A stretch of DNA of 50,512 bases. Origin: Spirochaetota bacterium. Lineage in GTDB: Bacteria; Spirochaetota; UBA4802; UBA5550. Location of the stretch: the NCBI GenBank assembly GCA_003246895.1, contig QKCL01000014.1:1-50512 (forward strand), in the 5' to 3' direction. Below the pieces are notes generated by a model. It was not told the DNA's origin, searched no databases, and saw only the letters and a list, made by a program, of their open reading frames with translations. Positions within the stretch are counted from its first letter, which is position 1. Each line of letters begins with the position of its first letter. The translations under genes and the position numbers were made by a program. Positions 1 to 50,512 of the stretch are shown in pieces.

Positions 1-1
1 A

Positions 2-1102
2 AATATTACTTTAACATATATATTTTTAACACCTGCAAGATCGCGCCGGTTTCAAATAGTAATTTTTATTAGTACAGCAGTTGCCTCACTTTTTATCCGT
101 GCTTTGCTATATCGTTTTGGCTTTGGTCCCCTGCAGGTCAGCTATATTGTCGGATTTTTGTACCTGTTACCATGTTTGCTTATTTTCAAAGAATCCTTTC
201 AGGCAAAATTTTTCATTTTCTTCATGATTTATTCCTTAACACAGCTTGTGTTCCTGATCTTTAAATATATTGATCATTTCATCTCTCCGGAAACACCGAA
301 GATTTATGTTCTTACCGGCCTGCTTCTGGAAGCAGCCGCCCTCCCTTTGATAAACCGGCATCTAAAATCACCAGTAAGAGACACTATCGGGATTATAAAA
401 CTGCATAGTATCAGTTTTACAGTATTTCCCGTTTTATCATTTTTATTATTAACCTGTTATGCCCTCCAAAAGGAATATCTGTTTTCAGATTTCATAACAC
501 TCTCATTATCAACAATTATAATTTTCTTTACCTATTATCTTATTGCAAATTCAATTTCAGGAACCAGGCAGCAAAAAGAACTGGAGATAATTTCAGTAAC
601 AGATAGCCTTACAGGTATTTACAACCGTAGATACATGGAGAAAAGGATCCAGAAGGAGTTAGACGAAAACGATAAAAACAATTTAGAATTCGCAATAATC
701 ATAGCTGATATAGATTTTTTTAAAAAGATAAATGATATTTACGGTCATGACTGCGGAGATTATCTTTTGAAGTCTATCACTGAAGATATACAAAAATCTA
801 TCAGAGCAAATGACACAGTAGCAAGATGGGGAGGTGAAGAATTTCTGATTTTACTTCCCAGAACTGGTATAAAAGCTGCTTTACCCCTGACAGAAAGGAT
901 AAGAAAAACTATAGAATCACGTGCCTACATATATAAAACTGTCAATACACCGATTAAAACATCATTAACTCTTGGTGTATCTATTGTTGAGGCAGGAGAT
1001 ACCCTAGACATGGTACTAAAGAGAGCTGATATGGCTTTGTATCATGGCAAAAGAAGAAGCCGTAACTGTGTTGTGTCTTATGATGAAATCAATAACAATT
1101 AA
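2..1102 (+). CDS. Membrane-bound diguanylate cyclase (GGDEF), 5' end outside window
   Basis: Makes the second messenger c-di-GMP from two GTP. The reading frame is open back to the left edge, so the gene is truncated by the window; a TTG at 104 is an internal codon rather than a convincing start. The N-terminal half is a run of hydrophobic segments, probably several membrane helices. The C-terminal 165 residues form a GGDEF domain: DSLTGIYNRRYM near its start, metal-binding DID, and the signature GGEEF encoded at 830-844. An RxxD motif (RAND) lies exactly five residues before GGEEF, the geometry of the inhibitory I-site, so an active, product-inhibited cyclase is expected. No EAL or HD-GYP domain follows. 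A PilZ protein at 40829 is a possible c-di-GMP receptor elsewhere in the window. The input sensed by the membrane part is unknown. Confidence 0.9.
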   Translation, partial: NITLTYIFLTPARSRRFQIVIFISTAVASLFIRALLYRFGFGPLQVSYIVGFLYLLPCLLIFKESFQAKFFIFFMIYSLTQLVFLIFKYIDHFISPETPKIYVLTGLLLEAAALPLINRHLKSPVRDTIGIIKLHSISFTVFPVLSFLLLTCYALQKEYLFSDFITLSLSTIIIFFTYYLIANSISGTRQQKELEIISVTDSLTGIYNRRYMEKRIQKELDENDKNNLEFAIIIADIDFFKKINDIYGHDCGDYLLKSITEDIQKSIRANDTVARWGGEEFLILLPRTGIKAALPLTERIRKTIESRAYIYKTVNTPIKTSLTLGVSIVEAGDTLDMVLKRADMALYHGKRRSRNCVVSYDEINNN

Positions 1103-1155
1103 GCTGTTTTAAAATATTCAGACAGGAATACAGCAGGACAAATTATGCACACCAC

Positions 1156-1746
1156 CTAAAATTCCCTCTGATACTCAAAGGCCAGACCGATGACCTTGCC
1201 ATTGGAATGATCCTCTGCAAATAAGGGTGTATAGAAAATTCTCCCGCCTATGGTGGACAGTTTTCCCCCATCAGAATTCAGTATAAATCCCATCTTCCAG
1301 CTTATAGTCGGGCCAATAGCGTTAAATGCCGGATCAGGGTCTTTCAGATCAGATTCATATCCCGGGCCATGATGAATACTTATACCCATTCCCGGACCGG
1401 TAATTATTCGGCTATCTCCCCCTATGGAACTTATCATTTCAAAATCAACCATGGGCTCAAACTGAACCATCTTAAAAGCAGAGATAAACAGAATAGGCCT
1501 GAATACTGGAAGGTTAAACGCAATATTCATGTCCGATGATAAATGCCATCGCGTAACCAGCTGAACATCCCCCATGGGCCCGCCCTTTACTCCGGCATCA
1601 GTGGCCACACACATGCGTACATCGTCATATCGCCCGCCCGCCATATAAAGTATTCCAAAGGAAGGACCAGTCCCGGTTGACTGCTGAGCGTACAAATGGA
1701 CAGACACAAGAAAAAGGGCTCCAATCACAGACAATAACCGTTTCAT
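1156..1746 (-). CDS. Exported protein of unknown function
   Basis: I do not recognise a family. The ATG at 1746 is preferred over a TTG one codon upstream because GGAGGGG lies about 8 bases before it. The protein (196 residues) begins with a Sec signal peptide, MKRLLSVIGALFLVSVHLYA, with likely cleavage after AYA-like Leu-Tyr-Ala. The mature part is rich in glycine and alternating hydrophobic strands, ends in an aromatic residue (REF), and contains repeated short strand-turn patterns. This would suit a small outer-membrane beta-barrel or periplasmic beta protein; that is inference. It stands alone, convergent with the upstream cyclase and divergent from cysS. Confidence 0.6.
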   Translation of the reverse strand: MKRLLSVIGALFLVSVHLYAQQSTGTGPSFGILYMAGGRYDDVRMCVATDAGVKGGPMGDVQLVTRWHLSSDMNIAFNLPVFRPILFISAFKMVQFEPMVDFEMISSIGGDSRIITGPGMGISIHHGPGYESDLKDPDPAFNAIGPTISWKMGFILNSDGGKLSTIGGRIFYTPLFAEDHSNGKVIGLAFEYQREF

Positions 1747-1749
1747 CAA

Positions 1750-2241
1750 AATCCCCTCCTGGATTCATTGTTTTAGACAATTGATTACCAATATCTTTGA
1801 TAATATATTAATACAGTTTTTCAGAAAGAACAAATCAAATGGTAGTATGGAACTTTATTAAACACTTAATGGCTCCAGCCACTTATTAAATGAGCAGTTA
1901 ACAGTAACTAAAAACTGCCGGATAAAATTTAAACAATCTTCTCAACTGGATTCTACGGTGCCATGTCACCACGGGCGCCTGAATTACATTGAATGAAATA
2001 GCATTCAATTACTCTTAATAAATCTCCGGTTAAGGAGCAGAAAACTTTTAAAATTATATTTGTGCAGATTCGAACAATAAGTAAAAATGGTTTAATTGAA
2101 TTCTTTTAGAGGATAGATGCAGTAAACTAAAATACATTTACATAAAAGTCAGTGCATCTGTTTCACGAAGAGGATAAAAATGATTTTATATCAACTTTAT
2201 AATCTATTTTATATATATTCATAGAAAAGAGGTTTTTAACA
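1750..2241. other. Long AT-rich intergenic region before cysS
   Basis: No gene of normal size is visible on either strand. An 8-bp inverted repeat (ATTGAATG, loop of 6, CATTCAAT) lies at 1988-2009 without a T-run. The last 130 bases carry a possible structured leader for cysS, listed separately. A TATAAT hexamer occurs at 2198-2203 but has no good -35 partner. Confidence 0.5.
2115..2224 (+). promoter_or_regulatory. Possible cysS leader: nested stem plus a 14-codon mini-ORF
   Basis: AGATGCA (2115-2121) pairs with TGCATCT (2153-2159), and inside it GTAAA (2122-2126) pairs with TTTAC (2137-2141). Directly after this, GAAGAGG is spaced 6 bases before an ATG at 2180 that opens a 14-residue peptide, MILYQLYNLFYIYS, ending at TAG 2222-2224, just before the cysS ribosome site. 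Four of 14 codons are Tyr and none is Cys, so this does not look like a classical cysteine attenuator. No T-box consensus is seen. It may be chance. Confidence 0.3.
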
Positions 2242-3480
2242 TTGCTTAAGATTTATAACACCATGACCAGAACACCTGAGGAATTCAGACCCCGCAAAGG
2301 GAAAAAAGTAAAAATATTTACATGCGGGCCGTCAATATATCAGAAAGCTCATATCGGCAACTATCGTACATTTCTATATGAAGACCTGCTGGTAAGATAC
2401 CTGATATTCACCGGCTACAATGTGGAACGTGCCATGAACCTTACAGATATTGAGGATAAAACCATATCTGAGGCGAAGAAAAAGGGCATGCTTGTTCACG
2501 AACTGACAGGAGACGTGCTTGCAATATTCAAGGGCAGTCTTGACGGTTTTGCTTTCAAAATGCCGCAGTACCTTATTCCTGCAACGGAAAGCATAGACTC
2601 TACAGTTAAGATCATCAAAAACCTTGTTAAGAAAGGAATAGCCTATGAACATAAAGGAGATTATTTTTTCGATCCCCTGAAGATCATCAACTTCGGAAAG
2701 CTCTTCGGCCTTGATATGAAAAACTGGCCGAAACAGAAGCGTCGTTTCAGACGGGATACATATAACGGCAACCGATGGAATCTCGGAGATTTCATCCTCT
2801 GGCATGGTGAAGACGAAGAAACCGGCGGGCCTGTCTGGGATACAGAGATCGGCAGAGGCAGGCCGTCATGGAATATCCAGGATCCGGCAATAGTTGCAAT
2901 GACCCTCGGTGAACAGGTTGATATCAACTGCGGCGGCATAGACAACATTTACAGACACCACGACTACAACATTGCAATAATGGAAGCATACACTGGAAAA
3001 AGTTATGCAAACTACTATATGCACGGTGAACATCTCACTGTTAACGGCGTTTCAATGTCCAAAAGCCGTGGAAATATCATATACCCTGAAGATCTTGTCA
3101 AAAAGGGTTTCACATGGCAGGAGATTAGATTTTTTCTAACCTGCACCCATTACAGGAAAAAACTTAATTATACCGAAGAAAATTTCACTAAGAATATAAA
3201 ACTACTTCACGAATTTCAGGATACTGTCAAGTGCATTAAAACAGGAAATGAAACAGCCAACCCTGAAGCGGAAGGGATGATTAAAATGATTACACCGGCA
3301 TTCATTGAGGAGCTGGATAATGACCTGTCCCTTGGAAAAGGATTTGATGCTGTTTTCGGAATTACATTAAAACTCAAGAGAATATCAGAAACTTCTCCAT
3401 TATCTGTAAATCAGTCGGAAAAACTCAAGACTGAACTGAAAAAAATTGATACTGTATTGAATGTTATCTACCCTTCCTGA
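2242..3480 (+). CDS. cysS: Cysteinyl-tRNA synthetase, short atypical form
   Basis: Charges tRNA-Cys with cysteine. The start is TTG at 2242, with GAAAAGAGG ending nine bases upstream. Class I signatures are clear: a zinc-ligand Cys in FTCGPSIY, HIGN in place of HIGH near residue 38, and VSMSKSRGN as the KMSKS loop. The middle reads DTYNGNRWNLGDFILWHG and RGRPSWNIQDPAI, wording I associate with archaeal-type CysRS. The bacterial zinc-site segment PHHENE is replaced by RHHDYN after a conserved CGGIDN, so the fourth ligand position differs. At 412 residues it is about 50 shorter than typical bacterial CysRS, mainly at the C-terminus. MshC-type cysteine ligases are of similar length, but the full KMSKS and tRNA-synthetase core favour CysRS. 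Confidence 0.85.
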   Translation: MLKIYNTMTRTPEEFRPRKGKKVKIFTCGPSIYQKAHIGNYRTFLYEDLLVRYLIFTGYNVERAMNLTDIEDKTISEAKKKGMLVHELTGDVLAIFKGSLDGFAFKMPQYLIPATESIDSTVKIIKNLVKKGIAYEHKGDYFFDPLKIINFGKLFGLDMKNWPKQKRRFRRDTYNGNRWNLGDFILWHGEDEETGGPVWDTEIGRGRPSWNIQDPAIVAMTLGEQVDINCGGIDNIYRHHDYNIAIMEAYTGKSYANYYMHGEHLTVNGVSMSKSRGNIIYPEDLVKKGFTWQEIRFFLTCTHYRKKLNYTEENFTKNIKLLHEFQDTVKCIKTGNETANPEAEGMIKMITPAFIEELDNDLSLGKGFDAVFGITLKLKRISETSPLSVNQSEKLKTELKKIDTVLNVIYPS

Positions 3481-3550
3481 CAGACTTAAAAGGATTTTCT
3501 TCTCTCTAGACCAGATTGAAATTCTGTATATTTTACTTCATAAATGATTT

Positions 3551-3582
3551 TTCCTGCAGGGCCTGACTGCTCCCTGCAGGAA
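3551..3582 (+). terminator. Stem-loop after cysS, possible terminator
   Basis: An 11-bp perfect stem TTCCTGCAGGG / CCCTGCAGGAA encloses a 10-base loop. It starts 71 bases after the cysS stop. The sequence that follows is ATATATTAG rather than a clean T-run, so Rho-independent termination is plausible but not certain. Confidence 0.45.
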
Positions 3583-3759
3583 TATATTAGAAAATTGATG
3601 GATAGTTATAATAGTATAATTACTCATAATAAAGAGATAAGTCAACTTTCAGGCATTTATAATCATTGAAAGTTGTACCTGCTCTCCAACCGGAAGGTAT
3701 AAATTTTAAGACCTTACCAAAAAAGTAATTGTTTTATTACAAATGTGTCCATTTTTTTA

Positions 3760-3787
3760 TTGACATTCGTCAACAAAACTGTCAAAT
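3760..3787 (+). promoter_or_regulatory. Candidate sigma-70 promoter for hemerythrin at 3872
   Basis: A perfect TTGACA (3760-3765) is followed after 16 bases by TCAAAT (3782-3787), a 4 of 6 match to TATAAT. The implied 5' leader is about 80 bases. Confidence 0.4.
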
Positions 3788-3871
3788 GAATCAAGCCAAA
3801 AAAAGCACAGATGGGTTTTTTCAAACTATTTTCAATATCAATGTATCATAACATTAAATATGGAATAAGAA

Positions 3872-4255
3872 ATGAAAGAGACCGAACATTATGAAGTTTC
3901 CAGGATAAACGAGCAGCATTCAAAATATGTTAAACTGTTGGAAAACCTATGCATGTCTTCAATGATTGAAAACAATAATACCTGCATAGGACAAATACTA
4001 TCTGATCTTAGTGCCTATTCCCAATCCCACCATGAATTTGAAGAATCCCTGATGAAAAAAATAGACTATCCCTACTATGATCTTCACATAACTGAACATA
4101 CTAAACTGCGTAGTATCTTAAAAAACATATTCCTGGATCTGGACCAAATGGATACACGAACAATTATGACTGTCCTGCTGGAAATGAAGAATGATTCGAT
4201 TTCCCACATTCTTTATACAGATATGCCTTTAATCAAATATTACAAAGAACTATAA
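3872..4255 (+). CDS. Hemerythrin-like di-iron protein (divergent), copy 1
   Basis: A 127-residue single-domain protein with the full ligand set of a non-heme di-iron hemerythrin four-helix bundle: His16 (NEQH), His53 and Glu57 (SHHEFEE), His72 and His76 (HITEH), His112 and Asp117 (SHILYTD). Hemerythrins bind O2 reversibly and are linked to oxygen sensing, storage or delivery; NO or iron handling is also known. The start (GGAATAAGAA before ATG) removes the usual N-terminal Trp-containing arm (compare 14844), so the N-terminus is short. It is a close paralogue of the protein at 5962: both begin MK-x-TEH-x-E and share SRINEQHSKY. It sits alone, with its own promoter-like sequence upstream and a terminator-like hairpin downstream. 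Confidence 0.85.
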   Translation: MKETEHYEVSRINEQHSKYVKLLENLCMSSMIENNNTCIGQILSDLSAYSQSHHEFEESLMKKIDYPYYDLHITEHTKLRSILKNIFLDLDQMDTRTIMTVLLEMKNDSISHILYTDMPLIKYYKEL

Positions 4256-4342
4256 CCTTCACTTTACCCCGGAAAAGCTGTTCCTGCTCATCCATTGAAA
4301 TTCATGAAATTCTTTGTATGTTAAATATGAAAATGATTATGG

Positions 4343-4363
4343 AAGCTGCCAGCAGGCTTTTTT
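4343..4363 (+). terminator. Probable Rho-independent terminator after hemerythrin copy 1
   Basis: AAGCTG pairs with CAGGCTT (one bulged base) around a CCAG loop and runs directly into a string of six T. It lies about 90 bases past the stop codon. Confidence 0.5.
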
Positions 4364-4466
4364 AGAGTTAAGCATAAAATGTTTTTCAGACTTTTAAACA
4401 TAAAAAAACTGGAAGCCCTGCCTTACATAACATTACAAAATAAGGATTTTCCTTAATACCAAATTG

Positions 4467-4494
4467 TTGACATTCTGTTTTGTAAAAATACTAT
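4467..4494 (+). promoter_or_regulatory. Sigma-70-type promoter for the lipoprotein at 4523
   Basis: TTGACA (4467-4472), a 16-base spacer, then TACTAT (4489-4494). The predicted transcript start leaves a leader of about 20 bases containing the AGGAAGAGG ribosome site. Confidence 0.6.
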
Positions 4495-4522
4495 CCCTTA
4501 ATAAAAAAAGGAAGAGGTTTGT

Positions 4523-5086
4523 ATGAAAAAAATTCTTTTATTGACAGCAGCAATGACCTGCTTTTTTAGCTGTTCTTCATCCCCGTATAACTATACCGTT
4601 GATCCTACTCCAATAGTTAAGGGAAAAACAAAGTACAGTGTAAAGAACGTAACAGTAAAATTAAAAACATTCGGTATAAAAATAACAAAGGACTCTGAAG
4701 TGAAAGGATATCTTTCTGAAGCCGACATGGCTAAGGTATTCAAGGAAAAGATTACAGATAACCTAAAGAAAAAGAATATACTGGATTCAGACCAGAGTAA
4801 TGGCTATACTTTGTCAATTGACATAGATTATAAAAGAAATTTTGCTGTTAACTCCAATAAAACACTACATCCGGATTTTTCATTTGCATACTCTGTTCAA
4901 AGAGACGGTAAATCCGTCGTTTCTTATGCGAGTGGAGCCAGAACTTTTAGCGGATTTGCTTTATATGCCGAAATCTTGAGCACAGGAAGTTCTGATATAA
5001 ATCCTGAAAAAGAAATGGAATATATTGAAAGAATATCTGGATTCATCGTCAACGGTTACGGTGGTATTACCGAGATTGGTAAATAG
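4523..5086 (+). CDS. Lipoprotein of unknown function
   Basis: 187 residues. The N-terminus is a type II signal peptide, MKKILLLTAAMTCFFSC, with Cys17 as the lipidation site (lipobox FFSC) followed by three Ser and no acidic sorting signal. A strong ribosome site, AGGAAGAGG, precedes the ATG. The mature domain alternates short beta strands with Lys-rich segments and contains SIDIDYKRNF, a pattern seen in lipoproteins that resemble small outer-membrane accessory proteins, but I cannot name the family. It is flanked by its own promoter and a strong hairpin, so it looks like a single-gene unit placed between two hemerythrin genes. Whether that placement has functional meaning is unknown. Confidence 0.75.
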   Translation: MKKILLLTAAMTCFFSCSSSPYNYTVDPTPIVKGKTKYSVKNVTVKLKTFGIKITKDSEVKGYLSEADMAKVFKEKITDNLKKKNILDSDQSNGYTLSIDIDYKRNFAVNSNKTLHPDFSFAYSVQRDGKSVVSYASGARTFSGFALYAEILSTGSSDINPEKEMEYIERISGFIVNGYGGITEIGK

Positions 5087-5103
5087 TTCAGATTCTTTTT
5101 TTT

Positions 5104-5143
5104 CATTGAGAAAGGAAGAATATCAAATTCTTCTTTCTCAATG
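5104..5143 (+). terminator. Long hairpin after the lipoprotein gene
   Basis: A 17-bp stem with one bulged G (CATTGAGAAA-GAAGAAT arms at 5104-5121 and 5127-5143) and a loop of five (ATCAA). A run of T precedes rather than follows it; downstream is GTTATAA. It is a strong structure and terminator function is likely but not certain. Confidence 0.5.
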
Positions 5144-5299
5144 TTATAACTCATAAAATGCATGATTAAACATCTCCTCCATGATAATCGACCTCGGGCC
5201 TCAACTGCTCAATTAATTCACCAATAGCTGCTTATAAGCCGAATCCGTGTTTGCCCTTTTTCTAATTATATAATAATAAAATTTTACATATTTAATTAA

Positions 5300-5328
5300 T
5301 TGACTTGTTCTCCATAAATATGTAAATA
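5300..5328 (+). promoter_or_regulatory. Candidate promoter, possibly giving a leaderless mRNA
   Basis: TTGACT (5300-5305), a 17-base spacer, then TAAATA (5323-5328). The predicted transcript start falls on or beside the ATG at 5334. No Shine-Dalgarno sequence is visible upstream of that ATG. Confidence 0.35.
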
Positions 5329-5333
5329 TTTTA

Positions 5334-5741
5334 ATGCCGATAAAACTATTTAACATTCATTCTGATCCGAATCTGCAGCTCATTGACACGCAGCACAGAG
5401 AATATCTTGATTTAATTGATGCTTTTACTTTACTCCCAATAGATGATATCGGAATTAGCAGAATACTTGAAACCATGTCATTTATAGAGAATCATGCCGA
5501 AACCCATCTTCAGACAGAAGAAGGAATAATGGATCTAATTGCCTATCCTGAAAAAGACTATCATATATCTGAGCATAACTGCCTGAGAGAAAACCTTGCA
5601 CTGATACCAGCCACATATTACACTCATGGTAAATCTTCATGTCTTGATATGTTGAAATACCTGAAAAAATGGATTATTTCGCATATCGGTCATACAGATT
5701 CCAGACTGATAAATTATTATCTTGAATATTATAAGAAGTAG
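5334..5741 (+). CDS. Hemerythrin-like di-iron protein, copy 2
   Basis: 135 residues with all seven di-iron ligands of bacteriohemerythrin at the canonical positions: His21 (DTQH), His58 and Glu62 (THLQTEE), His77 and His81 (HISEH), His117 and Asp122 (SHIGHTD). Glu62 and Asp122 would bridge the two irons. The N-terminal Trp and Gly of the family are replaced (IHSDPNLQLID), although length and register match the full-length form, unlike the proteins at 3872 and 5962. No ribosome-binding site is visible, and the candidate -10 box is so close that the mRNA could begin at the ATG. Likely role is O2 binding or sensing in the cytoplasm; no partner gene is linked. Confidence 0.82.
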   Translation: MPIKLFNIHSDPNLQLIDTQHREYLDLIDAFTLLPIDDIGISRILETMSFIENHAETHLQTEEGIMDLIAYPEKDYHISEHNCLRENLALIPATYYTHGKSSCLDMLKYLKKWIISHIGHTDSRLINYYLEYYKK

Positions 5742-5904
5742 GCATTTCAAGGTACCAGGGTCAGGTACTACCTTCATATAACAGATTGAACAGGCTCATT
5801 AACTACCTGGACTTATTTCCGGTGTCGCCTATTCATAGAGGGATCTCCGGAGAGCGTTACCGCTGATTTCAACCCCAATTATTAAAAAATTAACCCAGAT
5901 TTTT

Positions 5905-5933
5905 TTGATAATCAGAGCAACATTGAGTATATT
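5905..5933 (+). promoter_or_regulatory. Sigma-70-type promoter for hemerythrin at 5962
   Basis: TTGATA (5905-5910), a 17-base spacer, then TATATT (5928-5933), each 5 of 6 to consensus. The predicted start lies about 22 bases before the ATG. The -35 region overlaps a small TGAT-A-ATCA dyad. Confidence 0.55.
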
Positions 5934-5961
5934 AAGTTATTAAATAAAAGCGTAATAACAT

Positions 5962-6354
5962 ATGAAAGTTACTGAACATTCTGAATTATCCCGGATCAAC
6001 GAACAGCATTCAAAATATATTAAAATTATAGATGGACTATGTGTATCTGTAATGACCGAAGATAAACCTGTCCTCATGAGGCAAATGTTTTCGTATTTTA
6101 CCGAATATTCAAAATCACATCTTGAACTTGAAGAATATTTAATGAAAAAAATTGCCTACCCCGGGTATGATCTTCACCTAACTGAGCATCAGGCATTGCG
6201 CAGTAACTTAAAAACCGTATTCCAGAATTTTGGTTTCCTTGATAGGCAGTCAATCCTGAACGGCCTTTTGGAAATAAAAAACGATCTCATTTCGCATATC
6301 CGTACTGCAGATATGCCTTTAATCAATTATTATAAAGAACAACATAAATTATAG
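5962..6354 (+). CDS. Hemerythrin-like di-iron protein (divergent), copy 3
   Basis: 130 residues, clearly a duplicate of the 3872 gene: shared start MK-x-TEH-x-E-x-SRINEQH, shared LMKKI-x-YP-x-YDLH and matching C-terminal DMPLI-x-YYKE. Ligands are all present: His16, His53 and Glu57 (SHLELEE), His72 and His76 (HLTEH), His112 and Asp117 (SHIRTAD). As in copy 1, the N-terminal arm before the first ligand is five residues shorter than in normal bacteriohemerythrins and lacks its Trp. It has its own good promoter but only a weak ribosome site (AAAAG at a long distance). Expected to be a soluble O2- or redox-responsive di-iron protein. Confidence 0.85.
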   Translation: MKVTEHSELSRINEQHSKYIKIIDGLCVSVMTEDKPVLMRQMFSYFTEYSKSHLELEEYLMKKIAYPGYDLHLTEHQALRSNLKTVFQNFGFLDRQSILNGLLEIKNDLISHIRTADMPLINYYKEQHKL

Positions 6355-6481
6355 TGATTAAACAAGTAAACCTTCCATGAAGGCATGAATAAAATTTTCA
6401 GCATACTAAGACCATTCCTGAATTAACCCATTTAAATTATAATCATAAATAATTCTTTAATATTATGAAATCAAAAAAATA

Positions 6482-6495
6482 TTGATTTATATCAT
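6482..6495. promoter_or_regulatory. FNR/CRP-like dyad upstream of racemase
   Basis: TTGAT-TTAT-ATCAT matches 9 of 10 fixed positions of the FNR consensus TTGAT-N4-ATCAA. It lies about 100 bases before the racemase start. A single short match in AT-rich DNA is weak evidence. Confidence 0.22.
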
Positions 6496-6591
6496 TGTAA
6501 CTGTTCATCTTCATATGAATACAAACAATAGATTTTCACGGAACTCCTGTTTATGTAATAACACATACTGCAAAAGAAGGGGATATACAAC

Positions 6592-7287
6592 ATGGCAAAA
6601 AAAATAGGCATCATAGGCGGGCTCAGTCCTGAATCAACAGTCACATACTACCTGCACATTACTAGATCATATATGAAACAGTTCGGTGATACCGCATTTC
6701 CCGAAATCATAATATACAGTGTGAGTCTTGAAAAGTATCACTCATGGAGAAACCTCGGAAGTTGGGATCTGATTATCCAGGACCTTGTCCAGGCCGGCAG
6801 GTCTCTTGAAAAGGCAGGTGCAGATTTTGCGCTCATTGCCACCAATACCATGCACAAGGTTTTCCATGAAGTACAGGAAAGTCTTTCAATCCCACTCATA
6901 AGCCTCATTGATGCCGTTGCTTCAAGAATTAAAGAGACTCAATATATCACAAAGATCGGACTCATTGGTACACTCTTCACCATGACAGACGGGTTTTACA
7001 GTGATAATCTTCACCAAAATGGTCTGGAAACAATAATACCCGATGAAGAAGAACAAAAGTACATTCACAACGCCATAGAAAATGAACTAGTAAAGGGACT
7101 TCTCCCGGAAAAAACAAAATTACGTTTTCTTGAGATAATTAAAAAACTACACAGTAAGGGAGCACAGGGAGTAATACTCGGCTGTACTGAAATTCCGCTT
7201 CTCATAAACCAGAGCGACACAACCATTCCCCTATTTGATTCCGCAGTAATTCATGCAGAAGCAGCTTACAGGGCAGGTATTGAATAA
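6592..7287 (+). CDS. Aspartate/glutamate racemase family protein (YgeA-like)
   Basis: Family members interconvert L- and D-Asp or Glu without a cofactor, supplying D-amino acids for cell wall or other uses. The N-terminus GIIGGLSPEST is the family hallmark and length (231) is normal. Racemases usually use two cysteines; here the second is present (Cys198 in LGCTEIP) but the first is Thr84 in IATNTMHK. The E. coli YgeA subgroup is known to have Thr at this position and to act preferentially from the L side, so this is probably an atypical, directional racemase rather than a dead one. The ribosome site GAAGGGGA supports the start. It is monocistronic and convergent with the exported protein that follows. 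Confidence 0.85.
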   Translation: MAKKIGIIGGLSPESTVTYYLHITRSYMKQFGDTAFPEIIIYSVSLEKYHSWRNLGSWDLIIQDLVQAGRSLEKAGADFALIATNTMHKVFHEVQESLSIPLISLIDAVASRIKETQYITKIGLIGTLFTMTDGFYSDNLHQNGLETIIPDEEEQKYIHNAIENELVKGLLPEKTKLRFLEIIKKLHSKGAQGVILGCTEIPLLINQSDTTIPLFDSAVIHAEAAYRAGIE

Positions 7288-7382
7288 TAATTAGATAACT
7301 TACAACTGTTAAAAATCATCCCTGCCGGCGGATAACTTTCACCAGCATATTTAAGATATTTTTTTTGAAGGAGAGAGCCAGA

Positions 7383-7988
7383 CTACTTCGTGCACTCATC
7401 CCTGTAGAGCACGATGTACTTATATATAATACCTACCGCTTCAGGCTTCATATCCTGATTCAGGGAACTGTCATTTTTTACCCTGTTTACAACATTGTAA
7501 ACTGCACACCAGTCCCTGTCCATCTCGATCTGCGCCTTAACAAGGGCATGAATCATATTTATTGTCAGACTTGAAGGCTTCTTCTTCACTGCAGCTTCTG
7601 CGATTAAAAGAGACTCATTTACATTAAAGTAATTATCCATTGCCCGAATATATGAAAGGCAGATAAGTTCATCTCCATCGGCCTTGCTAAAAAGTTCCTC
7701 CATACTCCTGACCCTGTATTTTTTTGACAGGAAGTTGAAGTAAAGGTCAAAGTTGTTCTTTCCCTTAATGTCCCACCCCAGTCTGTTTATGAGGGCGACC
7801 TTAACATCTACAGGCCCGGTGCCGGACAAATATTCCATGTGCGCAGCGGTGAGTCTCCCGCCCTTTGCGGCCTCTGCGATAATTTTTATTTCAGAATAGG
7901 CAGTGTAGAACTGGGTTGATGTGAGAGGTGAATCTGCAAATGCACTTACTGAGTAAATTAAAAAAACTGCTGCCATTATTTGTTTCAT
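7383..7988 (-). CDS. Exported protein of unknown function
   Basis: 201 residues starting with a signal peptide (MKQIMAAVFLIYSVSAFA, cleavage before DSP). GAAGGAG sits 8 bases before the ATG. The mature protein is predicted to be mostly alpha-helical, with conserved-looking pairs of aromatic residues and two Cys near the C-terminus (DWCAVY and RDECTK), possibly disulfide-bonded in the periplasm. The helical repeats, with Ala and Leu spaced as in TPR-like solenoids (SLLIAEAAVKKKPSSL), hint at a small helical-repeat protein, but I cannot assign a family. It lies 23 bases downstream of the radical SAM gene on the same strand and is probably co-transcribed with it. Confidence 0.6.
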   Translation of the reverse strand: MKQIMAAVFLIYSVSAFADSPLTSTQFYTAYSEIKIIAEAAKGGRLTAAHMEYLSGTGPVDVKVALINRLGWDIKGKNNFDLYFNFLSKKYRVRSMEELFSKADGDELICLSYIRAMDNYFNVNESLLIAEAAVKKKPSSLTINMIHALVKAQIEMDRDWCAVYNVVNRVKNDSSLNQDMKPEAVGIIYKYIVLYRDECTK

Positions 7989-8011
7989 TAGATTTCTCCT
8001 TCAATAATCAC

Positions 8012-10147
8012 CTAAACAATATAGAAAGAAAATTCCCTCAGAAAACTGTAGAGTTCACTTTTTTTAACATTATCATAAGACTCAACGAGAAAGCCGGAGA
8101 GGTCTTCAATAACTTTCTCAATTGGAGCCACAGAGTAGAGAGTGTACTTTTCATAAAAATCTTTCAGTGCGTTAGATTCTTTGTTTTCTGTATCAATAGA
8201 ATAATCTTCACCGTTATATCTGAATGTCAGATAACAGCGCTTCTTTTCATAATAAAATTCCGGAATTGCAGCAATAAAGAACAGGCTTCCTGACTCTGCC
8301 GGCATGGTGTTTATTGCCGACTCAATGAGATCAGGTTTCACTGAAGGCGCCTTGTAACCTTTGCCGAACCATTTTTCAACGGGTCGGTCAAGCCCCTCCC
8401 CTTCCATGTACGCAGAAAGTGCCATGTTAAGGGGGTTGTGGAAACGTTCGTGGTCAATTCCGGCAGGGTCTGTAAAGGCTATGTCATTACGCGCAAAATC
8501 CCCTGCTTTTTCATGGAGGGTTATGCCGTAGTCACTGTAATTTCTGTATACCTCACTGTGGCATGTAAGAGTGAACCTGTGCCAGTAACCTGAATCGATG
8601 CATCCATATGCAAAGAGCTGCCGTACTGTTTCTAAAGATGCTACTGTCTCCTCCTCAGTCTGTGTGGGGTATCCGTACATAAGGTAGCCGTGAACAAGTA
8701 TGCCCGCAGCGGACAGATTATATGCGGAACGTGCAATTGTTTCAACTGATACACCTTTATTTATGAGCTTCAGTATGCGGGGGGATGCAGCCTCAACTCC
8801 TCCGGAAAGGGCTATGCAGCCCGACAATGCAAGAAGTTTTGCAAGATCCGGTGTATAGGCCTCCTCGAAGCGGATGTTAGTCCACCATGTGCAGATTATT
8901 CTCTCCTTCAGAATTGCAAGTGCAAGTTTTTTCAGCAGTGCAGGAGGAGCGGCCTCGTCTGTGAAATGGAACCCGCTCTCACAGGTTGATTCAATTGCAG
9001 CCTTCATTTTAGAAATGATTGCTTCAACTGAAAACTGCCTGAAATTACCGATGTAGTCAAGCGACGTATCACAGAAGGTGCATCCGGACCAGTAACATCC
9101 GTGTGCAAGGGTAAGCTTGTTCCAGTAACCGTCGTTCCAGAGTCTCATCATCGGATTTGTTGTGTCAAACATTGAGATATATCTATCCGGATCAGTGTCA
9201 CTGTAATCTGGAGAATATATCTCCTCCGTAACAAGAGACTTTCTGAATTCACTGCGTATAACTTCCCCCTCCCTGCAGTATATGCAGTTGACGAGTTCTT
9301 TTTCAGTGGCCTTCCCGTTCATAAACATAATGAGTTTTTCAAGAGGATATTCTCCGTCATCAAAAAGAAGATAGTCCATGTAACTGAAAAAATCGGTGCT
9401 TCCGATTTCACGAAGTTCGGTATTTACAAATCCCCCGCCCGCGGCAACTGCCATATCCGGATACTTCTCCTTAATAAACTGCGCACACCTGAGAGCGGAA
9501 AAAAGATTTCCAGGAAATGGTATGGTAAAGACCGCCAGTTCAGTTTTTCCGGCTTTTAGCTTTTTATCGAGAAGACTGATAAATGTTTTTTCAATTTCAG
9601 TTTGTCTTCCCGAGAGAGCCTTTTCAATATCAGCAAATTCAGCAGCCGAGACTCCGGTTGACTCCCTGTATCTGGTAATACCGAATTCAGGATCAATGAG
9701 GTGCCTGTATGCATCGGAGATGTCTTCAATATACAGCGTGGCGAGATATCTGGCCCTGTCAGTTGTGTCAAAGGGGGAGAATGAACTGTCTTCAGATCCG
9801 CCTGAAAACCTGGGGCCTTCGGGTAAAAAATTTCCGGCCACGATGCGGTGCGCCAGTGTCCGGTTTCGGCCGCTCAGAAATTCAATGACCGGATCTATGG
9901 TCGAAATATATCTGTCAATGCCTGAATAGAATCCGTTAAATGGTTCTGGAATTTTCCTGTGCAGAGCATGTTCATGAACCTTTTTCAGAAATTCTGATGA
10001 GTATATTTCACGAGCAGTTTCAATGCTCAGATCAAAATGTTCGACATCAAAACCTCTTGCGGCCAGGAATCCCTTCAGGTATGGCATCGCCGGATAGGGA
10101 TTATTCAGCTGCAGAAAAGGCGGAGTTATAAGTAGTATCCTGCTCAT
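8012..10147 (-). CDS. B12-binding-type radical SAM protein with a CX4CX2C cluster motif
   Basis: 711 residues. The N-terminal ~280 residues resemble the cobalamin-binding domain of class B radical SAM enzymes: LLITPPF, then PYPAMPYLKGFLAARGFDVEHFDL, then AAGGGFVN. The usual DxHxxG base-off motif is not evident. The radical SAM core follows, with iron-sulfur cysteines Cys351, Cys356 and Cys359 in HGCYWSGCTFC, a spacing of CX4CX2C rather than the standard CX3CX2C. Further core motifs are visible: GGVEAASPRILKLINKG and GYLMYGYPTQTEEE. The C-terminal ~200 residues are unassigned. Cells use this class for methylations or rearrangements of unreactive carbon; the substrate is unknown. The start has a weak ribosome site (CGGGT). 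Confidence 0.8.
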   Translation of the reverse strand: MSRILLITPPFLQLNNPYPAMPYLKGFLAARGFDVEHFDLSIETAREIYSSEFLKKVHEHALHRKIPEPFNGFYSGIDRYISTIDPVIEFLSGRNRTLAHRIVAGNFLPEGPRFSGGSEDSSFSPFDTTDRARYLATLYIEDISDAYRHLIDPEFGITRYRESTGVSAAEFADIEKALSGRQTEIEKTFISLLDKKLKAGKTELAVFTIPFPGNLFSALRCAQFIKEKYPDMAVAAGGGFVNTELREIGSTDFFSYMDYLLFDDGEYPLEKLIMFMNGKATEKELVNCIYCREGEVIRSEFRKSLVTEEIYSPDYSDTDPDRYISMFDTTNPMMRLWNDGYWNKLTLAHGCYWSGCTFCDTSLDYIGNFRQFSVEAIISKMKAAIESTCESGFHFTDEAAPPALLKKLALAILKERIICTWWTNIRFEEAYTPDLAKLLALSGCIALSGGVEAASPRILKLINKGVSVETIARSAYNLSAAGILVHGYLMYGYPTQTEEETVASLETVRQLFAYGCIDSGYWHRFTLTCHSEVYRNYSDYGITLHEKAGDFARNDIAFTDPAGIDHERFHNPLNMALSAYMEGEGLDRPVEKWFGKGYKAPSVKPDLIESAINTMPAESGSLFFIAAIPEFYYEKKRCYLTFRYNGEDYSIDTENKESNALKDFYEKYTLYSVAPIEKVIEDLSGFLVESYDNVKKSELYSFLREFSFYIV

Positions 10148-10215
10148 TCTGTACCCGAAAAATTGTATTTAATAAAAGACATAAAGCGGCCATGCAGCAT
10201 CAGACTCAGTTGTTT

Positions 10216-10248
10216 CTGAAATTCAAAAAAACTTATATTGAATTTCAG
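10216..10248 (-). terminator. Inverted repeat after hisS
   Basis: A perfect 11-bp stem CTGAAATTCAA / TTGAATTTCAG with an 11-base loop lies 14 bases past the hisS stop. It lacks a T-run on the minus strand, so it may be a processed 3' end structure or a weak terminator between the hisS operon and the radical SAM gene. Confidence 0.4.
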
Positions 10249-10261
10249 ATTATCAATTCTT

Positions 10262-11509
10262 CTATAAATGGCCTTTTATAAATTCAAGAACCGATTCTGC
10301 GGACACAGATTCCTGTTCCCCGTTCTTAAGGTTTTTGACAGTTAATGTTCCGTTTTTTAACTCATCCTCACCAAGCACAAGAGCAAATTTAGCACTGTCC
10401 CTGTCCGCCTTCTTGAACTGCGCCTTGAATCCCTTTGAACCGGGGTCAATGTCTGCGGAAATTCCGTTGTTTCGCAGGAGATTAATAATTCGTACTGCCT
10501 CTTTAAGTGTTTCTCCCCCTGAATGGATCAGAAATGCATCGACTCCATTTTCCGGAACCTCTGCATTCTCAAGCAGGAGAAATATTCTCTCCATGCCTGC
10601 GGCAAAACCGACCCCTGGAGTAGGTTTCCCATCAAACTGTTCCACAAGATAATCGTAACGCCCGCCGCCGGCAAAGGCGCTCTGACTGCCCAGAAGGTCA
10701 GAGGAAAACTCGAATGTGGTCTTTGTGTAGTAATCAAGCCCTCTAACAAGCCGCGGATCAAGCGCATATTCAATTTTCGCATCATCCAGATATTTTCTAA
10801 CCTGTGAAAAGTGATCAACGCAGCTGTCACAGAGGTTATCAGTAATTTTAGGAGCATCATTTTTCAGAAGGCTGCACCCTTCCTGTTTGCAGTCCAGGAG
10901 TCTCAGAGGATTTGTTTCAAGCCTCTTCTGGCAGTCCTTGCATAATTTATCGATGTGGCTTCTGTAATAATTTTTTAGTTTTTCGGTATATGAGGGTCTG
11001 CATTCACGGCATCCGATCGAGTTTAGTAATATCCTGTAACGGCTAATACCCAGGCTATCAGTTATTGCCTTCATTACCGAAATTATTTCATAATCATGAA
11101 AGGGATCCTCACTACCGAACACTTCAGCTCCGAACTGGTTAAACTGCCTTAGCCTGCCCTTCTGCGGTTTCTCCGCCCGGAACATGGGCCCGCTGTAGAA
11201 AAACTTGGAAAGCGCAAGCCTGTTATAATCCCCGTTCTCCACATAAGCACGGACTACACCTGCAGTCCCCTCGGGCCTGAGGGTGAGGCTTCGGCCTCCC
11301 CTGTCCTCAAAGGTAAACATCTCCTTTGAAACAATATCTGTATCACTGCCGATTCCCCTTGCGAATACTTCGGTGAATTCCATAACAGGAACAATGATTT
11401 CCTTATAGTTCGCATTTTTGAAAACGGTTCTGAAATTATCTATAATATGCTGCCACTTAACTCCCCTATCAGGGAAGATATCTTCAATTCCCGGAGGTTT
11501 TGAAATCAT
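10262..11509 (-). CDS. hisS: Histidyl-tRNA synthetase
   Basis: Class II synthetase that charges tRNA-His. Motif 2 is complete (TLRPEGTAG at 76-84, MFRAEKPQKGRLRQFNQFGAE around 109-129), the histidine-specific motif reads RGLDYYTKTTFEF (256-268), and motif 3 is GVGFAAGMERIFLLL. An insertion contains eight cysteines in paired form (Cys167, 170, 190, 193, 207, 212, 227, 230), as in many bacterial HisRS. The C-terminal anticodon domain is present; total length 415 is normal. AAGGAG precedes the ATG by 7 bases. It is last in the dprA-mltG-U32-hisS run, 18 bases after the U32 gene. Confidence 0.97.
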   Translation of the reverse strand: MISKPPGIEDIFPDRGVKWQHIIDNFRTVFKNANYKEIIVPVMEFTEVFARGIGSDTDIVSKEMFTFEDRGGRSLTLRPEGTAGVVRAYVENGDYNRLALSKFFYSGPMFRAEKPQKGRLRQFNQFGAEVFGSEDPFHDYEIISVMKAITDSLGISRYRILLNSIGCRECRPSYTEKLKNYYRSHIDKLCKDCQKRLETNPLRLLDCKQEGCSLLKNDAPKITDNLCDSCVDHFSQVRKYLDDAKIEYALDPRLVRGLDYYTKTTFEFSSDLLGSQSAFAGGGRYDYLVEQFDGKPTPGVGFAAGMERIFLLLENAEVPENGVDAFLIHSGGETLKEAVRIINLLRNNGISADIDPGSKGFKAQFKKADRDSAKFALVLGEDELKNGTLTVKNLKNGEQESVSAESVLEFIKGHL

Positions 11510-11527
11510 ATGAGTCTCCTTATCTGT

Positions 11528-12745
11528 CTATTCGTTAATTCTTCTAAATATTGCGTTATCAGCAACCGGTTTGTCAAAAACCATTCTGCATAGTTGTCTG
11601 GGTCTTGCCATGTCAGTTTCAATTACATCATCATAATATATCTTCAGAACCTTAAAGTCTCCGTCACGGATAATTCCGTTCTCAATGGGGAAAATTGCGC
11701 TCAATGTCTCTCCCACCCGCACAGGATTAAATGTCTTGAAGAGTATTTCATCTCTCTCTTTTCCGTCATCAATCTTATACCCCACAAAAAGAGCCCTGTT
11801 TATGTAGGGAACTCCGCCAAAACCGAGTTTATCAAATTCGTTGAAAAGGTCCGAAGTGTAGGGCCTGTGGCTCACAAGATCGAGTTCTTTTTTCCAGAAG
11901 TCCATGTTATTCCGGAATTGGGGAGTACCTGCTGTCTCCAGTGCATGTTTATATATTCTTGTGCTGTTGGCTGCATGGTATAGGGACTTGATTCTGCCTT
12001 CGATCTTGAATGCATCAACACCCGCATCTATATACTCCTCCAGCCTTTCAAGAAGACACAGATCCTTTGATGACAGTATTTCGGTTCCGCTTTTATATTC
12101 TATTACATCCATATGGTCACCGGGACGTTTTTCCTCAACAAGGGAATACCCCCACCTGCAGGGCTGTGAACAGTCCCCCTGATTTGCATCCCTCCCGGAA
12201 AGGTAACGGCTCAGGAGACATCTTCCCGAATAGGCAATACACAGGGCTCCATGGGCAAATATCTCAATCTCGGCATCAGTATTTCTTTTAATCATTTTTA
12301 CTTCTTCGATTGTTGTTTCCCTGCCCAGGACTATTCGGCTGAATCCTGCGTCAAGCCAGAACTTCACTGATCTGTCGTTGAGTGTATTCATCTGTGTTGA
12401 AAGATGAAAATGACAGTCAACACCTGCCTCCTTCAACAGCATGAGCATACCGGGATCGGAAACCATAATTGAATGGAAGCCCATATCTTTAATCTTGTCT
12501 ATGTATTCCGCGGCATCTTTCAGGTCATTCTGATGGAGAAAGGAATTTAAAAGGAATGTGGATTCCACCTTGTTCTCCCTGCAAAAATCAACGGCCCATT
12601 TCATGTCTTCAAAGCTGAAATTCTGGGACTGAATCCTGAGATTATAAAAATCTCCTCCAAAAAAAACATTATCAGCTCCATAGCGGACCGCAAATTTCAG
12701 TTTTTCCCTGTTCCCTGCGGGAGATACTATTATCGGTTTTTTCAT
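11528..12745 (-). CDS. U32 family protein, TrhP-like (tRNA uridine hydroxylation)
   Basis: 405 residues. The U32 family includes proteins that act with prephenate to hydroxylate uridine 34 of tRNAs (TrhP, formerly YegQ), although some members are annotated as peptidases. The start chosen is the ATG at 12745, one base past the mltG stop; an upstream in-frame extension overlaps mltG and does not resemble the family. The core opens with PIIVSPAGNREKLKFAVRYGAD. The signature region HGALCIAYSGRCLLS and GDCSQPCRWGY supplies four cysteines (Cys169, 176, 192, 196), expected to bind an iron-sulfur cluster. The C-terminal ~80 residues form the U32 C-terminal beta domain. It is translationally linked to mltG. 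Confidence 0.9.
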   Translation of the reverse strand: MKKPIIVSPAGNREKLKFAVRYGADNVFFGGDFYNLRIQSQNFSFEDMKWAVDFCRENKVESTFLLNSFLHQNDLKDAAEYIDKIKDMGFHSIMVSDPGMLMLLKEAGVDCHFHLSTQMNTLNDRSVKFWLDAGFSRIVLGRETTIEEVKMIKRNTDAEIEIFAHGALCIAYSGRCLLSRYLSGRDANQGDCSQPCRWGYSLVEEKRPGDHMDVIEYKSGTEILSSKDLCLLERLEEYIDAGVDAFKIEGRIKSLYHAANSTRIYKHALETAGTPQFRNNMDFWKKELDLVSHRPYTSDLFNEFDKLGFGGVPYINRALFVGYKIDDGKERDEILFKTFNPVRVGETLSAIFPIENGIIRDGDFKVLKIYYDDVIETDMARPRQLCRMVFDKPVADNAIFRRINE

Positions 12746-12746
12746 T

Positions 12747-13763
12747 TTACTCAAGCCTTTGTCTGTCGATGAAGCCATTATTCTTACCCCGCTGGAATCT
12801 CTGTACCGCCCTGTTATGTTCAGAGAGCTTTTCTGAGAAGTAATGTGAACCGTCATTTCTGGCAACAAAAAAAAGATAATCTGTATGCGCCGGATTAAAT
12901 GCCGCTATAATTGAACTCCTTCCAGGATTGGTTATTGGAGTAGGAGGAAGCCCTTTATGAACATAGGTATTATATGGAGAATCACTGTCAAGGTCTCTGT
13001 AATAAATTTTTCCCCTGAACTTTTTTACGGCATATCTGACTGTGGGGTCGCAGTCAAGCTTCATGTCCCTTTGAAGCCGGTTATGAAAGACTGAAGAGAT
13101 ATACTTTCTCTCCTCCGGAATCCTGGCCTCCTCTTCAATGAGAGACGCAAGCTTAAGATAACTGCTGTCGGAGAGTACACGTTCGCTCTGATACTTTCCC
13201 TTTATCTCCATGTATATTTTTCTGAACCTGCCGTGCATGACAGATATAATACTTTCCGGGCTTGAATTAATTGAAAAATAATATGTATCGGGGAAAAGGT
13301 AGCCTTCAAATGTTTTTGATGCAATCCCTGCCCTGTTCAGCAATGTAATGTCTGAGCAGGCCTGTATGTACCTCTTGCCGGAGGTAATACCAGCTTCTTC
13401 AAGTAAAACTGCAATTTCATATATATTACTGCCTTCTGGAATGGTAACTTTCCTTGAAACAGATTTACCGCTGTGCAGTGTTTTCAAGACATCAAGCGTG
13501 GTATAATTACTATTAATCGCATATGTTCCGCTTTTAATTGTTCCTCTTTTCAGGTAATGCATGAACATGAAGAAATACCGGCTCCTGATCAGATTATCCC
13601 TTTCAAGAACTGCCGAAATACCGGAAAGAGTTGCCCCCGGATTTACCGCAATAACCCTTTCCGCAGGAATATCAGCCGGAGGCCTGTTAAACATGAGAAA
13701 GCCGCATACCCCCAGACAGACAACCGTAACTGCTGCAATTATTAACCTTCTGAATATAATCAT
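12747..13763 (-). CDS. mltG: Endolytic murein transglycosylase MltG
   Basis: An inner-membrane enzyme that cuts nascent peptidoglycan glycan strands and so sets their length. One N-terminal membrane helix (residues 6-24) is followed by a LysM-like region and the YceG catalytic domain. The catalytic glutamate is Glu210 in ASLIEEEA; downstream motifs YNTYVHKGLPPTPITNPG and HYFSEKLSEHN are intact. Length 338 is normal. The ATG overlaps the dprA stop by four bases (ATGA), indicating coupled translation. Confidence 0.95.
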   Translation of the reverse strand: MIIFRRLIIAAVTVVCLGVCGFLMFNRPPADIPAERVIAVNPGATLSGISAVLERDNLIRSRYFFMFMHYLKRGTIKSGTYAINSNYTTLDVLKTLHSGKSVSRKVTIPEGSNIYEIAVLLEEAGITSGKRYIQACSDITLLNRAGIASKTFEGYLFPDTYYFSINSSPESIISVMHGRFRKIYMEIKGKYQSERVLSDSSYLKLASLIEEEARIPEERKYISSVFHNRLQRDMKLDCDPTVRYAVKKFRGKIYYRDLDSDSPYNTYVHKGLPPTPITNPGRSSIIAAFNPAHTDYLFFVARNDGSHYFSEKLSEHNRAVQRFQRGKNNGFIDRQRLE

Positions 13764-14683
13764 TTAAATTTTACATCACCTATGAGTTTATCAAGATTCG
13801 GAACAACAAGGTCATCCACTCTGCGTCCTCTTACGGGTATCCCACCGTACTCAGAAATAATTTTTTTATTGCCAAGGGCATTTCTGGGATATTCTGAATA
13901 TTCAGTAACATAAAGAGGCTTGCCGTATTTTTTGCACGATCTGGCCGCCTCAAAAATTCCTCCCTCGTCAGGAGACTCCACGATGAATACAGCCTTTGAC
14001 ATGGCACAGATAATGCTGTTTCTTTCCATGGCAGTATACTTGTCGGGCTCTCTTTCTGGATAAAAATGTGAAACTATGAGCATCTCATTGGGGTCATAGA
14101 ACATTTTCAGCGATTCAGGAATACTGAACCTGAAAATTCCTGAAGGAATTACAGCAACTGTTTTTCCTCCGTATTCAAGGGCAGAACGGTGTGAAGTAAT
14201 TCCAACCCCCTTTGCAAGCCCGCTTATTGTGACGATACTGTGAGTAAAGAACTCCTTCGCCGCCATATGGGCTATGAACTCCCCCCTGCTGCTGACTTCG
14301 CTGTCGCCCAGTACTGCAGCCCCTTTCATTTTAAGTATATCGCGGTTTCCGTATGCATAGAGTATGGGAGGCGCGGAATTACCCATGGATTCTGCTAGTT
14401 CAGGAGGATAGTATTCAGAAAAAAATGTGATAACATCTATTCCTGCATCAATGAGACGGTTATAGTCATTCTCAACTTTTTCCATATTCTCACGGGCACT
14501 TTGGAATGCAGCAAGGGTCTTTTCCCTGAATGAGAATTCCTTTTTAATTTCCTCACTGGTAAGATCAAATATATCATATAGTGATATACCTGTTTCACGA
14601 AGAATTCCATGAATTTCCCTGAGGTTAACCGCTCCGATTCCATTTACCTGATTAAGTGCTATCCAGTATTTAGTACTGTCCAT
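13760..14683 (-). CDS. dprA: DprA/Smf-like protein, divergent
   Basis: DprA binds incoming single-stranded DNA and loads RecA during transformation; homologues occur in many bacteria without known competence. The ATG at 14683 is preferred (AGAAGAG upstream) over a TTG 30 bases earlier. The Rossmann-like core is recognisable: VTISGLAKGVGITSHRSALEYGGKTVAVIPSG and ERNSIICAMSKAVFIVESPDEGGIFEAARSC. Key loops differ from the usual form: the first Gly-rich loop reads AAVLGDSEVSSRGE instead of the common VGSR-x-aS-xyG type, and the final prG-x-N-x-LI region is weak (YPRNALGNKKII). About 307 residues; no C-terminal winged-helix domain is evident. It is the first gene of a four-gene run. Confidence 0.82.
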   Translation of the reverse strand: MDSTKYWIALNQVNGIGAVNLREIHGILRETGISLYDIFDLTSEEIKKEFSFREKTLAAFQSARENMEKVENDYNRLIDAGIDVITFFSEYYPPELAESMGNSAPPILYAYGNRDILKMKGAAVLGDSEVSSRGEFIAHMAAKEFFTHSIVTISGLAKGVGITSHRSALEYGGKTVAVIPSGIFRFSIPESLKMFYDPNEMLIVSHFYPEREPDKYTAMERNSIICAMSKAVFIVESPDEGGIFEAARSCKKYGKPLYVTEYSEYPRNALGNKKIISEYGGIPVRGRRVDDLVVPNLDKLIGDVKFK

Positions 14684-14747
14684 ACCATTATCTCTTCTTT
14701 TACAATTTTTCAAAAACTTGCAGATTATCGAATAAAGTCAATAAGTT

Positions 14748-14776
14748 TTGACAGCATTATGCTTTCATGGTATTAT
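14748..14776 (+). promoter_or_regulatory. Strong sigma-70-type promoter for bacteriohemerythrin
   Basis: TTGACA (14748-14753), exactly 17 bases, then TATTAT (14771-14776). It is the best promoter match in the window. The transcript would have a leader of about 60 bases with AGAAGGTAAGG as ribosome site. Confidence 0.7.
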
Positions 14777-14843
14777 TAAAATAACTGACACTTAACCGGT
14801 GTTTTATTGATTATTAAAAATATACTCATCAGAAGGTAAGGAT

Positions 14844-15251
14844 ATGTCATCAATAGTTTGGGCCGAGAGTTACAATACAGGAATTAAATCAATAGATGAA
14901 CAGCACATGAAACTGGTAGATTATTTAAATGAACTTGACAGCGCCATCTCCGCCAGAAAGGGGAAAGGCATTCTTGATAAAACTTTAAAAAACCTCCATG
15001 AATACATGGATTTTCATTTCAGAACTGAAGAAAAATATTTTCAGCAGGTTAATTACCCTGACACAGAATCTCATATGATTGATCATATAAATTTCATGAG
15101 AAAAGTACAGAGCTTTGTTGAATCCGTTGAAAACAGCAATGCAGATATATCCATTGATATAATGAGTTTTCTCGTGGACTGGCTCATCAATCATATCTGC
15201 GGCACAGACAGGAAATATTCAAAATTTCTTATTGAACATGGAATAGTTTAA
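14844..15251 (+). CDS. Bacteriohemerythrin (canonical)
   Basis: 135 residues and fully typical, unlike the three divergent copies at 3.9-6.4 kb. It keeps Trp6 and Gly13 of the N-terminal arm, and ligands His21 (DEQH), His58 and Glu62 (FHFRTEE), His77, His81, His117 and Asp122 (NHICGTD). The protein should bind O2 at a di-iron site in a cytoplasmic four-helix bundle, for delivery to oxidases, storage, or protection of oxygen-sensitive enzymes such as the glycyl-radical enzyme encoded 3 kb away (the last point is inference). A strong promoter drives it, divergent from the dprA operon. Confidence 0.95.
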   Translation: MSSIVWAESYNTGIKSIDEQHMKLVDYLNELDSAISARKGKGILDKTLKNLHEYMDFHFRTEEKYFQQVNYPDTESHMIDHINFMRKVQSFVESVENSNADISIDIMSFLVDWLINHICGTDRKYSKFLIEHGIV

Positions 15252-15287
15252 TTTTTTAATTGAATATTTCATTTATATTCATATTTT

Positions 15288-16235
15288 ATGGTCATGCGTT
15301 TATTAAAAATTATAATACTCAATTCCACTCTTTTTTTCTGGTGCAGCCTCTCAGCATCGGATTATATCAATACATCCCTGACGGAAAAAACAGTCAAGGG
15401 CATTGAAAATGCAGCCACATCCATTATTTCTGATTCATTTGCTCCCATGACCCATTACTCAAAGGGCAACTGGACAGCCAGAGTCAGTCCTGCATATTTT
15501 GAAGTTAAAGAGATATATGACATGCCTGAAGCAAAAGGAGATGACCTCAAGGGTTACAGCGGCTCCATGGGAGGAGGTTATGCGTTTACCGATGAACTAA
15601 TGTTCTATGGTATTTTTAATTATATTTCAATGGATGGAAAAATAGAAGGCGCATTTTACGGCGATTCATATGACAGAACAAGTTCAGATTTCAAGTACGA
15701 TTCACTTCATCTCACCGCTGGAATCGGATACGATATTATCCCGGGGAGCAGATATTTCTCACTTCCCGTTTATGCAGGCATGTTCGTACATCACTACAGC
15801 ACTGATTTAACATTTCCTGAATTTACCAATACATCCCCTTCTTTTACACTGAAAGGTTCTTTGTCTGGAGAAGGCATGCTCTACGGGTTCTCAGGCGGAA
15901 TTGCAGTTTCATTCCGCCTGGCCGAAATTGTAAAAATCACGCCATACTATCTGTTCACAATGACAATGAATGAGGCTGATGCGGATGCCGAGGTCAGAGG
16001 GACTGTTCTGACATTGCCTTACAGCGGAAAAGAAAACATTACATATGGAAAAATCAGGGCATCAATGATAGGGCTTAATATTGAACTTTACAGTGAAAAA
16101 AACATCTCATTGGGTTTAAGTGTAGGAGGATATCTTTCATCAATAACCCCGTTTATCAGGGATGACCTGCACAACGGCCTGGATATAAAATCTGTTGTCT
16201 TTGTCATTTCCTATAATGGAGGAGGATACAGATAA
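15288..16235 (+). CDS. Exported, probable outer-membrane beta-barrel protein
   Basis: About 315 residues. The N-terminus carries a signal peptide (MRLLKIIILNSTLFFWCSLSAS; the second Met at 15294 is as good a start as the first at 15288, and no strong ribosome site favours either). The mature part is a series of alternating strands rich in Gly, Tyr and Phe (GSMGGGYAFTDELMFYGIFNYIS, LHLTAGIGYDII, LPVYAGMFVHHYS), the pattern of a transmembrane beta-barrel. It begins 36 bases after the hemerythrin stop and may be read from the same promoter. It resembles in style, but not obviously in sequence, the barrel-like protein at 42836. No substrate can be inferred. Confidence 0.6.
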   Translation: MVMRLLKIIILNSTLFFWCSLSASDYINTSLTEKTVKGIENAATSIISDSFAPMTHYSKGNWTARVSPAYFEVKEIYDMPEAKGDDLKGYSGSMGGGYAFTDELMFYGIFNYISMDGKIEGAFYGDSYDRTSSDFKYDSLHLTAGIGYDIIPGSRYFSLPVYAGMFVHHYSTDLTFPEFTNTSPSFTLKGSLSGEGMLYGFSGGIAVSFRLAEIVKITPYYLFTMTMNEADADAEVRGTVLTLPYSGKENITYGKIRASMIGLNIELYSEKNISLGLSVGGYLSSITPFIRDDLHNGLDIKSVVFVISYNGGGYR

Positions 16236-16320
16236 ACGTATAAATGCAGAAACACCCGGATACCAGCGGTTTAAATTTAAAACATTATCTGTTTCTATAA
16301 GATTAAAAGGGCTGGACTAT

Positions 16321-16998
16321 TCAACCCTCAACATTCCCCTCGGCCATATTATTATTGGCAATTGCACCTGCTGCGGATTTTCTACCTACAAAGGAAAAGA
16401 CTCTCTTTTTTATAAATTTCATGAAGAAAAGAGTGAATATAAAGACCCCGAGTGCAATGAGTATGCCGAACTGGCTGCGGTGAATCATATCCATTAGCCA
16501 TGTCCTGTTGTTCGCCCCGAAATAGCCGAGATAAATCCAAACAGGAACACTGATTAAAGCAGCAAAACCGTCAATAATGATAAATCGGGGAAAAGAAACA
16601 ATTTTTGTGGCTCCGGTATAGAAGAAAATGGGAGCCCTGAGTCCCGGCATGAATCTCGCAGCAAAAAGGAATTTACGGCCATGGTTTTCAAACCATTTTT
16701 CAATGAGCGGATATTTACGGCTGCCCGTCAGTTTCTTTCCAAACCTGCTGGACATTAGCCTGGACCCGGATCTCCTGCCTATATTATAGACAATACTGTC
16801 CCCTCCCAGTACTCCGATCATGCATACTATAAGCATAAAATGAACATTTGAGTACCCAAGGCCTGAAATAATGCCTCCGGCAACAAGTGAAATATCTTCG
16901 GGAATAGGCAAACCGAGACCGCACAGAATCAATACCCCAAAAACAGCTGTATAACTGTATGCCTGCAGAAAATCTACCAGTGTTTGTAATTCAATCAT
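16321..16998 (-). CDS. DedA/VTT family membrane protein
   Basis: 225 residues with about five hydrophobic segments. DedA proteins are inner-membrane proteins implicated in lipid carrier (undecaprenyl phosphate or phosphatidylethanolamine) flipping and in envelope and pH homeostasis. Signatures: GLGLPIPEDISLVAGG near residue 28, GGDSIVYNIGRRSGSRL, and the ARFMPGLRAP motif with the conserved Arg and Pro. GGAGATAGAG lies just before the ATG. The C-terminal tail after the last helix is basic, then polar. A large dyad sits about 70-95 bases upstream. It is convergent with the barrel-like gene. Confidence 0.9.
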   Translation of the reverse strand: MIELQTLVDFLQAYSYTAVFGVLILCGLGLPIPEDISLVAGGIISGLGYSNVHFMLIVCMIGVLGGDSIVYNIGRRSGSRLMSSRFGKKLTGSRKYPLIEKWFENHGRKFLFAARFMPGLRAPIFFYTGATKIVSFPRFIIIDGFAALISVPVWIYLGYFGANNRTWLMDMIHRSQFGILIALGVFIFTLFFMKFIKKRVFSFVGRKSAAGAIANNNMAEGNVEG

Positions 16999-17063
16999 CT
17001 CTATCTCCAGAAATGGCCTGTGAATATAAAAATAGAATTCCCATAAAAATCATTTGTCAAGGA

Positions 17064-17092
17064 ACAATAGTGTATAATTATACAAATATTGT
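17064..17092. promoter_or_regulatory. Large dyad between pflA and the DedA gene, possible operator
   Basis: A perfect 14-bp palindrome TGTATAATTATACA (17071-17084) is flanked by ACAATA (17064-17069) and TATTGT (17087-17092), which also pair. On the minus strand it sits directly upstream of a TTGACA hexamer (17060-17055) that could be the -35 of the DedA gene. It contains TATAAT on both strands. It could instead be part of the pfl mRNA 3' end. Confidence 0.45.
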
Positions 17093-17121
17093 AAAAAAAT
17101 CAGAAATCTACATTATTTGCA

Positions 17122-17865
17122 CTATTTCACCTTCAGGCCATGACTTACAAAAATTCCCCTGGCATGATCGATAAGTTCCCCATCGGGAAGTTCAATCTGC
17201 CGCAGTTCATAACATAAACCAGCCTCATCCCATTTCCTCTCTCCCATTTTATGAAATGGAAGCAGCTCCACAAATTCCACATTATCCATTGATGAGGCAT
17301 ACTGTGCCAGTGCATGAATCATGATATCACTGCTGTTAATCCCCGGAACAATGACATATCTGATCCATGTCCTCTTATGCTTTTTATTAAGATATTCCGC
17401 AAAATCAAGGGTTGGTTCTATTCCTACACCTGTAAGTTCCCTGTAAACATCTGCGTCCATACACTTAATGTCAAGGAGCACAAGATCCGTATTTTCGACG
17501 AGTTCTTCGGGAATTTCTCCCCTGTGATATCCGGAAGTATCAAGGGCTGTGTGTATCCCCTCTTCCCTGCACCTTTTAAAAAGCTCGGTGACAAATTCAG
17601 ACTGAAGGAGAGGCTCTCCTCCTGAAACAGTAACTCCGCCGCCAGAGGCATTAAAAAAATTTCTGTATTTAAGAATATCCTCCATTGCCTCTTTTACAGT
17701 CACCCCTGAGCCCCCTGTAAGGCTCCAGCTTTCAGGATTATGGCAGTATTTACATCTGAGAACACACCCCTGCATAAAAAGGACATAGCGCAGTCCGGGG
17801 CCGTCAACAGCCCCCAGGGTTTCACTTGTAAAAATCCTTCCTTCAATCAATTCAGAATCGTTCAT
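17122..17865 (-). CDS. pflA: Pyruvate formate-lyase activating enzyme
   Basis: A radical SAM enzyme that abstracts hydrogen from the essential glycine of PflB. The cluster cysteines are Cys34, Cys38 and Cys41 ([12 protein letters not shown]), the normal CX3CX2[15 protein letters not shown] binds SAM. At 247 residues it is of standard length, with no ferredoxin insertion, which argues for an activase of PFL itself rather than of a diol-dehydratase-type enzyme. Its start overlaps the end of pflB by 14 bases, so the pair is co-transcribed and probably coupled. As PFL is destroyed by O2 when active, expression is expected under anaerobiosis. Confidence 0.96.
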
Positions 17866-20077
17866 GATAAGTTCTGTTTATAACCTCGAGCTGCTGATCC
17901 CTTGTAAGTTTGCTGAAATTTACAGCATATCCCGAAACTCTAACTGTGAGCTGTGGATATTTTTCAGGATTATTCATTGCATCAGTCAACGTTTCTTTGT
18001 CAAAAACGTTTACATTGATATGCTGCCCCCCTTCAGTAAAATACCCGTCCAGAAGAGCTGATAAATTAGAGCATGAATCCTCAATATTGTTACCAAGGGC
18101 CTGTGGAACAATGGAAAAAGTGTAGGAAATCCCGTCTTTTGAGTATTCATATGGAAGCTTTGCAACTGATGCCATTGAGGCAACAGCTCCCTTCCGGTCC
18201 CTGCCGTGCATTGGGTTTGCACCGGGAGCAAAGGGCTCACCCCGTTTTCTTCCATCGGGAGTTGAGCCTGTCTTTCTGCCGTAAACAATATTTGAAGTTA
18301 TTGTCAGAACTGAAAGTGTCGGTTCCGAATTCCTGTAGGTCTTATGGCAGGAAAGCATTTTCATAAATCTCTCGACAATATCGCATGCGAGCATATCTGC
18401 TGAATCGTCATTATTACCATAGGCGGGATACTCCCCCTGAACTTCGAAATCCACAGCAAGGCCCTGTTCATTTCTGATTACCCTGACCCTGGAGTGTTTA
18501 ATTGCAGAAAGAGAATCTGCCACAACCGAAAGACCGGCGATGCCGCAGGCCGAGGTCCGGTATATGTCCCTGTCATGGAGTGCCATCTGTATTTTTTCAT
18601 AGGCGTACTTGTCGTGCATATAGTGAATGATATTCAGGGTATTTATATAAAGTCCCGAAAGCCAGTGAAGCACATCCAGATACTTCTCAAAAACTTCATC
18701 AAATTCAAGATATTCCGATGTGACAGGCTCACTTTCAGGCCCGACCTGTTCACCCGAAATTTCATCCTTTCCTCCGTTTATGGCATAGAGGAGTGCCTTG
18801 GCAAGATTCGCCCTTGCTCCGAAAAACTGCATCTGCCTGCCGATTCTCATAGCGGAAACACAGCACGCTATTCCGTAATCATCACCAAATTCAGGCCTCA
18901 TGAGGTCATCATTCTCATACTGAATAGAGCTTTTCTCAATTGATACCTTTGAGCAGTAAAGTTTAAACGGCATAGGCAGATCCCCTGACCAGAGTACAGT
19001 AAGATTCGGTTCCGGCGCTGGACCAAGATTATATAAAGTATGAAGAAACCTGAAACTTGTCTTTGTCACGAGGCTTCTGCCGTCCATGGACATTCCGCCT
19101 ATAGATTCGGTTATCCACGTTGGGTCTCCGGAGAAAAGATCATTGTACTCCGGGGTTCTCAAAAACCTGACAATGCGGAGTTTCATTACAAAATGATCTA
19201 TTATCTCCTGTATTTCTATTTCGGTGAATTTTCCGTTTTTTAGGTCACGCTCGGCATATATGTCTATGAACGTAGAAACCCTTCCAAGAGACATTGCAGC
19301 TCCGTTCTGCTCCTTCACAGCCGCAAGATAGGCAAAGTATGTCCACTGTACAGCCTCTTTGGTGTCAGACGCCGGCACTGAAATATCAAATCCGTATGAG
19401 AGGGCCATCTCCCTGAGTTCATGGAGAGACTTTATCTGATCAGACATCTCCTCCCTTTCCATAATAAGATCAGACGTCATCATCATTGAATCTGTCAGGG
19501 ATTTTTCACGGACCTTCTCTTCTATTAGACTGTCCACTCCATAGAGGGCAACCCTTCTGTAATCACCGATAATTCTCCCCCTGCCGTAGGCATCCGGAAG
19601 GCCTGTGATAATTGCTGCATTTCTTGCCATTTTCATTTCGTCGGAGTATGTATCAAAGACCCCTTCATTATGGGTCTTTCTGTATCTGGTAAAAATTCTC
19701 TCTTTAACAGGATCAAGCTCATAGCCGTACGCCTGAAGGGAGGACTGCACCATCCTCAGTCCGCCGTACGGCATTATGGCTCTCTTCAGGGGTTTATCAG
19801 TCTGGAGACCTACAATCTTTTCAAGATCACGGTCAATATAACCGGGTTCATGGGATATAATTGAAGAAACAACAGATGTGTCTGCATCATAAATTCCCTT
19901 TTTTGTTTCAACCGAGATGAGCTGTGAAACTCTGTCCCAGAGTGAGGCTGTATTTTCAGTTGGGCCTTCGAGAAATCCCTCATCACCTTCATGGGGGGTA
20001 TAATTTAGACCGATAAAATTTCCCACATCTGTCTTCTCAGTCCATTCTCCACGTATAAACCCGTCCCAGCATTTCAT
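17852..20077 (-). CDS. pflB: Pyruvate formate-lyase (formate acetyltransferase)
   Basis: Converts pyruvate and CoA to acetyl-CoA and formate during anaerobic sugar breakdown. It has the paired active-site cysteines Cys405-Cys406 ([12 protein letters not shown]), which separate true PFL from other glycyl-radical enzymes, and the radical glycine Gly716 in RVSGYAV, 25 residues from the end. Length 741 is normal. GAGGTG precedes the ATG. In the 148-base gap upstream, a TTGATA-N17-TATTTT pair on the minus strand is a weak promoter candidate. Confidence 0.97.
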
Positions 20078-20225
20078 TGTTTCACCTCAAAAAAATATTT
20101 ATACAAAAATAAAATTATGTCATTATTTTATCAATTAAATAATTATCATATCCCCTCTGCGAGGACTGATATCCGGTTACTATAATGTAATGCAAATATG
20201 GGAAGATTTGTAGCTGCCTTCAGCG

Positions 20226-20555
20226 TCAGGAGGGATTTTTTATTTTATACTGAACCTTGTTAATAAGGTCAAGATACTCCTTCTGTATCATGATATGGCT
20301 CTTGACAAGTTCATTGTTTTCAAGCTCCCTGCCTATGATTTCCCTTTCGGCAGGGCCTGTAAAGGCACCTTCTTCCGCTTCTCCGGAGGTTGTAATCTCC
20401 TCACCGAGTCTAACAAGCCTTGCAAGAAGCTTCTGGGCGCTCACGTCTCCCTTCATCTTCTCAAGGCTTTCCCTGTAGCGTCTGGTGATGTCGCTGTCTT
20501 CGATGAGTTTTGCCAGTTCCCTGGCCTTGCCTATTATTTCACTGTAATTATCCAT
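20226..20555 (-). CDS. YlbF/YmcA family small protein
   Basis: 109 residues, all alpha-helical: an N-terminal helix with ARELAKLIEDSD, then RYRESLEKMKGD and the C-terminal SHIMIQKEYLDLINKVQ. This is the pattern of the YlbF family. In Bacillus, YlbF and YmcA (with YaaT) act on RNase Y-dependent RNA processing and development; here the role is unknown. AGG lies before a run of T and the ATG. It starts 9 bases after the M23 gene on the same strand, and is the last gene of the rsh-maf-HAMP-M23 run. Confidence 0.75.
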   Translation of the reverse strand: MDNYSEIIGKARELAKLIEDSDITRRYRESLEKMKGDVSAQKLLARLVRLGEEITTSGEAEEGAFTGPAEREIIGRELENNELVKSHIMIQKEYLDLINKVQYKIKNPS

Positions 20556-20564
20556 AAAAAAAAC

Positions 20565-21494
20565 CTACCATAATACATTAAGTGGATTTATGAGTTTCCC
20601 GTTCTTCCAGATGGTAAAATGAAGATGAGGTCCTGTGGAAAGGCCGGTCGACCCAACCCTTCCGATTACCCTGCCTGCCTTCACATACTGGCCTGCTTTC
20701 ACAAGAATTGAACTCATGTGGCCGTAAAGGGTCCTGTACCCTTTGTCATGTTCTACGATAACGGCCTTTCCGTAGCCGCCATTCCAGCCGGTGGAAACGA
20801 CCCTGCCTTCTCTGGCTGCACCTATATAAGTGCCCCTTCTTGCAGCTATGTCAAGCCCATTATGAAACCTGTGTTTTTTGAAAATCGGATGCTGGCGCCC
20901 TCCGAAAAAGGAACTGAGACGTCCCCCCAGAGGTGATCTGAAAAGCTCCCTCTCCTCAAATTTTACTGCAAGTTTTGCGGTCATTATCTCAACCCTTGGT
21001 TTCACCGACTTTATAAATACGGCAATGGGTTTTCGGTTTTTCTCGTACTTGTAATAATATTTATACAATGATGGTTTATCCTCAACAATTATGAAGGAGT
21101 CATCAACACCGTACTCTTCTTTTAGTTCCTCGATTTCACTATAGTCGTTTATAAATTCAAGGACACCATTCTCTGAGGGAATAACTACAGTCTGATTTAT
21201 TCTTGCGAAGAGATCGTCCCAGTAAGGATTGACTCCAATTAGGGAATCAATATTTATATTATGTCTCCTTGCTACTGTCCAGAAATTATCACCCCGATCG
21301 ATAACAACCGATGTAAATGCAATACCATCCAGTCTTACACTGTTCATGACATAATTCTGATAATCAGATTCTTTTGAGAAGTGAAACCTTATATCAGGCT
21401 TGATTTCATTTACGGTGAGTTTCAGATAAGCGGAAACGCCTAACGCAAATACTGTTACTGATACAAGAAGCGTGAATTTCCATTTAAGTTGCAT
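20565..21494 (-). CDS. M23 family peptidase with LysM-like segment
   Basis: 309 residues. One N-terminal membrane or signal helix (residues 5-25), then a LysM-like region (IDRGDNFWTVARRHNINIDSLIGVNP), then an M23 zinc endopeptidase domain. The zinc site is intact: HNGLDIAA supplies His and Asp of the HxxxD motif, and HLHF the second His pair. GYGKAVIVEHDKGYRTLYGHMS is the conserved middle strand. It should cleave peptide cross-links of peptidoglycan, or act as an activator of amidases, in the periplasm. A ribosome site (AAAAAGG) is well placed. Confidence 0.92.
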   Translation of the reverse strand: MQLKWKFTLLVSVTVFALGVSAYLKLTVNEIKPDIRFHFSKESDYQNYVMNSVRLDGIAFTSVVIDRGDNFWTVARRHNINIDSLIGVNPYWDDLFARINQTVVIPSENGVLEFINDYSEIEELKEEYGVDDSFIIVEDKPSLYKYYYKYEKNRKPIAVFIKSVKPRVEIMTAKLAVKFEERELFRSPLGGRLSSFFGGRQHPIFKKHRFHNGLDIAARRGTYIGAAREGRVVSTGWNGGYGKAVIVEHDKGYRTLYGHMSSILVKAGQYVKAGRVIGRVGSTGLSTGPHLHFTIWKNGKLINPLNVLW

Positions 21495-21561
21495 ATAAAA
21501 CCTTTTTTCTGTAATTCAAATATCCATATTCAAAATTAGTCAAACATAATAAGACAACTCT

Positions 21562-22098
21562 TCATTTTTTTATTTTTCTGATATATTCTGCAAGGTCAGA
21601 AAATAGGCCATAAAACCCCTTAAGCTCATCTTTTGTTCTAAGAGGTCTTATTACCGGATCCTTGCCGGAAAGGATTTCCCTGATATGATTTGAGATTACA
21701 TGTATTGGGCCGGAAATGCGGTGTGTCGTACGCACAACTACTGTGTAAAGAAGAAGAAACTGGACAATTATAAAAACGACAAGCCCTGCAAGGAGATACC
21801 TGTTGGAACTGACAATCTTCTGCATATTAGAAAGATTTGCATTGTGCCTTTCCAGAAGCCTGTCAGTCAGTTCCCGTTTTGAGGCGGCTTTATCATCTGA
21901 CAAAGCAGTTGTCTGCATGATAGTGAAAATATTATTCTCAATTTCATATATATTAACAATCTTTCCATTGTTGTATACTACATTTGCTGATATCATTGAT
22001 ATAATGATAAGTGAAACAACGGCTACAACAGCCAGAACGGAAAATGTCGTCCGGAGCTGGAACCCCTTATCAAGGATGTAGAGTTTTCTCTTTGTCAT
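21562..22098 (-). CDS. Stand-alone HAMP-domain membrane protein
   Basis: The second of two close ATGs (22098) is chosen because AGAGG is only two bases from the first. The protein has two membrane helices (about residues 18-40 and 100-122) around a ~60-residue extracytoplasmic region, then a HAMP linker (VVRTTHRISGPIHVISNHIREIL, then DELKGFYGLFSDLAEYIRK) and a stop. There is no kinase, cyclase or methyl-accepting output domain. It therefore looks like a sensor input without output, and might signal by hetero-oligomerising with another receptor. Similar short HAMP proteins occur in spirochaete-like genomes, from general memory. It lies between maf and the M23 gene. Confidence 0.75.
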   Translation of the reverse strand: MTKRKLYILDKGFQLRTTFSVLAVVAVVSLIIISMISANVVYNNGKIVNIYEIENNIFTIMQTTALSDDKAASKRELTDRLLERHNANLSNMQKIVSSNRYLLAGLVVFIIVQFLLLYTVVVRTTHRISGPIHVISNHIREILSGKDPVIRPLRTKDELKGFYGLFSDLAEYIRKIKK

Positions 22099-22141
22099 AA
22101 CCATACCTCTGTTTCTAATAGTCGGAAATACATTTTATCAT

Positions 22142-22732
22142 CTAAAGTAAATGAATCAGCCCCATTTGCAGAATCATCTTCAGAAAAAGCCGCATGGGAA
22201 AGCCTACCACATTCGACATGGATCCTTCAAGCCTTTCAATAATCATTGCACCATGCTCCTGAACCGCATATGCTCCCGCCTTGTCCATAAACTCAATGAG
22301 ATCCAGATATCTGTTTATACGATTATCATCAAGCTCATGAAAGAATACTGTGCTTTTTTCAACCATGGTTTCAATAATCTTCTTTTCTCCCTCATAATGA
22401 CAGAGACACAGTGAAGTCAGTACAGTATGTTTTCTGCCGGACAGGGTTTTAAGCATTTGAAATGCATCATTACGGTCCAGGGGCTTTCCGAAGATTCTGT
22501 CCTGAAGCACAACATCGGTATCGGAAGTAATAAACAGTCTGTCATTCTTTTCTGTAACCATATCAAGGACAGATTTCATTTTGTCATTTGCAACCCTTTC
22601 CGAGAAATCTGCCGCTTTTTCTCCGGGCAGTGGTTTTTCATCAACTTCAGGTTTCACGGTTTCAATATTTTCAAAAAGAAGGCCGAGCAGTTCCCGCCTT
22701 CTTGGAGATGAGGAGCCGAGTACAGGTATCAC
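22142..22732 (-). CDS. maf: Maf family nucleotide pyrophosphatase
   Basis: Hydrolyses non-canonical or modified nucleoside triphosphates (house-cleaning) and is linked to septum control. Signatures: LGSSSPRRRELL at the N-terminus, TSDTDVV with Asp71 as the probable catalytic carboxylate, GKPLDRNDAFQML-x-x-LSGRKHTV, and DKAGAYAVQEHGAMIIERLEGSMSNVVGFP. At 196 residues it is standard. The start is GTG, sharing its first base with the rsh stop (TAGTG), so translation is coupled to rsh. Confidence 0.93.
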   Translation of the reverse strand: MIPVLGSSSPRRRELLGLLFENIETVKPEVDEKPLPGEKAADFSERVANDKMKSVLDMVTEKNDRLFITSDTDVVLQDRIFGKPLDRNDAFQMLKTLSGRKHTVLTSLCLCHYEGEKKIIETMVEKSTVFFHELDDNRINRYLDLIEFMDKAGAYAVQEHGAMIIERLEGSMSNVVGFPMRLFLKMILQMGLIHLL

Positions 22733-24768
22733 TATTTGATCACAACCTTTTCGTTAACCTGAAATACCTCCCTTATATTCTGGACCGTTTTTATCTTTTT
22801 AACAATTTCAGAGAGGTGTTCATGGCTGGATACTTCAATAATAAACTTCAGGTATGCGGTACCTCCGCTAACCTGAGCCTCAACCTTCATTATATTTGAT
22901 TTTGCAAGGGAAATCTCATCCGTCACATCCTTCAGCAGATTGGGCCTGTCAACTGCCTCCACTGCTATTTTCACCGGATACCTGTTCTTTTCATCCTCCT
23001 CCCACACAATTTTTATGAACCTTTCCTTCTCACTCTGAAGTCTTATAAGTGAAGGGCAGTTTTTTTTGTGGACGGAGATTCCTCTCCCCCTGGTAATAAA
23101 ACCGATTACATCATCTCCGGGGATTGGCTGACAGCACTGCGCAAGATTTATGAGGACATTTGAATTACCCTCTATTGTTATACCTGATTTCTTGTCCTTC
23201 GTGTATTTTCTGAGTCTGAGGGCCTCCTCATCAGGGAGTGTAACATTTACAGTCTTTGACTCTTTCTTTTTTAATAACTTTTTCTTCTCTTCTTCATCCA
23301 GCTTTAACTGGTCCTCGCTCTGTCTTCGGAGCCAGCTTCTGATTTTGTATCTGGCGTTTGATGATTTGACAAATTTAAGCCACGCCGAGGAAGGTTTTGC
23401 ATTTTTGTTTGTAAGGATCTCAACTATGTCGCCGCTTGAAATCCTGCTTTTCAGAGGAACTATTTTTCCGTTTATTTTAGCTCCGCTGCACCTGTTGCCC
23501 ACCTCTGTATGTATTGCATAGGCAAAATCCACAGGTGTCGCCCCCTCGGCAAGTTTCACTATTTTACCATTGGGGGTGAAGACAAAGATCTCATTTTCAT
23601 AAAGGTCCATTCTCACGGTAGAAACAAAATCCCTGGTGTTCAGATCATCGAGGTTCATGCTGCTTAGATTATTGAGAATCGACAACTTCTGTGAATCCCT
23701 TTTAAAGGACTTTTCCCCTTCCTTGTAAACCCAATGCGCGGCAATACCTATCTCTGCCGTTGCATCCATCTCCTTTGTCCGTATCTGAACCTCAAGGGGA
23801 AAACCTGAAGGCCCTATAACTGTAGTATGAAGTGACTGATACATGTTGGATTTGGGAACCGCGATGTAGTCCTTGAACCTCCCTTCAATTGGAGACCAGG
23901 TGGAATGTATAACACCAAGCACGCCGTAACAGTCCTTGACCTCATCCGTAATTATCCGTATACCCCTTATATCGTATATCTGATCAACGGATTTATTATT
24001 TTCAACAAGCTTGCGGTATATGGAATAGTATGTCTTGGCCCTTGCCTTTATGTCTACATTTATCTTAAGGCCTGAAAGTCTGTCCTTTATTTCATGCCTG
24101 ATATTGTCCACATACTCCTGAACTTCATGCTGACGCTGCGCAATACTCTCTTTTATCTGTTCATACTCTTCCGGGTACAGTATCCGGAACGCAAGATCCT
24201 CAAGTCTTCCTGCCACAACAGAGATCCCGAGTCTTCTGGCTATGGGGGCATATATATCCAGGGTTTCCTTTGCAATTCTCTCCTGCTTATGGGGGGGCTG
24301 AAAAATCAGGGTGCTCATATTGTGAAGCTTGTCAGCAAGTTTTATTATTATTACCCTGACGTCCTTAATAGTTGCCAGAAGCATTTTGCGGAGAGTTTCG
24401 GCCTGGGCTGTTGCTTTTGACCTGCTTTTTATGGAGGAGATCTTCGTAACTCCATCAACCATCATTGCAACATCTCTGCTGAAGTTTTCCTCAATAAATT
24501 CCAGGGTATATCTTGTATCTTCCACAACATCATGGAGAAGCCCGGCACTGATTGTTGCCATATCCAGTTTTAGCTGTGCCAGATTTATTGCAACTTCAAG
24601 AGGATGGATAATAAATGGTTCGCCGGAGAGACGCATCTGGCCTTCATGGGCACTCTCAGCGACCTCGTAGGCCCTCCTGACCATGGAAACATCGGCATTG
24701 GGGTCATTCTGAAGGATAAAATCAATGAGTGTATCAATATTTCTTTTTCTGATTTTAAATTCTATCAT
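22732..24768 (-). CDS. rsh: Bifunctional (p)ppGpp synthetase/hydrolase (Rel/SpoT, long RSH)
   Basis: Makes and degrades the stringent-response alarmone. The N-terminal HD hydrolase is intact: His55, His79-Asp80 (LLHDVVEDT) and Asp146 (LADKLHN). The synthetase has YDIRGIRII, then RFKD at 297-300, the RxKD motif of bifunctional enzymes rather than the ExDD of RelA, and EVQIRT. A TGS domain (about 395-460, FVFTPNGKIVKLAEGATPVDFAYAIH), a Cys-bearing region (LAQCCQPIPGDDVIGF) and a C-terminal ACT domain (about 605-678) complete the normal 678 residues. As both activities look intact, this may be the only long RSH of the organism. It is first of a run ending with YlbF. Confidence 0.96.
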   Translation of the reverse strand: MIEFKIRKRNIDTLIDFILQNDPNADVSMVRRAYEVAESAHEGQMRLSGEPFIIHPLEVAINLAQLKLDMATISAGLLHDVVEDTRYTLEFIEENFSRDVAMMVDGVTKISSIKSRSKATAQAETLRKMLLATIKDVRVIIIKLADKLHNMSTLIFQPPHKQERIAKETLDIYAPIARRLGISVVAGRLEDLAFRILYPEEYEQIKESIAQRQHEVQEYVDNIRHEIKDRLSGLKINVDIKARAKTYYSIYRKLVENNKSVDQIYDIRGIRIITDEVKDCYGVLGVIHSTWSPIEGRFKDYIAVPKSNMYQSLHTTVIGPSGFPLEVQIRTKEMDATAEIGIAAHWVYKEGEKSFKRDSQKLSILNNLSSMNLDDLNTRDFVSTVRMDLYENEIFVFTPNGKIVKLAEGATPVDFAYAIHTEVGNRCSGAKINGKIVPLKSRISSGDIVEILTNKNAKPSSAWLKFVKSSNARYKIRSWLRRQSEDQLKLDEEEKKKLLKKKESKTVNVTLPDEEALRLRKYTKDKKSGITIEGNSNVLINLAQCCQPIPGDDVIGFITRGRGISVHKKNCPSLIRLQSEKERFIKIVWEEDEKNRYPVKIAVEAVDRPNLLKDVTDEISLAKSNIMKVEAQVSGGTAYLKFIIEVSSHEHLSEIVKKIKTVQNIREVFQVNEKVVIK

Positions 24769-24920
24769 TTCCTAACCTTCGTATCTGTTTCCTTTATTTA
24801 ATTCTAAACAGGCCCCGAATCAAGTCAATACAATATTTATTAAAAAAACAGCATCCTCTCCATTAAAGTTTTGCGTGCTTTTATCCGAAAATAAAAAAAA
24901 ATCTACACAAGAAGGATGCC

Positions 24921-26657
24921 ATGTTTTTAAAGAAATACTCAACACCTCCTCTTGCTGCGGCACTGGCAATCCTTCTGTTTTTTTCAGGACCTGTAAAGGT
25001 TATCGCCCGGCAGGTTGAAGACGCTTACCTTGCAGAAAACATAAAAACTGAAATAACTGGCGAAAAGACCGGCCATATTCTGATCAAATGGACTATGCCT
25101 GCAGGCTACAAGGGAGAATTTGTTCTTGGCCGCCTTGAGACCCCCATAGAAACAACTGCCGACATTCTCATGTGCAGGCTTATGGGAATATTTAATCCTG
25201 CACAGGCGGGCACATACACAGACACAACTGCACTCCCCGGTCATTCATACTACTACGTGGTACTGACAAAACGCTCCCTTTCGCACGACATTATTACCTT
25301 GAAGAAGGGCGGAAACGTCACTGCATACGCTGCTACAGTATCAGTTCCAGCCGAAACTGTAAAATCCATCAGGGTTTCTGCAGGAAGAAGAGACATAGAT
25401 CTTGAATGGAAGAAAAACCAGAACGCACACACCTACGGCATCTACAGAAGCACCAGCCCCATCAGCAGAATAGAGGAACTTAAAGCCTCAACGAGAATCG
25501 GCACAACTGAAGAAAATGCATTTTCCGACAAAAATGTATCGAGATACAGAACCTACTTCTACGCAGTAACAATCATAGACAAATCCGGCAAGGAATATTA
25601 CAGACCGGTCATGGATGAAAACTACACATCAAATGGCACCTTTATCAAATCAGGATCATCGTCAACCCCGCTGAATATATCCGCCTACCGCAATGAGAAC
25701 AGATCCGTCATAATAAAATGGACAAAGCCTGAAATAAAATCCGACAATGAACTTGCCGGATTCGAAATTTACCGTGGAAGCAGCGAAATCAATTCCAACC
25801 TGAGACTGAAAGAGTCAATGCTTGTAAAGGTCACTGGCCCGGAAGAGACAATATACTTTGACAGAAATATCACCCCCGGGGAATGGTACTATGCAGTATT
25901 TCCAAGATTTAAGGACGGATCATCGGACATAAATTTTACAGAAAAAAATTCATATACGCATACACCGGCGGTAATCGGCCGTCCCTATGAAATTACACGC
26001 ATCTATACAGAAAAAAAAGACAACCGCATCTATCTAAAATGGGACTATTCGGGAGATTTTGGAAAGGAGACATTTCAGATTGTGGGGTCTCTGGAAAATG
26101 AGCCATATGCATCCTCAGTAGTCAATTCCCGCATCATGTGGATAAACATAAAAACAAAAGAAAGCGACATCTCCCTGCTCAAGCCCTCATACAGATACAT
26201 TGCGCTCATTCCGGAAAATCCGCGGACAGGACAGAGGCTGAAAAGCGGAATCGATATTACCGAAAATACCGCTGACAACTTACCCAGAGCCAATGACCTG
26301 AAAATTACTGGAAAGAGAAGCACTATCATGAAAAAATTTCAGGATGGGACATCAGACACAAATCTTTCAACATCAAAGGAAACCTACAGCTTTGAATCAG
26401 CCAACCTGAACAGAATAATAAGAGAAACTTTTTACAAAAACAGATACAGGTCTGCAATTTCAGAACTGAACAAATTCATGAAAAAAGATGCAAGTGAAAC
26501 AGAAAAGCAGAAAGCCCTGTTATTCATAGGGAAAAGTTATATTGAACTCGGCCAGTACAAAAAAGCCGTCAAAGTTCTTAAAGTAAAAAATTTTGATAAT
26601 TTTTACCGTGATGAAGCAAAATTTTGGTTTAATTTTGCCATGTTGAGATTAAATTAA
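24921..26657 (+). CDS. Exported FN3-repeat protein with C-terminal TPR
   Basis: 578 residues. A signal peptide (about 1-30) is followed by four fibronectin type III-like domains, each with a W-K or W-T strand and a YYYV or YYAV strand (roughly 40-140, 150-235, 250-345 and 355-440). A polar, Ser/Thr/Lys-rich linker leads to a C-terminal helical segment (about 495-578) with TPR features (ALLFIGKSYIELGQYKKAVKVL). Such architecture suits periplasmic or outer-membrane scaffolding. It begins a two-gene unit with the next TPR protein (34 bases apart) and is divergent from rsh. AAGGA precedes the ATG. No enzymatic motif is visible. Confidence 0.8.
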   Translation: MFLKKYSTPPLAAALAILLFFSGPVKVIARQVEDAYLAENIKTEITGEKTGHILIKWTMPAGYKGEFVLGRLETPIETTADILMCRLMGIFNPAQAGTYTDTTALPGHSYYYVVLTKRSLSHDIITLKKGGNVTAYAATVSVPAETVKSIRVSAGRRDIDLEWKKNQNAHTYGIYRSTSPISRIEELKASTRIGTTEENAFSDKNVSRYRTYFYAVTIIDKSGKEYYRPVMDENYTSNGTFIKSGSSSTPLNISAYRNENRSVIIKWTKPEIKSDNELAGFEIYRGSSEINSNLRLKESMLVKVTGPEETIYFDRNITPGEWYYAVFPRFKDGSSDINFTEKNSYTHTPAVIGRPYEITRIYTEKKDNRIYLKWDYSGDFGKETFQIVGSLENEPYASSVVNSRIMWINIKTKESDISLLKPSYRYIALIPENPRTGQRLKSGIDITENTADNLPRANDLKITGKRSTIMKKFQDGTSDTNLSTSKETYSFESANLNRIIRETFYKNRYRSAISELNKFMKKDASETEKQKALLFIGKSYIELGQYKKAVKVLKVKNFDNFYRDEAKFWFNFAMLRLN

Positions 26658-26691
26658 ATAAAGTAAGCAATACACAGAGAGGATTTATATA

Positions 26692-27948
26692 ATGAAAAAA
26701 TGGCTAATACTTGGAATTGCATTTATACTCGCCGGCATTCTGATCGTTGCCTACTACGACTGTTCAGTGAGACCCGGGAAGGATGCAAAGATAATGCTCA
26801 CCGAGGGGAAGATGATATTTGAAAGGGGAAATAGTGAGTCCATCAACAGGGCAATTGACATTTTCACAAAGGTAATCGCCAGATATCCAGGATCAGAACC
26901 TGCGTTCGAGTCATACTATCTCATCGCCCAATCTTACGAAAAGCTGAACCTCAACAGACTGGCATATCTAAAGTACATATACATTTTGAAAAACAACAAA
27001 GACCTCTCCGACACAACCAAACGTGAAATCAATGCAAGAATTGCAAGACTGAAAATTCTGAAGCGGTACGATGAAGAGGGCATACACTATCTTCTAACTG
27101 CACTGAACTACAGCGAGGACACCGACTTCAGAAGCAGAGTATATACCGAACTAGGTCACACTTTCCTGAAAAAAGGAGAATACAGCAGATCACTGAGAAT
27201 GTTTGACCTTGCCATGAGGGAAAACGGCCAGAACGAAGAGGCGGTGATAGGCAAAGCAAGAGCATACAAGAGACTGGGAAGAGATGATCTGGCCTATAAT
27301 CTTTATGACCATTTCCTCAAATATTTCGGCAGCTTCAGCTACTACACTGATGATGTACTGAAGTCATACGACAACCAGCTGTTTTCAAGCGGTATTGCAA
27401 ATTACAGGAGAGGAGCCTATTACAACGCAATCTCCTTTTTCAGAAGGTACATAACAAAATTTCCGGGTAACTCAAAAGTCGAGGAATCACTGTACTGGAT
27501 CGGGGAATGCTATTTTTCAATGAAAAAGTACAACAGTGCTGTTAAGTACTTTAGCCAGGTAAGATCCAACGGTTTCCACAACAGGGATCAGGACGCCATT
27601 ATCAAAACAGGCTATTCATACTTCCTTGCAAAAAATTACGAACTCGCAAGCAGGGAGTTTCAGAATTACCTTGATGACTATCCAAACGGAAGATACAGAG
27701 CCCGTGCCAGTGAATGGAAAAGGATGAGCGACAAAGAGATAATGTACAGACTCAACAATGACAGCTACGAGAACAGCATCCAGAATCCCAAAAAAGAGAA
27801 GGAAAGCGAAAAAAGTTCAATGAATTATGACGAAAATGATGACTCGCGAACTATCCAGACCAGATACTCAAAAAACACTTCCGAAGAAAACAATGAAACA
27901 GTAAGAAAGACAGAATTATCGGAATACGATAATGTTGCAGAGCTGTAA
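26692..27948 (+). CDS. Membrane-anchored TPR protein
   Basis: 418 residues. A single N-terminal hydrophobic helix (about 4-22) with YDCS just after it anchors the protein; Cys24 lacks a good lipobox, so an uncleaved anchor is as likely as a lipoprotein. At least seven tetratricopeptide units follow: AIDIFTKVIARYPGSEPAFESYYLIAQSYEKL, YTELGHTFLKKGEYSRSLRMFDLA, and AISFFRRYITKFPGNSKVEESLYWIGECYF with AVKYFSQV. The last resembles YfiO/BamD- and CpoB-type units. The final 70 residues are disordered and charged. The two adjacent TPR proteins probably work together in envelope assembly; that is inference. Confidence 0.85.
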   Translation: MKKWLILGIAFILAGILIVAYYDCSVRPGKDAKIMLTEGKMIFERGNSESINRAIDIFTKVIARYPGSEPAFESYYLIAQSYEKLNLNRLAYLKYIYILKNNKDLSDTTKREINARIARLKILKRYDEEGIHYLLTALNYSEDTDFRSRVYTELGHTFLKKGEYSRSLRMFDLAMRENGQNEEAVIGKARAYKRLGRDDLAYNLYDHFLKYFGSFSYYTDDVLKSYDNQLFSSGIANYRRGAYYNAISFFRRYITKFPGNSKVEESLYWIGECYFSMKKYNSAVKYFSQVRSNGFHNRDQDAIIKTGYSYFLAKNYELASREFQNYLDDYPNGRYRARASEWKRMSDKEIMYRLNNDSYENSIQNPKKEKESEKSSMNYDENDDSRTIQTRYSKNTSEENNETVRKTELSEYDNVAEL

Positions 27949-27970
27949 TTTTTAATTCCACAATTCATAA

Positions 27971-27998
27971 AAAAAGGCATGATTTTTCATGCCTTTTT
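27971..27998. terminator. Bidirectional Rho-independent terminator
   Basis: A perfect 12-bp stem AAAAAGGCATGA / TCATGCCTTTTT with a TTTT loop. It has A-run and T-run on opposite sides and lies between two convergent genes, so it works in both directions. It is the clearest terminator in the window. Confidence 0.92.
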
Positions 27999-28024
27999 CC
28001 GTTTCACGTAATATACATCTTCTA

Positions 28025-29146
28025 TCAGGGTCTCTCCTGCACTGTTATCCAGAAATTTACCCTCTCACGGTCCCTGTAAACAAGCACCTTTATTGTTTTC
28101 CCTATCTTTTTCTTTGTTACGATTGAAATAAGTTCACTCGATGAATGAACCGGAGTTCCGTCTACTTCCAGTATTACATCTCCAACTTCAAGTCCAGCCT
28201 TGTGGGCAGGCCCGTTTTTCAGCAATTTACCTACAATGACACCCTCTTTATTTTTAAGACCGAGCTCCTTTGCATATTCGTCCGTAAGGACAGACGGAAC
28301 AAGACCTATGTAACCTCTCTTTACCTTGCCGTACTTCTTCAGCTCATTTATTGAATTCAGGGCTATGTTGATGGGTATTGCAAAACCGATTCCAATATTT
28401 CCGCCGGACTTGGAGTATATGGCCCTGTTTACCCCTATAACTTCTCCGTCAATATTGATAAGGGGTCCGCCGGAATTTCCGGGATTAATCGATGCATCAG
28501 TCTGGATATGAACATTATCCATGCCGTCGAGTTTTTTACGTCCCTTGCCGCTGACAACACCTGTTGTAAATGTCCTGTCCAGACCGAAGGGATTTCCGAT
28601 TGCAACGACAAAATCCCCCACCCTGACCTTATTGGAGTCGCCCATATATACGGGCTTAAAAATGCTTCCTGCGTCCACCTTAAGAAGTGCAATGTCAACA
28701 AATGAATCAGTTCCCACTATTTTTGCACTGTATGTTTTATCTGCGATCGTGACCTTTACTGAATCCACATTCTGAACAACATGATTATTTGTACATATAT
28801 ATCCGTCACTGGTAAGGACAAAACCTGTTCCAAGTCCCCTTGTCTTCTTCACCTGTGGAGATTTTTCCCTGTAACCGAAGAATTCCCGCAGCATGGGGTC
28901 ATCCATGAAGGGGTTAAACCTGTTTACCTTGATGGTTCTCTCTGTACTGATATAAACAATAGAGTCTTTGTAGAGATTATAAACATCATTGAATGAATCC
29001 TGAATCTGGTGAACAGCCCTGTTGTCGGCTTTATCTTTTAACGGTGATTTTTTGAAGGCCTGTGAAAGGAAGGAATTTTCCGCACTTAAAAATGAAAAGG
29101 ACATTGTAAAAAGAAATGCGGCTGTCAAGAAAAAGGCTTTCTTCAT
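28025..29146 (-). CDS. HtrA/DegP-like periplasmic serine protease
   Basis: Degrades or refolds misfolded envelope proteins. A signal peptide (MKKAFFLTAAFLFTMSFSFLSA) is followed by a trypsin-like domain with the catalytic triad His122 (TNNHVV), Asp151 (DIALLK) and Ser225 (GNSGGP). One PDZ domain (about 275-365, EGVIVGKLLKNGPAHKAGLEVGDVILEVDG) follows, so it is DegS/DegQ-short in architecture rather than two-PDZ DegP. At 373 residues it is standard for that type. AGGAG precedes the start. A 10-bp inverted repeat sits 34 bases upstream. Confidence 0.96.
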   Translation of the reverse strand: MKKAFFLTAAFLFTMSFSFLSAENSFLSQAFKKSPLKDKADNRAVHQIQDSFNDVYNLYKDSIVYISTERTIKVNRFNPFMDDPMLREFFGYREKSPQVKKTRGLGTGFVLTSDGYICTNNHVVQNVDSVKVTIADKTYSAKIVGTDSFVDIALLKVDAGSIFKPVYMGDSNKVRVGDFVVAIGNPFGLDRTFTTGVVSGKGRKKLDGMDNVHIQTDASINPGNSGGPLINIDGEVIGVNRAIYSKSGGNIGIGFAIPINIALNSINELKKYGKVKRGYIGLVPSVLTDEYAKELGLKNKEGVIVGKLLKNGPAHKAGLEVGDVILEVDGTPVHSSSELISIVTKKKIGKTIKVLVYRDRERVNFWITVQERP

Positions 29147-29179
29147 AATGATTTCTCCTGAGTGGTATAGGAATCAGAA

Positions 29180-29204
29180 GACCAAACCGATGAACGGTTT
29201 GGTC
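29180..29204 (-). promoter_or_regulatory. Perfect hairpin in the leader of the htrA-like gene
   Basis: GACCAAACCG (29180-29189) and CGGTTTGGTC (29195-29204) pair perfectly around five bases. On the minus strand it lies between the apt stop and the htrA start and is followed by TTCTGATTCC, a weak T-rich stretch. It may terminate apt transcripts, act as an operator, or shape the htrA leader. Confidence 0.5.
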
Positions 29205-29292
29205 CTGAACTGATATATGTCTCAATAAGTCAATTCAAAGAAAGTATTGTTACAATTTACTGTAAAATGCCGCCGCAGACAATCAGGGAAGA

Positions 29293-29820
29293 TTAGTCTC
29301 CTTCAAATTCCACAAGAAAGTGGTATTTGTAACCGCACTCTTCAAGCTTCTTTCTGCCACCCACATCGGGAAGGTCAACGATGAATGCCATTTCGGCGAC
29401 AGTGCCCCCCAGAGCTTCAACCAGCGCTGCGCCCGCAAGTGCAGTTCCGCCAGTTGCAAGAAGATCATCCACAAGAAGAACCCTGTTCCCCTTTTGAATT
29501 GCATCTTTATGTATTTCCAGCTTGTCTGTGCCGTACTCAAGTTCATATTCATGTGAAATCGATTCAAACGGGAGTTTGCCGGTTTTTCTTATTGGAATAA
29601 ACCCCTTGCCAAGCATACCCGCAATGGCTCCGCCTATTATGAATCCCCTTGCCTCAATCCCGGCAACGAGGTCAATATCAAGATCTTTGTATCTTTCCAC
29701 GAAAAGGTCTATCACCTCTCTGAAACCCTCTCCATCCTTGATTAAAGTAGTTATATCCCTGAACATTATCCCTTCCTTGGGATAATCCGGAATGGTCCTG
29801 ATTTTTGATTTTATGGACAT
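29293..29820 (-). CDS. apt: Adenine phosphoribosyltransferase
   Basis: Salvages adenine to AMP with PRPP. The ATG at 29820 is chosen because AAGGAG lies 9 bases upstream; an upstream in-frame ATG would overrun that site. Motifs: FRDITTLIKD near the N-terminus, AGIEARGFIIGGAIA, the PRPP loop RVLLVDDLLATGGTA, and GAALVEALGG. Length 175 is normal. It is downstream of the rsmG-SpoU fusion gene (59 bases). Confidence 0.95.
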   Translation of the reverse strand: MSIKSKIRTIPDYPKEGIMFRDITTLIKDGEGFREVIDLFVERYKDLDIDLVAGIEARGFIIGGAIAGMLGKGFIPIRKTGKLPFESISHEYELEYGTDKLEIHKDAIQKGNRVLLVDDLLATGGTALAGAALVEALGGTVAEMAFIVDLPDVGGRKKLEECGYKYHFLVEFEGD

Positions 29821-29879
29821 GTGAATCTCCTTATGCTTCATGTATACCGCAAGTGTTTCTATATGAGATATTTTTCATG

Positions 29880-31349
29880 TCAATACGTTTTTAGCCTTCT
29901 GCGCCATTCGAAGAAGAAAATGGACAGGGCCGTGGCTGCATTGAGTGATTCAACGTCACTTTCAATGGGAATTGAGCACGACCTCTCCTTAAGTTCCGGC
30001 GGAAGCCCCGGGCCTTCGAGTCCCGGAATTACGAAAAATGATTCTGGCAGGTCAATACTGGATACATTCTCACCGCTGCTGTCCAGTGAGTAATAAAATT
30101 CAGAATTTTCCGGAAAACTGTTCAGCAGGTCTTCAAGGGACGGCCCCCTGAGAAATTCCATCTGAAACACGGTCCCGGCGGATGAACGTATAGCCTTGGG
30201 ATTAAAGGGGTTTGCCGCATTTTGAAGAAGAATGACCCTTCTGATTCCGAATGCCAGCGCAGATCTCACAGCAGCTCCCACATTGAGCGGATCCTGAAAG
30301 GGAATGACCGGATTGCAGCCCGGGATCATATCACCGCTCCATTGGCCTATCTCGGGAATGTCGGCGATGAGAAAAGGGTTTCTCCCCCTTGCAATATCAA
30401 CCTCGTTAAAAAGTGATTTTTTGAGAATAAACAGTGCACCTTCACTGTTGAGTTTTTCAATTATCCCGTTGAAACTGATATCTCTTTCACAGTAGTCATC
30501 GGGCAGGAGAAGTTTGACATTTCCTGTCCCGAATTTATCAAGGTACTCTGAAATTATTTTTTTCCCTGAAATAACAATCTTTTTGCTTTTCCCTGACGAG
30601 TCTTCAAGAATACATTTTTTCAGTTCCCTGAAGGTTTTGTTCTCCTGGGAGACTATGGGAATTCCTACTGTCTCGCTTTCAATCTTCATAATCTTGTAAA
30701 CCCTTTTGAATGATGATACAATTTTTTTAAACTGGAGAATTCTCCTGTCGAATTCAGTCCCCGGAAGCCTGTACTCCCTGTCGATGTCCAGAACAAAGGA
30801 ATTAAGGTTCTCACCGGTAAGCGCTTTCAGGTCTCCGTCAACATCGGGGCCTTTAAGCAGCGTAACAGTGCCCCCCAGTGGAAGAAAATGTTCAACCCTG
30901 GAAAGGGTTTCCGGCGCATCTTCAAGAGCCCTGGTGACAACACCGTCAACATCAAAGAAAGATTTTTCAGTCACCTTGTGGGGATAGAATTCAACATTTT
31001 TAAGTCCAAGACGTTTCACCGCCAGTTTCAGAAATTCTATGCGCCGTTTCCTCTGCTCCGCAAGAACGAGTTTTATTTCAGGAAACATGATTTTTATGGG
31101 GATACCGGGAAACCCCGCCCCTGTACCTATATCAATGAGTGATTTCGGAAGTTCAACAAACCGGGTGTAGTAAACCGAATCAATAAAGTGTTTTATTATA
31201 AACTGATCCTCACCCTTGATTCTGGTCAGATCGTTATCATCATTATTCTCGATAATGAGATCATAATAGAGCAGGAATCGGCCCAGCTGTACATCGCTCG
31301 CCCTTATGCCGGCCCTGTCAAAGTAAGATTTTATTTTTTCAATATTCAT
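29880..31349 (-). CDS. RsmG-SpoU fusion: two RNA methyltransferase domains in one polypeptide
   Basis: 489 residues in one frame. Residues 1 to about 215 match RsmG (GidB), the 16S rRNA G527 N7-methyltransferase: LIDIGTGAGFPGIPIKI is the SAM-binding loop, AEQRKRRIEFLK and VVTRALEDAPETL follow. Residues about 225-489 match a SpoU/TrmH-family 2'-O-methyltransferase with its substrate-binding lobe. The three knot motifs are present: QDPLNVGAAVRSALAFG, IRSSAGTVFQMEF with FVIPGLEGPGLP, and SLNAATALSIFFFEW. Both halves look catalytically complete. The linker (VSSFKRVYKIMKIESE) contains no stop or start-like ribosome site. No ribosome site is visible before the ATG. It is 34 bases downstream of nadB. 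Confidence 0.88.
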   Translation of the reverse strand: MNIEKIKSYFDRAGIRASDVQLGRFLLYYDLIIENNDDNDLTRIKGEDQFIIKHFIDSVYYTRFVELPKSLIDIGTGAGFPGIPIKIMFPEIKLVLAEQRKRRIEFLKLAVKRLGLKNVEFYPHKVTEKSFFDVDGVVTRALEDAPETLSRVEHFLPLGGTVTLLKGPDVDGDLKALTGENLNSFVLDIDREYRLPGTEFDRRILQFKKIVSSFKRVYKIMKIESETVGIPIVSQENKTFRELKKCILEDSSGKSKKIVISGKKIISEYLDKFGTGNVKLLLPDDYCERDISFNGIIEKLNSEGALFILKKSLFNEVDIARGRNPFLIADIPEIGQWSGDMIPGCNPVIPFQDPLNVGAAVRSALAFGIRRVILLQNAANPFNPKAIRSSAGTVFQMEFLRGPSLEDLLNSFPENSEFYYSLDSSGENVSSIDLPESFFVIPGLEGPGLPPELKERSCSIPIESDVESLNAATALSIFFFEWRRRLKTY

Positions 31350-31383
31350 TTTTTATCACAGTAAATAATATTACAGCTGAAAG

Positions 31384-32955
31384 TCATTTCTCGTCTGACC
31401 TGTAATGGCAGCCGGCGGAAACCCTGTTCCTCAGTGCAGCCTTTACGATAAGAGACGATATGACCACTGAATTTCTCAGTTCAACTATCTTCTTGTGTAT
31501 TTTTGATTCCTTGTAAAACTTCATTATCCGGTGTGAATGATAGTCAAGGTCTGACTCCGCCCTTTTAAGTCCCTTTGTATTTCTTATTATTCCGGCGTAG
31601 TTCCACATTGTAAGCTGAATGGCCCGCATGTCCTGCTCAATAAGGAGTGGGTCAAACTCCTCAGTGTAAACAGCCCTTTCCCAGTCGGGAATACTGTCGT
31701 ATCTGGATTTTTCTATGGAGTATTCCTTCTTCTTAATTTCTTCGGCAGTAACTTTCCCCCACAGAAGCCCTTCAAGGAGAGATGTTGACGCCAGTCTGTT
31801 TGCTCCATGAATCCCTGTACAGGCAACCTCTCCCACAGCATAGAGATTCTTCAGTGATGTTTCTCCGTTGAGATCAACCCTTATTCCTCCGCAGAGATAG
31901 TGGGCGGCTGGAACGATTGGAACGGGTTCCTTTGTAATATCTATTCCCCCCTTAAGGCATGTGGAATAGATTTTTGAAAAACGCTCCTCAATAGGTTTTT
32001 CACCCTTGTAGTATTTTCCAAGATTAAGAAACATGCAGTCTTTTCCGGTTCTGGCCATGCGGTCATATATTGCCCGGGCCACAACATCCCTGGGCGCAAG
32101 ATCTCCCATCTCCGAATACTCTTTCATAAACTCAACACCGTCGTGGTCACATATACGTGCACCTTCACCTCTGAGTGATTCCGAAATGAGAAATCTCTTT
32201 ATATCCCTGTGATACAGGCACGTTGGATGAAACTGCACATACTCCATGTTTATTATATCCGCACCTGCCCGGTATGCCATGCTTATTCCGTCACCAGTGG
32301 CGAAGGACGGATTCGTTGAATGATAGAATAAATTGCCCACACCGCCTGTAGCAAGCACTACATTTGACGAGAAAAACGTTTTTATTTCCCCCGTACTGTT
32401 TTCAAGAGCATAGAGCCCCATAACCTCACGGGGTTTATATATCTCCTGCCTGTCAGTGGAATGATGCTCGTTTGTTATAATGTCGATAGTTGTATGAGAA
32501 GGGAAAAACTCCACACCAATGGACTTCGCATAAACAATCAGGGAATCCTCAATTTTATCTCCGGTATGGTCCTCATAATGCACTATCCTCCTGACACTAT
32601 GAGCGGCCTCCTCCGTATAATCTATCTGTCCGTCTGATGTTTTACTGAAATCTATGCCGATTTCATCAACGAGAAAATCAAAAACAAGAGAAGGTGCATT
32701 TTTTGAAAAAAAATCCACAGCCTCCTTTCTGTTGTATTCAACTCCCGCAGAGGTAATATCACTGTTCAGAAGTTCATGACTGTCCTCATGGGATGAAGCT
32801 ATAATTCCGCCCTGGGCATAGTATGTGTTACTCTGGCATATATCATCTTCCTTGGTAAGAACAGCTACATTGAGGCCGTTTTTCTTGAGGTGCACGGCAC
32901 ATGTAAGGCCGGCAATACCCGAACCCACAACGAGGGCATCATAATGCAGTCTCAT
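31384..32955 (-). CDS. nadB: L-aspartate oxidase
   Basis: A flavoenzyme that oxidises L-aspartate to iminoaspartate, the first step of de novo NAD synthesis. FAD-binding GSGIAGLTCAVHLKKNG opens the protein; SNTYYAQGGI is the family motif, and GVGNLFYHSTNPSFATGDG and HGANRLASTSLLEGL are conserved. At 523 residues it is standard. In anaerobes it can pass electrons to fumarate instead of O2, which would suit this organism (inference). AAGGAG precedes the start. It follows nadA by 17 bases. Confidence 0.95.
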   Translation of the reverse strand: MRLHYDALVVGSGIAGLTCAVHLKKNGLNVAVLTKEDDICQSNTYYAQGGIIASSHEDSHELLNSDITSAGVEYNRKEAVDFFSKNAPSLVFDFLVDEIGIDFSKTSDGQIDYTEEAAHSVRRIVHYEDHTGDKIEDSLIVYAKSIGVEFFPSHTTIDIITNEHHSTDRQEIYKPREVMGLYALENSTGEIKTFFSSNVVLATGGVGNLFYHSTNPSFATGDGISMAYRAGADIINMEYVQFHPTCLYHRDIKRFLISESLRGEGARICDHDGVEFMKEYSEMGDLAPRDVVARAIYDRMARTGKDCMFLNLGKYYKGEKPIEERFSKIYSTCLKGGIDITKEPVPIVPAAHYLCGGIRVDLNGETSLKNLYAVGEVACTGIHGANRLASTSLLEGLLWGKVTAEEIKKKEYSIEKSRYDSIPDWERAVYTEEFDPLLIEQDMRAIQLTMWNYAGIIRNTKGLKRAESDLDYHSHRIMKFYKESKIHKKIVELRNSVVISSLIVKAALRNRVSAGCHYRSDEK

Positions 32956-32972
32956 ATTAACTCCTTATGAAT

Positions 32973-34043
32973 TTACTTCTCCGATATTTCTATCATCTTG
33001 TCAAGGGAGAGTTTCGCCAGATCGGCCATTCCCCTGTCCACGGTTATCTCATTAATCAGTTTTTTGCCGGATTCGGCATTTTCCTTAACTGAAGCTAAAG
33101 CCATTGCAAGGTTTCCAAGTGTCACCCTCTGCATGTTTGTACATGCGGATTCCATAAGAGGGATAACCGTTTTATCTGTCATGTCACGGTTTATGCGCTG
33201 AACAAAATTCAGTTCAGTACCCACCACCCACTTTGTTCCGGCAGGTGAATCCTTTATCATGTCAAATATAAGCTGTGTGGACCCCGAATAATCAGCAAGA
33301 TTCACTACATCCTCGCTGCACTCTGGGTGCACAATGATTTTTGCGTCGGGGTGGATCTTTCTTGCCTGCTCAACATGAGAAACATCAAAACACTGATGAA
33401 CATGGCAGAAACCATCCCAGAGAAAAATCTTTGCTCCGGAGAGATCCTTTCCTCTTTCAGGACTCTTATCCCTGTTGATTTTAACAACCTCACTTTCAGA
33501 CACGCCCAGTTTATTTGCAACATTTTTACCCAGATGAAAATCCGGGAAAAAGAACACACTCATGCCCTGTGACAGATAATAATCCACTATCTTTTCAGCA
33601 TTGGAACTTGTACATACAGCACCTCCATACTCTCCGCAGATCGCCTTTGAATCAATGTAGGAATTCATATATACAACGGGTGCCACCCTGCTTCCGCATT
33701 CTGTGTTCAGCATATCAATAACAGACCGGGCACATTCCCCTTCGATCATATCCGCCATGGGGCATCCGGCTGATGGTTCCGGCATAATAACCTTCTGACC
33801 AGGTTTTGCCAGAATACCGGCTCCTTCCGCCATAAAGCGTACACCGGCAAAAACAATGTATTCCGCATCGGTCCTGCTCACGTCAACGGCAAGTTTGTAC
33901 GAATCTCCTACAAAATCAGCAAGGTCAACCACCTCACTCCTTACATAGTGATGGGCAGGGATAAGCACTCTGCTGCCGAGTCCGGCACGGATGTCCTTTA
34001 TATATACTGCAAGTTCAGCATCGTTCATATTATCAAAATTCAT
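32973..34043 (-). CDS. nadA: Quinolinate synthase
   Basis: Condenses iminoaspartate with dihydroxyacetone phosphate to quinolinate at an oxygen-sensitive [4Fe-4S] cluster. By comparison with the family the cluster ligands should be Cys94 (SAGCPMADM), Cys213 (GFCHVH) and Cys301 (ESACTNMQ); HHY near residue 31-33 is the substrate-site motif. The 94-to-213 interval is wider than in compact archaeal forms, giving 356 residues. AGGGGAG precedes the start. The gene sits between nadC and nadB. Confidence 0.95.
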   Translation of the reverse strand: MNFDNMNDAELAVYIKDIRAGLGSRVLIPAHHYVRSEVVDLADFVGDSYKLAVDVSRTDAEYIVFAGVRFMAEGAGILAKPGQKVIMPEPSAGCPMADMIEGECARSVIDMLNTECGSRVAPVVYMNSYIDSKAICGEYGGAVCTSSNAEKIVDYYLSQGMSVFFFPDFHLGKNVANKLGVSESEVVKINRDKSPERGKDLSGAKIFLWDGFCHVHQCFDVSHVEQARKIHPDAKIIVHPECSEDVVNLADYSGSTQLIFDMIKDSPAGTKWVVGTELNFVQRINRDMTDKTVIPLMESACTNMQRVTLGNLAMALASVKENAESGKKLINEITVDRGMADLAKLSLDKMIEISEK

Positions 34044-34054
34044 TTTTACTCCCC

Positions 34055-34888
34055 TTATGCCTCTTTTAGTGAAAAGTCAAAAATTTTCACTGTATGTGTC
34101 AGTTCTCCGAGAGAAACATAGTCAATACCGCAGTTTTTAATACTGCGAATTTTTTCGAGGTTCATGTTCCCTGAGGCTTCTGTTTCCGCTCTCCCCCTTA
34201 TCATTTCAACTGCTTCAGCCATTGCTTCCACAGACATATTATCAAGCATGATTATATCCGCCCCGCTTTCAAGAGCCTGCTGGACCTCTTCATGATTCCT
34301 GGTTTCAACTTCTATTCTGAACCTGTTACCCCACATGGCTCTTACCCTGTCAACGGCCCTGCCTATGGAACCGGCTGCATCAATATGATTATCCTTGATC
34401 ATTACCATATCATAGAGCCCCATTCTGTGATTTCTACCACCGCCGCATCGCACAGCATACTTCTGAAGTTCCCTGTAACCGGGAAGAGTCTTTCTTGTAT
34501 CAAGAATTTTCAGTTTCCCCTCCGCTGCCCTGACAAATTCAGCAGTTTTTGTGGCAATACCGCTTAGATGCGAAATAAAGTTAAGAGCGATCCTTTCCGA
34601 TTTCAGAACAGAAATCACCGGTCCATAGACCCTTGCAACAGTATCACCGTATTTTATTTCATCACCGTCTCTGAAATATGTTTCAACAGAAACCTTCTCA
34701 TCAATATGCCTGAATACCCGTGAAAAAACATCCACCCCGCAGAGAACGCCTTCGTCCTTTGAAACAAGAGTGTACCTGTGAAAATCATTATCAGTAAAAA
34801 TTGATTCGGATGTAATATCTCCGGCATCTCCAAGATCTTCAGACACTGCAAGTTCAATAATAATATCCAGATTCCTGATCTCTTCCAT
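34055..34888 (-). CDS. nadC: Nicotinate-nucleotide pyrophosphorylase (quinolinate phosphoribosyltransferase)
   Basis: Converts quinolinate and PRPP to nicotinate mononucleotide. EDLGDAGDITSESIF at the N-terminus, the substrate motif DTRKTLPGYRELQKYAVRCGG, GGRNHRMGLYDMVMIKDNHI, and EVETRNHEEVQQALESGADIIMLDN are all typical. Length 277 is normal. It is first in the nadC-nadA-nadB operon, with 11 bases to nadA. GAG is the only ribosome-site match before the ATG. Confidence 0.96.
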   Translation of the reverse strand: MEEIRNLDIIIELAVSEDLGDAGDITSESIFTDNDFHRYTLVSKDEGVLCGVDVFSRVFRHIDEKVSVETYFRDGDEIKYGDTVARVYGPVISVLKSERIALNFISHLSGIATKTAEFVRAAEGKLKILDTRKTLPGYRELQKYAVRCGGGRNHRMGLYDMVMIKDNHIDAAGSIGRAVDRVRAMWGNRFRIEVETRNHEEVQQALESGADIIMLDNMSVEAMAEAVEMIRGRAETEASGNMNLEKIRSIKNCGIDYVSLGELTHTVKIFDFSLKEA

Positions 34889-35058
34889 AAAAAAACTCTA
34901 TATCTTATTATAAATGATTACCTATTTTCCTCCGCTCCGCCGGTTGAGTCAAGTATTTAGTTAAATATACGAAAACTATTTCACAACTCTTTTTTTGCTT
35001 GAATCTTCCGAGACGCAGCACTAAAATACTTTGCATCCAAAACATTCGTGAGGTTTCA

Positions 35059-35970
35059 ATGAAAAACAACAACTTTCAACTATCCCTTTTATCCAACACA
35101 AAAAACAGCATGGATGTTTTAAAGGATGTTAAAGATATTTTCAAAATCCATTTCGGTGAGGATAACTTTTTCAAGGTGGAACAGGCGTACATGCTCATAG
35201 CCTCCCTCTTTGACGGAAATTTCCCCGGTTACAGAAAATGCAATACAGATTATCATAACCTCAGTCATACAATGGATACATTTCTTGCCACCGCAAGACT
35301 CATGGATGGGTGGATTATAGATCGAAATGAAGCGGACCATATACTGGGGCAGAACCTTCTCATTGCCGCGCTTCTTCATGATACAGGATACATACAGGAA
35401 GAATCCGATACAACAGGAACCGGAGCAAAACACACCAAAATTCATGTCCACAGAAGTATTGAATTCCTCTTCCGCCATGCAGAGAGCTTTCACCTTGACA
35501 GAAACGAAGCAAACAGAGTCGCTTCATACATCGAATTTACCGGGCTCAATTCAAACTTCACTGTAGACCTTCCCGACGAACATTACACTGCCGGAACCAT
35601 TCTCGGCACTGCCGACCTCCTTGGACAGATGTCAGACAGGACATACCTTGAAAAACTTCTTTTTCTTTATTATGAATTTCAGGAAGCAGGTTTCGAAGGT
35701 TATGATACAGAATTCGATATTCTGAAAAAAACTCTGAATTTTTACGAATCGACACTGCAAAGACTCGATTACAGTCTAAAAATGAACTATAAGTATGCCC
35801 GTATACACTTCAGGGAAAGGTACAGTATAGACGAGAATCTCTATCTTACAGCCATCAATAATCAGATGACCTACCTGAGAAAAATAATAGAAGACCAGTC
35901 AAGCAACTTCAGAAAGAAGCTTCACAGATTAAATATAGATGACATTGAAAAAAAATATAACAAAGAATGA
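35059..35970 (+). CDS. HD-domain protein, cyclic-nucleotide phosphodiesterase-like
   Basis: About 303 residues. The ATG at 35059 is chosen because GTGAGG lies just upstream; earlier in-frame codons do not fit. The sequence YHNLSHTMDTFL recalls the YHN-x-x-H opening of class I phosphodiesterases, followed by LLIAALLHDTGYIQ (the HD pair), HTKIHVHRSIEFL and GTADLLGQMSDRTYLEKLLFLYYE. The metal-binding His and Asp residues of an HD hydrolase appear to be present. The class I signature HDxxHxxxxN is not complete, so the substrate is open: a cyclic nucleotide or another phosphoester. It is tail-to-tail with the next gene, with only 5 bases between the stop codons. Confidence 0.78.
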   Translation: MKNNNFQLSLLSNTKNSMDVLKDVKDIFKIHFGEDNFFKVEQAYMLIASLFDGNFPGYRKCNTDYHNLSHTMDTFLATARLMDGWIIDRNEADHILGQNLLIAALLHDTGYIQEESDTTGTGAKHTKIHVHRSIEFLFRHAESFHLDRNEANRVASYIEFTGLNSNFTVDLPDEHYTAGTILGTADLLGQMSDRTYLEKLLFLYYEFQEAGFEGYDTEFDILKKTLNFYESTLQRLDYSLKMNYKYARIHFRERYSIDENLYLTAINNQMTYLRKIIEDQSSNFRKKLHRLNIDDIEKKYNKE

Positions 35971-35975
35971 GGAGA

Positions 35976-36905
35976 TCATGGCTCAAGCATGGAACCGTAA
36001 CCGGAAAAAACGTTTTTCAGCATGGGGTCTGTTATTATTGCGACAACAACCCCTTTCTCCATTTCATCTACAAAAACATGTTCCGCGGAAAAATACTCCA
36101 CAGCCTTCACAGGATTGGGCAGATCCTTTACCATGTTAACAAGAAAAGAGATTCTCTCCATGTCTCTTTTATGAAAGGGAAGGTCTTTTTCATCTCCATA
36201 TCTGCCGCTGATTGACCTGTATTTTTTCAGTATTGATGCAAGTCTGCTGAACTGTGCAATATCATCCCTGAACTTTCCCAGAAAATCAGGGGGCAGCTCC
36301 ACATTTTCCTTTTCATTCTCCACAAGCTGCATTATGTACCTGAAAATATGGTAATTTCTGGAAATAATTGCCTTTAATATTTTTTCCGGAAGACGTATGA
36401 AGCTGTTTACGAACTTAACCCGATCCTCAATGTTATTGAAATACCTTTCAAGAAGCTCAACATCAAATTTTGACAGGATAAAGAAAAGAAGCAGTTTGTC
36501 ATTGAAAATGAATCTTGAATATAAAACAAGGTCAAGGAGCCTGTCATTCCGCAAAAAATAGAGTATTTCATCGATTACACGTTCAGTTGAATGATCATGA
36601 AGAGTGCAGTAACCATAGGTGAATATGATAAACTTTTCAAGATATTCCACTGAAAAAGAATCGGAGTTCATATACTCCTGAATATGCTTCATATCCCTGA
36701 AAAGCATTAAAAAATAAAGAAACTGCTGCGCGGCATCATAATCGCCTGACTCAAAAATTTTATCAATGAGTTCAATAAACTCCGGCAGAGACAGATTATC
36801 AAAGAGAGGCCTTATTCTTCCAATTTCAGGAAAGGCAGTGTCACTCATTATTGCTTCAATGTAGAAAAGCTGATACCTGTCAATTTTATTGTTTACGCTG
36901 TTCAT
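35976..36905 (-). CDS. Uncharacterised helical cytoplasmic protein
   Basis: 309 residues, not recognised. It has no signal peptide or membrane helix. It is predicted to be nearly all alpha-helical with frequent Phe, Tyr and Leu (DAAQQFLYFLMLFRDMKHIQEYM, LLDLVLYSRFIFNDKLLLFFILSKFDVELLERYF), a pattern of an irregular helical-repeat solenoid. The C-terminus contains KDLPNPVKAVEYFSAEHVFV. Such proteins often act as scaffolds. The ribosome site is weak. It is convergent with the HD gene and divergent from the Rnk-like gene. Confidence 0.6.
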   Translation of the reverse strand: MNSVNNKIDRYQLFYIEAIMSDTAFPEIGRIRPLFDNLSLPEFIELIDKIFESGDYDAAQQFLYFLMLFRDMKHIQEYMNSDSFSVEYLEKFIIFTYGYCTLHDHSTERVIDEILYFLRNDRLLDLVLYSRFIFNDKLLLFFILSKFDVELLERYFNNIEDRVKFVNSFIRLPEKILKAIISRNYHIFRYIMQLVENEKENVELPPDFLGKFRDDIAQFSRLASILKKYRSISGRYGDEKDLPFHKRDMERISFLVNMVKDLPNPVKAVEYFSAEHVFVDEMEKGVVVAIITDPMLKNVFSGYGSMLEP

Positions 36906-37007
36906 TAATGGCCTGCGACAGAAAGGATTATATATTGCCTACACAACAATACAATAAATGTCAACAAATTGAACGAGTAACATTGATAAAATTCAATTTT
37001 TTTATTC

Positions 37008-37034
37008 TTGACATGGATATTTTTTATGTATAAA
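37008..37034 (+). promoter_or_regulatory. Candidate promoter for the Rnk-like gene
   Basis: TTGACA (37008-37013) and TATAAA (37029-37034) with a 15-base spacer; a shifted TAAAAA gives 17 bases. It is followed by a 60-base AT-rich leader. Confidence 0.45.
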
Positions 37035-37095
37035 AATATTTTATATTACAGTTTTACTAGCATATTACTTAAAATTCCAGTAGAAGGGATGTTCT

Positions 37096-37494
37096 ATGTT
37101 TCGTAAAAAAAATATCATAAACAGATACAACTATGAGCGTATTTTTGAAAATATAAAATCCGCAGGTTCTGAATTTCATTCAAATACTATAAACAAGCTT
37201 CTCAACAAATTTAAGAACTCCAGAATAACCGCTCCCGACAAGGTTAATCCCAATGTAATAACCATAAATACCCGCTTCAGGCTGAGAAATCTGGGCAACG
37301 GATTAAAAATGGAACGCACTCTTGTTCTTAACCATGAAAAAAAGGGAGATGACTGCATTTCTGTGTTTGAGGAACAGGGAGCGGAAATACTCTCATGTGA
37401 GGTTGGAGATGTGATTTATTTAGACAGCAACGGAGGATATTTTCAGATAGAAAACATCCTTTACCAGCCCGAGGCAGAAGGTGTATTTCAATAA
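37096..37494 (+). CDS. Rnk/GreA-C-terminal-like protein
   Basis: 132 residues. The C-terminal part, LNHEKKGDDCISVFEEQGAEILSCEVGDVIYLDSNGG and YQPEAEGVF, matches the GreA/GreB C-terminal fold as found in Rnk (regulator of nucleoside diphosphate kinase). The N-terminal helical region is basic (YNYERIFENIKSA) but lacks the long coiled coil with two acidic residues of true Gre factors. It may therefore bind RNA polymerase near the secondary channel without cleaving RNA (inference). AGAAGGG precedes the ATG. It is convergent with the phosphatase gene. Confidence 0.7.
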   Translation: MFRKKNIINRYNYERIFENIKSAGSEFHSNTINKLLNKFKNSRITAPDKVNPNVITINTRFRLRNLGNGLKMERTLVLNHEKKGDDCISVFEEQGAEILSCEVGDVIYLDSNGGYFQIENILYQPEAEGVFQ

Positions 37495-37508
37495 CCCTTA
37501 ATCTGCAT

Positions 37509-38729
37509 CTATTTAATTTCCATGACTATTACAGTCATGTCATCCTGTTGCGGCATGACACCTCTGTAATCAGAAACCTCCGCGAAAATCTCATCCTTTA
37601 TTCTTTTGACACCCAGATCCCTGTATCTTCCCACAAGCTCACCGATTCTCTTTTCTCCATACTTTGACCCGTCTGATATTATCTGTTCAGGGATACCGTC
37701 AGTAAGCATAACAACAATATCTCCGGATCTGGCAGTAAATTTCATCCCGCAGTATTTTGCATCTGATGTTATTCCCAGTGGAATATTGTCTTCACAGGTA
37801 TTTAATCTGTGAAATTTTCCGTCACGGTAGACAAATATAAAGGAATGCCCTGTATCATAGAGAATAACCTCTTTAGTTGATACGTTGACACTGGCAAAAA
37901 CACCGGTTATAAATATCTCCGTGCCGAAGTTACTGCTGAAATAATCATTAAGCATCTTTACGTAGCGCTTAACACCGCCCCTCTTAAAGTCATAGACATA
38001 TGCCATACCTCCGATTAACGAGGGTATTATGGAAGCAGCAATCCCCTTCCCGATTGCATCACAGAGAGCTATAATTATATTTTCATCATCAATTTTCTTG
38101 AAATCATAAAAATCACCCCCAATTCCCTTGGCCATCTTTGTGGCGCCCACAATTTCAACAGGTGGATGACTTTCCAGTTTCTCCTCTTTCACTATACTGC
38201 TCTGAAGAGACCGGGCCATTTCAATATCACGCTGAGTTACTTCCGACATGAAAAGCAGTATATCCTTTGAAGAAAAAATGCCCGCAAATTTATTATCCTC
38301 TCTTACAAGTGTAAAATAACTCATGGTGGGACTGGACATTAAGGAAGAGATCTCATCGACAATAATAAAAGAGTCTGTAAGATAATTAAAAGTGACCGCC
38401 GGCTTCATGACTGAAACTACGGTACGCCTCTGATAGGCCTCACGGGCATTCTGGTCCCCAAGAAGATTAAAAAGCTCCCGCCTGATTATAATGCCCTGAA
38501 CACTATGATCTTCGTTCAAAACGGCAATTGCATAGATATTGTCATTTTTTACAAGAGCATCAGCCAGATTGCCCACTGTTTCATTTTTATAAACGAACCA
38601 GTTAAAATTGGCAACCCTGCCTATGGAAGTTCCGCCTATTCTTTCGGATTTATAGAGACCTATAAATTCATTTTCATTCTTCGTATAGGCTGCGGAAACT
38701 AAATTTTCTTCAGTAACTCGTGAATTCAT
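37509..38729 (-). CDS. CBS-domain SpoIIE/RsbU-type protein phosphatase
   Basis: 406 residues. The N-terminal 165 residues form a pair of CBS domains (VGNLADALVKNDNIYAIAVLNEDHSVQGII, and the VSVMKPAV start of the second), which usually bind adenine nucleotides. A short helix (RDIEMARSLQSSIV) leads to a PP2C/SpoIIE serine phosphatase: GGDFYDF, ALCDAIGKGIAASI and TDGIPEQ supply the metal-binding Asp residues, and PQQDDMTVIVM the last one. Such enzymes dephosphorylate anti-sigma antagonist (STAS) proteins; no STAS or anti-sigma kinase gene is linked. GGGAGGG lies before the ATG. It is divergent from malic enzyme. Confidence 0.9.
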   Translation of the reverse strand: MNSRVTEENLVSAAYTKNENEFIGLYKSERIGGTSIGRVANFNWFVYKNETVGNLADALVKNDNIYAIAVLNEDHSVQGIIIRRELFNLLGDQNAREAYQRRTVVSVMKPAVTFNYLTDSFIIVDEISSLMSSPTMSYFTLVREDNKFAGIFSSKDILLFMSEVTQRDIEMARSLQSSIVKEEKLESHPPVEIVGATKMAKGIGGDFYDFKKIDDENIIIALCDAIGKGIAASIIPSLIGGMAYVYDFKRGGVKRYVKMLNDYFSSNFGTEIFITGVFASVNVSTKEVILYDTGHSFIFVYRDGKFHRLNTCEDNIPLGITSDAKYCGMKFTARSGDIVVMLTDGIPEQIISDGSKYGEKRIGELVGRYRDLGVKRIKDEIFAEVSDYRGVMPQQDDMTVIVMEIK

Positions 38730-38778
38730 TGCGCCCTCCCTTTACAAAATCCGGACAAGAACCTGACGTTTTTTTAAA

Positions 38779-38791
38779 ACTGTTCAACAGT
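38779..38791. promoter_or_regulatory. Perfect short dyad upstream of malic enzyme
   Basis: ACTGTT-C-AACAGT lies in the 203-base gap between the divergent phosphatase and malic enzyme genes. A second inverted repeat, ATTTTG-5-CAAAAT, is at 38829-38845. Either may be an operator, but neither is tied to a clear promoter. Confidence 0.3.
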
Positions 38792-38932
38792 AAACACTAT
38801 TATGGTTAGCAAGTCAAGGTTTTTTACAATTTTGTTATGCAAAATCTTCTACATGACTATGGAAAAAATTTTTTCTATTGTAAAATAAAAAGAAACGGCT
38901 AAACTGTCTTCAACAATTCACAGGAGGAAGAA

Positions 38933-40111
38933 ATGACTGTATTTGACAAATCTATCGAGCTTCACAGGAAACACAGAGGGAAAATAGCCATCACCGGAAA
39001 GACCCCCCTGGCCAACCAGGAGGATCTGAGCCTCATATACACACCGGGTGTAGCAGAACCATGCAGAAGAATAGCAGAAAATGAAGATGATGTTTACCTC
39101 TATACATCAAAGGGATCAATGATAGCGGTCATTTCTGACGGGTCAGCCGTACTTGGACTGGGAGATATTGGACCTAAGGCTGCAATACCTGTAATGGAGG
39201 GCAAGGCTGTACTTTTCAAGACCCTCGGCAACATAGATGCGATTCCCATATGCCTCGACACCCAGGACACCGAGGAACTGATAAAAACAATAAAGTATCT
39301 GGCACCGTCTTTCGGAGGGATAAACCTGGAAGACATCGCAGCACCAAGATGTTTTGAGATTGAAGCAAGATTGAAAAAAGAACTGGACATCCCTGTTTTC
39401 CATGACGACCAGCACGGTACAGCAGTATGCGTGGTGGGAGGACTCATCAATGCTCACAAGGTAGTCAGCAAGGACATGGCGGAGAGTTCAATTGTCATAA
39501 ACGGTGCAGGAGCTGCAGGTATTGCCATTGCCAGACTTCTCCTTGCCTACGGAGCAAGACACATTACAATGGTAGATATAAAGGGAATAGTTAACAGAGA
39601 CAACCCTGAAACAATGCTCAACAAGGGCCATGAAGATATAGCAAAAGACACAAACCACGGAAAGAAGAACGGAAATCTTGCAGATGCGATGAAGGGCGCT
39701 GATGTTTTCATCGGTGTTTCAAGACCCGGCCTTGTTACGAAGGAGATGGTTGCTTCAATGAACGAAAAGGCAATCGTTCTTGCAATGGCAAACCCCACAC
39801 CTGAAATTTTTCCTGATGAAGCAATTGAAGGAGGAGCAGCAGTTGTCGGAACAGGACGCCCGGACTTCCCCAACATGATAAACAATATATCCGCATTCCC
39901 CGGAATTCTCAGAGGAGCACTTGAAGTACGCGCATCTGACATCAATTCCGAAATGAACCTTGCCGCGTCAATTGCACTTGCAAACGCAGTGCCGGCAGAC
40001 AAGCTATCGGCGACAAACATTTTCCCTGAACCGCTGGACATGACAGTACCTGACATTGTTGCAAAGGCCGTGTCTGACGCGGCAAGAAAAACCGGAGTCG
40101 CACGGATATAA
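38933..40111 (+). CDS. Malic enzyme (malate dehydrogenase, decarboxylating)
   Basis: Converts malate to pyruvate and CO2 with NAD(P)+. 392 residues, the short bacterial form without a C-terminal phosphotransacetylase-like domain. It has YTPGVAEPC at residues 36-44, GLGDIGPKAAIPVMEGKAVLFK with the catalytic Lys, HDDQHGTAV for metal binding, INGAGAAGIAIARLL as nucleotide fold and FPGILRGAL near the end. A very strong ribosome site (AGGAGGAAGAA) precedes the ATG. Two Asp (VDIKG) after the glycine loop hint at NAD rather than NADP, but this is not decisive. It is followed 15 bases later by a LUD protein. Confidence 0.95.
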   Translation: MTVFDKSIELHRKHRGKIAITGKTPLANQEDLSLIYTPGVAEPCRRIAENEDDVYLYTSKGSMIAVISDGSAVLGLGDIGPKAAIPVMEGKAVLFKTLGNIDAIPICLDTQDTEELIKTIKYLAPSFGGINLEDIAAPRCFEIEARLKKELDIPVFHDDQHGTAVCVVGGLINAHKVVSKDMAESSIVINGAGAAGIAIARLLLAYGARHITMVDIKGIVNRDNPETMLNKGHEDIAKDTNHGKKNGNLADAMKGADVFIGVSRPGLVTKEMVASMNEKAIVLAMANPTPEIFPDEAIEGGAAVVGTGRPDFPNMINNISAFPGILRGALEVRASDINSEMNLAASIALANAVPADKLSATNIFPEPLDMTVPDIVAKAVSDAARKTGVARI

Positions 40112-40126
40112 ACAGGGTGGGATGAA

Positions 40127-40777
40127 ATGAAATACAGTGAAGAGATACATAAATGGCACGGTCAGACTCAGTGTGAATTTCTGGCTGAAAAGCTGAAAAA
40201 ACGCGGTTTTGATGCAGAAATATGCAGCGACCCCGAGGCTTTCAGAAAATACATGACAACTGTTATTAAACAGAATGAGACAGTGGGTCTTGGAGGATCA
40301 GTTTCAATACGCGAGCTTGAACTAGACAAGGCGCTTGTTGAGAACGGCAATGAGGTCCTTGACCACTGGAACAGTTCTCTTTCAATGGAGGAGAAAAACG
40401 CAGTACGTGACCGTCAGCTTTCTGCGGACGTATTCATTACAGGCATAAACGCTATTACAAGGGAGGGGCAGATAGTTAATATCGACGGTGTCGGAAACCG
40501 CCTTGCCGCCCTGACCTTCGGCCCGAAACGGGTCTTTGCAATAGCCGGGATCAACAAGATCGCAGGCTCCCTTGATGATGCCATGTGGAGAATAAAAAAT
40601 ATTGCAGCCCCGAAAAATGCAAAAAGACTCAACCTCTCCACTCCATGTGCAAAAACCGGCTTCTGCCATCAATGCGGTGCCGAGACATCAATATGCAGAA
40701 TAATTAATATTCTTGAATACAAACCGAGGCAGACAGAATACACAATTGTACTCCTCCCCTTTGAAGTGGGATATTAA
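40127..40777 (+). CDS. LUD-domain protein with a C-terminal four-Cys motif (copy 1)
   Basis: 216 residues of the LUD (formerly DUF162) family, related to LutC and YkgG proteins used in lactate oxidation. The core shows SADVFITGINAITREGQIVNIDGVGNRLAALTFGPKRVFAIAG and the helix KNIAAPKNAKRL. The tail has Cys174-x5-Cys180-x2-Cys183-x6-Cys190, which could bind an iron-sulfur cluster or zinc. Many short LUD proteins carry a similar tail, from general memory. A ribosome site (GGGTGGGA) is present. It is co-transcribed with malic enzyme. A paralogue lies at 42112. Confidence 0.85.
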   Translation: MKYSEEIHKWHGQTQCEFLAEKLKKRGFDAEICSDPEAFRKYMTTVIKQNETVGLGGSVSIRELELDKALVENGNEVLDHWNSSLSMEEKNAVRDRQLSADVFITGINAITREGQIVNIDGVGNRLAALTFGPKRVFAIAGINKIAGSLDDAMWRIKNIAAPKNAKRLNLSTPCAKTGFCHQCGAETSICRIINILEYKPRQTEYTIVLLPFEVGY

Positions 40778-40791
40778 TTTTGCCTTTTCCG

Positions 40792-40829
40792 TTTTCTCTC
40801 CCTATTATGTTTAAAAAAGGGGGAGAAAA
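40792..40829 (+). promoter_or_regulatory. Hairpin sequestering the ribosome site of the PilZ gene
   Basis: TTTTCTCTCCC (40792-40802) can pair over 11 consecutive bases with GGGGGAGAAAA (40819-40829), one pair being G-U, around a 16-base A/T loop. The 3' arm contains the whole Shine-Dalgarno sequence and the A of the ATG. Folding should block initiation; melting, a protein or a small RNA could open it. Confidence 0.55.
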
Positions 40830-41143
40830 TGGAAAAAAGAACCGACATGAGAGCCGTTTTCAGAACTACTGCAAAAATTACTACAGATAAAAAAGATATT
40901 ATCTGTGAAGTTGAGGATCTATCTCTACATGGAGTATATGTCCGGACTGATGAACACATTGAATCCGGGAAAAACATGATGATTGAAATCCTCCTTAGCG
41001 GGACGTCAAGCGAGGTAAAGCTGAGTGTCTCCGGTGAGGTTGTAAGAAAGGAACCTCACGGGTTTGCAATCGAGTTCAGGGAGATTGAACTGGACAGTTA
41101 CAGTATACTGAAAAATATTGTTAACTATTCTCCTAAAAAATAA
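40829..41143 (+). CDS. PilZ-domain protein
   Basis: 104 residues. PilZ domains bind c-di-GMP through an RxxxR motif and a (D/N)xSxxG motif. Here EKRTDMRAVF provides Arg4 and Arg8 in RTDMR, and EDLSLHGVYV provides DLSLHG. The remaining strands (VKLSVSGEVVRKEPHGFAIEFREI) are typical. It is a stand-alone receptor, about 50 bases after the LUD gene and just before the carrier gene. Its start codon lies in a hairpin. It could link c-di-GMP from the GGDEF protein to an unknown target. Confidence 0.85.
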   Translation: MEKRTDMRAVFRTTAKITTDKKDIICEVEDLSLHGVYVRTDEHIESGKNMMIEILLSGTSSEVKLSVSGEVVRKEPHGFAIEFREIELDSYSILKNIVNYSPKK

Positions 41144-41196
41144 AATCTTTATTATTACTTTACAGATACGCAGTCTCATAGGTACAGAGTTATGAG

Positions 41197-42102
41197 ATGA
41201 CAACAGTACTTTTAAAAATCACACCGGTAATTCTGCTTTTTTTCACAGGGATTCTTTTCAGAAAAACCGGCATAACAGACAGAAAGGGTGCAGAGACACT
41301 GATGAAACTTGTCTTTCACCTTGCCTTTCCTGCACTTATTCTAAATTCAGTAACATCCATAAACCTGAACGGGAAACTCCTTGCTCTTCCCCTTATCTCA
41401 ATGTTCACAATATTTCTGACTTTCGCTATAGCCTTCCCCGTTGGCAGAAGTCTGAAGCTTGAAAGAAAGACACTGGGTGTCTTTCTGGCCGGAACAATGA
41501 TAATGAACAACGGATTCATCCTGCCATTCATAATTGCATCATACGGCCATGAGGGGCTTGCCAGACTCTCGATGCTTGACTTCGGCAATGCAATTACAGT
41601 ATTTACATTCGTTTATTTTATCACATGCAGGTACGGTGAAAACAGTATAACGGGAAAATTCATGATCCTGAAACTTGTGAAATCTCCTCCCATATGGGCC
41701 CTGGTCACAGCACTGACACTGAATCTTTCGGGAACCGTACTGCCTGAACCGGTCAGGAACTTCTGCTCCATGGCTGGCACCATGGCAATCCCCATGGTCA
41801 TGATATCCCTGGGGATTCTTTTCAATCTTAAACCGGTAAAGCCTCTGGCAATGGCAATACTCATCCTTATCAGGGTAATCATGGGATTCATCATAGGCTC
41901 GGTCATTGCATATGCGCTGGATTTCAGGGGCATAGACAGGGACATTCTCCTCATTGTTGCCTCGTCTCCTGCGGGATACAACACTCTTGTATTCTCTACT
42001 CTTGAAAAACTCGATACAGAATTTGCCTCAGCCGCAGTGTCATATTCAATAGTTATGGCAATGATTTATGTGCCTGCGCTGATTCTTCTTTTCCACTGGT
42101 GA
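41197..42102 (+). CDS. AEC family transporter, possible malate/organic acid carrier
   Basis: 301 residues with about ten hydrophobic segments. The family (auxin efflux carrier type, including MleP malate permeases) moves small organic anions. Conserved features: VFHLAFPALILNSV, the polar dip NNGFILPFI, SLGILF, and SSPAGYNTLVFS with its Pro and Gly in the second half. The nearby malic enzyme makes malate a reasonable substrate, but this is inference from context. Start at ATG 41197; an ATG five bases earlier stops at once. It is tail-to-tail with LUD copy 2, with 9 bases between. Confidence 0.85.
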   Translation: MTTVLLKITPVILLFFTGILFRKTGITDRKGAETLMKLVFHLAFPALILNSVTSINLNGKLLALPLISMFTIFLTFAIAFPVGRSLKLERKTLGVFLAGTMIMNNGFILPFIIASYGHEGLARLSMLDFGNAITVFTFVYFITCRYGENSITGKFMILKLVKSPPIWALVTALTLNLSGTVLPEPVRNFCSMAGTMAIPMVMISLGILFNLKPVKPLAMAILILIRVIMGFIIGSVIAYALDFRGIDRDILLIVASSPAGYNTLVFSTLEKLDTEFASAAVSYSIVMAMIYVPALILLFHW

Positions 42103-42111
42103 CAGTTCAGG

Positions 42112-42738
42112 CTAAAGCCCCAGATCATCATCAATGAGTATCACTGTTATCCTCCCGGGTGGGTATGATTTTTCAGTAATGGACCAGCTGTTGCAGATTC
42201 TCTTTGGAGATGAACAGTCCATGCATCTGCCGGTTTTCACGCATGGCGTTTTAAAATCCGAATGCCTTGCCGCATTTTTTGGAGCGGCTGTTTCCCTGAC
42301 CCTTTTAAAGGCCGAGTCAAGTGAATCAACAATCTTGTTTCTGCCCACAGTGATGATGACCTTTCTGGGGCCGAAAATTATCCCGCCGATACGGTTGCCG
42401 ATCATGTCAAGATTAATGAGCTTTCCGTCAAGGGTGACTGCATTGGTACCGGTCATGAAAAGATCACAGGTCAGGGCTTCCTTTCTTCTTTTAATCTGAA
42501 TCCGGTGCTCTTCATGACGGTTAAAGGTATCAATGAACCTGAAGTCAGATGTACTTTTGCAGAACTCCAATATCCCCGTTGCCCTGAGCGTTTCGGAATC
42601 TCCGTATGAAACAGTTCCGGGGCTGCTTTCCAGAAATATTTCCCTGATGATTTCACCTGCACCCTCTGCATTTTCCGCAATAAAACACCTGAAATTGTTT
42701 TTTTCAAGTGATGCCCTGCATTGACTGAGTTTATCCAT
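42112..42738 (-). CDS. LUD-domain protein with a C-terminal four-Cys motif (copy 2)
   Basis: 208 residues; a paralogue of the protein at 40127 with the same tail spacing (Cys166-x5-Cys172-x2-Cys175-x6-Cys182) and the shared core CDLFMTGTNAVTLDGKLINLDMIGNRIGGIIFGPRKV. Similarity is best in the second half; the N-terminal part differs (SLEKNNFRCFIAENAEGAG). AAGGAAGCGG precedes the start. It is on the opposite strand from copy 1, so not a simple tandem duplication. Role in lactate or redox metabolism is inferred from the family only. Confidence 0.85.
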   Translation of the reverse strand: MDKLSQCRASLEKNNFRCFIAENAEGAGEIIREIFLESSPGTVSYGDSETLRATGILEFCKSTSDFRFIDTFNRHEEHRIQIKRRKEALTCDLFMTGTNAVTLDGKLINLDMIGNRIGGIIFGPRKVIITVGRNKIVDSLDSAFKRVRETAAPKNAARHSDFKTPCVKTGRCMDCSSPKRICNSWSITEKSYPPGRITVILIDDDLGL

Positions 42739-42781
42739 ATCCGCTTCCTTTTCATGATTTTTATACAGATATTAAAACTTG

Positions 42782-42810
42782 TTGATTTATTCAGAATTAC
42801 TGATTAACAT
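42782..42810 (+). promoter_or_regulatory. Candidate promoter for the barrel-like gene at 42836
   Basis: TTGATT (42782-42787), 17 bases, then TAACAT (42805-42810), each 4 of 6. The predicted leader of about 20 bases carries the AGAGAGGG ribosome site. Confidence 0.38.
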
Positions 42811-42835
42811 ATAAAAAATATAAAAGAGAGGGTTT

Positions 42836-43861
42836 ATGAATTTTTCAAGAATAAAATTTTTACTGCTTACTATGCTGATAACGGCTTCATGTAACGGACT
42901 CTTTGCAGCATCTGTTTCCATTACCGCAACGGGAAGTGCATCACAGACAGACATGAACAATCTGGCTGCCCAGATAAACAGCAACGGTGACTTTCAGAAA
43001 CTGGGTAAACTCAGCGACTTCGCAAGGGGCATGGCAGACACTCAGACCGCAACTGCAGTTAACGGCGGTTCACTGTTCGCCTACCAGAACTATGAACTGT
43101 TTTCGATAAGTGCCGGATACATGGCCGCATTTCAGCTTCCCACACTGAGCGGAAATGCAAGTGATGCAATTGAAGATGACCTTAAGGACGACGGTGATAC
43201 ATATGCCGGAGCAGACGGAAAATTCACATATGTAAACATCGGTGTCAACACATCCTTCATTGTGCCCAACACATACATGAACTTTAAAATGGGCGGAATA
43301 AACATAAATGAAGACAACATAAAAATCAAATCCAGGTTCTACGCCCTGGGACTTAACTACTCATTTATATCCGCATCATCGGCTCCAAGCAACATCTTCA
43401 AATGGCGGGGAATAAGCCTGAAAACCGGAATTGTATATCAGGAAACAGACTCAAAGTTCAGGCTTGATTTCGATTCAGTTTATACGGAAGGAGCATACAG
43501 CTATGACCTTGAAGTAGACCTCCATTCAGAATCAAAGACAGTTACAATACCCCTTGAAGTTTCGACCTCTCAGCAGCTGCTCTGGATATTCAACGTTGCC
43601 CTTGGAGCAGGTGTGGACATAAACTTCGGTAAAAGCGACCTCACAGTTGAAGCAGACGACGTGAAGGACGGCTCCGGGAACCAGGCCGGAATTGTCACGG
43701 TAAACGGAACCAATGTTTCAGGAGAAAGTCCTTCAATGTTCAGGCCTAAAATCATGGCTGCGGCAGGGCTGAATCTGGGGCCGGTCAAAATTGACGCACC
43801 ATTCTACTATTACCCATCATCGGGCTGGGCCTTCGGCTTTACGGCAGCCGTAGTTTTCTAG
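42836..43861 (+). CDS. Exported, probable outer-membrane beta-barrel protein
   Basis: 341 residues. A signal peptide (MNFSRIKFLLLTMLITASCNGLFA, cleavage before ASV) is followed by a polar N-terminal region and alternating amphipathic strands. The C-terminus WAFGFTAAVVF ends in Phe with alternating hydrophobics, the signal recognised by the BAM machinery. ASC at residues 17-19 recalls a lipobox but the LFAA cleavage site fits better. Family unknown; the overall plan (DUF-like leptospiral or treponemal barrels) resembles the protein at 15288. It is followed by a strong hairpin. Confidence 0.68.
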   Translation: MNFSRIKFLLLTMLITASCNGLFAASVSITATGSASQTDMNNLAAQINSNGDFQKLGKLSDFARGMADTQTATAVNGGSLFAYQNYELFSISAGYMAAFQLPTLSGNASDAIEDDLKDDGDTYAGADGKFTYVNIGVNTSFIVPNTYMNFKMGGININEDNIKIKSRFYALGLNYSFISASSAPSNIFKWRGISLKTGIVYQETDSKFRLDFDSVYTEGAYSYDLEVDLHSESKTVTIPLEVSTSQQLLWIFNVALGAGVDINFGKSDLTVEADDVKDGSGNQAGIVTVNGTNVSGESPSMFRPKIMAAAGLNLGPVKIDAPFYYYPSSGWAFGFTAAVVF

Positions 43862-43882
43862 AATCACCCTCTTCATCTTCCC

Positions 43883-43918
43883 CCGGATTTTCATGAAACT
43901 TTTTCCGTGAAAATCCGG
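43883..43918 (+). terminator. Hairpin after the barrel-like gene
   Basis: A perfect 11-bp stem CCGGATTTTCA / TGAAAATCCGG with a 14-base loop, 22 bases past the stop codon. A second small stem, GGATC-AGGGA-GATCC, follows at once. There is no T-run after it. Confidence 0.55.
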
Positions 43919-44027
43919 ATCAGGGAGATCCGGCACTGCAAGCAGCGTCATATCAATCACTGTATATTCCTTGACCTCATAAAAAGAAACAGTAGACTGC
44001 CTCAAAAAATCATTTACTGGAATATAT

Positions 44028-45092
44028 ATGTACGATATAGTAATTGCCGGAGCCGGTCCTTCCGGTTCATCACTGGCAAGGCTTCTCGACAGCAGATACA
44101 GGGTCCTTGTCATCGACAGACGCAACCTAAGCGATACTTCAGGATTCAAAAAAATTAAATCCTGCGGAGGGCTCATCTCCCCCGATGCCCAGAGGGAACT
44201 TGCCAGACAGGGCCTCGGCGTACCGCACTCTGTGCTTACTGGACCGCAAATATTTACAGTCAGAACAATAGATATTGATAATGACATTGAACGGTATTAT
44301 CAGAGACATTACATAAACATTGTCAGAGAAAAGTTTGACAGATGGCTGTTCTCCCTTATCCCGGAAAAAACAGAAAGGATGTGCAGCTGCACAATAAAGA
44401 ATATCAGGGATGAAGGAGATTCAGTGACAATTGAACTCTCCGACGGTGGAGCACGGAAAGAGATAAGGACAAAATATCTGGTAGGCGCGGACGGAGCAGG
44501 ATCCATTGTGAGAAAACACATTGACGCTCCCCGTAGTCCGGAAAAGTACATATCCATTCAGGAACTGTTCATGAGCAGCTCTGAACTTCCCTATTTCTCC
44601 GCCATATTCGACAGCACTGTTTCAGATTTCTATTCATGGACAATACCAAAAGGAAATGAAGTAATTGTGGGTGCTGCCCTGCGCCCGGGCAGGGACGCCC
44701 ATGACAGATTCAAGGAACTTAAGGAAAAACTGTCCTTCAGGGGATTTGACCTTTCAAAAAGCATATCACGCGAAGGGGCTCACATTTTCAGGACAACAGA
44801 CACATCACAGATAAACACCGGAACCTCAAATGTATTCCTCACAGGAGAAGCCGCAGGCTTCATAAGCCCAAGCTCTGCAGAGGGTTTCAGCTATGCACTT
44901 AAAAGCTCCCTGTGCCTGGCCTCGGCATTCAGCAAAGGCGGAGACATTCAGGGCTTTTACAGCAGAAAATGCTGCATGCTGAAAAACAATATATTCATAA
45001 AGAACTTCAAGTCACCTGCCATGTACAACCTCACATTTAGAAAGATCATAATGAAAAGCGGCCTCTTCTCCATGGAGGTCATGGGTTCGTGA
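44028..45092 (+). CDS. FAD-dependent oxidoreductase, geranylgeranyl reductase family
   Basis: 354 residues. The N-terminal dinucleotide fold is intact (IVIAGAGPSGSSLARLL, then VLVIDRR), followed by SCGGLISPDAQ, KYLVGADGAGSIVRK and the second FAD motif VFLTGEAAGFISPSSAEGFSYAL. This is the geranylgeranyl reductase/Tfu-type flavoprotein group, whose members reduce isoprenoid or other hydrophobic chains or hydroxylate aromatics. Substrate unknown. The Cys-rich SMCSCTIKN and KCCMLKN are unusual. It overlaps the next gene by four bases. Confidence 0.82.
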   Translation: MYDIVIAGAGPSGSSLARLLDSRYRVLVIDRRNLSDTSGFKKIKSCGGLISPDAQRELARQGLGVPHSVLTGPQIFTVRTIDIDNDIERYYQRHYINIVREKFDRWLFSLIPEKTERMCSCTIKNIRDEGDSVTIELSDGGARKEIRTKYLVGADGAGSIVRKHIDAPRSPEKYISIQELFMSSSELPYFSAIFDSTVSDFYSWTIPKGNEVIVGAALRPGRDAHDRFKELKEKLSFRGFDLSKSISREGAHIFRTTDTSQINTGTSNVFLTGEAAGFISPSSAEGFSYALKSSLCLASAFSKGGDIQGFYSRKCCMLKNNIFIKNFKSPAMYNLTFRKIIMKSGLFSMEVMGS

Positions 45093-45493
45093 ACAGACTG
45101 ACATACATTCTTGTTTCGGTTATTACATTCACTGCAGGCATTTCCATAGTCAGGTTCTTTTCCGATTCTCCTTTCATCAGGGGGTTTGGGGGAGATTTTC
45201 TCGTCGTAATATTCATCTTCGGCCTTGTGAAATCCGCGTTTCCCGCACTTCACAGCATGAAAACCGCCGCAGGTGTATTTCTCTTTTCAATTATCGTTGA
45301 AACCCTTCAGTATTTTGAACTGGTGAAATTCCTTGATATCAGAAACCGTATTCTTAAAATCATACTTGGCAGCACCTTTGACCTCATGGACATCCTTGCA
45401 TACTTCTCCGGACTCACCGCCATCCTGGTTATGGAGATGACTGTTTTATATTTCCGGAGAAGCTGCCCGTCACAGAAAAAAATAGATCAATAA
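45089..45493 (+). CDS. DUF2809-like small membrane protein
   Basis: 134 residues with four hydrophobic segments. The start is GTG, overlapping the flavoprotein stop (GTGA), so the two are translated as a pair. FIRGFGGDFLVVIFIFGLVKSAFP and ETLQYFELVKFLDIRN followed by ILGSTFDLMDILAYFSG are the hallmarks of DUF2809, a VanZ-like family. Function is unknown; the coupling suggests it places or assists the flavoprotein at the membrane (inference). Confidence 0.7.
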   Translation: MNRLTYILVSVITFTAGISIVRFFSDSPFIRGFGGDFLVVIFIFGLVKSAFPALHSMKTAAGVFLFSIIVETLQYFELVKFLDIRNRILKIILGSTFDLMDILAYFSGLTAILVMEMTVLYFRRSCPSQKKIDQ

Positions 45494-45498
45494 AACGG

Positions 45499-46314
45499 CT
45501 ACCTGACCTTCCCTGCCTTTGACTTAAGGTATTCATTATAAAAGATGTATATGGCATCGGCAAGATCAGAGGCGGTTTTATCAAGGGCACTTCCCGCCTT
45601 TCGGAAATCTCCTCCGAACTCAAGCTGAATTGAATCGGCACCTCCCGGCCTGTGTGTACCGTACTGGTCAAGGATGTATCCTCCCTGATAATTTTTCTCA
45701 TCAAAACCGCTGCCCGGAAGCACTGTGTACCCCTTCTTTTCAAAAACGCCGGCAACTGACTTTGGTCCCCAGACAGATGAAGTGCCGGACCTTTTCACAA
45801 GGCCTGTGACGGATTTCCCCTTTCTGGTTCCCCGGTATATTACACTGTTTTTCTTGCCCTGTCCGTGTATATCAACAAGAAGGCATGAACCGAATTTTTC
45901 CGCACACCGTGAAACATACCCGGAAAGTTTCCCGTGATATCCGTCATAGTATGGTTTCATCCGTTCATCCTCATATGCATTGGCCCTTTCCCTGTTTACG
46001 TCGACCTGCTTTCTGGGAAACCCGGCAATGACCATGTATGGGGAAAGGCCGTAACGTTTCTTTAGAATATCCGCAGTTTTCCGGGCAAGGATATCGGTAT
46101 TTTTATCCGGTTTCACGCGGAAAAGCTTTACCCCCTTCCCCTCCCTGGCCGGAATACCCTTAATCAGGTTTTTATCCCTGCCGCCGTGAGGAGCTGAAAG
46201 TATTACAGGAAAGGTTCCCGCCTGTTCCTGAATGAGGGGGGTTTCAGAAAAAACATATTTTCCTTGAAATATTAGAAGTGAATAAATAAAAAGAAATGAA
46301 AGAATTCTGGACAT
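45499..46314 (-). CDS. Exported N-formylglutamate amidohydrolase-like protein
   Basis: About 271 residues. The ATG at 46314 is chosen because CAGGAG lies 6 bases upstream; the longer reading has no such site. A signal peptide (MSRILSFLFIYSLLIFQGKYVFS) comes first, then family motifs: VILSAPHGGRD, a metal site, VDVNRERANAYEDERM, LLVDIHGQGK and IQLEFGGDFR. The cytoplasmic enzymes of this family hydrolyse formylglutamate in histidine breakdown; an exported form is more likely to act on another amide, perhaps an envelope or host compound (inference). Confidence 0.72.
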   Translation of the reverse strand: MSRILSFLFIYSLLIFQGKYVFSETPLIQEQAGTFPVILSAPHGGRDKNLIKGIPAREGKGVKLFRVKPDKNTDILARKTADILKKRYGLSPYMVIAGFPRKQVDVNRERANAYEDERMKPYYDGYHGKLSGYVSRCAEKFGSCLLVDIHGQGKKNSVIYRGTRKGKSVTGLVKRSGTSSVWGPKSVAGVFEKKGYTVLPGSGFDEKNYQGGYILDQYGTHRPGGADSIQLEFGGDFRKAGSALDKTASDLADAIYIFYNEYLKSKAGKVR

Positions 46315-46395
46315 GTTATTCTCCTGCATTTTAGAGAGACATGCCCTGTTATCAGAACACAATAAAAAAATAAAGCAATATTTACAGGAGACATT

Positions 46396-46965
46396 ATGAA
46401 AAGACTACTTTTCCCGGTATTATCACTGATAATGCTGTCAGCACTTTTTTCGTGCAAATCAATTCAGGAAAACATCGATGCAAGAAAAAACCTCACAAAA
46501 TGCAAATATGAATTTATAAAGATAGAACCTGTTTCCGTAACCCTTGACGGAGTGAAACTCAAAAGTGTTCAGTTCGACGCAAAGTTCAGAATCACAAATA
46601 CCACAAAAACAGATGTTGCCATGGACAAGATCAGCGGCACCATACTTCTTGACAACAACCAGGCAGGTACACTGACTCACGCCCGATATGTAAAAATAAA
46701 AAAGGGAGCCTCAGCTGTTGAGCCCATCTCAATTTCAATTCCATTCAAAAGTGCCATGAAGGCTCTGGGACACATGCCCAAATACATCACATTTGACCTG
46801 AAAGTATACATGAACCTCATAATAGGCAAATACAATCTGGGAGCATCTATCCCTGTAAATGTAAAGATCAAGACGCCAGTACCATACGACACAATCAAGA
46901 AGATGATGGTGAAACAGGCGAAAAAGTCGCTCAAGAGCGGCGCATTCAAGAAGTTCTTCAACTAG
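46396..46965 (+). CDS. LEA14-like (WHy domain) lipoprotein
   Basis: 189 residues. A type II signal peptide ends in the lipobox LFSC (Cys20), followed by KSIQ. The middle shows the LEA-type-2 pattern: LKSVQFDAKFRITNTTKTDVAMDKISGTILLDNNQAGTL, i.e. paired beta strands with an NTT-x-x-D turn. C-terminal positive helix (KQAKKSLKSGAFKKFF). AGGAG precedes the ATG. In bacteria such proteins sit on the envelope; function unclear. It is 20 bases before the sirtuin gene and may be co-transcribed. Confidence 0.78.
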   Translation: MKRLLFPVLSLIMLSALFSCKSIQENIDARKNLTKCKYEFIKIEPVSVTLDGVKLKSVQFDAKFRITNTTKTDVAMDKISGTILLDNNQAGTLTHARYVKIKKGASAVEPISISIPFKSAMKALGHMPKYITFDLKVYMNLIIGKYNLGASIPVNVKIKTPVPYDTIKKMMVKQAKKSLKSGAFKKFFN

Positions 46966-46985
46966 AAACGGGACAGTAACCTTTT

Positions 46986-47834
46986 ATGACAGAACGCGAT
47001 AAAAATTTCGAAAGGGCCTGTGAAATAGTTCAGGAAGCCGACGCCCTCCTTGTAACTGCAGGTGCGGGCATGGGTGTTGATTCCGGCCTTCCCGACTTCA
47101 GGGGCAACGAAGGGTTCTGGAAGGCTTACCCGCCCATGAAGAAGCTCGGCAAGGGATTCATGGACATGGCAAATCCGGTATGGTTCAGAAAGGACCCTAA
47201 GATTGCATGGGGATTCTACGGCCACAGGCTGAACCTCTACAGGTCTACCGTTCCCCACGAGGGCTTTCACATGCTCATGGACATGGGGAAACGGATGAAA
47301 CACGGACTCTTTGTGTTCACATCAAATGTTGACGGACAGTTTCAGAAGGCCGGCTTCGACACAGAACGTATTGTGGAATGCCACGGAACCATTCACCACT
47401 TCCAGTGCAGCTCACCCTGTTCATCAGACATATGGGATGCGTCCGGTGAAAAAGTTATTGTCGATGAGGAGAGGTTCCTTGCAGAAGAACCCTTTCCAAA
47501 GTGCAGGCGCTGCGGAGAAGTAGCCCGCCCCAACATTCTCATGTTCGGTGACTTCGCATGGAACAGCGAGCGCACATCGGATCAGGAGAGCCGCCTTGAA
47601 AAATGGCTCAGTGATGTAAGGAAGGATAACGGAAAATTCGTCGTCATTGAAACAGGCGCAGGAGAGGCCGTTGCCACAGTGAGAATGACATCAGAGGGAA
47701 TTGCCCGGAACATGGACGGGTCTCTCATACGGATAAACCCCAGGGACTTTCATGTACCTGCCGGAAGTAATGTTTCCATTGCCGCCGGAGGCCTTGAAGG
47801 CATTGAGGGAATATATAATAGAATCATTGGCTGA
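46986..47834 (+). CDS. Sir2-family NAD-dependent protein deacylase
   Basis: 282 residues. It removes acyl groups from lysines, using NAD+. The NAD-binding GAGMGVDSGLPDFRG (26-40), SNVDGQFQKAG, and the catalytic His133 in ECHG are present. The zinc ligands are Cys141, Cys145, Cys173 and Cys176, in a C-x3-C and C-x2-C pattern; the first gap is one residue wider than usual. The segment SSPCSSDIWDASGEKVIVDEERFLAEEPFPK is longer than normal. A cytosolic enzyme; substrates unknown. Confidence 0.92.
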   Translation: MTERDKNFERACEIVQEADALLVTAGAGMGVDSGLPDFRGNEGFWKAYPPMKKLGKGFMDMANPVWFRKDPKIAWGFYGHRLNLYRSTVPHEGFHMLMDMGKRMKHGLFVFTSNVDGQFQKAGFDTERIVECHGTIHHFQCSSPCSSDIWDASGEKVIVDEERFLAEEPFPKCRRCGEVARPNILMFGDFAWNSERTSDQESRLEKWLSDVRKDNGKFVVIETGAGEAVATVRMTSEGIARNMDGSLIRINPRDFHVPAGSNVSIAAGGLEGIEGIYNRIIG

Positions 47835-47840
47835 AAACTC

Positions 47841-48554
47841 TTGAAGTACCTTGCCCTCATTGACCCCAGGCTCCCTGAAGATGCATCACAGTCCCTTGAG
47901 AAACTGGATATTCTTCCCCTGAGGGTGCCGATCTGTGAAACAGTTGATGCACCCATTTCAGGGCACCCGGACATCCAGTTTTTTTACTGCACCGGGACAT
48001 GTTTTGCACAGCCCGAAACTCCTTCGTATTTTATCAGGGAACTTGAAAAATATACTGAAGTGAGACCCGGTCATAGTGTTCCTGTACACCCCTACCCTGA
48101 TGACATCTCCTACAATATAGCACTTGCAGGAAAACATGCTTTTCACCGTGCCGATTCCACTGACCCTGCGGTATCGGCTTATCTGCGGGACAAAAAGATA
48201 GAGCAGATAAATGTCCCTCAAGGCTACAGCAAATGTTCAGTCATGGTGGTCGATGACAGGTCAATCGTAACATCAGACAGAAAGATACATGAGGCTGCAC
48301 TTGAATGTGGAAAGGACTCACTCCTTGTCACTGCGGGCCACATAAAACTTCCCGGATACAGTTACGGTTTTATCGGAGGAATATCAGGATCAACCGATGA
48401 ACATGTTCTTTTGACAGGAACTATTAACAGACATCCCGACAGGGAAAGGATTGAAAAATTCATTGAGTCAAAGGGGAAGGAAACTGTTTATCTTTCAGAG
48501 GAAGAGGCAGTGGACGGGGGATCAATTCTCATAATCCCCCTGAAAAATATATGA
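47841..48554 (+). CDS. DUF6873-like protein, possible guanidino-modifying-enzyme fold
   Basis: 237 residues, TTG start 6 bases after the sirtuin stop, without a good ribosome site, so probably translated by coupling. PQGYSKCSVMVVDDRSIVTSDRKIH, then KDSLLVTAGHIKLPGYSYGFIGGISG and LLTGTINRHPDRERI resemble a family I recall as DUF6873, with a fold like arginine deiminase and related enzymes. No catalytic activity is established. Cys in GYSKCS and the buried VVDD pair are candidates for a site. Identification is tentative. Confidence 0.55.
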   Translation: MKYLALIDPRLPEDASQSLEKLDILPLRVPICETVDAPISGHPDIQFFYCTGTCFAQPETPSYFIRELEKYTEVRPGHSVPVHPYPDDISYNIALAGKHAFHRADSTDPAVSAYLRDKKIEQINVPQGYSKCSVMVVDDRSIVTSDRKIHEAALECGKDSLLVTAGHIKLPGYSYGFIGGISGSTDEHVLLTGTINRHPDRERIEKFIESKGKETVYLSEEEAVDGGSILIIPLKNI

Positions 48555-48734
48555 TTATTTTCTGAGTTTCCTCATGATAAACTGAAATGCAAGAAGCAGA
48601 GCCATGGTCAGTGCAACCTTTATCCAGAACTTCCCGTCAGTATTTGTAATGTTGCTGAAAAATTTATCCTTTTCACAGGCGCTGATGAGGAGCATTAAAC
48701 CTGAAAATGGAATTAGTTTTGACAATATTTTCAT
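48555..48734 (-). CDS. Small lipoprotein with one C-terminal membrane helix (59 residues)
   Basis: A short gene easily missed. ATG at 48734 with AAGGAT 7 bases upstream, stop at 48555. The product begins with a lipoprotein signal (MKILSKLIPFSGLMLLISAC, lipobox ISAC, Cys20), then EKDKFFSNITNTDGK, and ends with a hydrophobic helix WIKVALTMALLLAFQFIMRKLRK. Its stop abuts the stop of the gene on the plus strand (48552-48554) with no gap. A mature piece of 40 residues with a lipid at one end and a basic membrane helix at the other is unusual. Family unknown. Confidence 0.7.
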   Translation of the reverse strand: MKILSKLIPFSGLMLLISACEKDKFFSNITNTDGKFWIKVALTMALLLAFQFIMRKLRK

Positions 48735-48807
48735 GCAGTTATCCTTTGTATTTCATAGTAATTAGGTACAGATTCTACCGTAAATTTAAATAAGTCAATA
48801 AATTATT

Positions 48808-49071
48808 ATGTCAGAGAAAACCAAAGTCACATGCAGGTCATGCGGTGCATGCTGCATAGCCCTTTCAATATCAAGCAGAGTCCCCGGTTACAGCGGAGGG
48901 AAGCCCGCCGGAGAGAGATGTGTTCACCTTAATGAAGAAAACCTCTGCGGCATTTATGAGGAGAGGCCAGCAGTGTGCAGGGAATTTTCTCCCTCTTCAG
49001 AACTCTGCGGCAATAGCCTTGAGGAAGCACTTATGAATCTTTCAGAACTTGAGGAGCTCACAAGGCCCTGA
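48808..49071 (+). CDS. YkgJ-type cysteine-cluster protein
   Basis: 87 residues. It has CRSCGACC near the N-terminus (Cys9, 12, 15, 16), then GERCVHL, NLCGIYEERPAVCREF and a last Cys in ELCGN, the arrangement of the YkgJ/Zn- or Fe-chelating family. It probably binds zinc or an iron-sulfur cluster. No ribosome site is visible before the ATG. Role unknown. Confidence 0.75.
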   Translation: MSEKTKVTCRSCGACCIALSISSRVPGYSGGKPAGERCVHLNEENLCGIYEERPAVCREFSPSSELCGNSLEEALMNLSELEELTRP

Positions 49072-49176
49072 TTTAATTAATCTCATTTTTTTGCCGCCAT
49101 AAATCAGAGTTGCCATTGACATAATGGGAAGCCCGTGATACTAATTGGCAAAATTTATTCTGACAGGAAATATATT

Positions 49177-49638
49177 ATGAAAATATTCAAAATCTTAAGT
49201 CACAGAACGGGAACAGGAATCATATCCCTGTTTTTGGCTGCCCTTCTTGTATCCATTACCTCATGCGGTGCAGGGAAATACGGAGACATTAAAGAGTTCT
49301 ATAATGACATTATTTCAACTCAGGAAAAGTATACAGCTGCCATTCCGAAAATTGACAGCTCAGATGACCTCATAAAACTTATATCATCTCTGGGGGATGA
49401 CGTTGTAAGTCTTTCAAAAAGAGAGAGAGAGCTTGGAAAGAAATATCCGGGTATTGACATTCTCGATAATCCTCCTGCAGAACTTCAGGCACACAGCATA
49501 AAGGCTAAAACCGCCCTGATCAATCTGGTGGGAGTTTTCAGCAGTAATGACAGCAGACTGGGAAAATTTGCCTCTGATCCGCAGGTTCTGGTGGCAGTAA
49601 TGGGGCTGATTACAAAGATGCAGCAGATAGCAAAGTAA
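49177..49638 (+). CDS. Lipoprotein of unknown function
   Basis: 153 residues from the ATG at 49177, chosen because CAGGAAA precedes it; an earlier in-frame ATG at 49135 has no such site. Signal peptide with lipobox (SITSCGAG, Cys29) after a long basic and hydrophobic stretch. The mature part is helical and lysine-rich (DIKEFYNDIISTQEKYTAAIPKIDSSDDLIKLISSLGDDVVSLSKRERELGKK). No family recognised. It is the last protein gene before the repeat region. Confidence 0.65.
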   Translation: MKIFKILSHRTGTGIISLFLAALLVSITSCGAGKYGDIKEFYNDIISTQEKYTAAIPKIDSSDDLIKLISSLGDDVVSLSKRERELGKKYPGIDILDNPPAELQAHSIKAKTALINLVGVFSSNDSRLGKFASDPQVLVAVMGLITKMQQIAK

Positions 49639-49649
49639 ATCTGTTAAAT

Positions 49650-49721
49650 CCGCAGTTTTGAGGACAGGAAGACCCTCTACTCTTAAAGAGTGACGGACTT
49701 CTCTTGTCCAGGCTGCTGCGG
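49650..49721 (+). other. Nested imperfect palindrome between the last lipoprotein gene and the tandem array
   Basis: Four stem pieces nest around a centre: CCGCAG (49650-49655) with CTGCGG (49716-49721), GGACA (49662-49666) with TGTCC (49705-49709), GAAG (49668-49671) with CTTC (49698-49701), and ACTCTT-A-AAGAGT (49679-49691) at the apex. A further small dyad CTTCC-G-GGAAG lies just beyond. No T-run follows. It may be a structured RNA, or the remnant of a palindromic mobile sequence. Confidence 0.4.
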
Positions 49722-49841
49722 TTATTCCAGCACTTGCCCAGGTCTTCCGGGAAGCATTCCAGTAATATTATTATCGCCTGATACTGAAGATTTACATAGT
49801 TACTCTGACACACCCCTGACACACCCCAATTTCATAGATCA

Positions 49842-50303
49842 TTGTATAAACTTTAAGGTCAGGACCATAAACTTCATGGTCCGTTGTATAAATTTCGTGG
49901 TCTGAACCATAAACTTCACGGTCCGTTGTATAAATTTCGTGGTCTGAACCATAAACTTCACGGTCCGTTGTATAAATTTCATGCTATGGACCATAATCTT
50001 CACGGTCCGTTGTATAAATTTCATGCTATGGACCATAATCTTCACGGTCCGTTGTATAAATTTCATGGTCGGGACCATAAACATCATGATCCGTTGTATA
50101 AATTTCATGGTCGGGACCATCAACTTCATGGTCCAGAGCATTGATTTTATACTCCCGAGAGTAAATTTCATGGTCCGGAGTGTCATTTTAACACTCTGGA
50201 GTGTCGTTTTAACTCTCTGGAGTGTCGATTTGACCCAACGGAGCATCAATTTAACCAAACGGTGCGTCGATTTAACCCAACGGTACGTCGATTTAGGGAG
50301 TGT
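49842..50303. repeat. 21-bp tandem array, 22 units without a single indel
   Basis: Starting at TTGTATAAA, 22 consecutive 21-bp units are visible. In the first 14, two forms alternate (42-bp higher period), TTGTATAAATTTCATGGTCGG and GACCATAAACTTCATGGTCCG types. From unit 15 the units change to GAGTGTC-starting forms, then to GTGCGTC and GTACGTC forms. In several units bases 1-6 pair with bases 14-19 (GACCAT with ATGGTC in units 2 and 14; GAGTGT with ACACTC in unit 17). An additional, weaker copy may lie at 49821-49841. There are no spacers, so it is not a CRISPR. Confidence 0.9.
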
Positions 50304-50328
50304 CGAGAGTGTCAGATTGAGAGTGTCA

Positions 50329-50512
50329 GAGAGTGTCAGATTTTTTGTACCCAGGGGCATAATAATGCAAATAGCCTTCGATTCATATTAAATCTGCACT
50401 CTACCTTCAAAGTGAATTGCGAATTGATTCAAAGCAAGACCCCAATCCAGAATAGGCCTGGTCCATTTTCTGGAGGCCTTATCCAGAGCAAGATAGAGTA
50501 CTTTGTATATTG
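50329..50512 (-). mobile_element. Terminal part of an IS256-family insertion sequence
   Basis: The fragment of a transposase (next entry) and, beyond its stop codon, the sequence GAGAGTGTCAGATTTTTT at 50329-50346 are consistent with one end of an IS256/mutator-type element whose other end lies outside the window. The tip is inferred: I cannot see the second inverted repeat or the target duplication. GAGAGTGTCAGA also occurs at 50305 and 50319, just outside the proposed tip. Confidence 0.7.
50388..50512 (-). CDS. IS256-family (Mutator) transposase, C-terminal fragment
   Basis: The last 40 residues of a transposase read on the minus strand, entering from the right edge: KVLYLALDKASRKWTRPI, then LDWGLALNQFAIHFEGRVQI and TAA at 50388-50390. 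The pattern LYLA-x-x-x-ASKKW, WG-x-ALNQFAI-x-FE-x-R is the conserved C-terminus of IS256/Mutator DDE transposases. Catalytic residues lie outside the window. The stop is in the expected place; whether the element is intact is unknown. Confidence 0.85.
   Translation of the reverse strand, partial: IYKVLYLALDKASRKWTRPILDWGLALNQFAIHFEGRVQI

Follow-up and report, generated by a model that had tools for sequence, protein, structure and literature searches.

Among prokaryotes, non-coding satellite families have been described as rare, and the dispersed satellites reported from Leptospira interrogans and Methanocella conradii have units of 37 to 69 bp (PMC6749651). Insertion sequence (IS) elements, some of them belonging to the IS256 family, insert preferentially into the intergenic palindromic repeats known as REP/BIME (PMC1525189).

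The window analyzed here, the whole stretch of 50,512 nucleotides, constitutes the entire contig C3 of a 95-contig, 3.57-Mb genome and contains a tandem array with a unit of 21 bp. The features expected of a satellite family are present: related units are arranged head to tail, they occur at ≥13 loci, and they are intergenic and, by a codon-level test, non-coding. Tandem arrays with a similar step are familiar from plasmids, where iterons and partition sites are direct repeats of approximately 20 to 22 bp that lie two helical turns apart and are cooperatively bound by protein. Plasmid arrays of this kind are located at a single origin or centromere and adjoin a rep or par gene.

Structure of the array in the window

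The array extends from position 49842 to position 50295 and, when read as consecutive 21-mers, comprises 21 full units and one truncated unit with no indels; TRF detects the same array. An earlier note on this DNA had counted 22 indel-free units of exactly 21 bp. This holds for the 21 full units, but unit 22 retains only 13 bases and is followed by sequence resembling an IS end. The array and its edges contain the following features.

49782-49827, minus strand: relic of an IS256-type end (TACTGAAGATTTACATAGTTACTCTGACACACCCC) in which the terminal TGACACACCCC is duplicated (doubling at 49806-49827); end-pattern search
49828-49841, unstranded: incomplete unit at the left edge (AATTTCATAGATCA), truncated by the IS-end-like sequence on that side; sequence reading
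49839-50360, minus strand: open frame of 173 aa running through the array (heptads MKFIQRT/VKFMVQT), not considered a gene; frame analysis, no Pfam match
49842-50282, unstranded: 21 complete, phase-locked 21-bp units; 21-mer reading, TRF, and unit-profile scan, all spacings 21
49842-50135, unstranded: class A part, units 1 to 14, with TTGTATAAATTTCATGGTC and GACCATAAACTTCAYGGTC alternating as a 42-bp dimer repeat; TRF period 42, 91% match
50136-50282, unstranded: transition and class B part, units 15 to 21 (GAGCATTGATTTTATACTC, GAGAGTAAATTTCATGGTC, GAGTGTCATTTTAACACTC, and others); unit-profile scan
50283-50295, unstranded: truncated unit 22, 13 of 21 bases (GTACGTCGATTTA), cut at IS256-end-like sequence; 21-mer reading
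50296-50342, minus strand: IS256-type terminal sequence in tandem copies (GGGAGTGTC, GAGAGTGTCAGATT, GAGAGTGTCA, and GAGAGTGTCAGATTTTTTG) at the right array junction; sequence, and TRF at 50298-50342
50388-50510, minus strand: final 40 codons (C terminus) of a transposase of the IS256 family, truncated at the contig end; tblastn, 57 to 61% identity to annotated IS256 family transposases

Units of the window resemble the next but one (identity of unit i to i+2, 0.82) more than the adjacent unit (i to i+1, 0.65), and the left part is largely a 42-bp dimer. The order of unit types in the class B part is found again in the arrays on C53, C85e, C70, and C85s, and the complete form of the left-edge partial unit persists in C30 (ATGAATGAATTTCATAGATCA). 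In addition, the array on C88 is cut at the same point as unit 22 of the window, and a relic IS256-type end also lies to the left of the arrays on C53, C88, and C30.

A dispersed family of arrays

The repeat is real and more widespread than the earlier note recognized. Homologous intergenic arrays are located on C53, C85 (both ends), C30, C70, C57 (middle and end), C78, C40, C88, C63, C16, and C21. A scan of the genome with the unit profile yielded 14 array pieces, two of which probably belong to a single array that an IS256-family element has interrupted. These pieces contain 154 units, and every step between neighboring units is 21 bp.

Unit types follow a common order from left to right: class A (GAGCATAAGATTCATGGTC-like), GAGCATTGATTTTATACTC, GAGAGTAAATTTCATGGTC, class B (GAGTGTCGATTTAACACTC-like), and GTGCGTCGATTTAACCAAACG-like units. 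Because this order is shared, the arrays are best read, on sequence grounds, as copies of a single ancestral array that were amplified locally. Neighboring units are 84 to 95% identical in C30, C57m, C63, and C16, and identity reaches 95% in C30 and C57e. Several arrays run into contig ends, and the lengths seen there are not taken as true lengths. The genes next to the arrays are unrelated to one another, and the position of the arrays shows no preference for the starts or ends of genes.

The flanks contain repeats of their own. Beyond the right end of the arrays on C63 and C40 (L018:2670-2742), 21-bp units follow in the opposite orientation (GACGCATGGCTGCATCAAATC), so that the edge of these arrays forms a larger inverted repeat. 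Left flanks of type 2 (C57m, C78, C16, C85e, and C57e; L013:2531-2600 and L019:2391-2445) contain a repeat of 11 bp (CCAGCTGAAGG) together with a conserved stretch (GGGTGGTAGTCCTTTAAAATCCCGGG...), and the repeat of these flanks is a further dispersed repeat of the genome. A gene near the C53 array contains a 69-bp tandem repeat encoding MORN-like motifs (L009:5289-5487, G000:C53, where G000 is this genome).

DNA matches to the array were absent from 38 relatives, and the exact two-unit class A pattern had no match in a collection of species genomes from which this genome was probably left out. Plasmids, phages, and viral contigs also gave no match, and a phage or plasmid origin was rejected on that basis.

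Conservation of the 21-bp step

Pairwise alignments of the arrays contain 2,125 mismatches and eight gap openings, each of which involves whole 21-bp units or is mutually compensating. Alignments of the left flanks contain 216 mismatches and 26 gap openings, a small comparison in which the 11-bp repeats of type 2 flanks inflate the number of indels; type 1 flanks alone, which are without these repeats, have two gaps per 54 mismatches. Linking the distinct units in a minimum spanning tree requires about 235 substitutions and no indels, and at the ratio found in type 1 flanks, roughly nine indels would be expected by a rough estimate.

A length of 21 bp corresponds to two turns of B-DNA. Indels do occur in the flanks of the arrays. 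Their lack within the units, in non-coding DNA that has taken up about 235 substitutions, suggests that helical phase is important and points to a constraint on spacing. Copying of whole units could in part produce the same lack of indels. The unit length of homologous arrays clearly does not vary freely, as the earlier note would have expected of a spurious pattern, and the phase lock is stronger than that note claimed; its claim about pairing fails.

Palindrome and base pairing

By column consensus, 19 bp of the unit form a degenerate palindrome, GAGYRTNRAWTTNAYRSTC, centered on position 10, and a free 2-nt linker follows. Self-complementarity exceeds that of column-permuted controls both in the window (P = 0.003) and genome-wide, where none of 300 permutations of the 108 distinct units reached it. 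The dyads named in the earlier note are present in the window sequence, and those within units and those across unit junctions represent the same column pairs (1 to 6 with 14 to 19), the partner column being taken from the unit itself or from the one that follows it. Linker positions 20 and 21 account for 27 of the 99 scored changes, and positions 6, 12, 14, and 18 have 0 to 1.

Complete pairing (6/6) is restricted in the window to units 2, 14, and 17 (3 of 21), and six units form ≤2 of the six pairs. Genome-wide, only 6 of the 108 distinct units are completely paired, and pairs 3-17 and 4-16 are formed in 38% and 35% of units, respectively. Real partners pair more often than shuffled partners across all units (0.637 versus 0.585), but this excess arises only from the existence of two unit classes. 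Within classes, the values are 0.637 for real and 0.644 for shuffled partners (P = 0.80), and the P values obtained with and without G-U pairs are 0.80 and 0.73. The arms that had been described as replaced but still complementary therefore pair no better within classes than shuffled arms, an outcome that the earlier note had itself named as speaking against its proposal. The apparent replacement of both arms is a single difference between the two unit classes, counted repeatedly. A protein site with two tolerant half-sites, rather than a maintained stem, would show such a pattern.

Arrays in a second genome

A two-unit palindrome pattern, allowing ≤3 mismatches, was searched for in 393 genomes of the phylum, and the reversed pattern used as a control gave no match. 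Matches were found only in this genome and in G072, which belongs to another family. The G072 array contains about 12 units, has the same palindromic unit and the 42-bp alternation, and is flanked by crcB and an ABC transporter gene, both named from their sequences. It contains no open reading frame (ORF) of ≥60 codons and has no adjacent IS gene. Scored with the unit profile of this genome, it reached a phased score of 69.9, and the next best place in the 1.18 Mb sampled, half of the G072 genome, scored -25.5.

Tandem arrays were also sought in the G072 sample at lags of 9 to 45, and five of the six intergenic arrays in these 1.18 Mb had a lag of 21 or 42. Four further 21-bp arrays have unrelated units (TTTCCCCCACGTGGGGGAACG; TTGGTGCTACGAGAGGCAATA; GGGGAATGGCGCGTAGGAACG; GACGTGGATGGAAGACTCAGC) and are located as follows.

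L087:8458-8667, L102:103-249, L185:6699-6908, L106:1-105, and L198:12591-12689: further intergenic 21-bp arrays of G072

The pieces on L106 and L198, which lie at contig ends, have one unit in common (GACGTGGATGGAAGACTCAGC), and the 42-bp alternation is also found in L087, L102, and L185. No clear dyad was detected in the further G072 arrays (P = 0.09 to 0.25), and because their units are also unrelated, the shared feature may be the period and not the palindrome. This recurrence of the period without the sequence is the strangest observation of the analysis, and it rests on one genome. Tandem arrays were absent from 200 kb of each of two relatives from this genome's own family, and intergenic 21-bp periodicity outside discrete arrays is weak (z of about 2 in G072 and 0.8 in this genome).

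Possible functions of the arrays

The explanation tentatively favored here is that the arrays are a dispersed non-coding satellite and most likely a phased series of sites for a putative dimeric or self-assembling DNA-binding protein. The 19-bp palindrome, the free 2-nt linker, the two-turn spacing at all 14 pieces, and the G072 unit lend indirect support to the protein-binding array that the earlier note had listed among its candidates. Protein binding, a role in the cell, and a role of the 21-bp step are what we infer from the arrays. The putative protein would occupy one unit per two helical turns, with all copies on one face of the helix, so that an indel rotating one site against the next would be selected against. 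Base changes that leave the half-sites recognizable would be tolerated. Arrays would grow and shrink by unequal exchange in whole steps of 21 or 42 bp, and IS256-family insertions at palindromic junctions would be a consequence of the array rather than its origin. Freely diverging units, a fixed phase, and a palindrome found in two families may offer a handle on a DNA-binding protein or on phase-dependent amplification.

The main rival is a neutral or selfish minisatellite without function, in which a founder that was palindromic by chance was copied between genes, perhaps with the help of IS elements, and homogenized by slippage and unequal exchange. Neutral satellite families have been documented in L. 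interrogans (PMC6749651), and the high identity of neighboring units in C30, C57m, C63, and C16 is evidence of local homogenization. The unrelated genes on either side of the arrays and the lack of the array in 38 relatives are likewise in keeping with a neutral origin. We nevertheless regard it as less likely than the phased binding array: about 235 substitutions have accumulated with no indels, the palindromic unit is also found in the distant family represented by G072, and several unrelated arrays of G072 have an equal 21-bp period.

The G072 arrays raise the broader prospect of a phylum-wide class of intergenic arrays of exactly 21 bp, in which the helical period and not the sequence is conserved and which are made or bound by a common phase-reading machinery. 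Such a class is doubtful. If it is real, units unrelated across genomes and loci would have their step, and often also the 42-bp alternation, in common, and the machinery might be, for example, a chromosome-organizing protein that polymerizes on one face of DNA.

IS256-family elements at the arrays

Ends of IS256-family elements occur in the genome on C30, C85 (three), and C69, related relic ends occur on C3, C53, C88, and C30, and further IS256-family ends are visible in the sequence at C3 and C88. All except that on C69 are found at an array or no more than about 150 bp from one, with the provision that the relic-end search patterns were derived from array flanks and more divergent relics elsewhere would be missed. 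A search with Pfam PF00872 for the IS256 transposase gave no match, the element presumably being broken at contig ends, and IS256-family identity was settled by tblastn instead.

The sequences of C30 and of the start of C85 both break off within an array. Their phases at the break are complementary, they have the 8-mer GTCGTGAG in common, and when joined they give an uninterrupted array. They may represent one array split by an IS256-family element with an 8-bp direct repeat, but this reading is suggestive rather than proof because matching-phase breaks in any repeat share such an 8-mer (about 1 in 21 by chance). Furthermore, the IS ends in C30, C85e, and C88 all start at offset 3 of a unit. 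The clustering of IS256-family ends at arrays and the apparent splitting of one array partially support the recombination target that the earlier note had suggested, and the arrays would offer a natural case of a palindromic array used as a landing site by IS256-family elements. A tyrosine-recombinase-like gene directly adjoins the IS256-family insertion on C69 (L065:438-1526, G000:C69), and the adjoining half of that IS may be the copy located about 110 bp to the right of the C85 array.

An origin of the units in the terminal repeats of IS256 (GAGTGTCAGATT at the IS end, compared with GAGCATCAGATT in class A units), which would make the arrays transposase-binding sites or by-products of transposition, is improbable. 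IS256-type ends flank or interrupt the arrays on C3, C53, C88, C30, C85s, and C85e, insertion falls at offset 3 in C30, C85e, and C88, IS termini stand in tandem at 50296-50342, and one IS end fits the unit profile better than shuffled ends do (P = 0.017). However, the remaining IS ends fit weakly or not at all (P = 0.05 and 0.31), eight array pieces have no IS end within 260 bp of available sequence (several of these reach a contig end on one side), and the G072 array between crcB and the ABC transporter gene is without an IS.

Possible RNA and protein products

The earlier note had also suggested an RNA hairpin chain, in which the transcribed array would act as a row of hairpins with a 6-bp stem and a 7-nt loop, and this is now very improbable. 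Fold z scores of -5.8 and -8.5 appear to favor it, but strong scores are expected for any tandem palindromic repeat, and in the predicted minimum structure the units do not form a row of hairpins. Full pairing is missing in most units, the window has no Rfam match, and covariation is absent within classes whether G-U pairs are allowed or not, so that RNA structure was rejected.

Least probable of all is translation of the minus frame as a heptad repeat (MKFIQRT/MNLMLST, 21 bp being seven codons), for although 173 codons are open in the window and only two stops occur in about 1,080 codons of the 14 array pieces, a 21-bp repeat keeps its frame trivially, the synonymous fraction in the open frame is 0.23 against an expected 0.285 (99 scored changes), the largest synonymous excess falls in a plus frame with many stops, the open frames of the arrays have no start codon, flank, or Pfam domain in common, and the homologous G072 array has no ORF of ≥60 aa.

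Comparison with described systems

A CRISPR array was rejected, as the units are contiguous with 2-nt linkers and spacers are absent. A RAYT/REP system was also rejected: two Y1_Tnp genes are present, of which one (C88:34296, RAYT-like, L077:1474-2082) is about 31 kb from the C88 array and the other (C50:7979) is on a contig without a found array. Like REP/BIME elements, the arrays are intergenic palindromic repeats that serve as IS targets (ends at C30/C85s, C3, C88, and C85e). REPs, however, are separate hairpins, whereas the units described here form head-to-tail 21-bp arrays with no adjacent RAYT gene.

With plasmid iterons and partition arrays, compared from general knowledge and not by sequence, the arrays share direct repeats of approximately 20 to 22 bp and two-turn spacing, but they are located at ≥13 loci beside unrelated genes and match no plasmid or phage. 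The prokaryotic satellite families are similar in that homologous, non-coding tandem arrays occupy several intergenic places in one genome. Unlike those satellites, with their units of 37 to 69 bp, the arrays described here have a 21-bp palindromic unit, a strict phase lock, an ordered series of unit types, and IS256 elements at the arrays.
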